Assembly (NCBI GenBank): GCA_025361505.1
Contig: JANYKZ010000098.1
Location: forward strand, 1-49,142
DNA: 49,142 bases
From: Coriobacteriia bacterium
GTDB taxonomy: Bacteria > Actinomycetota > Coriobacteriia > Anaerosomatales > PALSA-660
Direction: 5' to 3'
Position numbers and translations under genes: made by a program. Of this stretch, positions 1-49,142 are shown one piece after another (the first letter of the stretch is position 1; each line of letters opens with the position of its first letter). Under the pieces are notes generated by a model. The model made no database searches. It worked only from the letters and a program-made list of their open reading frames with translations, and was not told the DNA's origin.

Positions 1-13
1 CGGAGCGGAACCT

Positions 14-625
14 ATGTACGTCCTCGCGGTGACCGGCGGTATCGGCTCGGGCAAGACCACGGTGGCGCGCCTGCTGGGTGACCTGGGCGCCACGGTGATC
101 TCACTCGACGACCTGGCAAAGGGCCTGACGGGCGCCGGCGGTCCGCTCGCCGGCGCGGTCATCGCCGCCTTCGGTGAGGGCGTGCGCGCCTCCGATGGTG
201 GCGCGGACCACGCGGCTCTCGCGGCGGTCGCCTTCGCGTCGCCCGAGACGGCGCGCAAGCTGAACGGCATCGTCCATCCCGGCGTCCACGCCGCCGTCGC
301 CGGAGCGCTCGACCTGCTCACCGAGGTCCCGGATCCGCCGGCGGTGGTGGTGCTCGACATCCCGCTGCTCGCCGAGGCGCCCGAGTTCTTCGACTTCGTC
401 GACGGCGTGCTCGCGGTGTCCGCGAACGAGGACGAGCGGCTCGCGCGCCTGGTGGCCCGCGGCATGAGCGCGGACGACGTGCGGGCGCGCATGGCCCTCC
501 AGGTCAGCGACGCCGAGCGTCGCGAGATCGCCGACTGGGTGGTCGAGAACGACGGCACCGCGCAGCGGCTCGAGGCCGAGCTCGTCGACTTCTGGGACTC
601 GGAGCTGGCCGACCGTGACGCGTGA
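14..625 (+). CDS. coaE: Dephospho-CoA kinase
   Basis: N-terminal MYVLAVTGGIGSGKTTVARLLGDLGATVISLDD: P-loop and typical CoaE motifs; followed by uvrB region. Confidence 0.93.
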   Translation: MYVLAVTGGIGSGKTTVARLLGDLGATVISLDDLAKGLTGAGGPLAGAVIAAFGEGVRASDGGADHAALAAVAFASPETARKLNGIVHPGVHAAVAGALDLLTEVPDPPAVVVLDIPLLAEAPEFFDFVDGVLAVSANEDERLARLVARGMSADDVRARMALQVSDAERREIADWVVENDGTAQRLEAELVDFWDSELADRDA

Positions 626-1217
626 AAGCCCGCTTTCCTGGCACCGTGTCATCCCCGCTCTCGTCGTGGTGCTGCTGGCCGCCGTCGCGGCCGCCGCTGC
701 CTACGGGCCGACGTGGTATCAGCGCTTCTTCCACCCGCTCTCCCACGAGAGCCAGATAGCGACCCACGCGCGCGCGGCGAAGGTCGATCCCTACCTCGTC
801 GCCGCCGTCATCAACGTCGAGTCCGGGTTTCGCGCCGACGTGGTCTCGTCGGCGGGGGCGGTCGGCCTCATGCAGGTGAAGCCCTCCACGGCGAAGGCGG
901 TCGCGCGCGCCGCGGGCATGCCGGGGACGATGGACGTGGCGGCGCTCTCCGACCCCGACACGAACATCCGCGTCGGGACGCTCTACCTCGCGGAGCTCAC
1001 GGGCCGCTACGGGGGCAACGTCTCGCTCGCGTTGGCCGCCTACAACGCGGGCCTCGGGAACGCCGACCGGTGGGCGGGGGAGTGGGCACACAACAAGGGG
1101 GACCTGAGCGCCACGATCGACTTCCCCGCGACCGCCCACTACGTGGACGAGGTCGAGGCGCAGGCGGCGGTCTACCGCCGGCTCTATCCGGGGGTGTTCG
1201 CCGGTCCCGTGAAGTAG
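615..1217 (+). CDS. Membrane-anchored lytic transglycosylase (SLT domain)
   Basis: TM anchor, then [32 protein letters not shown] ... [11 protein letters not shown] (SLT motifs); overlaps coaE end. Confidence 0.9.
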
Positions 1218-1222
1218 AATCG
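1211..1222 (+). promoter_or_regulatory. Putative -10 box region upstream of uvrB (gTAGAATcgg)
   Basis: TAGAAT at 1215-1220; the 10-mer GTAGAATCGG also occurs upstream of uvrC. Confidence 0.4.
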
Positions 1223-1260
1223 GCGGACGGCGGTCCGATGGCGTGACGGGAGGTGCGGCG

Positions 1261-3327
1261 GTGTCGAACGAGATCAGGGTCGTGTCCCCGTACGAGCCCG
1301 CGGGCGACCAGCCCAAGGCCATCGCCGACCTGTCGGCCGAGATCCGCGCCGGCGAGCGGTACCAGACGCTGCTGGGGGTGACCGGCTCGGGCAAGACCTT
1401 CACGATGGCCAAGGTCATCGAGGAGGTCCAGAAGCCCACGCTGGTCATGGCTCCCAACAAGACGCTCGCGGCCCAGCTGGCGTCCGAGCTCCAGGACCTG
1501 ATGCCGGACAACGCGGTCGTCTACTTCGTCTCCTACTACGACTACTACCAGCCCGAGGCCTACGTCCCGTCGACCGACACCTTCATCGAGAAGGACTCGT
1601 CGATCAACGAGGAGGTCGAGAAGCTGCGGCACAAGGCGACCGCCGCGCTGCTGTCGCGGCGCGACGTCGTGGTCGTCGCCTCGGTCAGCTGCATCTACGG
1701 TATCGGCAGCCCCGAGGACTACGCCGGGCAGGCCGCCTTCATCACCGTCGGCGAGGACCTGGACCGCGACGCGCTCATCCGCACCCTGGTCGAGATCCAG
1801 TACGACCGCAACGACTTCGACCTGCAGCGCGGCACCTTCCGCGTGCGCGGCGACGTGATGGACATCTTCCCGCCCTACGCCGACCACCCGCTGCGCGTCG
1901 AGTTCTACGGCGACACCGTGGAGTCGATCTCGGAGGTGGAGGCGGTCACCGGCGAGGTCACTGCGAGCCTCGACAGCGTGCCGATCTGGCCTGCGACGCA
2001 CTACGTCACCGTCCCGGCGCGCCTCGCCGACGCCGTGGCCAGCATCCGGGCGGAGCTCCAGGAGCGCCTGGCGCAGTTCCGCAGCGAGGGGAAGCTGCTG
2101 GAGGCGCAGCGCCTGGAGATGCGCGCGACCTACGACCTCGAGATGATCGAGACGCTCGGGTACTGCTCGGGCATCGAGAACTACTCGCGCCACCTCGACG
2201 GGCGCAAGCCGGGCGAGCCGCCGCACTGCCTGATCGACTACTTCCCGAAGGACTTCCTCTGCATCATCGACGAGAGCCACGTCACCGTCCCACAGATCCG
2301 CGGCATGTACGAGGGCGACCGCAGCCGCAAGCTGACGCTCGTGGAGCACGGGTTCCGTCTGCCGAGCGCCCTGGACAACCGCCCGCTGCGGTTCGACGAG
2401 TTCGAGCAGCTCGTGAAGCAGTTCGTCTACGTCTCCGCGACCCCGGGCGACTACGAGCTGCGCATGTCGGGGGCCCACGTGGTGGAGCAGATCATCCGGC
2501 CGACCGGCCTGGTCGACCCGGAGATCATGGTGCGGCCCACGAAGGGCCAGATCGACGACATCGTCCACGAGGTGCGCGTCCACGCCGAGAAGGACGAGCG
2601 CGTGCTCGTGACGACGCTGACGAAGAAGATGGCTGAAGACCTCACCGACTACCTCTCCGAGCAGGGGCTGCGGGTGCGCTACTTGCACTCGGACATCGGC
2701 ACGTTCGAGCGCGTCGACATCCTGCGAGACCTGCGCTCCGGCGTGTTCGACTGTCTCGTCGGCATCAACCTGCTGCGCGAGGGACTCGACCTGCCCGAGG
2801 TCTCGCTCGTCGCGATCCTCGACGCCGACAAGTCCGGGTTCCTTCGCAACTTCCGGTCGCTCATCCAGACCATCGGTCGCGCCGCGCGCAACGTCTCCGG
2901 CGCCGTGATCATGTACGCCGACGTCGTCACCGATTCGATGGCGCAGGCGATCGACGAGACCAACCGCAGGCGCGCCATCCAGGTCGCCTACAACGTCGAG
3001 CACGGCATCGAGCCGCAGACGATCCGCAAGGCGATCCACGCGATCGTCGACTACGCGCGCAACGACCCCGAGGGCCCGGACGCCCAGGAGGTGGCGCGCG
3101 AGCTGTCGAGCCTGCCGCGTGACGAGGTGATGCGCCTGCTCGCGTCGCTCGAGGAGGACATGACCGGCGCGGCCGAGAAGCTCGACTTCGAGTCCGCCGC
3201 GCGTCTGCGCGACCAGATCGTCAGGCTGCGCTCCGAGGTCGACCGCTCGAGCGAGGACGAGGTGCTCGACCGTCTGAAGGCCGGCGCACGCAAGGGCTCG
3301 GGCTACGGGCGGCGCAAGAAGCGCTAG
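1261..3327 (+). CDS. uvrB: UvrABC system protein B
   Basis: [32 protein letters not shown]-terminal UVR domain; GTG start 1261 preceded by GGGAGGTG (ORF opens at 1243). Confidence 0.97.
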
Positions 3328-3364
3328 CGGGTCCCGCTCTCACGGTCGTCGTCGCTCGTCCGCC

Positions 3365-4012
3365 CTACGGGAAGAAGATCTGCTCGATCTTCGTGACCGT
3401 CGTCCCGTCCTTCACCGTCAGGTAGTAGCGGGCCTGGGACCACTCGGGCTGCGGGTTCGTCCCGCCGGGCATGACGTCCATGAACTGCCCCACGGCGATC
3501 TTCTTCTTGGCGGTCGCGTCGGCTCCGGCCCAGCCGAGGACCGTGATCGAGGCGGTCTTGGGCAGGGCGAACGTGCGCAGCTTCGGACTGTCGTTGAGGA
3601 TGTAGTAGTCGTTGGGCGGGGGAGACTCGTCCCCGTGCGCCGTCGCCGCATCGGCCGCGGCCTTGCCGGTCAGGATCTGGATGTAGTCCGCGGTGACGGT
3701 GTATCCCTTGGCCGCGCTCCACGCGACCTTGGTGATGAGTGCGGGCTCCCTGACCAGACTCGGCGTCGGCGTCGGCGTTGTGACCGTCGCGGGCGCCGTC
3801 ACGACCACGGACGGCGTGGCCTCGACCGTCGGCGTGAGCGTGGTCGTGGTGGTCGCCGGCACGCTCGCGGGGGCGGAGGAGGGCGAGGGTGCCGGGGTGC
3901 GCAGGATCCACAGCGCGCCTCCGACGACGAACGCCACGATGACGATGCTCACCACGAGCATCCAGATCTGGGCGTTGCGCCCCGGCACGGGTCCCTGCGG
4001 CTGGTCGCTCAT
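3365..4012 (-). CDS. Hypothetical membrane-anchored protein with Thr/Pro-rich linker
   Basis: MSDQPQGPVPGRNAQIWMLVVSIVIVAFVVGG TM segment followed by a T/P/V low-complexity linker and a globular C-terminus. Confidence 0.75.
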   Translation of the reverse strand: MSDQPQGPVPGRNAQIWMLVVSIVIVAFVVGGALWILRTPAPSPSSAPASVPATTTTTLTPTVEATPSVVVTAPATVTTPTPTPSLVREPALITKVAWSAAKGYTVTADYIQILTGKAAADAATAHGDESPPPNDYYILNDSPKLRTFALPKTASITVLGWAGADATAKKKIAVGQFMDVMPGGTNPQPEWSQARYYLTVKDGTTVTKIEQIFFP

Positions 4013-4083
4013 GGCGGTTCCTCTCGAGTGCGTGCGGCGTCGGTGCGCGCGGCCGTTGCTGCCAGTGTATTCCCGCACGGGCG

Positions 4084-4112
4084 TTGCCTTCGCGAACGCA
4101 TCGGGGTATACA
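4084..4112 (+). promoter_or_regulatory. Putative sigma70-type promoter of the arsR-ATPase operon
   Basis: TTGCCT (4084-4089) - 17 nt - TATACA (4107-4112). Confidence 0.5.
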
Positions 4113-4118
4113 TCTCGT

Positions 4119-4505
4119 ATGAGCAATCACTCAGATGAAACCATCGCGTCCGCGGGCGAGTGCGTCACGAGGATCGTCGACGCCGATGCGGTGGAGCGGG
4201 TCGCGTCAGCGCTCCCCGGCACCGCCGCGAGGGAGCGCCTCGCCGACGTTTTCCGCGCGCTCGCAGACCCCACGAGGATCCGTCTCCTGCTGGCGCTGTC
4301 GCGCGAGCACCTGTGCGTCTGCGACCTGTCGGAGGTTGCGGGTGTGTCCGAGTCCGCCACGTCCCATCAGCTGAAGATGCTGCGCGACCTGCGGCTCGTC
4401 GACTGGGAGCGCGACGGCAAGCGCGCCGTCTACCGTCTCGCCGACGACCACGTGCGCGACCTGCTCGCCGTCGGCCTCGCGCACGCGGAGGAGGGACCGA
4501 GATGA
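4119..4505 (+). CDS. ArsR/SmtB/CadC-family metal-responsive repressor
   Basis: Winged helix RLADVFRALADPTRIRLLLALSREHLCVCDLSEVAGVSESATSHQLKMLRDLRLV with the CVCDL metal-binding motif; ATG 4119. Confidence 0.92.
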   Translation: MSNHSDETIASAGECVTRIVDADAVERVASALPGTAARERLADVFRALADPTRIRLLLALSREHLCVCDLSEVAGVSESATSHQLKMLRDLRLVDWERDGKRAVYRLADDHVRDLLAVGLAHAEEGPR

Positions 4506-6643
4506 CCTCCCTGCCGACCACGGCGCGCTGGCGCGTCACCGGGCTTGATTGACCCGACTGCACGCGGACCGTGGAGATGTCCGTACGCAGCATCACCGGA
4601 GTGATCTCCGCCGACCTGGCGTTCCCGTCGGGGGCGCTGACACTCGCGTACGACCCGGAGCAGGACCCCCGTGCGGCGGTCGCGGCGGCGATCCGCGCAG
4701 CCGGCCACGGGATCGAGACCGGAGAGGCGCCGAACCCGTCGGACGCGCCGGCGGCGAAGCGACGCGACCTCCACCTGATCACCGTCGTCACGTCAGGGGC
4801 CCTGATAGCACTCGGCACGCTGCTGGACGTCGCGCGCGTCGGGACGGGGCCGTGGGGACCGGTGTCGTGGATCTTCCTCGCGGCGGCCGCATGCGGCGGC
4901 TACGTCACCGCGCGGCGCGCGTGGATCTCCGTGCGCGCGCTGCGGCTCGACATCAACGCGCTCATGGCGCTCGCCGTCGTCGGCGCGATCGTGCTCGGGG
5001 ACTTCCCCGAGGCCGCGACGGTGATCTTCCTGTTCTCGCTCGGCCAGCTCCTCGAGAGCCGTGCGCTCGACCGCACCCGGCGCTCGGTGCGTGACCTCGT
5101 CTCGCTCGCACCCGAGCTCGCTCGCGTGCGCAGAGACGGGACGGAGTCCGAGGTGCGCCTCGCAGAGGCGGTCGTGGGCGACACGCTCGTCGTGAAGCCG
5201 GGAGAGCGGATCGCCCTCGACGGCGTCGTGGCCCGGGGCAGCTCCGCAGTCGACGAGGCGCCGATCACGGGCGAGGCGGTGCCGGTCGACAAGCGACCGG
5301 GCGACCGGGTCTTCGCCGGGTCGCTCAACGCCTCCGGACTGCTCGAGGTCGAGGTCACGGCCGGGCGCGAGGACTCGACGCTCGCCCGCATCATCTTCTT
5401 GGTCGAAGAGGCGCAGGGCCAGCGGGCCCCGTCGCAGCGGCTGGTCGACTCCTTCACGCGCTACTACACGCCGATCGTCGTCGCCGGCGCGGTGGCCGTG
5501 GCGGTCCTGCCTCCTCTGTTCGGTCTGGGCTCCTGGCACGAGTGGGCGTACCGCTCGCTCGTCGTCCTCGTCGCGTCGTGTCCGTGCGCGCTCGTGATCT
5601 CGACCCCGGTGGCGATCGTCTCGGCCATCACACGGGCCACCCGCGACGGCGTGCTCGTGAAGGGCGGCGCGCACCTCGAGACGGCCGCTCGCGTCCGGGC
5701 CATCGCGTTCGACAAGACCGGTACGCTGACCTGCGGGCGACCCGAGGTCACCGACGTCGTCCCCTTGGGCGATCACGACACCGCCCACGTGCTGAGGATC
5801 GCTGCGGCCCTCGAGGCGGGGTCCAATCATCCGATCGCCCAGGCCGTGCTGAGGGCCGAGGGCTCGCCGGCGGGGGACCGCCTCGCTCGCGATCTCACCG
5901 ACGTCGCCGGTCGCGGGGTGCGCGCCGTGGTCGACGGTGCCGCGTACTCGATCGGAAGCCCCGCCTTCGCGCGCGACCAGGGCGCGCTCGACGAGGCGGC
6001 CGACGCGCGCGTCGACGGGCTCGAGTCGGGCGGCAAGACCGTGCTCGTCCTCTTCAGCGATCACGCCGCGCTCGGCCTGGTCGCCGTCGCGGACGCCGTC
6101 CGGCCGGAGGCGCCCGCCGTGGTCGCGCAGCTCCGGCGAGGCGGCCTGGAGCACGTCGTGATGCTGACCGGCGACAACGAGCGCACCGCGGGAGCGGTCG
6201 CGGCGCACGCCGGTCTGAGCGAGTTCCAGGCGCGCCTGTTGCCCGAGCAGAAGATGGACGCGGTGCGCGCGTTCCGTGCCCGCTACGGGACGGTCGCGAT
6301 GGTGGGGGACGGCGTGAACGACGCTCCCGCTCTGGCGCTGGCCGACCTCGGCGTGGCGATGGGCGCCGCGGGCTCCGACACGGCGCTCGAGACGGCGGAC
6401 GTCGCGCTGATGGCTCCCGACCTGCACGCGCTCCCCGGCTTCTTCGAGCTGGGGCGCCGCACCGTCGCGGTGATCCGCGCCAACGTCGTGTTCTCGGTCG
6501 TGACCAAGGCGATCGTCCTCGTGCTCGCGGTGACCGGTCGCGCTCCGCTGTGGCTCGCCGTGTTCGCCGACATGGGGGTCTCCCTGCTCGTCACCTTCAA
6601 CGGGTTGCGCCTGCTGCGTGCTCGCCGGGAGCGCGCCGTCTGA
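4502..6643 (+). CDS. P1B-type heavy-metal (Zn/Cd/Pb class) translocating ATPase; candidate selenoprotein with in-frame TGA (Sec17) in the HMA domain
   Basis: ATG 4502 overlaps the arsR stop; MTSLPTTARWRVTGLD[TGA]PDCTRTVEMSVRSITGV is a full HMA domain; CPC (ASCPCALVIST), DKTGTLT, SNHPIAQAV, NVVFSVVTK and ADMGVSLLVTFNGLRLLR of the Zn/Cd type. The ORF track lists only 4571-6643. Confidence 0.88.
4550..4552 (+). other. In-frame TGA, predicted selenocysteine codon (UxxC replacing CxxC)
   Basis: ggg ctt gat TGA ccc gac tgc = G L D U P D C, aligned to HMA GMxCxxC. Confidence 0.82.
4558..4590 (+). promoter_or_regulatory. Predicted bacterial SECIS hairpin
   Basis: CTGC-AC-GCGGAC-[CGTGGAGAT]-GTCCGT-AC-GCAG; 6-bp upper stem, 2x2 internal loop, 4-bp lower stem; apical loop begins 17 nt after the TGA and has G at position 2. 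Confidence 0.78.
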
Positions 6644-6713
6644 CCCTCTGGAACGACCGCTCGTCGCGTCGCTTCCTCGTCGCTCTCTCCGTTCGTCTAA
6701 TACGCGGTGTGCT

Positions 6714-6724
6714 ATATGACATAT
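6714..6724. promoter_or_regulatory. Palindromic putative operator ATATGACATAT
   Basis: Perfect ATATG-A-CATAT inverted repeat in an AT-rich island upstream of the 6789 ORF. Confidence 0.35.
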
Positions 6725-6788
6725 TGCGTAATAGTAGTCACGAGGGAGTCGCCAGGTCCTGGGTCGTGGAAGAGGGGGGTGGGAGTCG

Positions 6789-7289
6789 ATGATGATGCTC
6801 TTGGCGGAGGGGATCTTCCTTCTCCTGTACGCGGGGGCGCTCCTGGGTCCGTTCCTGTGGATCGCGCTGGGCCTGCTGACCTACGCGGGCAACACGCACT
6901 CCGGAGACCTGGCGCATGAGACCGCGGGGGGCGTCGCGCCGGTCGATCCGCCGGTGACGCGGTTCGCCCGCCCGGCGAAGATCGTCGCGTTCGTCATCGC
7001 GGGACTCGCGTGCGTGCTCACCGTGACCGAAGCGATCTCCTTTCTGACCCGCACCGGGGGGCTGTGGGCCGACGTGGGGATGTACGCCACACTTGGGATC
7101 TACGGTGTGCAGTTCGCGCTCCTGGGGGTGCTCTTCGTCCTCCTCGTGGCGGTGTACTGGGACGTGCGGGTCGGGCACAGGATGGCGGGACACGACGCCG
7201 GCGTGGCCTACGGGGTCATCGCGCTGCTGCATGCGCTGCAGCTCGGTGCCCTCGTGGCGCTCATGATGTCCGGCGCGCAGATGTTGTGA
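6789..7289 (+). CDS. Hypothetical multi-pass membrane protein
   Basis: About four hydrophobic segments; follows a long intergenic region with AT-rich promoter-like DNA. Confidence 0.75.
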   Translation: MMMLLAEGIFLLLYAGALLGPFLWIALGLLTYAGNTHSGDLAHETAGGVAPVDPPVTRFARPAKIVAFVIAGLACVLTVTEAISFLTRTGGLWADVGMYATLGIYGVQFALLGVLFVLLVAVYWDVRVGHRMAGHDAGVAYGVIALLHALQLGALVALMMSGAQML

Positions 7290-7340
7290 GAGTCTGAAGT
7301 CAGCGGCGTTGGAAGGGTCCGTGCAGGCGAGCGAAGGAGC

Positions 7341-7694
7341 GTGGCTCAGATGGCCGATCTCGATCCCATGAAGTTCTTCGCGTTGTGGATGTTCACGCAC
7401 GAGCAGGCGGACGACCTCATGGTCCAGTCCGTCGAGCGGGGCAAGGCCGTCGCCGGCGAGGGGATGTCGGGCGGACCCGACGCCTTCACCGACGGCTTCA
7501 TGGCGATGGTCGCCGAGGAGAAGGCCCGCCTCAAGGCGCAGATCGCGTCCGGGCACGGGGACGAGATCGCCGAGCAGGGCGACGAGCACATCGACGAGCT
7601 CAAGTTCGAGGTCGCGGAGCTCCGGGGACGTCTCGACCAGATGCAGACGACGCTCGACGCGATCGCCGCGCACGTCGGCGCCAAGGGGGCGTAG
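7341..7694 (+). CDS. Hypothetical helical protein encoded next to an ABC1 kinase
   Basis: MADLDPMKFFALWMFTHEQADDLMVQSVERG...ELKFEVAELRGRLDQMQTTLDAI; coiled-coil-like tail; ATG 7350 is an alternative start. Confidence 0.75.
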   Translation: MAQMADLDPMKFFALWMFTHEQADDLMVQSVERGKAVAGEGMSGGPDAFTDGFMAMVAEEKARLKAQIASGHGDEIAEQGDEHIDELKFEVAELRGRLDQMQTTLDAIAAHVGAKGA

Positions 7695-7699
7695 CCGCG

Positions 7700-9055
7700 A
7701 TGTCAGCGCGTTCGGGTCGCATCACCCGCGCGCTCGCGGGCGCCGCCGTGCGGGGCGTCTTCCGCTCGCGGCTTGGCTTCGTGCCCGCTCCCCGGCGGCG
7801 GGCCGTGTTCGCGGCGGAGTGGCGCCGCGCGTTCGAGGAGTTGGGCGGCGCGTTCCTCAAGCTCGGTCAGATGATCTCGGTCAGGCCCGACGAGTTCGGC
7901 GACGAGCTCGCGGGAGAGATGGAGCGGCTGCGCGACCAGGTCGCGCCCGTCCCGTTCTCGCGGTTGCGTCCCGTCATCGAGGAGAGCCTCGGCGGGCCGG
8001 TCTCGTCGCTCTACGCCTCGATCGACGAGACGCCGCTCGCCTCCGCGTCCGTCGCTCAGGTCCATGCGGCCGTGCTCGCAGCGTCGTACCGTCCCGTTTG
8101 GGGCCAGGAGCTGCCCGCCGGCGCCGAGGTCGTCGTCAAGGTCATCCGTCCCGGAGCCGCCGACGCGCTGCGCGGCGACATCGTGGAGGCGCGCCGCCTC
8201 GCGGGGAGCGCCCTCATGCGGGTGCTCCTGCGCGGCGTGGACTTGGACTCGCTGCTCGACGAGTTCGCCCGATCGGTCGAGCGCGAGCTGGACCTGCGCA
8301 TCGAGGGCCGCGTGGCCGACCGTTTCGCGTTCGACTTCCGCCCCGACCCGAAGATCGTGGTCCCGCGCATCGTCTGGACGCGGACCGCCCCCCGGGTGCT
8401 CACGATGGAGCGCATGTACGGGTGGCGGCTCTCCGAGCTCGACGAGGCGGAGCTGGCGGGCGTCGACGCCCACGGCCTGGCCGTGCACGGCGCGACGGCG
8501 TTCATGCGCCAGGTCATGCTCTACGGGCGCTACCACGCGGACCTGCACCCCTCGAACCTGTTCGTCACACCCGACAACCGCATCGCCTATCTCGACTTCG
8601 GGATCGTCGGGCATCTCACCGACGCCGAGCGCGGCGACATCGCGCAGGTGCTGGCGGGCTTCGTCTACCGCGACGCCGACCGCGCGCTGCGTTACTCGGC
8701 GAACTTGGGGGTCGTGGTGCCCCCCGAGAAGATCGACACCGTGCGTCGCGAGCTGGGCGAGCTGCTCGACAAGACGATGGGCGGCGGCAGCACCGACTTC
8801 CGGCACTTCGGCTTCGGGTTCCTCGGGCTGCTGCGCCGCAACGGGATCGCGATCCCGGGCGGGTACGGACTGCTGGTCAAGTCGCTGGCGACCGTCGAAG
8901 GCGTCGCGCGCCGGCTCTACCCCGACATCGACATCATGGAGGTGGCGCGCCCGTTCGTGACGCGCATGATCGGCGACAGCATCGGCCGTCCGGAGACCCT
9001 GCAGGAGCGCCTGCCCGCGGTCTGGCGCGCGGCGATGCGGGAGCTGCTGGCGTAG
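7700..9055 (+). CDS. ABC1/UbiB/ADCK-family atypical kinase
   Basis: GGAFLKLGQMISVRPDEF (KxGQ), ADLHPSNLFV, AYLDFGIVG motifs. Confidence 0.92.
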   Translation: MSARSGRITRALAGAAVRGVFRSRLGFVPAPRRRAVFAAEWRRAFEELGGAFLKLGQMISVRPDEFGDELAGEMERLRDQVAPVPFSRLRPVIEESLGGPVSSLYASIDETPLASASVAQVHAAVLAASYRPVWGQELPAGAEVVVKVIRPGAADALRGDIVEARRLAGSALMRVLLRGVDLDSLLDEFARSVERELDLRIEGRVADRFAFDFRPDPKIVVPRIVWTRTAPRVLTMERMYGWRLSELDEAELAGVDAHGLAVHGATAFMRQVMLYGRYHADLHPSNLFVTPDNRIAYLDFGIVGHLTDAERGDIAQVLAGFVYRDADRALRYSANLGVVVPPEKIDTVRRELGELLDKTMGGGSTDFRHFGFGFLGLLRRNGIAIPGGYGLLVKSLATVEGVARRLYPDIDIMEVARPFVTRMIGDSIGRPETLQERLPAVWRAAMRELLA

Positions 9056-9112
9056 CCGGCGCGAGCTCGTGCACGTGTCAGGATCGGCGACCGCGGATGG
9101 GGGAGCACGACG

Positions 9113-9571
9113 ATGAGCAGCGACAGGCGTTCGGACGGCGTGCAGGGGCTCTACGGGATGCTGCTCGGTGGGTTGATCGCGTCACTGGTGGCGCTGGTCG
9201 TGTTCACGGTCTTCTGGGGGAGTTCCGTGAACGGCTCCGGCTCCGTCGGGCACACGACGATGGTCGCGCTCGTCGGGCTCGCGTGCGCGGGCGGGCTGAT
9301 GGCCGCCGGCATGGTCGTCAGCGACGACCTCCCGTGGCTGGCGGGGGGATTCCTGTTCGCGAGCGGGTTCACCGCGGTGTGGAGCGTGGGGATGTCGTTC
9401 ACGATCGAGGCGAAGTGGGTGCCGATCACCGCGCTGGCGATCGCCGTCGCGATGGGCATGGGGATGGGCCGCTGGAAGTGGGGCCGGGAGCGGAACGTCG
9501 CGCCGCCGGCTTCCGGCGATCAGGCCCGGTCGGCCGCCGCGAGCGTCTCGTTGAGCGATCCCGTCCGGTAG
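9113..9571 (+). CDS. Hypothetical membrane protein
   Basis: Four hydrophobic segments; converges on and overlaps the 3' end of larE by about 50 nt. Confidence 0.6.
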   Translation: MSSDRRSDGVQGLYGMLLGGLIASLVALVVFTVFWGSSVNGSGSVGHTTMVALVGLACAGGLMAAGMVVSDDLPWLAGGFLFASGFTAVWSVGMSFTIEAKWVPITALAIAVAMGMGMGRWKWGRERNVAPPASGDQARSAAASVSLSDPVR

Positions 9572-10341
9572 CCGTCGAGGTCGATCGCCGCGTAGGCGAA
9601 ACCCGCCGACTTGATCGCTGTCGACAGGGCGCGGCGCAGCTCCCACGCGCGGTCCATCTCTCCGGGCTCGACCTCCAGGCGCGCGACGTCGCCGTGCGAA
9701 CGCACGCGGAACTGGCGCAGGCCGAGCGCCCGGACGGCGTCCTCCGCCGCGCCGACGCGGGCGAGTCCGGGCCGGTCGATCTCCGTGCCGTAGGGGAAAC
9801 GCGAGGCGAGGCACGCCATCGACGGCTTGTCCGCCGTGGACAGGCCCAGCTCTCGCGAGATCGACCTGATGTCCACCTTCGTGAATCCGACGTCCTGAAG
9901 CGGGCTGACCACGCCAAGCTCCACCGCGGCGCGGTGTCCCGGACGGTGATCGGACGCGTCGTCGGCGTTGTTGCCGTCGGCGACGAAGGAGAGTCCGCGC
10001 GCCGCAGCCACGCCTGCCAGCAGCCCGAACAGCTCCTGCTTGCAGTAGTAGCAGCGGTCGGTGGGGTTCGCCGCGAAGGTCGGGTCGTTCAACTCCGCCG
10101 TCTCCACCTCGATGAGGTCCAGGCCGAGCTGCGCCGCGGTCTCGCGCGCGGCCACCACTTCGGAGTGAGGGTAGGTCTCGGACACGGCGAGCACGCACAG
10201 CGATCGGTCGCCGAGCGCCTCACGGGCGGCCACGGCGAGCAGGGTCGAGTCGACGCCGCCGGAGAAGGCGACGAGCACGCTTCCCAGCTGCGTCAGACGT
10301 GCGAGCAGTGCGTCGTACTTCCGCTGCGCGGAGAGTTCCAA
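9520..10341 (-). CDS. larE: ATP-dependent sacrificial sulfur transferase LarE-like (PP-loop)
   Basis: VLVAFSGGVDSTLLAVAA PP-loop; DKPSMACLASRFPYGTEI with catalytic-type Cys. Confidence 0.88.
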   Translation of the reverse strand: MELSAQRKYDALLARLTQLGSVLVAFSGGVDSTLLAVAAREALGDRSLCVLAVSETYPHSEVVAARETAAQLGLDLIEVETAELNDPTFAANPTDRCYYCKQELFGLLAGVAAARGLSFVADGNNADDASDHRPGHRAAVELGVVSPLQDVGFTKVDIRSISRELGLSTADKPSMACLASRFPYGTEIDRPGLARVGAAEDAVRALGLRQFRVRSHGDVARLEVEPGEMDRAWELRRALSTAIKSAGFAYAAIDLDGYRTGSLNETLAAADRA

Positions 10342-10368
10342 GGGGTCCTCCTGGTGAAGGCGGGTCGG

Positions 10369-10920
10369 TCAGTAGGTCGGGCGCTCCAGGTCGGGATCCC
10401 AGGCGCACTCGCCGCCGGCCCCCACCCAGCGCGCGGCCGCGTAGAGCAGGTCGCTCGCGCGGTTCATGAAAGCCAGCACGTCGTGGTCGAGGGGATCGAT
10501 GGCGGTCAGCGCGACCGCCTCGCGCTCTGCGCGACGGACGGCCGTGCGGGCGAGATGCAGTCGCGCGGAGGCCTCGTCGCATCCGGGGAGGACGAAGCCC
10601 TCGAACCCTCCGACGCGATTGCTGTAGTGGTCGATCGCCGCCTCGAGCGCCGCGACGTCCGCGGCGTCGACCTGCGGCGCGCCGGGCGCGGCCTTCGGGC
10701 CCAGGGCACAGGCCGCGCAGTTGAACAGTCGCTGCTGGAGGAACTCGAGCGCGGCGTCGAGCCGGCTGTCGAGCACGTGGACCCGCGCGAAGCCGATCGC
10801 ACAGTTGGCTTCGTCGAGGGCTCCGTAGAACGCGACGTGCGGGTCGGACTTCGGGACCCGCTTCCCTCCGACGATCGAGGTCGAACCGTCGTCGCCGGCG
10901 CGCGTGTAGATGTCGGACAT
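10369..10920 (-). CDS. PduO-type cob(I)alamin adenosyltransferase
   Basis: IYTRAGDDGSTSIVGGKRVPKSDPHVAFYGALDEANCAIGFA, NRASDLLYAAARW. Confidence 0.9.
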   Translation of the reverse strand: MSDIYTRAGDDGSTSIVGGKRVPKSDPHVAFYGALDEANCAIGFARVHVLDSRLDAALEFLQQRLFNCAACALGPKAAPGAPQVDAADVAALEAAIDHYSNRVGGFEGFVLPGCDEASARLHLARTAVRRAEREAVALTAIDPLDHDVLAFMNRASDLLYAAARWVGAGGECAWDPDLERPTY

Positions 10921-11000
10921 GGGAGCTCCCGGTCGCAGCGTCGGATCGGTCGGGCGGTACCGCTCACATGGTACCCGCTCGCGGGTCGCCGCGGCCTACG

Positions 11001-13289
11001 CTACACGCGCTCGCGGATCCGCATGGCGAGGTGGCCGAGTGCGCCCGGGTCGGTGACCGGCTCCCCGTCGTCATCGGTGGCGTGGAACACGTCGTTGGCG
11101 ACGCCGCTGCGCGTGACGGCGCGCGCCCAGGTCAGACGAAGGCCGGTGTCGGCGAACGCGCGGGCGATGTCGTAGAGCAGGCCGGGACGGTCGGCCGCCC
11201 GAACACGGACCGCGGTGGCGTAGGCACCCGTGTCCTCCACGTGCACGAGTGTGCGCGTCCGCGTCCGCGGGGGATAGTGCCGCTTGCGCTCAGCGAGGCG
11301 GACCGCGAGGCCGGCGGGATCGGCCAGTCCGGAGCCGAGATGGCGCTCGAAGGCGGCCCAGGTGGAGGGGTCCACGGCCGCGAGCGTGTCCGGGCGGACG
11401 ACGAACACGTCGAGTGCGATGCCGTCCTGCGCGTCCCACGCGTCAGCGCCGTGGATGTCGAGGCCCGACAGGCACAGGGCGCCGCACAGCGTCGCGAACA
11501 ACCCCGGCCGGTCGTGGGCCGCCACGCTCGCGCGCCACGTGCCCGCCGTGGGGCCGGTCGTCACGGACAGGGAGAACGCGTCCGGATGGCCGCTCCCCAC
11601 GACCTCGGCGATGAGCGCCGCGTGTCTTGCCACATCGTGGGGCGCGGTCGCCGAAAGGTAGCGCAGCGACGCCCGGCTGACGAAGGCGCCTTCGGCATCG
11701 GCCCCTCGCTCGACCAGGAGCGCCAGCGCCGAGAGCCGTGTGGCCTCGGCCCGCTCGATCGTGCCGGCGCTCGCGGAGGAATCGGACAGCGCCGCCTTGA
11801 TCCGATCACAGAGCTCGCCGATCAGCGCGGTGTGCCAGGAGTTCCAGGCCCCCGGACCGGTGGCGAGCGCGTCGGCAGCGGTGAGCACGAAGAGCGCGTC
11901 CACGAGGTCGGGGCGGGGCACGAGCGACGCGGCGCGGACGATCACGTCCTCCACGTGGATGTCGAGACCCGCGGCCGTCTCGGCCAGCAGGAGGTGCTCC
12001 CGCACGAGCAGCGCCGCGTCCTCGACCTGCTCCGCCGACAGGCCGAACCGCGCTCCGAGGGTCCGGACCGCCGACTCGCCGCGTACCGCATGTCCCGGTC
12101 CACGCTGGGTCTTGCCGACGTCGTGCAGGAAGGCAGCCGTCAACAGGGGTCGGCGGTCGCCCGCGCCCTCGAGCGCATGAGCGACTTCGGGGCGGTCGCC
12201 GGCGCCGGCCACCGAGGTGGCGCACCGGAGGCAGTGCGCGCCGACCGTGAAGGCGTGCGACAGCGCGGGCCGCCGCACGTGCATCAGCTCACCGAACGCG
12301 GGTGCCAGGTCGTCGAGCAGTCCCGCCCATGCGGCTTCCTCCAGCGCGGGCAGGGCCTCGTCCCCTCGGTCGAGCAGGGTGAAGAGAGCCCCGCCATCCA
12401 CGGCCGCAAGCGCTCCTGACCGCGGGTCGACGGGGGTCGGGCGTCCCGAGATCCTGCCACGCACGCGCTGGATCACGTGATGGACGTCGGCCATCGCCGC
12501 CTGCAGCGCCTCTGCGTCGATCCCCGATTCGACCGCCTCCTCGACCGTGAGGATGCCTGAAGCGCGCGGCGCCGCGCGGTGGACGATCCAGCGGCCCCCG
12601 TCCAACAGGCCGGCGGCCCGGTCGAGTGCGGCGGCCTCGGGCGCATCGACGAGGTTCAGCGCGCTCAGGGCTGCGGGCGTCGCCTGCGGCGCTCCGGTCA
12701 GCACCGCGGCGAGCCACGTGAGCTCGTCCAGGTCGCGGCGGCCGCCGGCCCCGTTCTTGAGGTCGGGCTCGAGCAGGTAGGGCGATCCAGGACGTTCGCG
12801 CGCCGTGAGTTCGGGCACGATCCTGCGGGAGCGCTTGCGGGCTCCGGCGGCCGCCCCGGTGAGGACGCGAGCGCCGAGCGCCGCGTCGCCGCAGAGCACG
12901 CGTCCGGTCAGCGTCGCCGTCAGCGTCTCCAGATCGTCGCGGACCGCGCGCTCGTGGTCGCGGCGCGAGCGCACCTGGTGGCCGACCGACAGCCCGGCGT
13001 CCCACAACGGGTAGAGCACCCCGGTGAGCGCCGGCCGCAGCTCGCTCGCGGGAGCGTCCGTGACCACGAGCAGGTCGAGGTCGGAGTGGGGGAGGAGCCG
13101 GTGCGCACCCCAGCCCCCGAGTGCGAGCACGGACCACGGCGAGCGGAGCTGCGACAGGGCCGTCTCCGCGAGTGCGGAGACGGCCCTGTCGGTCAGATCG
13201 CTCAGAGCGCGGGCGGCGTCGCTCCCGGGCGTCGCGGAGGCGATCAGTTCCGCCCTGTGCGCGAGGAAGCCCGCGACGTCGGCGCCCAT
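11001..13289 (-). CDS. glnD: [Protein-PII] nucleotidyltransferase
   Basis: GGWGAHRLLPHSDLDLLVV nucleotidyltransferase motif, HD motif (FLHDVGKTQRG), two C-terminal ACT-like regions; downstream of glnK. Confidence 0.92.
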   Translation of the reverse strand: MGADVAGFLAHRAELIASATPGSDAARALSDLTDRAVSALAETALSQLRSPWSVLALGGWGAHRLLPHSDLDLLVVTDAPASELRPALTGVLYPLWDAGLSVGHQVRSRRDHERAVRDDLETLTATLTGRVLCGDAALGARVLTGAAAGARKRSRRIVPELTARERPGSPYLLEPDLKNGAGGRRDLDELTWLAAVLTGAPQATPAALSALNLVDAPEAAALDRAAGLLDGGRWIVHRAAPRASGILTVEEAVESGIDAEALQAAMADVHHVIQRVRGRISGRPTPVDPRSGALAAVDGGALFTLLDRGDEALPALEEAAWAGLLDDLAPAFGELMHVRRPALSHAFTVGAHCLRCATSVAGAGDRPEVAHALEGAGDRRPLLTAAFLHDVGKTQRGPGHAVRGESAVRTLGARFGLSAEQVEDAALLVREHLLLAETAAGLDIHVEDVIVRAASLVPRPDLVDALFVLTAADALATGPGAWNSWHTALIGELCDRIKAALSDSSASAGTIERAEATRLSALALLVERGADAEGAFVSRASLRYLSATAPHDVARHAALIAEVVGSGHPDAFSLSVTTGPTAGTWRASVAAHDRPGLFATLCGALCLSGLDIHGADAWDAQDGIALDVFVVRPDTLAAVDPSTWAAFERHLGSGLADPAGLAVRLAERKRHYPPRTRTRTLVHVEDTGAYATAVRVRAADRPGLLYDIARAFADTGLRLTWARAVTRSGVANDVFHATDDDGEPVTDPGALGHLAMRIRERV
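13152..13191. repeat. 18-bp perfect inverted repeat (4-nt loop) inside glnD
   Basis: CGACAGGGCCGTCTCCGC-GAGT-GCGGAGACGGCCCTGTCG. Confidence 0.95.
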
Positions 13290-13294
13290 GGAGG

Positions 13295-13660
<366 letters not shown>

Positions 13661-14890
13661 CTAGAACTCGTACCCGGTTTCCGCGTGCTCCGCGACATCC
13701 AGACCCGTCGCTTCGGACTCTTCGTCAACACGCAGGCCGATCGTAAGGTCGATACATTTCAGGATGATGACGGATGCGATAAGAGAGAACGCTATCGTCG
13801 CGCCGACGCCCACGAGCTGCTTTCCCACGAGCGCGAGCCCGCCTCCGAAGAGCAGTCCGTTCGCGCCCGCCGGGTTGACCGCAAGGCTTGCGAAGACGCC
13901 GGTGAGGATCGCGCCGGTCGCGCCGCCCACGCCGTGGACGCCGACGACATCCAGCGCGTCGTCGAAGCCGAACCGTGACTTGAGGCGCAATCCGAAGTAG
14001 CACAGGCATCCGGTGACGGCGCCGATGGCGAGCGCGGGCATGGGTCCGACGAAGCCCGCGGCGGGCGTGATGCCCACCAGGCCCGCGACCGCTCCCGAGG
14101 CCGCTCCGAGAACGGTGGGCTTGCGTCCGGTCAGGACCTCCGTCGCGGTCCAGGCGAGCATCCCGGCGGCGGCCGAGAGGTTGGTCGCCAGGAACGCGGA
14201 GCCCGCGAGCTGGCCGGAGCCGAGGGCCGAGCCCGCGTTGAACCCGAACCATCCGAACCACAGGATGCCGGCGCCGAGCACCGACATCGGGACGTTGTGC
14301 GGCCGCAGCTCCTCGGTGCCGTAGCCCTTGCGCTTGCCGAGCATCAGGGCCGCCGCCAGGGCCGCGGCCGCCGAGGCCACGTGGACGACGGTGCCGCCCG
14401 CGAAGTCGAGCGCGCCGAGCCTCTGGAGCCAACCGCCGCCCCAGACCCAGTGGGCCAGGGGGCTGTAGACGAGCAGCGACCACAGGACGGCGAAGGCGAC
14501 GAATGCCTTGAACCGCATGCGTTCGGCGACGGCGCCCGAGATCAGGCCGACCGTGATGATCGCGAACATGCCCTGGTACATGGCGAAGACGCTCGTCGGG
14601 ATCGCCGAGGATCCGGTGCCCGTCACGGAGCCGAGGACCCCTCCCAGCCCGAGGTGGGAGAGCCCGCCGATCAGACCCGCGTGGTCGCCGCCGAAGGCCA
14701 GCGTGTAGCCGATCACCGCCCAGATCACCGAGACCAGACCCATCGCGAACAGGGAATGCATGGTGGACGACAGCACGTTCTTGCTGCGCACCATGCCCGC
14801 GTAGAAGAGAGCGAGCCCCGGAGTCATGAACAGCACCAACGCTGTCGAGACGAGCATCCAGGCGGTGGAACCGGTGTCGACTGCCGGCAT
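13661..14890 (-). CDS. amt: Ammonium transporter
   Basis: [38 protein letters not shown] ... [26 protein letters not shown] ... [13 protein letters not shown]. Confidence 0.96.
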
Positions 14891-15050
14891 CGGACGGCCT
14901 CCTTCTCGGGGAACGGCGGGGCGGCCACGCGCAGGGCCACCCGCGGACACCGTACTGGTCCTATGTTTCGCCGGCGTTTCGGGGCGGTGAAGCGGCCGCG
15001 AGCGCCCGAGACACGGAGGAAACGAACGCCGTTGGTGTACAGTGAAGATA

Positions 15051-15064
15051 CGAACAGGTGTTCG
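15051..15064. promoter_or_regulatory. LexA (SOS) box upstream of uvrA
   Basis: CGAACAGGTGTTCG matches the Gram-positive LexA consensus CGAAC-N4-GTTCG; 75 nt upstream of the uvrA start. Confidence 0.85.
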
Positions 15065-15139
15065 ATTGCCGTCCTGCGTACAATGAAGGTTCGTCAGAAA
15101 CCGCTCCTGGAAACGCTTCACACGGAAGGAACCGGAACC

Positions 15140-18028
<2,889 letters not shown>

Positions 18029-18185
18029 CGCGAGGTCGCGATTCCGGGCGGATCCCGCCGAGCGCGGTTCCTTGGCATGCAATTCGCGTATCGCACGTGG
18101 GGCACCGTTGGGGGGCTGAGGAAACCGCTCAGCGACGCAGCGCCGCCGTTGGCGGATCCCCACACCCGACCAGGTCCGATGCGCG

Positions 18186-18227
18186 TTGACACCCCGCGAT
18201 GCGGGTTCATACTCGGAAACGTTTTCC
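18186..18227 (+). promoter_or_regulatory. Putative promoter (TTGACA-16-CATACT) with a LacI-type operator-like palindrome GGAAACGTTTTCC
   Basis: TTGACA 18186-18191; CATACT 18208-18213; CCCGC-GAT-GCGGG within the spacer; GGAAA-CGT-TTTCC at 18215-18227. Confidence 0.45.
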
Positions 18228-18284
18228 AAGGCGGGCCGGACAAATCCCCGGCAGGACCGGTCCGCACTGAGCTCCTGGAGACAC

Positions 18285-19385
18285 ATGGATCCGGTCCGGA
18301 CCGGCGAGGTCGCCTCGCCGTCAAGCGCTCCCGCCCTTTCGCCCGATCATGATCCCGCCCGTTCAGCCAAGATCGACACCTGGCTGTCCGTCGGCGTGTG
18401 GACCGTGGGTGTGTCCCTCGTCCTTCTCGCGGCGTTCTTCGCCTGGAGCGTCTACGCTCAGGGGCAGTCCGCGCGGCTGTCGTCCCCCGCGCTCCAGGTC
18501 GTCGACGCGCTCCAGAAGCAGGTGAACGCGAGCCCCAAGGACGCGACGCTCCACTCGCGGCTGGCTGAAGCGCTCGCGGCGGCGGGTATGCTCGATGAGG
18601 CCAAGGGCGAGCTCGCGTCCGCACTCCGGCTCGACCCCAACTACATCGGCGCCTTCGAGAACCTCGCGACCATCGAGCTGATCCAGAAGGACTACAAGGA
18701 CTCGGCGCTCCACTGGCAGCGGGTCATCGACCTCACCGGTGCGAGCGACATGCCCGAGGTCAACCAGCGGCGCGAGGTGGCGTTCTTCAACATGGGGCAG
18801 ATCGCCCTGATACAGAAGGACTACGTCGCCGCGGCCGGCTACTTCAACGCAGCCATCCGGATCAAGAAGGACGCATCCGACACCTACCTCCGACTCGCCC
18901 AGACCTACATCGGTCTGGACCAGAAGGACTCCGCGATGGAGCAGCTGAACATCGCGCTCGCGTTCGATCCGCGGTTCCCCGAGGCGCACTTCGAACGCGG
19001 CAGGTTGTACCTGGCCGCCGGCGACAAGGTGAGCGCGGCGTGGGACTTCCGGGCGGCCCTCGACGGCGCTCCCGACAACCCCGAGGCGCAGGCGGCGCTG
19101 GATTCCCTGGGCGCGTTCGAGACCTGGTACGGGCAGGCCGTCGCGGCCTCGACCGCCTCGGACGAGGCGTCCGCCGCCGTCGACGCCGTGCGGATCGCGC
19201 GCTCCATCCGGCCGGACAGCTTCGACGCCGCCATGCTCAACGGTCAGCTCCTCGAGCGCGCGGGCGACTCCGCCGGCGCGGTCGACGCGTACACCGTCGC
19301 CGCGAAGATCAAGCCGGGTGACCAGACCGCCGCCGCCGCGCTCAAGCGCGCGCAAGCAGCGGCCGACAAGAAGGCGGCCAAGTGA
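18285..19385 (+). CDS. Membrane-anchored TPR protein
   Basis: N-terminal TM (WLSVGVWTVGVSLVLLAAFFAWSV) followed by TPR-type helical repeats; ATG 18285 with GGAG. Confidence 0.88.
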   Translation: MDPVRTGEVASPSSAPALSPDHDPARSAKIDTWLSVGVWTVGVSLVLLAAFFAWSVYAQGQSARLSSPALQVVDALQKQVNASPKDATLHSRLAEALAAAGMLDEAKGELASALRLDPNYIGAFENLATIELIQKDYKDSALHWQRVIDLTGASDMPEVNQRREVAFFNMGQIALIQKDYVAAAGYFNAAIRIKKDASDTYLRLAQTYIGLDQKDSAMEQLNIALAFDPRFPEAHFERGRLYLAAGDKVSAAWDFRAALDGAPDNPEAQAALDSLGAFETWYGQAVAASTASDEASAAVDAVRIARSIRPDSFDAAMLNGQLLERAGDSAGAVDAYTVAAKIKPGDQTAAAALKRAQAAADKKAAK

Positions 19386-20866
19386 AGAGACGTCAGAGGC
19401 GGAAGGCCGCGCTGCTCGCAGTCCTTGCGATCGCGCTCGTGCTGCTGGGGCTGTGGTACTGGAACTTCAGGGCCACGAAGAGCATCCGCATCGACATGAG
19501 GGCCCTGCCGCAGGACACGGTGACCGCGCCGACCTATCTGTTCTCCTTCGCGGGTACCGCCGCGAACCACCTCCAGTCGCCGGTGGGCGTCCTGGCCGAC
19601 TCGGGCCAGGTCTTCGTCAGCGATGCGCAGGCGGGTCTCATCTTCGTGTTCAAGCAGGACGGGGCGTTCGTCCGCACCTTCGGAGCGGGCCACCTCACCG
19701 ATCCGCTCTACATCGCCAAGAACCCCAAGAGCGGGCTGCTCTACGTCGCGGATCGCCGCGAGCGGGCGGTCGTCATGTTCAAGGAGTCGGGCGAGTTCGT
19801 CGGCGTGTTCGATCCCAAGCTCCCGAAGTCGGAGCTTCCGAAGTTCGACACCCACGGCGATCAGTGGGTCCCGATCGCTCTGGGGTTCGCCCCCGACGGG
19901 AGCCTGTACGTCGCGGAGATCCTGAACGGTCAGCGCATCCTGACGTTCGCGCCTGACGGATCGTTCGTGCGATCGTTCGGCAGCGCCGGGGTCGCGAACA
20001 CGGTCACCGACCTTCCCGGCCAGTTCCAGTTCCCGAACTCGATCAAGGTCCACAACGACGAGCTGTGGGTCGTGGACAGCAACAATCGGCGCATCCAGGT
20101 GTTCGGACTCGACGGCACGTTCAAACGCTTCGTCGCCGTCTCGGGTCTGCCGCGCGGGTTGGCCTTCGTCAACCCCCCGACGAACTCCGCATCGGGGACC
20201 GTCGACGCCTTCGCGATCGTCGACGTCCTCTCCTCCGACGTCAGCATCTTCACGGTGGGCGGCACGACGCCGGCCACGTTCGGAGAGCGTGGCGTGGCCG
20301 AGGGCCAGTTCAATCTGCCCAACGACGTCTCGGTGGGGGACAGGTCGGTCCTGTTCGTGACCGACAACAAGAACGTCCGCGTCCAGGCGTGGGGGTGGAC
20401 GGTGAACGTCAGTCCGCTACCGCACATCCTGCCGCAGCAGCCGGCGTGGTTGCTGTTCCTGCTCCCGCTGCTCCTCCTGCCGCTCTTCTTCCGCACGAAG
20501 AAGTTCTACGCGACGTACGACTTCGTCGAGGCGATGCTCGACGCGGGCGTGGTCTCGCGCATGAAGGGCAAGCGGCGCACCTGGTTCGTCTCCGAGGAGG
20601 ACTACGAACGCCTGCGGGAACGCTCAGAGGGCGACATCATGCTCTCCGAACTGCTCGAAGCGACCGAGCACTCTCCCGAGGACGCGCGCGCCCTCAAGGA
20701 GCGCCTCGACATCGAGCAGGACCAGTCGGTCGTCCTCGCGGCTGCACAGCGCGTGAAGTACCTGTGCACCGAGAGCCCGGAGCTCCGCCGACTGGCGAAG
20801 ATCCTGGAGATCGACGTCCTCAATTCGACCGAGTTTCTCGAGCACTTCCCGCTGAAGAAGAAATAG
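19382..20866 (+). CDS. NHL-repeat (six-bladed beta-propeller) membrane protein
   Basis: Repeated blades (LQSPVGVLADSGQVFVSDAQAGLIFVF; PIALGFAPDGSLYVAEILNGQRILTFAPDGSFVRSFG; FNLPNDVSVGDRSVLFVTDN) flanked by two TM segments; GTGA overlap with the TPR gene. Confidence 0.88.
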   Translation: MKRRQRRKAALLAVLAIALVLLGLWYWNFRATKSIRIDMRALPQDTVTAPTYLFSFAGTAANHLQSPVGVLADSGQVFVSDAQAGLIFVFKQDGAFVRTFGAGHLTDPLYIAKNPKSGLLYVADRRERAVVMFKESGEFVGVFDPKLPKSELPKFDTHGDQWVPIALGFAPDGSLYVAEILNGQRILTFAPDGSFVRSFGSAGVANTVTDLPGQFQFPNSIKVHNDELWVVDSNNRRIQVFGLDGTFKRFVAVSGLPRGLAFVNPPTNSASGTVDAFAIVDVLSSDVSIFTVGGTTPATFGERGVAEGQFNLPNDVSVGDRSVLFVTDNKNVRVQAWGWTVNVSPLPHILPQQPAWLLFLLPLLLLPLFFRTKKFYATYDFVEAMLDAGVVSRMKGKRRTWFVSEEDYERLRERSEGDIMLSELLEATEHSPEDARALKERLDIEQDQSVVLAAAQRVKYLCTESPELRRLAKILEIDVLNSTEFLEHFPLKKK

Positions 20867-21086
20867 AAGGGGCGTTCGTGTGATGCGGGCATGGATATTG
20901 CATGTGCGCAATGTGAGGGAGTTCTTATCTAGGCAGGGATCGCACTAGGCGTCACGACCACCTTGATCCTTACCACCAACCGAATATTCTCCGCGGGCCC
21001 GAGCCGGCACTCGTGACCTGTGCGGAGTGAGAAGTGACAGGCCCTTCGTGGCGCAGTCGCTCCGCTCCGTGCATCTCGTTTCACGC

Positions 21087-21143
21087 AAGCGCCATCTCCA
21101 CCCGCTGTCCAGGGAACCCTGACACGCAAAGGAGGTGGCGCTT
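21087..21143 (+). promoter_or_regulatory. Predicted structured leader upstream of the hydrogenase operon
   Basis: AAGCGCCATCTCC ... GGAGGTGGCGCTT 13-bp stem (one G-U) enclosing a small CAGG-GAAC-CCTG hairpin; about 70 nt before the ATG. Confidence 0.4.
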
Positions 21144-21214
21144 CCCGTTTCTATCCCTGGTTTGAACATTTTGATGCAGTTTCTAGGGAGAGTGCAGAGG
21201 GAGGTTGGAAAAGC

Positions 21215-22630
21215 ATGGCAGTAACCAGAAGGGAATTCGTCACGACCCTCGGTCTGCTCGCAGCCGCCACTGGCATGGGCCAGATGGATCTTGCGAAGGT
21301 GACCGAAGCGTTCGCTCACGGAGGGCCGTGGGCGGGAGCGGCTTGGACCACCAAGCCCAAGGTCGTGTGGGTGCACGGTGCTGAGTGCACCGGGTGCTCG
21401 ACGTCGTTGTTGAGCCTGTTCGAAGACGCGACGGGTGTCGCGGTACCGGGTTCACCGCTCGGCGACGTGACCACCGCTCAGGCGCTCGCCGTCGTCGGCG
21501 GGGCCGGCGTTCTGTCAACGCCGCTTGCTGCGGCGGCGCTCAGCGCCGTTTCGGTGACGCACCCGAACGGGCATCGCACGCTGAACTCGAACCATCTGAA
21601 CGTCGACGGCAGCCCGTACGCCGTCAACATCGCCGATGTCCTGATCGACTTCATCGACCTTCAATACCATGAGACGGTCATGGGCATGGGCGGCGACGGC
21701 GCGTACGCGTACCTGAGCAACGAGATGACCCGCACCGACGCGAACCAGGTCCCCTTCGTCCTCGTGGTCGAAGGCGCCGTGCAGGACTTCAGCGGCGGCG
21801 GCTACTGGGGCAAGGCCGGCTCGACCGGCAACGCTCCGTGGTGCGCGATCGCCAAGGACGGCACGCACGACACCGACATCGACCTGAGCTTCGACGACGT
21901 CGTCGAGAAGCTCGCGACCAACGCGCACTGCCTGGCCGTCATCGCCATCGGCCAGTGCGCCGCGTTCGGCGGCTATCCGGCCTGCATCGGCCCGGACCTG
22001 CCCTCGAACGGCAGGAACGCCATGGGCCAGACCGGCGCCAAGGGCGTCTACGACTTCCTCATCGCTCGTGGCGCGGTCGGCGGCGCTCATGCCCCCGCGA
22101 CCGCCGCGGCCGGCAAGGTCGTCAACGTCCCCGGCTGCCCCGCCAACCCGTGGTGGTTCACGCTGACCGTCGTGGCGTGGCTCGTCGACGTCGTGACCGG
22201 TCCCGGCGCCGCCGTACCGACCACCGGAGCCCTCGGGATCCTCGGCTCGGACTTCAGCATCGTCGGAGGCGTCGACAGCCAGCGCCGTCTGACCGCCGTG
22301 TACGGCAACCTCCTTCACGGCAAGTACTGCCCGCGCTACCCGAAGTACGCCGCCCGCATCTTCGCCAGCAAGCCCGGCGACGACGGCTGCCTCAAGAACA
22401 TCGGCTGCAAGGGCCTGTCGACGATGTCGCTCTGCGGCCGTCACGGCTGGAACTCGCAGCAGCCGCAGAACACCGCGGCCGGCCTGAACGACGCCGTCGA
22501 GGCGCTCGCCTACAAGTCGACCGACGGCACGACCAAGATCGGCGGCTTCTGCATGACCGCCGGCGCTCCGTGCATGGGCTGCACCGAAAAGGGCTACCCG
22601 GACGCCTTCACCCCGTTCGTAGTCCGCTAG
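21215..22630 (+). CDS. [NiFe] hydrogenase small subunit, Tat-exported
   Basis: TRREFVTTLG Tat signal; WVHGAECTGCSTSLL; IGQCAAFGGYP; VPGCPANPWWF; HGKYCPRYPKY; IGCKGLSTMSLC; GAPCMGCTEKGYPD. Confidence 0.95.
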   Translation: MAVTRREFVTTLGLLAAATGMGQMDLAKVTEAFAHGGPWAGAAWTTKPKVVWVHGAECTGCSTSLLSLFEDATGVAVPGSPLGDVTTAQALAVVGGAGVLSTPLAAAALSAVSVTHPNGHRTLNSNHLNVDGSPYAVNIADVLIDFIDLQYHETVMGMGGDGAYAYLSNEMTRTDANQVPFVLVVEGAVQDFSGGGYWGKAGSTGNAPWCAIAKDGTHDTDIDLSFDDVVEKLATNAHCLAVIAIGQCAAFGGYPACIGPDLPSNGRNAMGQTGAKGVYDFLIARGAVGGAHAPATAAAGKVVNVPGCPANPWWFTLTVVAWLVDVVTGPGAAVPTTGALGILGSDFSIVGGVDSQRRLTAVYGNLLHGKYCPRYPKYAARIFASKPGDDGCLKNIGCKGLSTMSLCGRHGWNSQQPQNTAAGLNDAVEALAYKSTDGTTKIGGFCMTAGAPCMGCTEKGYPDAFTPFVVR

Positions 22631-22652
22631 AGATGCGAGAGGAGGAACACAC

Positions 22653-24605
22653 ATGGCAACTCTGAAGTACGAAGTAGACCCGATCTCCCGCATCGAGGGA
22701 CACCTCGGCGTGAAGGTCTCGGTCGACAGCGTCACCGGCAAGATCACCGAGGCGAACGCTCACGGCAACCTGTGGCGTGGTTTCGAGAACTTCCTGATCG
22801 GCCGTCGTGTCAACGACGCCATCACGTTCACCCAGCGCATCTGCGGCGTCTGCCCCGTCCCGCACGGGACGGCCTCGACGTTCGCGGCCGACAGCGTCCT
22901 GGGTGTCAGCAACGGCTACATGACCTTCGCGCAGACCGATGAGGTCGGGAACCCTGCAGGCGACGGTGTGCCGGAAGCCGCGGTGCTGGTCCGCAACATC
23001 GTTCTCGCGTCCGAGTTCCTGATGTCGAGCCTGACCCACTTCTATCACCTGGTGGCCCAGAGCTACGTCCAGGGCCCGCCGATCCCGCCGTGGACCCCGT
23101 ATTTCCCGGACGCCCAGTACCACAACGCGCTGAAGAGCGCCGGCAAGACCATCCCGGTCGTCGACTCCAACGGCGTTCCGGCAGAGCTGTGGTCCGCCGT
23201 CATCAAGCAGTACGTCAAGGCCTTGCGCATCCGCCGTCTGGCACTCGAGGCGGGCGCGCTGTTCGCAGGCCGCATGCCGATGATGTCGATGTCGGTCGCC
23301 GGCGGCACCACGAACCGGTTCAAGGACCGCGCGGACTTCATTGCGAAGTGCGACGCCTACCGGGGGATGATCGAAGAGGTCGGTCGTTTCGTGATCTCCG
23401 AGTACATCCCGCTGGCGCTCGCTCTGTCCTACCTGTATCCGCAGTACGACAACGTCCTGAACGCTGCAGGTGGAGTTCAGGGTGAGGGTTACGGCGGTGG
23501 CCTCGGCAACTTCCTGGCCTGGGGAGCGTTCCCGGGCACGGGCACCAACAAGGCGGCCGGCACGCTCGCCATCAAGGGCGGCTGGGTGCTGAAGGACGGC
23601 ACCAGCGGCGACCTGCTCATCAACCGCGCGAACCTCACCGCAGCCAAGACCGCGGTCGAGGGGAACCTCAAGGAGGTCATCTCCCGCTCGCGCTATGCGA
23701 ACACGCACGGCTACGAGGGCGGCGACGTGGCGTATCCGGGTTCCGTCGACGCGACCGAGCCCGTCCGCAACCAAGAGACGACCAAGTACTCCTGGATGAA
23801 GGCCCCCCGCTGGAACGGCAACGCGATGGAGGTCGGCCCGCTGGCGCGCATGGTCGTCAACGGCAAGTACCTCGTCAACGGCGGCAACCTCGTCACGACC
23901 GGCCACGCCGGCGTCACGGGCGCCTATGGCGACCTCTATCTCAACGCCGGCCAGACCGGGCTCGACACGACCGTCATCCACAGTGATCTGCAGGCCGGTC
24001 TCGTCGGCACGCTCGGCGCCGGCGCTCTGACCGCTGTCGGGGGCCACATCCTCGCGATGAAGGGCGGCCTCTCCACGATGGACCGCCTGCGCGCCCGCGC
24101 GATCGAGTCGTTCTGGATGATCAACTACCTCGTGGGTGGCGCGACCAAGGGCACCGACTCGGACCACATCTCGTTCGCGGGTGGCTGGATCGACGAGCTC
24201 AAGGCGCTCTGGCCGTCCAACGGCAGCCAGCCGAAGTTCTACCGCGACACGACTCCGCCTCCGGGTGTGGTCTCCGGCTACGGCCTGACCGAGGCCCCGC
24301 GTGGCGCTCTGGGCCACTTCGTCACGGCGGCCTCAGGCAAGATCGTCTCGTACCAGTGCGTCGTCCCGACGACCTGGAACGGCTCCCCGAAGGACGGCGG
24401 CACCGACACGACGGTCATCCCGCTGGACAACAGCGGAGCGGTACATCGCGGTGCGATGGAGCAGGCGATGATCGGCGTGCCGTTCAACGCCGGCGTGACC
24501 ATCGCGGCCGACGCGACCACAGGCAAGCGCGCCGCGCTCAGCGGCGTCGAGGTCCTGCGTGTCGCCCAGTCCTTCGATCCGTGCATCGCGTGCGCGGTCC
24601 ACTAG
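22653..24605 (+). CDS. [NiFe] hydrogenase large subunit
   Basis: DPISRIEGHLGVKV, RICGVCPVPHGTAS (L1), SFDPCIACAVH-stop (L2); ends at the maturation cleavage His. Confidence 0.96.
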   Translation: MATLKYEVDPISRIEGHLGVKVSVDSVTGKITEANAHGNLWRGFENFLIGRRVNDAITFTQRICGVCPVPHGTASTFAADSVLGVSNGYMTFAQTDEVGNPAGDGVPEAAVLVRNIVLASEFLMSSLTHFYHLVAQSYVQGPPIPPWTPYFPDAQYHNALKSAGKTIPVVDSNGVPAELWSAVIKQYVKALRIRRLALEAGALFAGRMPMMSMSVAGGTTNRFKDRADFIAKCDAYRGMIEEVGRFVISEYIPLALALSYLYPQYDNVLNAAGGVQGEGYGGGLGNFLAWGAFPGTGTNKAAGTLAIKGGWVLKDGTSGDLLINRANLTAAKTAVEGNLKEVISRSRYANTHGYEGGDVAYPGSVDATEPVRNQETTKYSWMKAPRWNGNAMEVGPLARMVVNGKYLVNGGNLVTTGHAGVTGAYGDLYLNAGQTGLDTTVIHSDLQAGLVGTLGAGALTAVGGHILAMKGGLSTMDRLRARAIESFWMINYLVGGATKGTDSDHISFAGGWIDELKALWPSNGSQPKFYRDTTPPPGVVSGYGLTEAPRGALGHFVTAASGKIVSYQCVVPTTWNGSPKDGGTDTTVIPLDNSGAVHRGAMEQAMIGVPFNAGVTIAADATTGKRAALSGVEVLRVAQSFDPCIACAVH

Positions 24606-24631
24606 AGGAAGCAACGGAGGTGACAAGTACT

Positions 24632-25915
24632 GTGAAAAGGATCGCATTCGTACTACTGACCGCGTGCGCCATCGTCTTCGCCACCGCGGGAGTCGCGTTC
24701 GCCAACTTCGGACCGCACGGCGGGTACCTCAGTGACACCGACGCCTGCGCCGGTTGCCACCGCGCCCACACGTCGTTCTCGACCACCGGCTGGACCGACC
24801 TGCAGGGCGCTCAGCGCGCGAGCGCGTTGCTGGTCTCGAGCGCCACGAACATGACGGACTTCTGCTACGCCTGCCACGGCAACGGGGCACCCGGCGCCAG
24901 CACGAACGTCCAGAACGGCATCTACGACTCGGGCCCTTCGGGCACGGCCACCGCATCGCCCAACGGCACCACGATCTTCGCAGCGACGAACTCCTCGTAC
25001 GACACGACACTGAACGGCGGCGGTTTCGACAAGATCGGCTCGTCCGCCTCTCCAGTCATGTCGTCGCACAACATGGGGACCGTCCAAGGGTCGCTGGTCC
25101 GTTGGGGCTACGCGGATCCGAACGGCGGCGCGTCGAACCTCACGCCCATGGCGAGCTTCGGCTGCAACGACTGCCACGATCCTCACGGCAGCTCGAACTA
25201 CCGCCTGCTCAAGGACCAGGTCAACGGGGTGACCGTCGGCGGCTACGTCGGGAACAACACCCCGAACGCCTACGTCATCTCGAACGAGCAGGGCTTCCCG
25301 TTCGGCGGATTCAAGAAGGGCGCGCTGGGAGCGGCGGACATCGCCAACTACGTCCCGAACTACACGGCGCCCGAGTACGCGAAGCTCCCCGGCAGGGCGA
25401 TGTCCACGTGGTGCTCGGCATGCCACACGGACTACAACGTGACCGACGGCTCCAAGGACAGCAGCCTCACCGCGTACACCTACGGTACTGCTGAAGGCGC
25501 CAAGGTCCGCCATCGCCACCCCGTGGACATCGCGCTCTCCGTCGGCACGAGCCTCGATCCCGCGAACCGGGCCCTCAACACGCCCGTGCTCAACGATCCC
25601 GGCCTGCCGCTCGAGATGGGCTTCGGTCTGGTCGCTTCCGGCAAGACCCACACGTCCGCTGTCATCTGGGACACCACGGGCAACATCTCGTGCCTGACGT
25701 GCCACCGCGCTCACGGTTCGAACTCGACCATGACCGGCTGGGCGGTCGCGGACATCGTCCCGACCACCGGCGGCTTCGGTCCGGTCAAGCTCGCTCCCGG
25801 CAACCCGGCCAACCCCGGCAGCCTGACCAACCCGCTCGGCGTCGCCCCGAACTACTCCGGCGCGATCCTGCGCTTCGACAACCGTGGCGTGTGCGAACGC
25901 TGCCACAACAAGTAG
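24632..25915 (+). CDS. Secreted hexaheme c-type cytochrome
   Basis: Signal peptide VKRIAFVLLTACAIVFATAGVAFA; six CXXCH motifs (CAGCH, CYACH, CNDCH, CSACH, CLTCH, CERCH); GTG start 24632 after GGAGG. Confidence 0.93.
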   Translation: MKRIAFVLLTACAIVFATAGVAFANFGPHGGYLSDTDACAGCHRAHTSFSTTGWTDLQGAQRASALLVSSATNMTDFCYACHGNGAPGASTNVQNGIYDSGPSGTATASPNGTTIFAATNSSYDTTLNGGGFDKIGSSASPVMSSHNMGTVQGSLVRWGYADPNGGASNLTPMASFGCNDCHDPHGSSNYRLLKDQVNGVTVGGYVGNNTPNAYVISNEQGFPFGGFKKGALGAADIANYVPNYTAPEYAKLPGRAMSTWCSACHTDYNVTDGSKDSSLTAYTYGTAEGAKVRHRHPVDIALSVGTSLDPANRALNTPVLNDPGLPLEMGFGLVASGKTHTSAVIWDTTGNISCLTCHRAHGSNSTMTGWAVADIVPTTGGFGPVKLAPGNPANPGSLTNPLGVAPNYSGAILRFDNRGVCERCHNK

Positions 25916-25952
25916 CACGCGTGATCGCCGCTTCCTTGAATCGGTGAGGGGA

Positions 25953-25982
25953 GGGGCCCCGGACTTGAGAGTCCGGGGCCCC
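25953..25982 (+). terminator. Strong hairpin (probable terminator) after the hydrogenase operon
   Basis: GGGGCCCCGGACT-TGAG-AGTCCGGGGCCCC perfect 13-bp stem; no clear U-tract. Confidence 0.75.
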
Positions 25983-26056
25983 GCACCCCGAATCGGCATC
26001 ACCGGATGGTGCCGCGTTTGCTGTGTGAACGAACCGGACGAACCCGAGGAGACATC

Positions 26057-27421
26057 GTGTCCGACACGACCGTGACGCCTGGGACCACCGACTACACGAG
26101 CCTCGGCTTGGTGGCCAATCCGTTCCCGCCGGTCGACCCCTGCGGTGCCGATCCCGGTTGGATGCGCCTCGTGACCCGCGCGGCCGCGAACCGGCTGCTC
26201 TCCGCCACGCTGCGGGCGCGCCGGCGCTCCGGTCCCGTGCTCGTGACGATGGTCGACGAGGTCCCCGAGTACTACTACCGCGTCGCGCAGAACGACTTCC
26301 TCGCGCGGACAGCGGAGCCCGGGCTGGGCATCATGGCCCTGAGCATCCCGCTGGAGATGATGAAGCTGGGTCGCATCCGGGCGACCCTCGCCGAACTCGC
26401 CGAGTTGATCGCCGCGGTGGACCTTCCCCTGACTTTGGCGGAGTGGTTCGGCGCGCAGTTGCAGACGCCCGACACGGAGCTGCCCGAGTACGCACACGTG
26501 ACGCCGGAGGAGCTGGCTGAGGCGGCTCACTCCTTCGCCGACGACCCGCACGCCGCGGTCGACCGCTATCTGGAGGTCGGCTCCGAGCCGGTCTCCGTCG
26601 CGGAACTGGATGCCGTCGTGCACGAGGCCTACCTGCGCCAGGTCGCGCAGCAGGTCGACCCCGAGAAAGGGGAGGAGTCGCCCGACTCCGCCGAGCCCGT
26701 CGCACGCGGTGCGGCTGACGAAGCCGCGACGGAAGGCGAGGACGCGGAGCCGGTGCGCCCCCGCGACGCCCTGATGCGCGACTACCTCTTCGCCCTCGCG
26801 CGGACCCGGCTGTCCCCGGTCATCTCGCGCGCGCTGGAGGGCTTCGGCGCATACGGCGAATCTCTGACCGCCCAGGAGCTCAAGGTGACGAAGGCGCCGC
26901 GCAAGACGCTCGGCGCGGTCCTTCGCCTCATGAACGCCCGGTGGGACAACATCACCATCATCTATGACAACTTCGACGCGTGGCCCCTCCTCGATCAGCA
27001 GACGAAGATGGATGTGCTCGCTTCTCTCACGGAACTGCGCTGGATCATCGCGGAGGGGGGCGTCATGGTCGTCGCCGTGTTCAAGGGCCGCACGGTCGAG
27101 CTCGAGGAGCAGTTCGCCGCCGCGGAACAGGTCGACTGGTCGATGCCGGAGTTGACGCCGCTGTACGGCGGGGCAACCGCCTTCGACGCCGGATGGGTGC
27201 AGTCATGGCTCGATTCCGCCTCGATCGAGGGCCCTTCGCGCTTCCGGGCCGACGGTCCCGAACTGGCGCCGCTGGTCGCAGCGTCGGGCGCCGACCTCGT
27301 GACGTTCTCGGCGATGGCCGAGGCCGCGTTCCGCCACGCCGCCGAACGATCGGTCGACCATCTCGACCCCGAAGCCGTCGCGTCGGGCATCGAGGCGTAC
27401 GTCAGCAAGGGGGCGAGCTGA
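26057..27421 (+). CDS. Degenerate AAA/STAND-like ATPase-fold protein (no P-loop)
   Basis: GLVANPFPP start, Walker B-like ITIIYDNFDAW, sensor-like GGVMVVAVFKG, but no GxxGxGK[ST]; GTG start 26057. Confidence 0.6.
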   Translation: MSDTTVTPGTTDYTSLGLVANPFPPVDPCGADPGWMRLVTRAAANRLLSATLRARRRSGPVLVTMVDEVPEYYYRVAQNDFLARTAEPGLGIMALSIPLEMMKLGRIRATLAELAELIAAVDLPLTLAEWFGAQLQTPDTELPEYAHVTPEELAEAAHSFADDPHAAVDRYLEVGSEPVSVAELDAVVHEAYLRQVAQQVDPEKGEESPDSAEPVARGAADEAATEGEDAEPVRPRDALMRDYLFALARTRLSPVISRALEGFGAYGESLTAQELKVTKAPRKTLGAVLRLMNARWDNITIIYDNFDAWPLLDQQTKMDVLASLTELRWIIAEGGVMVVAVFKGRTVELEEQFAAAEQVDWSMPELTPLYGGATAFDAGWVQSWLDSASIEGPSRFRADGPELAPLVAASGADLVTFSAMAEAAFRHAAERSVDHLDPEAVASGIEAYVSKGAS

Positions 27422-28188
27422 TGGCCGAGCCCGGGTCCGGGAGGCGCCACGCCACGCAGCGACGGCCCCGGGCCGCCGTGCGCATCGGGCTGACCGCGCT
27501 CGCACTCGGGGTCGTCATCGTCGCCGCGGGTCTTGCCTTCTCGATGCTTGCGCGCAGGCCTGCTCCGGTCCCGGGCACGGTCATCACGCTGCCCGCGGGG
27601 GAGGCCGACTACCTGGCCGGGCTGAAGGCACTCGCGTCAGGCGACACGACTCAGGCGACGGCGCTCCTGACGTCGGCCGCGGGCAGCGGGAGCGCTGCGG
27701 CCAAGGCCAAGTTGGCGGAACTGGCGAAGCCCGTCTCCCGGGGCTCGACCGTGACCACGGACACGTACACGAGGGCCGTCGCGGACATCGGAACGCTGTT
27801 GCCTACCGCGGCATCGGGCTATCGCCTCGCCCAAGTCGAGACGTCGACGGCCAGCGCCATCGTGTCCGCCGAGCCCTCCGACCGGACCGTCCGGCTCACG
27901 ATCCGCCGTGTCGAGATCAGCGTCTTCGACATGCGTACGGTGTCGGGTGCCACGAAGTGGGTGGCGGGTCTGTCGAAGGCATTCCCGAAGGATGCGGGCG
28001 GTGTCAGGGTCGCGGACCTTGCGGGCCGATTCGGCACCGACGGATCGCACCTCGCCTGCGTGTCGTTCAGCCGCGGCCGCTTCTCGTTCGAGGTCGTCGT
28101 GACCGTGGTCCGCGGCGCCGCTGCTGCTCAGAAGACGGCAGCGGTGAAGCTCGCGGAGCAGGTCGCAGCGACACACATCTCTCAGTAG
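27421..28188 (+). CDS. Hypothetical membrane-anchored protein
   Basis: N-terminal TM (VRIGLTALALGVVIVAAGLAFSML); ATG overlaps the upstream stop (TGATG). Confidence 0.75.
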   Translation: MAEPGSGRRHATQRRPRAAVRIGLTALALGVVIVAAGLAFSMLARRPAPVPGTVITLPAGEADYLAGLKALASGDTTQATALLTSAAGSGSAAAKAKLAELAKPVSRGSTVTTDTYTRAVADIGTLLPTAASGYRLAQVETSTASAIVSAEPSDRTVRLTIRRVEISVFDMRTVSGATKWVAGLSKAFPKDAGGVRVADLAGRFGTDGSHLACVSFSRGRFSFEVVVTVVRGAAAAQKTAAVKLAEQVAATHISQ

Positions 28189-28203
28189 GAGCGTGGTTGT
28201 CCG

Positions 28204-30111
28204 ATGACGCAGCGCACATGGCTCGCAGCTCCGCTCGCGATGCTGTTCGTCGTCCTCACACTGGTCGCGCCGGCGATGGCGTCGGCAGCCGGGCAGCCGG
28301 GCATCGGCCCGATGTCCGTCGTGGCCACGGAGACCTTCGAGGGCGCGACGGCTCCGGCCCGGCTCACCCTCGACTGGATCACCACGTTCGACGACCTCAC
28401 GGGCCTTCCCGTCCCTCCCTCCGCGTACTGGGGACGTGTCACGGCCACAGGCCGCTCCCACTCGGGGACGCACGGCTTGTGGTGCGCCGGGGGACGGCCG
28501 GACGCGAGTTGGATCACGACGAGCACCGCCACCGCCGGCACCTGGAACGTCTCGACCGCTTGGGCTGACTTCAGCCACACGTACCCGGCGTTCACCGGCG
28601 GGCTCGCGACCTTCGACGTCTCCGAACTGAAGGACTACTACTCCGCCACGCTGGACTACCAGTACCTCATGCCGTCGATCGGCCCCGCCGACTACGATGC
28701 CTTCATCGTGAAATGGCGCGCCGCGGGGACCGGGTCCTGGGATGCGCACAGTGACCAGGCCACGGCCACCGTGTGGACCCCGAAGAGCTACGCGCTGACG
28801 GCTCCGGGGGCGGGGGGCAACGCGATCGACCTGTCCCGAACCGGCGGCGAGGTCAGCTTCCAGTTCTACGTGGCGGGGGGTGGCTCCCCGTTCGAGGGCC
28901 CCACCATCGACGACGTGACCATCAAGGGCTACAAGTACGGCCCGGTGCGCAACCTCGCGGCCGCCGTAGGGCCCTCGGGGGTCCATCTCTCGTGGAGAGT
29001 CCCCGCGCGCTCGACGGCCGCGTCCTCCGCCGACGAGGAGCGCACGGTCAGCTACCGCGTCTGGCGCGCGTCCGAGTCGGCACCCGACACGTGGGTGGAG
29101 CTGACGGACACGCGCGCCACGGCGACAAGCTTCGATGACGCCGCTCCGCTCGACGGCGTCGCGAACTACATCGTGCAGGCATGGGACCAAGGCGCGGGCG
29201 CAGGCTACGGCGAGCTGGCCGTCGCCGCACGGGCCACCGTGATCCCGCCCGTTCCTGTCTCCACGATCATCGTCACCGGCGGCACTCCGGTGGGTGGCGT
29301 CTACACGACCATGCCGACCATCACCGTGTCGCGCGACACGGCTCGGGGCACGACCTACTACCGCTGGGACTCGGGCACCTATGCGTCGAGCGCCCTCACC
29401 ACGCTCGACGTGCCCGCGCTCGAAGGCACCCACGTGATCGAGGTGTATTCGGCCAACTCGATGGGCGTCGCCGAGACGCCCCACGTCACGAAGACGATCA
29501 CGGTCGCGATCCCGACTCCCGGCCCGGCGCCCGTCACCACGATCGCGGTGAGCGGCACGCCCGGGACCGGCGGCGCCTATACGGCCACGCCGACCATCAC
29601 CGTATCGAGGGACCAGCCCGGCGGGACCACGTACTACCGCTGGGATTCCAACGACTTCGCCGCGACCACGGCCGCGTCGTTCCCGCTTCCGGCGCTCCCG
29701 GGGCTCCACACCCTCGAGGTCTACTCGCTGAGCGCGACAGGGGTCCTCGAGCAGCCGACGGTGGCCCGGGCCCTGACGGTCAACGTCCCCCCGGCGAAGA
29801 CGAAGCCGGCGGTCTCGACTCCTTCACTCTCAACGACCTACATCCGCCACAACAAGGCGTTCTACATCCGCGGCAGTCTCGCCCCATCGCACGCCTCGGC
29901 CACGACGATGAGGGTGTACGTGTACCGCTACTACAGTCGCGCGTACCGTCTCTACCGGTCGTACACGGTGACGCTCGCGCCCGGCGCGACCTCGTACGCG
30001 ATCAAGTCGTCGCTCGGCACCACGGGGAGCTACGAGGTCAGGGCGTACCACACCTGCACGCTCCACACGGCGACCTACTCGGCGTACCGGAAGTTCACGG
30101 TACACACGTAG
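28204..30111 (+). CDS. Secreted surface protein with FN3-like and tandem CHB/HEX C-terminal-type domains
   Basis: Signal peptide; two repeats ITVSRD-(TARGTTYYRWDS / QPGGTTYYRWDS)-...-HVIEVYSANS / HTLEVYSLSA. Confidence 0.85.
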   Translation: MTQRTWLAAPLAMLFVVLTLVAPAMASAAGQPGIGPMSVVATETFEGATAPARLTLDWITTFDDLTGLPVPPSAYWGRVTATGRSHSGTHGLWCAGGRPDASWITTSTATAGTWNVSTAWADFSHTYPAFTGGLATFDVSELKDYYSATLDYQYLMPSIGPADYDAFIVKWRAAGTGSWDAHSDQATATVWTPKSYALTAPGAGGNAIDLSRTGGEVSFQFYVAGGGSPFEGPTIDDVTIKGYKYGPVRNLAAAVGPSGVHLSWRVPARSTAASSADEERTVSYRVWRASESAPDTWVELTDTRATATSFDDAAPLDGVANYIVQAWDQGAGAGYGELAVAARATVIPPVPVSTIIVTGGTPVGGVYTTMPTITVSRDTARGTTYYRWDSGTYASSALTTLDVPALEGTHVIEVYSANSMGVAETPHVTKTITVAIPTPGPAPVTTIAVSGTPGTGGAYTATPTITVSRDQPGGTTYYRWDSNDFAATTAASFPLPALPGLHTLEVYSLSATGVLEQPTVARALTVNVPPAKTKPAVSTPSLSTTYIRHNKAFYIRGSLAPSHASATTMRVYVYRYYSRAYRLYRSYTVTLAPGATSYAIKSSLGTTGSYEVRAYHTCTLHTATYSAYRKFTVHT

Positions 30112-30130
30112 GAGATGGCCAAGTACGTCC

Positions 30131-30168
30131 CGGCGACCGGCGGCGGCACGACGCGCGGCCGGTCGCCG
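30131..30168 (+). terminator. Hairpin, probable terminator of the surface protein gene
   Basis: CGGCGACCGGC ... GCCGGTCGCCG 11-bp perfect stem just after the stop codon. Confidence 0.5.
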
Positions 30169-30219
30169 TGCATCCGGGACCCTTCCGGCCGGCCTCCCGC
30201 AGGGTAGAATCGGGCCACG

Positions 30220-32109
30220 ATGACACCCCGCTACGGCAGTGAACATATACGCGAGCAGCTGGCGGCGGTCCCCGACGCGCCGGGCGTCTACCTGTGGAAG
30301 GACGCCGACGGCACGGTGCTGTACGTCGGCAAAGCGAAGGCGCTCCGCAAACGTATGAAGCAGTACGCGCAGGGTCACGACGACCGCGCGATGGTCCCCG
30401 AGATGATGTCGCGCGTGGCCACCTTCGACTACGTGGTCACCACCAACGAGGTCGAGTCGCTGATCCTCGAGAACGAGCTCATCAAGGAGCACCACCCGCG
30501 CTACAACGTCGACTACCGCGACGACAAGACCTACCCCTACATCGCGTTGACCACCGGCGACCCGTTCCCCGCGATCAAGTACACGCGGGAGAAGCACCGT
30601 CCCGGGACGACGTACTTCGGCCCCTACACGGACTCCAGGGCCGCGCGCGCGACCATCGACGTCGTGAGGCGCGTCTACCCGATCTGTCGCACCGACTGCG
30701 TGGAGTGGAAGCGCGTGATCGCGCACGGCGGCGCTCCGAGCGGGAAGCCGTGCTTCGACTTCCACATCGGCAAGGGTCCCGGCCCGTGTGTGGGCGCCAT
30801 CACGCGCGACGAGTACGCCGCCACCGTCTCGCTTGTCGAGGCGTTCCTGGACGGCAGGCAGTCGACCGTCGCGCGCGACCTGGAGCGCCGGATGCGGGAG
30901 GCCTCGGACGAGCTCGACTACGAGCGGGCCCTGAAGTTCCGCAACCGGCTGGACGCGGTCCGCTCGATCCTGGAGCGCCAGACGATCGTCAGCGCCAGCG
31001 GCCTCGACGCGGACGCGATCGGCGTCTTCCGCGAGGAGACCATCGCCGGCGTGCACGTGGTGCACGTCCGCGAGGGACGCGTCCAGGGCTCGAGCGAGTT
31101 CATCCTCGACCAGGGGCTCGACGTCTCCGACGCCGAGCTGATCGAGGCGTTCCTGCTGCGCTACTACGACGAGGCGTCCCACGTTCCGCGGCAGGTACTC
31201 GTCGACGGCAAGCCGTCCGAGCCCGAGCCTCTCGAGGTCTGGCTCACGCAGCGCCGGGGGCGGAAGGTGACGATCGAACGGCCGGAGCGCGGGGAGCGTC
31301 GCCGCCTCCTCGAGATGGCGGCCACGAACGCCCGCCACGCGCTCGCGCGCTACAAGTTCAGGACGCGCTACGACGAGGACCGGGTCAACCAGGCGCTGCT
31401 CGAGCTCGAGAGCGCTCTGGGTCTCGGGGTGCCGCCGATGAGGATCGAGTGTTACGACATCTCGACGCTGCATGGCCGCTTCTCCGTCGGGTCCATGGTC
31501 GTGTTCGAGGCCGGCAGGTCGGACCCGTCGGGATACCGGCGTTTCAAGATACGCGCGGAGACCCCCGAGTCGAACGACGTCGCCATGATGCGCGAGGTTC
31601 TGCAGCGCAGGTTCGTGCGCGAGGCGAAGGAGGGCGCGCGGTTCGCCCGACGGCCCGATCTGATCCTCGTCGATGGCGGCAAGGCGCAGCTCTCGGCGGC
31701 GCTCGCCGCGCTCAAGGAGATCGGGGTCTCCGGGGTCCCCGTGGTCGCGCTCGCGAAGCGCGAAGAGGAGCTCTTCGTGCCCGAGTGGGACGAGCCCGTC
31801 GTGCTTCCGGGCGGTTCGCCGTCGCTCTATCTCGTGAAGCGCGTCCGTGACGAGGCGCATCGTTTCGCCATCACGTACCACCGCGAGCTGCGCGGCAAGG
31901 CGATGACCGCGTCGATCCTTGACGAGATACCCGGCGTGGGACCGACGCGCAAGCAGGCGCTCGTGAAGGCGTTCGGCTCGGTGAAGCGTCTGCGAGCCGC
32001 GAGCGCCGAGGAGATCGCCGCAGTCAAGGGGATCCCCTCGGAGCTGGCGAGCGATGTCGCCGAGTTTCTGCGAACATGGGAGCCGAGCGGTCCGGGGGGC
32101 GACGCCTAG
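30220..32109 (+). CDS. uvrC: UvrABC system protein C
   Basis: PGVYLWKDADGTVLYVGKAKALRKRMKQY GIY-YIG domain; UVR; RNase H-like nuclease; HhH C-terminus. Confidence 0.97.
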   Translation: MTPRYGSEHIREQLAAVPDAPGVYLWKDADGTVLYVGKAKALRKRMKQYAQGHDDRAMVPEMMSRVATFDYVVTTNEVESLILENELIKEHHPRYNVDYRDDKTYPYIALTTGDPFPAIKYTREKHRPGTTYFGPYTDSRAARATIDVVRRVYPICRTDCVEWKRVIAHGGAPSGKPCFDFHIGKGPGPCVGAITRDEYAATVSLVEAFLDGRQSTVARDLERRMREASDELDYERALKFRNRLDAVRSILERQTIVSASGLDADAIGVFREETIAGVHVVHVREGRVQGSSEFILDQGLDVSDAELIEAFLLRYYDEASHVPRQVLVDGKPSEPEPLEVWLTQRRGRKVTIERPERGERRRLLEMAATNARHALARYKFRTRYDEDRVNQALLELESALGLGVPPMRIECYDISTLHGRFSVGSMVVFEAGRSDPSGYRRFKIRAETPESNDVAMMREVLQRRFVREAKEGARFARRPDLILVDGGKAQLSAALAALKEIGVSGVPVVALAKREEELFVPEWDEPVVLPGGSPSLYLVKRVRDEAHRFAITYHRELRGKAMTASILDEIPGVGPTRKQALVKAFGSVKRLRAASAEEIAAVKGIPSELASDVAEFLRTWEPSGPGGDA

Positions 32110-32369
32110 AGGGGCGTCGAGCGGACCGCGCCGAGGGGGGCCGCGTGAGCCCGTCCGATCCTGTCTGGGATGAGCTCGGCAAGGTCGATCTCGGCGTGTA
32201 CCAGCGGATCTCACCGCGCTTCCTTGCACGCCGTGGGGAACTGACGGAGATACTCGTACGGCGCCTGACCCGGAGCGTCGGATGCGTGTGACCGACGACC
32301 TGGAGGGCTGGCGCTGAGGGGGATCGGCCGGAGGGCCTGGCGGCCCTGAGGACGGGGAGGGTCCGGACG

Positions 32370-33671
32370 ATGGACGCGGATGCTGCGAGTATCCCGACGC
32401 GTTTCCCGGCCACGTCGAACGACCTGGCGACCAGCATCGTCCGGACGTTCGGCCAGCACATGGAGCTCGGTATCCGCCTGACGTTCGACGCGCGCCTGGA
32501 CGCCCGGGTACTCGAACGGGCGGTGCGGCTGCTGCTGGATGCTGAGCCGGTGCTCGGCTGCGGGCTGAAGACCTCGACGATGCGGGGGTGGTGGCAGCGT
32601 CGCGACGACCTCGACGCACGCATCCCGTTCGCGGTCGTGCAGACGGACGAAGCCGACGCCGAGGCCGTGCGGTGTCAGACGGCAAGCGTGCCGGACCATG
32701 GTCCGCAGGTCGCCGTGACCCTCGTGCGCTCGCCGGACCACGACGACGTCGTGATCGAGGTCAGCCACAACGTCGCCGACGGCCAGTCTGCCAAGCAGAT
32801 CGCCTACGTGCTGGCGGACCTCTACACGCGGCTGTGCGCTGACCCCACGTACCTGCCCGCACCCGACCTCGCGCCTCGGCCCGAAGCGCGCGACGTGTGG
32901 GTCTCGCTGTCCGAAGATCAGAGGCGCAACGCGAAACGCGAGCCGCGGCCCACGATGCCGAACTGGGACCTTCCCCGAAAGGCCCGGACCGGTGCCGGCC
33001 GTACCCTTCGGGAGCTGCGTCTCGGCCCCGACAGGTTCGCGACGATCTCCCGTCACGGCAAGCAGCACGGCGCGACCGTGAACGACATGATGCTGACCGC
33101 GTTCTTCCGCGCGCTCGTGCGGGTCTGTCCGCCACCTTCGGACAAGCCGATGTCTCTGTCGTTCTCCGCGGAACACCGCCGGTATGTGACCGGAGAGGTC
33201 GAGCCTCCCGTCAGCAATCTCGCCGTGACCATCTGGCTCGCGCTCGAGAGCAGAACGGGGGAGGGCTTCGACGACACTCTCGGGCGCATGGTCGAGCAGA
33301 CAACGCAGTGGCGCGAGACGCTGTGGGGCATCCGCGGCGCCGTGGGAGCGGCCGGCATGGCGAAGATGGGCTACGCGCCGATGCGCCTGATGCTCGCGGC
33401 GGTCGGGAAGCTCGCGGGCGGCGCGGGCAAGACGTCCCCGGTCTTCACGAACATCGGCGTCCTCGACGACGCGCGCCTGTCCTTCGGAGGCGTCACACCG
33501 GTGGCGGCTCGCATAAGCGGGCCGGCGGCGTTCGGCGCGAGCTTCGTGCCGACGATCAGCACCTACCGCGACGCGCTGACCGTGTCGATGGGTTTCTGCG
33601 ATGCCGACACGGACGCCGCGACGGTCGAGGCGGTGCTGCAGGAGATGGACGATCAGTTGGCGCTCGACTGA
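32370..33671 (+). CDS. Orphan condensation-domain/acyltransferase-like protein
   Basis: VSHNVADGQSAKQIAYVLADLY (HxxxDG motif) and two-lobed CoA-dependent acyltransferase-like architecture; no adenylation or carrier domain. Confidence 0.72.
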   Translation: MDADAASIPTRFPATSNDLATSIVRTFGQHMELGIRLTFDARLDARVLERAVRLLLDAEPVLGCGLKTSTMRGWWQRRDDLDARIPFAVVQTDEADAEAVRCQTASVPDHGPQVAVTLVRSPDHDDVVIEVSHNVADGQSAKQIAYVLADLYTRLCADPTYLPAPDLAPRPEARDVWVSLSEDQRRNAKREPRPTMPNWDLPRKARTGAGRTLRELRLGPDRFATISRHGKQHGATVNDMMLTAFFRALVRVCPPPSDKPMSLSFSAEHRRYVTGEVEPPVSNLAVTIWLALESRTGEGFDDTLGRMVEQTTQWRETLWGIRGAVGAAGMAKMGYAPMRLMLAAVGKLAGGAGKTSPVFTNIGVLDDARLSFGGVTPVAARISGPAAFGASFVPTISTYRDALTVSMGFCDADTDAATVEAVLQEMDDQLALD

Positions 33672-33700
33672 CAGCCCACATCTTCCCCGGTCGCCGCCTC

Positions 33701-33730
33701 CAACGCCCCCGGGCGTTGCTATACTCCGAA
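33701..33730 (+). promoter_or_regulatory. Promoter -10 (TATACT) with overlapping palindrome CAACGCCC-CC-GGGCGTTG
   Basis: Palindrome 33701-33718; GTTGCTATACTCCGAA 33715-33730. Confidence 0.5.
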
Positions 33731-33772
33731 GTGCAGCGCCCACGTGGCGGTCGGGGGTCTCACGAGACGGGG

Positions 33773-34165
33773 GTGGTCGAGGTGGTCCGGTTCCTCTTCC
33801 GCACGGCGATCACGGCGGTCGGCGTGCTCCTGGTCGCGTACCTGGGACTCATCACGGTCCAGGGCGTCGGACCGGGCGGTTCCTTCACCTGGGGCGCGTT
33901 CGGCGTCGCATGCGTCTTCGCCATCGTCCTCGGCCTGGTGAACGCGATCATCAAGCCGATCATCACCGTCCTCACGCTGCCGATCTCCATCCTCACCCTG
34001 GGCCTCTTCACCGTCGTCATCAACCTGGCCATGTTCTACCTGGCCGTTTCCGCGTTCTCTCCCACGATCCGACCGGGCGACAGCTGGCTCATGACCGGGG
34101 TCGCCGCGATCATCGTCGCGGTCTTCAGCGGCCTCGCCGGCTCGATCACGAAGAACGGCAGGTAG
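33773..34165 (+). CDS. Phage holin family 4 / YvlD-like membrane protein
   Basis: FAIVLGLVNAIIKPIITVLTLPISILTLGLFTVVINLAMFYL; start ambiguous (GTG 33773 or 33782). Confidence 0.85.
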   Translation: MVEVVRFLFRTAITAVGVLLVAYLGLITVQGVGPGGSFTWGAFGVACVFAIVLGLVNAIIKPIITVLTLPISILTLGLFTVVINLAMFYLAVSAFSPTIRPGDSWLMTGVAAIIVAVFSGLAGSITKNGR

Positions 34166-34171
34166 AGGCCG

Positions 34172-35089
34172 ATGGCCGACGACACCGAAGTCGCCGAGAC
34201 GGAAGCGCCGCGGCCTCCCGCCGAACTGGTGATCATCACCGGCCTCTCCGGCGCGGGGCGGTCCGAGGCGATCCACACGTTCGAGGACCTCGGCTACTTC
34301 TGCATCGACAACCTGCCGCCGGCGCTCCTGTCGCGGCTGGTCGAGCTCACCGCGCTGCCGGGCAGCCGCATCCACCGTGTCGCGGTCGTGTGCGACATGC
34401 GGTCGATGGAGTTCTTCAGCACGCTGCTCCAGGAGCTCGACAAGCTCGAGGCCAGCGGTCAGCCCTATCGGATCCTCTATCTCGAGGCCGCCGAGAAGGT
34501 ACTCGTGAACCGGTTCAAAGCGACTCGCCGCCGCCATCCTTTGTGCGAGGGCGGCTCCGTGGTCGAAGGCATCATCGCTGAACAGAACGGGCTCGCCCGC
34601 GTCCGGGAGCGCGCCGCTCTGATCATCGACACCAGCGAGATGCTCCCGGCCCAGCTGCGCGAGGCGATCCGGCGACGCTTCCTGTCCGACAGCCTCAAGG
34701 ACGCGCTGTCCGTGACCGTCAGCTCGTTCGGTTTCAAGTACGGCATCCCGATCGACGCGGACATCGTCATGGACGTCCGCTTCCTTCCGAACCCGTTCTA
34801 CGTGGCGCGTCTGCGCCACAAGTCCGGCCTCGAGCCCGCTGTGAAGCGGTTCGTGCTGGAGCGCGATGAGACGAAGCGTTTCATGGAACGCTGGCTCCCG
34901 CTGCTGGCCGACCTGATGCCGAGTTACCTGATCGAGGGGAAGCACCACCTGTCCATCGCTCTCGGCTGCACCGGCGGCATGCACCGCAGCGTCGTGCTCG
35001 CCGAACAGACCGCGGACCACCTGCGCACGCTCGGGTACGACATCTCGGTGACCCACCGGGACATCCGCAAGGACGCGGAGCGCTCATGA
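34172..35089 (+). CDS. rapZ: RNase adapter RapZ / YvcJ nucleotide-binding protein
   Basis: ELVIITGLSGAGRSEAIHTFEDLGYFCIDNLPPALL; IALGCTGGMHRSVVLAEQ. Confidence 0.95.
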   Translation: MADDTEVAETEAPRPPAELVIITGLSGAGRSEAIHTFEDLGYFCIDNLPPALLSRLVELTALPGSRIHRVAVVCDMRSMEFFSTLLQELDKLEASGQPYRILYLEAAEKVLVNRFKATRRRHPLCEGGSVVEGIIAEQNGLARVRERAALIIDTSEMLPAQLREAIRRRFLSDSLKDALSVTVSSFGFKYGIPIDADIVMDVRFLPNPFYVARLRHKSGLEPAVKRFVLERDETKRFMERWLPLLADLMPSYLIEGKHHLSIALGCTGGMHRSVVLAEQTADHLRTLGYDISVTHRDIRKDAERS

Positions 35090-36033
35090 GCCCACGTTCC
35101 CGCCGCGCCGTCGCCGTCGGCGGCGGCACCGGCCTCCCCACCGTGTTGCGCTGCCTGCTGCAGGAGGGCTGGGAGACGACCGCCGTCGTCACGATGGCCG
35201 ACGACGGCGGCTCGAGCGGCCACCTGCGCCGCGAACTCGGCATGCTGCCTCCCGGTGACGCGCGCAACTGCCTCGCCGCGATGGCCGCGGACCCCGCGGG
35301 CGCGACGGCGAGGTTGTTCTCCTACCGGTTCCCGCAGGGCGAGGGGCTTGCCGGGCACGCGCTGGGCAATCTCGTCATCGCCGCGCTAACCGAGATCGAA
35401 GGGTCGTTCCCGGCCGCGCTCGACGAGGCGGGACGCCTCCTGCAGGCGCGCGGCCGCGTCGTCCCCTCCACGCTCGACGACGTCGTGCTGACGGCCGAGG
35501 ACGTCGAAGGAAACCGGGTCGTCGGCCAGTCGAACGTCGCCGTGAGCGCGGCCCCGATCGCGTGCGTACGCTACGCGTCCGGCAGCCCGGCCCGGGCGTA
35601 CGCCCCGGCGGCCGAGGCGATAGCCGGCGCCGACCTGGTCGTCATCGGACCGGGTTCGCTGTTCACCTCGATCCTGCCCAACTTCCTCGTCGAGGGGATC
35701 TCCGAGGCGCTGTCCGCGACCCGCGGCCTCGTCGTCTACGTCTGCAACGTCGCCAACCAGCGAGGCGAGACCAACGGGATGGATGCCGCCGACCACGTGG
35801 ACGCGCTCGTGCGGCACGGGCTCGATGGCGTGATCGATGTCGCGCTGCTTCATGACAGCGTGGGCAACCCGGTCCCGCACGAGTTCGACGCCGTGCAGGC
35901 CGGCCCCGATGCGCTCGCCCGCATCGCGGCCCACGGGATCGCGACGCTCGTGCGCGACCTGACGGATCCCGACGACCCGCGCCACCACAGTCCGGCCAAG
36001 CTCCGGCTCGCCCTCGGAGAGGTCGCGTCGTGA
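35086..36033 (+). CDS. yvcK: Gluconeogenesis factor YvcK family protein
   Basis: AVGGGTGLPTVLRCLL, ADDGGSSGHLRRELGMLPPGDARNCLAA. Confidence 0.95.
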   Translation: MSPRSRRAVAVGGGTGLPTVLRCLLQEGWETTAVVTMADDGGSSGHLRRELGMLPPGDARNCLAAMAADPAGATARLFSYRFPQGEGLAGHALGNLVIAALTEIEGSFPAALDEAGRLLQARGRVVPSTLDDVVLTAEDVEGNRVVGQSNVAVSAAPIACVRYASGSPARAYAPAAEAIAGADLVVIGPGSLFTSILPNFLVEGISEALSATRGLVVYVCNVANQRGETNGMDAADHVDALVRHGLDGVIDVALLHDSVGNPVPHEFDAVQAGPDALARIAAHGIATLVRDLTDPDDPRHHSPAKLRLALGEVAS

Positions 36034-37016
36034 GCTTCACGGCGGAGGTGAAGGAGGAGCTGTCGCGGGTGATGCCCGCGCGGACCTGTTGCCCCCGGGC
36101 CGAGCTCTCCGCGCTCATCCGGGTCGAGGGCACGCTCCACATCGCGGGCGGGGAGCGGTTCCGCGTCGAGGTCGCGACCGAGACGGCGCCCGTCGCCCGC
36201 AAAGCGATCAAGCTCATGCACTCGCTCTACGGCCTCAAGACGGAGCTGACGGTCCGCCGCAGCGTGCTCCACAAGACGAACAACTACCTGATCACCGTCC
36301 CGAGCCAGCCCGCCCTACCGCCGGCACTGGCGGACCTGGGGATCCTGGACGAGGCCGGCGGACTCACCTCGGGCGTCCCCGCCTCGCTCGTCCGCCGCGA
36401 CTGCTGCGCGGTCTCGTACCTCCGGGGCGCCTTCCTCGGCGGCGGGTTCGTCGCCGACCCGCACGGCGACTTCCACTTCGAGCTCACCGCCGAGACCGAG
36501 GAGCACGCGCGCAACCTCGTCTCGCTCATGGCGCGCTTCGGGATCGAGGCGCGCGTGACGAAGCGCCGCGGGCTCTATGCCGTTTACCTCAAGGGTGCCG
36601 AGCCCATCGTCACGTTCCTGGCGCTCGTCGGCGCGCACCGGGCGCTCCTGCGCACGGAGGACGTCCGCATCCTCAAGTCGATGCGCAACGACGTCAACCG
36701 CCTCGTGAACGCCGAGACCGCCAACGTCCAGAAGTCGGCGGACGCGGCGATCGCGCAGGTCGAGGACATACGCTATCTCGCGGACGTGCACGGGCTCGAC
36801 TGGTTACCGCCCGCACTGCAGGAGCTCGCGCAGCTGCGGCTGGATCACCCCGACGTCTCGATCCGGGAGCTCGGCGAGTACGCGACGCCGCCGCTTTCGA
36901 AGTCCGCCGTGTATCACCGCATCAGGCGTCTTGAGGCGATGGCCGCCGACCTGCGCACGCGTGCCGCCTTCGGAGACGGCCCGCTTGACGGTCGCGACAC
37001 CGGCGGGGAACGATAG
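36030..37016 (+). CDS. whiA: DNA-binding protein WhiA
   Basis: MSFTAEVKEELSRV, LAGLIDADG-like middle domain, C-terminal HTH (SIRELGEYATPPLSKSAVYHRIRRL). Confidence 0.95.
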   Translation: MSFTAEVKEELSRVMPARTCCPRAELSALIRVEGTLHIAGGERFRVEVATETAPVARKAIKLMHSLYGLKTELTVRRSVLHKTNNYLITVPSQPALPPALADLGILDEAGGLTSGVPASLVRRDCCAVSYLRGAFLGGGFVADPHGDFHFELTAETEEHARNLVSLMARFGIEARVTKRRGLYAVYLKGAEPIVTFLALVGAHRALLRTEDVRILKSMRNDVNRLVNAETANVQKSADAAIAQVEDIRYLADVHGLDWLPPALQELAQLRLDHPDVSIRELGEYATPPLSKSAVYHRIRRLEAMAADLRTRAAFGDGPLDGRDTGGER

Positions 37017-38159
<1,143 letters not shown>

Positions 38160-38170
38160 GCGGCGGACGA

Positions 38171-39358
<1,188 letters not shown>

Positions 39359-39415
39359 ACCCGATCGCGCCGAGGCCGTCAGGCCGGCGCACTCCGACCG
39401 CACAAGGAGCGACCC

Positions 39416-40189
39416 ATGCGCAGCGAACGCACGCCGATGATCGCCGGCAACTGGAAGATGTTCACGACCTCCGGTGAAGGCGCGATCCTGGTCGACCACA
39501 TCCAGGACCTGGTGTCCGACGTCGCCGACCGGGTCGACGTCGTCGTCTGCCCGCCGCTCACCGGTCTCAAGGCCGTGTCGACGATCATCGAGATCGACCG
39601 CCTGCCCATCGGCCTGGGCGCCCAGGACGTCTTCTGGGAGGAGGAGGGCGCGTTCACCGGCGCCATCGCGCCCCGGATGCTCGTGGAGCTGCGCTGCGGC
39701 TACTGCATCGTCGGCCACTCCGAGCGTCGCGAGTACTTCGGCGAGACCAACGAGACCGTGAACCGCAAGGTCCTGGCGCTGCACCGTCACAACATCACGC
39801 CGATCGTGTGCTGCGGCGAGTCGCTCGGCACCTACGAGGCGGGGGAGACCGCCGCCTTCGTGCGTGCCCAGGTCCGCGAGGGTCTTGCCGGGCTGACGCC
39901 CGACCAGACCACCGGCATCATCGTGGCCTACGAGCCCATCTGGGCGATCGGGACCGGACACACGCCCACCCCCGAGACCGCCAACGACGTCGCCCGCATG
40001 ATCCGCGCGACCATCGGGGCCATGTACGGCCCTCCGGCCGCGGTCACCGCCCGCGTGCTCTACGGCGGGTCGGTCAAGCCCGAGAACGCCGCCATGTTCT
40101 TCAACGAGCCCGACATCGACGGAGCGCTCGTCGGAGGGGCGGCGCTGAAGGCCGAAACGTTCTCCGACATCGTGCACGCCGCCTCGTGA
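39416..40189 (+). CDS. tpiA: Triosephosphate isomerase
   Basis: RTPMIAGNWKMF; IVAYEPIWAIGTGHTPT. Confidence 0.98.
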   Translation: MRSERTPMIAGNWKMFTTSGEGAILVDHIQDLVSDVADRVDVVVCPPLTGLKAVSTIIEIDRLPIGLGAQDVFWEEEGAFTGAIAPRMLVELRCGYCIVGHSERREYFGETNETVNRKVLALHRHNITPIVCCGESLGTYEAGETAAFVRAQVREGLAGLTPDQTTGIIVAYEPIWAIGTGHTPTPETANDVARMIRATIGAMYGPPAAVTARVLYGGSVKPENAAMFFNEPDIDGALVGGAALKAETFSDIVHAAS

Positions 40190-41751
40190 GCGACGAGCTC
40201 TTCGTCCCGGCGGATCCCGCGCGACTCGCCGCGTTGCACCTGCCCGCCGTGCTGATCGTGATGGACGGCTACGGGTTGTCCGACGCCACCGAGGGCAACG
40301 CCGAGGCGCTCGCCGACACGCCCAACCTCGACGCCTTGTTCGCGACCAGGCCGTGGGTCCCGCTCGAGTGCGCCGGCCTCGCCGTCGGGCTGCCCGTTGG
40401 CCAGATGGGCAACTCGGAGGTCGGGCACCTCAACATCGGAGCGGGCCGGATCGTCTACCAGGAGCTCACGCGCATCAACCTCGCTATCGAGGACGGCTCC
40501 TTCGCCGAGAACCCCGTGTTGCTCGAGGCGATCGACGCCGCGGTCGCCGGCGGTCGCGCCGTTCACTTCATGGGACTGCTCTCGGACGGCGGCGTGCACA
40601 GCCACATCTCGCACCTCTTCGCGTTGCTCGACCTCGCCGCGTCCCGCGGGGCCGGGCGCGTGTTCGTGCACTGCTTCCTCGACGGCCGCGACGTCCCGCC
40701 CGAGTCCGGCTCCGGGTTCCTGAAGCAGGTCGAGCGGAAGCTGGCGGGTCTCGGGACCGGGGCCATCGCCACGATCATCGGCCGCTACTGGGCCATGGAC
40801 CGGGACCGCCGGTTCGACCGTGTCGAGCGCGCGTGGCGCGCCATGGTGCTCGGGAAGGGCGCGGCCGTCGTCAGCGCCGACGAGGCGATCGAGCGCTCGT
40901 ACCACGACGGGGTGACCGACGAGTTCGTCGCTCCGGCGGTCGTGGAGGGTGTCGACGGCCGCATGCGTGACGGCGACGCGGTGGTCTTCTTCAACTTCCG
41001 TCCGGACCGCGCCCGCGAGATCACGCGCGCGCTGGTCGATCCCTCGTTCGACGAGTTCGACCGCCCGGTGACGCCGGCGCTGCGCTTCGTGTGCCTCACC
41101 CAGTACGACCCCACGATCCCGGCGCCGGTCGCGTTCGCCAAGGACCTCCCGTGCTGCACGCTCGCGGACGTGCTCGCCGAGTCGGGCCTGCGTCAGCTGC
41201 ACATCGCCGAGACGGAGAAGTACGCCCACGTCACCTTCTTCCTCAACGGCGGCGCCGAGCCGCCGAAGCCGGGGGAGGAGCGCGTGCTCGTTCCCAGCCC
41301 GAAGGTCGCGACCTACGACCTGCAGCCGGAGATGAGCGAGCCGGGCGTGACCGACCGACTGGTCGAGGCGATCCATGAGGGGCGTGCGGACGTCTACATC
41401 GTCAACTACGCGAACTGCGACATGGTCGGCCACACCGGGGTGCTCGAGGCCGCGAAGCGGGCCGTCGAGGCGGTCGACGACGGCGTGGGCCGCGTGATCG
41501 AGGCGATAGGCCAGCGTGGCGGCGTTGCGATGATCACGGCGGACCACGGCAACGCTGAGCGCATGATCGCCGACGACGGAAGCCCGTTCACCGCGCACAC
41601 GACCGATCCCGTGCCGCTGATCGTGGTCGCCGACGGCGTGCGCCGGTTGCGAGCGGGAGGCAAGCTGGCCGACGTGGCTCCCACGCTGCTCGACCTCGTC
41701 GGGCTGACCGCCCCGGACGTCTGGACGGGGACGAGCCTGCTCGAGCGGTAG
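40186..41751 (+). CDS. gpmI: 2,3-bisphosphoglycerate-independent phosphoglycerate mutase
   Basis: AVLIVMDGYGLSDATEGNA; GQMGNSEVGHLNIGAGR; MITADHGNAERM; GTG start overlaps the tpiA stop. Confidence 0.96.
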   Translation: MSDELFVPADPARLAALHLPAVLIVMDGYGLSDATEGNAEALADTPNLDALFATRPWVPLECAGLAVGLPVGQMGNSEVGHLNIGAGRIVYQELTRINLAIEDGSFAENPVLLEAIDAAVAGGRAVHFMGLLSDGGVHSHISHLFALLDLAASRGAGRVFVHCFLDGRDVPPESGSGFLKQVERKLAGLGTGAIATIIGRYWAMDRDRRFDRVERAWRAMVLGKGAAVVSADEAIERSYHDGVTDEFVAPAVVEGVDGRMRDGDAVVFFNFRPDRAREITRALVDPSFDEFDRPVTPALRFVCLTQYDPTIPAPVAFAKDLPCCTLADVLAESGLRQLHIAETEKYAHVTFFLNGGAEPPKPGEERVLVPSPKVATYDLQPEMSEPGVTDRLVEAIHEGRADVYIVNYANCDMVGHTGVLEAAKRAVEAVDDGVGRVIEAIGQRGGVAMITADHGNAERMIADDGSPFTAHTTDPVPLIVVADGVRRLRAGGKLADVAPTLLDLVGLTAPDVWTGTSLLER

Positions 41752-41763
41752 CCTCCGTGTGCG

Positions 41764-41793
41764 GTTGAGCCCGTGGAGGCATGCGGCTATACT
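41764..41793 (+). promoter_or_regulatory. Promoter upstream of secG
   Basis: TTGAGC - 17 nt - TATACT. Confidence 0.55.
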
Positions 41794-41846
41794 CTCTCAG
41801 TCGTGCGCCGGACGGCGCGGATGGTTGTCTACATAAGGGAGTCTGC

Positions 41847-42086
41847 GTGGACGCGCTCATCTACCTGCTCATCGCGGTACACGTGCTGCTCGCGATCGGT
41901 CTGATCATCTTCGTGCTGCTGCACTCGGGCAAGGGCACCGGACTCTCGTCTATGTTCGGCGGCATGTCGTCCGCCGGCGGAGGCACCAGCATCATCGAGA
42001 AGAACCTCGACCGCATCACGGTCGGCCTCGCCGTGAGCTGGGCGCTGACCTCCGTGCTTCTCATGATGTTCTACCGTCCCGTCTAG
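41847..42086 (+). CDS. secG: Preprotein translocase subunit SecG
   Basis: VDALIYLLIAVHVLLAIGLIIFVLLHSGKGTGLSSMFGG. Confidence 0.93.
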   Translation: MDALIYLLIAVHVLLAIGLIIFVLLHSGKGTGLSSMFGGMSSAGGGTSIIEKNLDRITVGLAVSWALTSVLLMMFYRPV

Positions 42087-42399
42087 GGACGGATGCATAC
42101 CGTTCCGCCTGAATCCGGCGGTGCGGTTCACACGCTCCGTTCATGCGCCTCGACAGCGCTCTTCGAGGCAACCTCATTCACGTCGTGCGTGATGTAAGAG
42201 GGCTGTTGCACTTGCCCCGTACGCACGAAGGGTGGAAACTCATACAAGCTCTATGCTCGTCGCAAGTCGGTGGGCCGGCTCCTCCCGCATGTGCGGGGTC
42301 CGGTCTCTGTCGTCGCCGGGGAGGGATGAAAGAGCGATCGGCACGCGAGAGGGGTTCGGCCGTACGTTTTTGTCAATGCTGGAAGGGGGCTTTCGCATT

Positions 42400-44097
42400 A
42401 TGAGGAATCGTTTCCGCACTGCTGTAGTCGTCATGGCTGCATGCGTGCTCGTGCTGGGCGTTCTGTCCGGTTGCGCGCCCGCGAAGACCACGACGGGTAC
42501 GGGTACCGGGGCAACAGGGACGCCGAAGGCCGGCGGCACGATGTCGTTCTACATCGGTGAGCCTGCGTACATCGATCCGTACAACACCCAGGAGTCCGAG
42601 GGCACCGAGGTCGAGCAGGCTCTGTTCGACAGCCTGACCCGCATCGACCCGCTGGACGCCACCAAGCTCATCCCCGCGGCCGCTGATTCCTGGACCGCCA
42701 ACGCGGACGCCACGGTGTTCACGTTCAAGCTGAACAAGAACGGCAAGTTCGCGGACGGCACGCCGGTCACGGCGAAGGACTTCGTCTACGCCTGGACCCG
42801 CATCGTCGACCAGACGACGGTCAACACGCTGACCAAGAAGGCCGATCCTTCGATCATCAGCTACCACCTGTCGAACGTTAAGGGCTACGACAACCTCTTC
42901 GCCGGCAAGACCAAGACGCTCGACGGCGTCAAGGCCGTCGACGACTACACGTTCGAGGTCACGCTGTCCAAGCCGTTCGCCGACTTCCCGTTCGTGTGCG
43001 CCCACCCGGCCCTCGCGCCGGTCCCGCAGGCGCTCGTCGAGGGCGGCGTCGACTTCAACGGCACGAAGGTCGCCTTCGGCGACATGCCGGTCGGCAACGG
43101 CCCGTTCATGATGTCTGAGCCGTGGAGCCACAACCAGTACATCAAGGTGAAGGCCAACTCCAACTACTACGGCACCAAGCCGTACCTGGCCGGCGTGGAC
43201 TTCAAGATCTACAAGGACACCGAGGCTGCCTACACCGACTTCGTCGCCGGCAACCTGGACTTCTCGCCGATCGGCGCCGGCCAGATCAAGGCCGCCGAGG
43301 CGAAGTACGGCACGTCCGACAACGGCTACACGGTCAACCCGGGCAAGCAGACCGTCCTGGGCGCCGAGGATGCCACCTACTACATGATCTTCAACACGAC
43401 GGACCCGGTCTTCAAGAACCCGGCGGTCCGCAAGGCAGTCTCCCTGGGCATCAACCGCCAGGCGATCTGCGACGTCGTGTTCGAGGGCACGCGTGACCCG
43501 GCCGACAACATCCTGCCGCCGGGCATCGCGGGTTACGAAAAGGGCGCATGGGCCGATGCGAAGTACGACCTCGCGGGCGCTCAGAAGGTCCTGACCGACG
43601 CCGGATTCCCCGGCGGCAAGGGCATCCCGGCCATCAAGCTGTCGTTCAACAGTGGCGCCGGCCATGAGAAGATCATGGAGCTCGTGCAGTCCGACCTGGC
43701 CAAGCTCGGCATCAAGGCCACCTTCGACTCCGCCGAGTTCCCGGTCTACCTGAAGCAGCTCGACGCCGGCAAGTTCCAGATCGGCCGTCTTGGCTGGATC
43801 GCGGACTACCCGATCGCCGAGAACTTCCTGTACTCGCTGTTCCAGTCCAAGTCGGGCGACAACAAGTCGAAGTACGTCAACCCCGCCGTCGACGCCGCAC
43901 TGGACGCCGCAGGCAAGATCGTCGACACGAACGCCCGTATCGCTGCCTACCAGGCGATCAACAAGACGATCCAGGCGGACAACCCGGTCACCCCGCTCAT
44001 GTTCTACAAGCACACGCGCGTCGGCTCCGCCCGTCTCCACAACTTCACGTGGGACGCGATGGGCCTCGGCGACTTCGCGACGGTCTGGGTCGAGTAA
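42400..44097 (+). CDS. oppA: Peptide ABC transporter substrate-binding lipoprotein (OppA family)
   Basis: Lipobox VLSGC; SBP family 5 motifs (FYIGEPAYIDPYNTQESEGTEVEQALFDSL); followed by oppBCDF. Confidence 0.95.
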   Translation: MRNRFRTAVVVMAACVLVLGVLSGCAPAKTTTGTGTGATGTPKAGGTMSFYIGEPAYIDPYNTQESEGTEVEQALFDSLTRIDPLDATKLIPAAADSWTANADATVFTFKLNKNGKFADGTPVTAKDFVYAWTRIVDQTTVNTLTKKADPSIISYHLSNVKGYDNLFAGKTKTLDGVKAVDDYTFEVTLSKPFADFPFVCAHPALAPVPQALVEGGVDFNGTKVAFGDMPVGNGPFMMSEPWSHNQYIKVKANSNYYGTKPYLAGVDFKIYKDTEAAYTDFVAGNLDFSPIGAGQIKAAEAKYGTSDNGYTVNPGKQTVLGAEDATYYMIFNTTDPVFKNPAVRKAVSLGINRQAICDVVFEGTRDPADNILPPGIAGYEKGAWADAKYDLAGAQKVLTDAGFPGGKGIPAIKLSFNSGAGHEKIMELVQSDLAKLGIKATFDSAEFPVYLKQLDAGKFQIGRLGWIADYPIAENFLYSLFQSKSGDNKSKYVNPAVDAALDAAGKIVDTNARIAAYQAINKTIQADNPVTPLMFYKHTRVGSARLHNFTWDAMGLGDFATVWVE

Positions 44098-44207
44098 CCA
44101 CGGACACGATCGAAGCTCGCATCTGAAGGTCACGTAGGGGGTGGCAGGACGCCCGTAGGCGCCCTGCCACCCTTCGTGAACGGCCAAGTCGACGGTGAAG
44201 GTCCCGA

Positions 44208-45407
44208 ATGTTCCAATACATCGTGCGAAGAGTGATCCAGTTCATCCCGGTCTTCCTGGGCGTGACTCTGATCCTCTTCCTGATAGCCACCTATCTCCCC
44301 GGCGCTGACGCGGTCCAGCTGCGCATGGGGGAGAAGACGATGTCGCCCACGCTCAAGGCGACCATCCGTCATCAGCTCGGCCTGGACCGCCCCTGGTACA
44401 TCCAGTACGGCGACTATCTGTCGTCGCTGTCGCCGGTGCATGCCACGTACTACGACGGCTCGACAGCCGCCTCGAAGACCTCCGACCCGAGCGTTCGCGT
44501 GCTCGACGGATCGGTCGCCCTCATCATCCCGCGGATCAGCGGCTCCGTGCCCGCGACCGGCCCGGTGAGCTACGAGGTCAGGTCCGGCGTCCCGATAGAG
44601 CGCGGACAGTCCGGTCGCATCGCGATCGGTTCGCTCGCGTTCGAGTTCGACCCGCCCGACCTGGGCGTGTCGCTCTACAACGGTCGGCCCGTGCTCACGA
44701 TCCTGGGCGAGGCCTACCCGTTCACGATGCGGCTCGCGTTCGCCGCCATCTTCCTTGAGATAATCATCGGCATCGGCGCGGGTATCGTGTCGGCCGTTAA
44801 GCGCTACTCGATCTGGGACATCCTGGTGACCCTCGGGACGTCCGTCCTCGTGTCCATCCCGGTGTTCTGGCTGGGCCTCATGCTGCAGTACGTGTTCGGC
44901 ATCTGGCTGCAGAACCTCACCAACGGGGCGTTCTACCTGCCCGTCCTCTTCGAAGGCGGATCGACCGCACCGTTCCCGGCCTACGCCTACTACATACTGC
45001 CCGCCATCACGCTGGCCAGCGTCTCGACGGCCTACGCGGCGCGCATCATGCGCAGCCAGCTGCTCGAGGTGAACAACCAGGACTACATCCGCACCGCGCA
45101 CGCCAAGGGGCTGTCCGATAGCCAGGTGCTGTGGAAGCATGCGATCAAGAACGCGATGATTCCGGTCGTCACCTACATCGGGCTCGACCTCGGGGCCATG
45201 CTCGCCGGCGCGATCCTGACCGAGACGGTCTTCAACCTCCCCGGCGTGGGGTACGCGATCTTCAAGGCCATCGTCGGTCGCGATTTCTCTATCGTGTTCG
45301 GCGGAGTCACGCTGATCCTGCTCGTCGTGATGATCGTCAACCTGCTGGTTGACGTGTCCTATGCCTTCCTCGACCCGAGGATCCGTTATGGCGGGCTGGA
45401 GGAGTGA
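44208..45407 (+). CDS. oppB: Peptide ABC transporter permease
   Basis: MFQYIVRRVIQFIPVFLGVTLILFLI; RTAHAKGLSDSQVLWKHAIKNAMIPVVTYIG. Confidence 0.95.
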   Translation: MFQYIVRRVIQFIPVFLGVTLILFLIATYLPGADAVQLRMGEKTMSPTLKATIRHQLGLDRPWYIQYGDYLSSLSPVHATYYDGSTAASKTSDPSVRVLDGSVALIIPRISGSVPATGPVSYEVRSGVPIERGQSGRIAIGSLAFEFDPPDLGVSLYNGRPVLTILGEAYPFTMRLAFAAIFLEIIIGIGAGIVSAVKRYSIWDILVTLGTSVLVSIPVFWLGLMLQYVFGIWLQNLTNGAFYLPVLFEGGSTAPFPAYAYYILPAITLASVSTAYAARIMRSQLLEVNNQDYIRTAHAKGLSDSQVLWKHAIKNAMIPVVTYIGLDLGAMLAGAILTETVFNLPGVGYAIFKAIVGRDFSIVFGGVTLILLVVMIVNLLVDVSYAFLDPRIRYGGLEE

Positions 45408-45409
45408 GC

Positions 45410-46408
45410 ATGAGCGAGTACGACCGACAGGAAAGTCGCAACGAGGACCACGGGATCGAGGACTCGCACAGCGGCTTGCCCGCGATGCCTCCGATGACCG
45501 ACGCGGAGTCGCACATCCATGACGACCAGGAGAGCCGCACCCTGTGGGGCGATGCCTGGAGACGGCTGCGCAAGAACCGTCTCTCGATCATCGCTCTGGT
45601 GTGGCTGACGATCGTGGTCGTCTCTGCCATCTCCGCAGACCTCTGGGTCCCGAAGACGCTCGGTGACCCCCGCGCGATCGACTCGTCCACCGTCATGGCG
45701 AACCAGTTGAAGGACTCCTCGTTCTCGCACCCGCTCGGCACCGATGACCTTGGCCGCGACATCCTCGGTCGGCTCATCTACGGAGCCCGGGCTTCGCTGA
45801 CCGTCGGCATCGCCGCGGTCGCCATCTCGGTGATCATCGGCCTGCTCCTGGGCGCGCTCTCGGGCTTCTACGGAGGCGCGGTCGACTCGTTGATCATGCG
45901 AATAACGGACGTGTTCCTCGCGTTCCCCTACATACTGTTCTGCGTGCTCATCTTGGCGATGCTCCCATCGTCGGCACGCGGCATCGGCCCCGTCATCGTC
46001 TCGATCGGCCTGCTGGGCTGGCCGAGCTTCGCGCGACTGTTCCGCAGTTCGGTGCTGTCGGTGAAGCAGAACGACTACGTGGACGCCGGTCGCGCCGTCG
46101 GCGCATCCGACTCACGGCTCATGTTCCGGCACATCATGCCGAACGCCATCGCCCCGATCATCGTGTACGCGACGATGTCGATCGGCGGAACGATTTTGAC
46201 CGAGGCGGCGCTGTCGTTCCTCGGACTGGGAGTTCAGCCGCCGGAGATCTCGTGGGGCCGCATGATCAACGACGGCCGCAACTACCTCATCGGCAACCAC
46301 CCGGGTCTGGTGTTCTGGCCGGGCCTCGCCATCATCCTCACCGTGCTCGCGTTCACGTTGCTCGGCGACGGACTGCGCGACGCCCTCGACGTCAAGATGA
46401 AGGACTAG
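45410..46408 (+). CDS. oppC: Peptide ABC transporter permease
   Basis: HPLGTDDLGRDILGRLIYGARASLTVG; DAGRAVGASDSRLMFRHIMPN. Confidence 0.95.
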   Translation: MSEYDRQESRNEDHGIEDSHSGLPAMPPMTDAESHIHDDQESRTLWGDAWRRLRKNRLSIIALVWLTIVVVSAISADLWVPKTLGDPRAIDSSTVMANQLKDSSFSHPLGTDDLGRDILGRLIYGARASLTVGIAAVAISVIIGLLLGALSGFYGGAVDSLIMRITDVFLAFPYILFCVLILAMLPSSARGIGPVIVSIGLLGWPSFARLFRSSVLSVKQNDYVDAGRAVGASDSRLMFRHIMPNAIAPIIVYATMSIGGTILTEAALSFLGLGVQPPEISWGRMINDGRNYLIGNHPGLVFWPGLAIILTVLAFTLLGDGLRDALDVKMKD

Positions 46409-46411
46409 CGC

Positions 46412-47431
46412 ATGGGCGATCACCTGCTGGAGGTCACCGGCCTCAAGATGTACTTCTACACGCGTGACGGCGTGGTCAAGGCCGTCGACGGCGTGTCGTT
46501 CGTGCTCGACAAGGGCGAGACCCTCGGAGTCGTGGGCGAGTCCGGTTCGGGCAAGTCGGTCACCGCACTGACGATGATGCGGCTCACGCCCATGCCCCCG
46601 GGCAAGGTGGAGGCCGGCGACGCGAAGTTCAAGGGCCGCTCGCTCATCACCATGAAGGAAGACGAGATCCGCAAGATCCGCGGCAACGAGATCGCGATGA
46701 TCTTCCAGGACCCGATGACCTCGCTCAACCCGGTCTACCGGATCGGGCGCCAGATCGCGGAGCCGCTCGTCATCCACAAGGGCATGTCCAAGAAGGACGC
46801 GCTCCTTCGGGCCGTAGAGCTGCTCAGGCTCGTCGGCATCCCGAATCCGGAGCAGCGGGTGAAGGACTACCCGCACCAGTTCTCCGGCGGGATGCGGCAG
46901 CGCGCGATGATCGCGATGGCGCTCGCGTGCGACCCCGACGTGCTCATCGCCGACGAGCCGACGACGGCGCTCGACGTGACGATCCAGGCCCAGATCATCG
47001 AGCTCATGCAGGAGCTTCAGAAGCGCACCGGGTCAGCGATCATCATGATCACGCACGACCTCGGCGTCGTGGCGGACATGGCCGATCGCATCCTGGTCAT
47101 GTACGCCGGCCGTCCCGTCGAGTACGGCACGACCGACGAGATCTTCTACAAGCCGATGCACCCCTACACGTGGGGGCTCATGGACTCCATCCCGACCCAC
47201 AGCCTGGTCGAGAAGAGCGCTTTGAACCCGATCAAGGGACAGCCGCCCAGCCTCATCGACGTCCCCTCGGGCTGTGCGTTCCACCCGAGGTGCCCGTACG
47301 CCCAGCAGCGGTGCACGGACGAGATCCCCGAGTACCGGATCGTCGAAGGCACCCATGGGACCGCGTGCCACTTCGCCGGAGATCCCGGTTTTGTCCGACG
47401 ACTGGTCGAGAACGCGGGGGTGAAGGCGTAG
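46412..47431 (+). CDS. oppD: Peptide ABC transporter ATP-binding protein
   Basis: [32 protein letters not shown]; oligopeptide C-terminal Cys motif. Confidence 0.96.
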
Positions 47432-48499
47432 ATGAAGCTCCTCGACGTTCAGGGACTCGTCAAGCACTTCCCGATCCACAAGGGCCTGCTCATGCGCGAG
47501 GTGGGCCAGGTCAAGGCCGTCGACGGCGTCAGCTTCGATCTGGAGAAGGGCGAGACGCTCGGTCTGGTAGGGGAGTCCGGCTGCGGCAAGTCGACCACCG
47601 GCCGCTGCATCATGCGGCTCATCGAGCCGACCGACGGCGTCGTATCCTTCGACGGTCGCGACGTGCGCTCGCTGAAGGGCCCGGATCTCAAGGCCTTCCG
47701 GCGCGACGTGCAGATCATCTTCCAGGACCCGTACGCGAGCTTGAACCCCCGCTTCACCATCGGCGAGATCATCGGGGAACCGCTCCTCGTGCACAACGTG
47801 GGCAACACCGCGTCGCGCACGTCGCGCGCGAAGGACCTTCTCGAGATCGTCGGTCTCAACCCCGAGCACATCAACCGCTACCCGCACGAGTTCTCGGGCG
47901 GTCAGCGCCAGAGGATCGGCATCGCCCGCGCACTTGCCCTGCAGCCGAAGCTGATCGTGTGCGACGAGCCGGTCTCCGCGCTCGACGTGTCGATCCAGGC
48001 CCAGGTGCTCAACCTGCTCGACAAGCTGCAGGACGAGTTCGATCTGACCTACCTGTTCATCGCGCACGACCTGTCGGTCGTGCAGCACATCTCCGACCGC
48101 GTGGCGGTCATGTACCTCGGCCAGATCGTCGAGATCAGCGACTGGCGCAGCCTGTACGAGGCGCCGCACCACCCGTACTCGCAGGCTCTGCTGTCGGCGG
48201 TTCCCGTGCCGGATCCCGAGATCCAGCGCACCCGCGAGCGGATCCTGCTCGTTGGTGATCCTCCCAGCCCTGTCGACCCGCCGAGCGGCTGCCGCTTCCA
48301 CACACGCTGCCCGATCGCGCAGTTCCCGATCTGCGCCGAGAGCCAGCCGGAACTCCGCGAGGTGCGTCCGGGTCACCGTGCGGCATGCCACTTCGCCGCT
48401 CCGTACCCGATCCCGCTGGACAAGGCCTGCACGACCATGATCGGCGACGAGCCGTGCTCGCCGTACCAAGCGATGATGGCCGCGAAGGCCGCGAAGTAG
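47432..48499 (+). CDS. oppF: Peptide ABC transporter ATP-binding protein
   Basis: [38 protein letters not shown]. Confidence 0.96.
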
Positions 48500-48529
48500 T
48501 AGGGCCGGCCCTGCTCAGGAATGCAGGGG

Positions 48530-48558
48530 TTGGCGGTCGGCGGAGTGGTTGCTATACT
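48530..48558 (+). promoter_or_regulatory. tRNA-Leu promoter
   Basis: TTGGCG - 17 nt - TATACT; the 16-mer GTTGCTATACTCCGAA is shared with 33715-33730. Confidence 0.6.
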
Positions 48559-48588
48559 CCGAATCCGCGCCTCAAGGGGTGCGAGTAC

Positions 48589-48674
48589 GTCCGAGTGGCG
48601 GAATGGCAGACGCGCTAGGTTGAGGGCCTAGTGAGGGCAACCTCATGGGGGTTCAAGTCCCCCCTCGGACACCA
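48589..48674 (+). tRNA. tRNA-Leu (anticodon GAG), CCA encoded
   Basis: Acceptor GTCCGAG/CTCGGAC + ACCA; anticodon loop TTGAGGG in a CTAGG..CCTAG stem; long variable arm; GGTTCAAGTCC T-arm. Confidence 0.95.
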
Positions 48675-48683
48675 CGTATGACC

Positions 48684-48713
48684 AGCGGCTTCTCTCGCAA
48701 GAGGGAAGCCGCT
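48684..48713 (+). terminator. Hairpin terminator after tRNA-Leu
   Basis: AGCGGCTTC ... GAAGCCGCT stem. Confidence 0.65.
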
Positions 48714-48727
48714 TCGATTGTCACTGA

Positions 48728-48950
48728 GGCATCCGGTACGTGTACATCGAGCCGGCGAACCCGACCCTCAACGAAAGGGCCGAGTGGTCGTATCCGACCC
48801 AAGCTCGAGTCTGATCAACTGCTCGGCCACACCGACGATGCCGAGCTCAGGGCGATGCTCGTGGGCCGGCAGGAGTTCTAGCACGTGAATCATCCCCACG
48901 CTGCCTTGGGCAAGCGAACGCACTACGAGGTCCTGCGTGAGAAGATGGCG
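48728..48950 (+). pseudogene. Fossil of an IS481-like transposase C-terminus (frameshift plus stop)
   Basis: GIRYVYIEPANPTLNERAEWS in one frame, then ESDQLLGHTDDAELRAMLVGRQEF*HVNHPHAALGKRTHYEVLREKM in another; resembles the DDE integrase core end (HxYIxPxxPxLNGKVERSH...NxxRPHxALGxxTPYExLREK). Confidence 0.7.
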
Positions 48951-49012
48951 TCGAGAGCAGGGCCAAGCGAGGTTGGGGCCTTCACAGCTCCAGTCCGTCA
49001 TAGGGGGATCTC

Positions 49013-49142
49013 ATGCGTCGTTCAGTCGTTCTGTCTCTGCTGGTGTGCATGGTGGTCGGATTCGCGCCGTCGGGAGGGCATGCCCCAGCATTCGCCTCCG
49101 ACCCCATCTCCGCGACGCAGGTTCTGCAGTCCGGTGTCCTTG
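49013..49142 (+). CDS. Secreted protein, 5' part only (truncated by window end)
   Basis: MRRSVVLSLLVCMVVGFAPSGGHAPAFASDPISATQVLQSGV signal peptide; RBS-like AGGGGG. Confidence 0.6.
   Translation, partial: MRRSVVLSLLVCMVVGFAPSGGHAPAFASDPISATQVLQSGVL

Follow-up and report, generated by a model that had tools for sequence, protein, structure and literature searches.

The window, a 49,142-nucleotide stretch of contig JANYKZ010000098.1 (assembly GCA_025361505.1) from a Coriobacteriia bacterium of the order Anaerosomatales, carries a hydrogenase operon in which the genes for the small subunit, the large subunit (LSU) and a hexaheme cytochrome follow one another, with a beta-propeller gene upstream (Table 1). 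The LSU matches Pfam family PF00374 (E = 2e-72), and its AF2 model (pTM 0.82, with modest confidence in the final 70 residues) finds its closest PDB matches among [NiFeSe] hydrogenase large subunits (E about 1e-30, TMt 0.77–0.81). The small subunit, whose Cys ligands match those of [NiFeSe] small subunits when aligned to 2wpn, including the extra medial-cluster Cys, starts MAVTRREFV. An earlier note on this DNA had called the enzyme Tat-exported, which is borne out by this start, by TRR[EQ]FV starts in 18 of 19 orthologues and by a TatC gene in the same genome. No C-terminal membrane anchor was seen on the window small subunit.

Table 1. Features of the hydrogenase operon and its neighbours, in window positions
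Feature	Position	Strand	Basis or remark
TPR protein, upstream neighbour	18186..19385	+	Neighbourhood annotation
Membrane-anchored NHL beta-propeller protein, conserved upstream neighbour	19382..20866	+	PF01436
Hydrogenase small subunit, 471 aa, Tat signal (MAVTRREFVTTLG)	21215..22630	+	PF14720, PF01058
[NiFe] hydrogenase large subunit, extensionless mature form, 650 aa	22653..24605	+	PF00374, AF2 model
RICGVC, N-terminal metal-binding motif (C64, C67)	22836..22853	+	Direct reading; invariant in clade alignment
DPCIACAVH, C-terminal motif (C644, C647, terminal H650)	24576..24602	+	Usual protease cleavage site is the natural C-terminus
TAG stop directly behind the LSU His codon	24603..24605	+	All 19 orthologues stop here, with TAG or TAA
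GGAGGTGA, Shine-Dalgarno of the next gene (hexaheme cytochrome)	24616..24623	+	10 bases past the LSU stop; kept in relatives
Secreted multiheme cytochrome c, 6 CxxCH, likely redox partner	24632..25915	+	PF09699, PF14522
'GL(V/M)ANPF' protein, about 450 aa, conserved downstream neighbour	26006..27421	+	No Pfam match
Predicted secreted protein, conserved downstream neighbour	28204..30111	+	Neighbourhood comparison

The six-heme gene lies directly 3′ of the LSU gene in all relatives with flanks read, a gene of about 500 aa similar to the beta-propeller gene is present in relatives, and two or three more conserved genes follow 3′ where flanks are long enough (L144, L146, L148, L149 and L150). We infer that the enzyme is extracytoplasmic and exchanges electrons with the hexaheme cytochrome, a partner that makes an uptake-type role plausible as the predicted direction of catalysis. 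No group 4 membrane ion-pump subunits were found in the operon, and no kinase, methyl-accepting chemotaxis protein (MCP) or cyclase in the neighbourhood of the window enzyme or its orthologues. The 'GL(V/M)ANPF' protein, a possible accessory factor, has an ATPase-like Walker B region and no clear Walker A; its gene is absent beside L151, the tail-bearing sister described below.

The window LSU ends in VAQSFDPCIACAVH (SFDPCIACAVH) followed by TAG; the frame continues as RKQRR to a second stop, a stretch that shares bases with the GGAGGTGA Shine-Dalgarno of the cytochrome gene. The earlier note had read this as an LSU that stops at the maturation cleavage histidine without the usual C-terminal extension (tail), and had suggested an alignment of homologues as a check. 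Among 300 genomes of the class, the enzyme was found in 20, including the window's, all of one order, and the reading holds throughout: no orthologue in the order carries an extension, and the terminal His is the last residue in all 19 readable orthologues, the window's included, with zero extra residues (DPCIACA[VI]H, then the stop). Their LSUs range from 609 to 737 aa (n = 19), yet the C-terminal endpoint is constant; the stop is TAG in 15, TAA in 4 and never TGA. The codons past the stop are unrelated between orthologues, mostly belonging to the GGAGGTGA Shine-Dalgarno of the next gene, and no conserved peptide follows the stop in any of the 19. Two truncated copies (G130 and G148), not readable as one piece, stand outside this count; the separate C-terminal piece of the G130 LSU also ends at His, as do four further database records (L147–L150).

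Across the window clade the alignment conserves the four metal-binding Cys, the EAPRG region and the terminal His, and it shows little or no variation in the active-site Cys motifs and the last nine residues, which argues that the enzyme is under constraint. A pseudogene reading of the window LSU was tested and rejected. One orthologue, in G056, has an in-frame TGA at the C67 codon (RICGV-TGA-PVPHG; L142:2458-2475, contig C45; also L152), a position held by Cys in G118 of the same genus; a hairpin around and after this TGA, a possible SECIS, gave z = -2.2. The TGA may encode Sec at a bridging ligand, reflect a sequencing error or mark a dead gene.

In the tree of large subunits the window LSU is placed inside the group-1-type rows, and its best sequence matches are [NiFeSe] hydrogenases of Desulfovibrio and Desulfomicrobium at 27–29% identity. 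It scores 306.6 bits against the curated group-1 model NF033181, below the 600-bit cut-off, as a divergent relative, and we therefore use the label 'group-1-type'. The enzyme has the group 1 features of PF00374 with RxCGxC and DPCxxC and a Tat small subunit; the tail and the cognate HyaD/HybD protease, which are usual for group 1 though not strictly defining, are absent. With the [NiFeSe] enzymes of D. vulgaris and Dm. baculatum, its HydDB 1a/1i kin, it shares the fold, the RICGVC and DPCxxC motifs, the Tat small subunit and the cluster-binding Cys pattern. Unlike these kin, it has Cys644 (TGC) in DPC where the selenocysteine (DPU) that marks [NiFeSe] enzymes would stand, is about 150 residues longer, and has neither C-terminal tail nor cognate protease.

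Group 2b regulatory hydrogenases are cytoplasmic and are not known to be exported by Tat. Those of the HoxBC/HupUV type resemble the window enzyme in a large subunit that naturally ends at His (PMC7294309), but are defined by the lack of a Tat signal and linked to a histidine kinase (HydDB), whereas the window enzyme carries a Tat signal, has no kinase partner, and is exported and cytochrome-linked. The enzymes of groups 4c, 4e and 4g (CooH, Ech) likewise have no tail (PMC7294309), but are membrane complex-I-like modules, none of whose partner genes occur at the window locus. A further parallel is the Ralstonia eutropha membrane-bound hydrogenase (MBH), a Tat-exported group 1 enzyme that matures tail-less after genetic removal of its tail (Hartmann et al. 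2020, PMC7294309); there the state is engineered and comes with lowered membrane levels, whereas in the window enzyme it is natural and established throughout a clade.

Either model, TIGR00072 or PF01750, finds a single maturation-protease gene in the window's genome (1.9 Mb, 90% complete). This gene lies on contig C39, about 2.4 kb from the large subunit of a selenocysteine [NiFeSe] hydrogenase with a 19-residue tail (VIEPKTGKQSFVMSKPTGR). The earlier note had proposed a search for an orphan HyaD-family protease; an orphan is rejected, because this single gene is the partner of the Sec hydrogenase. We extended the comparison to all [NiFe] large subunits and all TIGR00072 proteases in the 20 genomes with a window-type enzyme; PF01750 alone undercounted, missing the S. 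elongatus protease and those encoded next to VhuA-like LSUs, and with TIGR00072, which recovered them, the count became exact. Tail-bearing classes in these genomes are a main Sec, a second Sec, a group-3b-like and a group-3c-like (VhuA-like) type; tail-less ones are the window enzyme and a second, cytosolic, sulfhydrogenase-like type. The number of proteases equals the number of tail-bearing LSUs in 20 of 20 genomes, for a total of 39 = 39 in which the tails of G132 and G136 are inferred from class, so that none is left over for the window enzyme. Even G142, with two copies of the window-type enzyme, has two proteases that are both accounted for by other hydrogenases. HypD, a marker of the Hyp cofactor machinery, is encoded in 19 of the 20. 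Protease-independent maturation, as the earlier note had suggested, is thus well supported from gene content: no homologue has an extension, and the proteases are all accounted for by tail-bearing hydrogenases.

Other hydrogenases of these genomes vary in their own right. In G044 (L132, contig C8) the group-3b-like LSU lacks the 8-residue tail YLDVEFV[RG] through a loss that also took the protease next to it, whereas the group-3b-like enzymes of G041, G068, G090 and G130 (L127, L128, L129 and L130) keep both; by this comparison, G044 is a natural experiment in recent tail loss. The Sec [NiFeSe] hydrogenase (DPU) on contig C39 of the window's genome (G000; L002), with its tail and protease, recurs, intact or in fragments, in the clade's genomes; only the second, divergent Sec type occurs in G054, while G090, G098 and G128 have both. 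The sulfhydrogenase-like LSU of the window's genome (L137:2933-4192, contig C101) is tail-less, ending in RSYDPCLSCAVH before its stop, and is found without a protease in many Anaerosomatales.

A GTDB-wide scan for related loci, which yielded 80, and a tree of 98 large subunits revealed tail-less group-1-type LSUs beyond the window clade. The window clade forms 11 rows with support 100, and its sister is L151, an actinobacterial enzyme with the tail EIEPKEDMNMKQFVVSEGGATK. A single clade of tail-less group-1-type rows is rejected (p-AU 5e-57), and the tree needs four changes, hence at least four tail losses among these rows; two of the four are single sequences, L199, whose small subunit has no Tat signal, and L223. 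In a wider set of 77 group-1-type loci, a protease gene is no more than 5 kb away for 40 of the 52 genes with a tail and for none of the 25 without (Fisher 2e-11, a p value that ignores relatedness); an independent-pairs test gave 4 contrasts, 2 of them concordant with loss of the linked protease and 0 discordant, which is too few for significance. The genome of L151 (G300; also L234) contains two tail-bearing large subunits and one protease was found in it; loss of the protease may come before loss of the tail, or the draft genome may be incomplete.

The second large tail-less clade comprises 23 Tat-exported rows from many phyla (Planctomycetota, Verrucomicrobiota, Pseudomonadota, Thermodesulfobacteriota, Riflebacteria and others). 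Where the flanks are long enough, most members show the gene order LSU, Tat small subunit and MCP, the last recognized by the Pfam domain MCPsignal and often HAMP, with CheA and CheW as well in L153. Members with an adjacent MCP are L153, L156, L157, L159, L161, L166, L168, L173, L178, L179, L180, L188, L192, L197, L200, L210 and L226. Three draft genomes with enzymes of this clade (L166/G306, L195/G315 and L210/G320) encode HypD, and the only true [NiFe] large subunit of each is tail-less; no maturation protease was found in them, and the concordance of the three makes it likely that the protease is truly absent. The only chemotactic class of HydDB is [FeFe] (C2), its [NiFe] sensors being linked only to kinases or diguanylate cyclases (PMC5037454), and from its gene order the MCP-linked clade is a candidate extracytoplasmic H2 chemoreceptor absent from the [NiFe] classes of HydDB 2016. 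On balance we lean slightly towards a general reading in which tail and protease were lost repeatedly in Tat-exported [NiFe] hydrogenases, whose export quality control would then operate without proteolysis, the MCP-linked clade serving as an H2 receptor for chemotaxis.

The coincidence of sensing and tail loss beside chemotaxis receptors raises the prospect that the window enzyme, too, senses H2 outside the cytoplasm and lacks a tail for the reason that the regulatory hydrogenases do. We regard this as unlikely, as its conserved partner is a hexaheme cytochrome, and the kinase, MCP or cyclase of a sensor is missing beside it and its orthologues. Slightly less probable still is that the tail-less enzyme continues to use the HycI-family protease of contig C39 in a non-proteolytic role, as chaperone or Ni sensor. 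Every genome with a window-type enzyme (20 of 20) has one or more such proteases, and a stable complex of protease and large subunit is described for a Salmonella hydrogenase (PMC5299533); yet the tail-bearing partners fully explain the protease count, and the MCP-linked exported clade includes genomes in which no such protease was found.

That the LSU is a non-catalytic or degenerate scaffold in need of no maturation would accord with its large, variable insertions, with its score of about half the cut-off of the curated group-1 model (306 against 600 bits) and with the TGA at an active-site Cys codon in one orthologue. We consider it very improbable, given the clade-wide conservation of the metal ligands, the EAPRG region and the terminal His and the conservation of its operon, which includes the Tat small subunit and the cytochrome. 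The predominance of TAG (15 of 19, TGA in none) could be taken to hint at programmed readthrough that adds a tail, as an alternative to a premature stop created by sequencing error, but independent assemblies concur, four orthologues have TAA instead, and the post-stop sequence is unrelated among relatives and overlaps the ribosome-binding site of the next gene. Stops of either kind at one place, with unrelated codons downstream, therefore exclude an error or a readthrough tail, and likewise a chance stop, for practical purposes; the chance that such a reading is correct is minute, and the earlier note's view that the TAG is no sequencing artefact stands.

The tail is the textbook Ni-insertion checkpoint of [NiFe] hydrogenases, thought to be most important for exported enzymes, whose maturation must be complete before Tat export. 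Gene and genome content lead us to conclude that the window encodes, with high probability, a Tat-exported group-1-type enzyme whose LSU is translated with its mature C-terminus and matured protease-free, the tail having been lost once in the clade. In such a scheme the Hyp proteins would load Fe(CN)2CO and Ni into the LSU, the C-terminal segment would close the site by itself, and Ni insertion and closure, not proteolysis, would clear the LSU to dock with the small subunit that carries the Tat signal. Once folded, the two would be exported together and exchange electrons with the co-encoded secreted hexaheme cytochrome. Tail loss would have occurred at the base of the Anaerosomatales clade, as an event separate from the extensionless groups already known.

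The earlier note went beyond the data in suggesting that no Ni-insertion checkpoint operates here: absence of the tail removes that one checkpoint, and an intrinsic one is equally compatible. Rejection of the apo-large subunit by the small subunit has been proposed for the R. eutropha regulatory hydrogenase and the tail-less MBH (PMC7294309, PMC12134894), and by analogy such an intrinsic checkpoint is the one we would favour for the window enzyme, at perhaps an even chance. E. coli Hyd-2 from which the tail was removed artificially reaches the outside cofactor-free (PMC12134894, PMC7294309), so it is no trivial matter for an exported enzyme to do without a tail.

Reviews list naturally tail-less large subunits in groups 2b, 2d, 4c, 4e and 4g (PMC7294309, PMC12134894), in agreement with the premise of the earlier note that extensionless enzymes are confined to sensing and some energy-converting groups. 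In the mostly open-access literature searched, we came across no description of a Tat-exported group 1 enzyme that is naturally tail-less, and for the first cultured member of the Anaerosomatales a group 1i enzyme with its protease and a group 3b enzyme are reported, not the window type (PMC9686372). Tail-less large subunits are thus known elsewhere; a natural, order-wide tail-less clade of exported group-1-type enzymes, as the sequences indicate here, appears to be new. If true, export quality control of Tat-exported [NiFe] hydrogenases can work without proteolysis. The presence of tail-bearing relatives in the same cells would offer a direct route to finding what replaces the checkpoint, and an exported enzyme with neither tail nor protease may provide a simpler hydrogenase for heterologous production.
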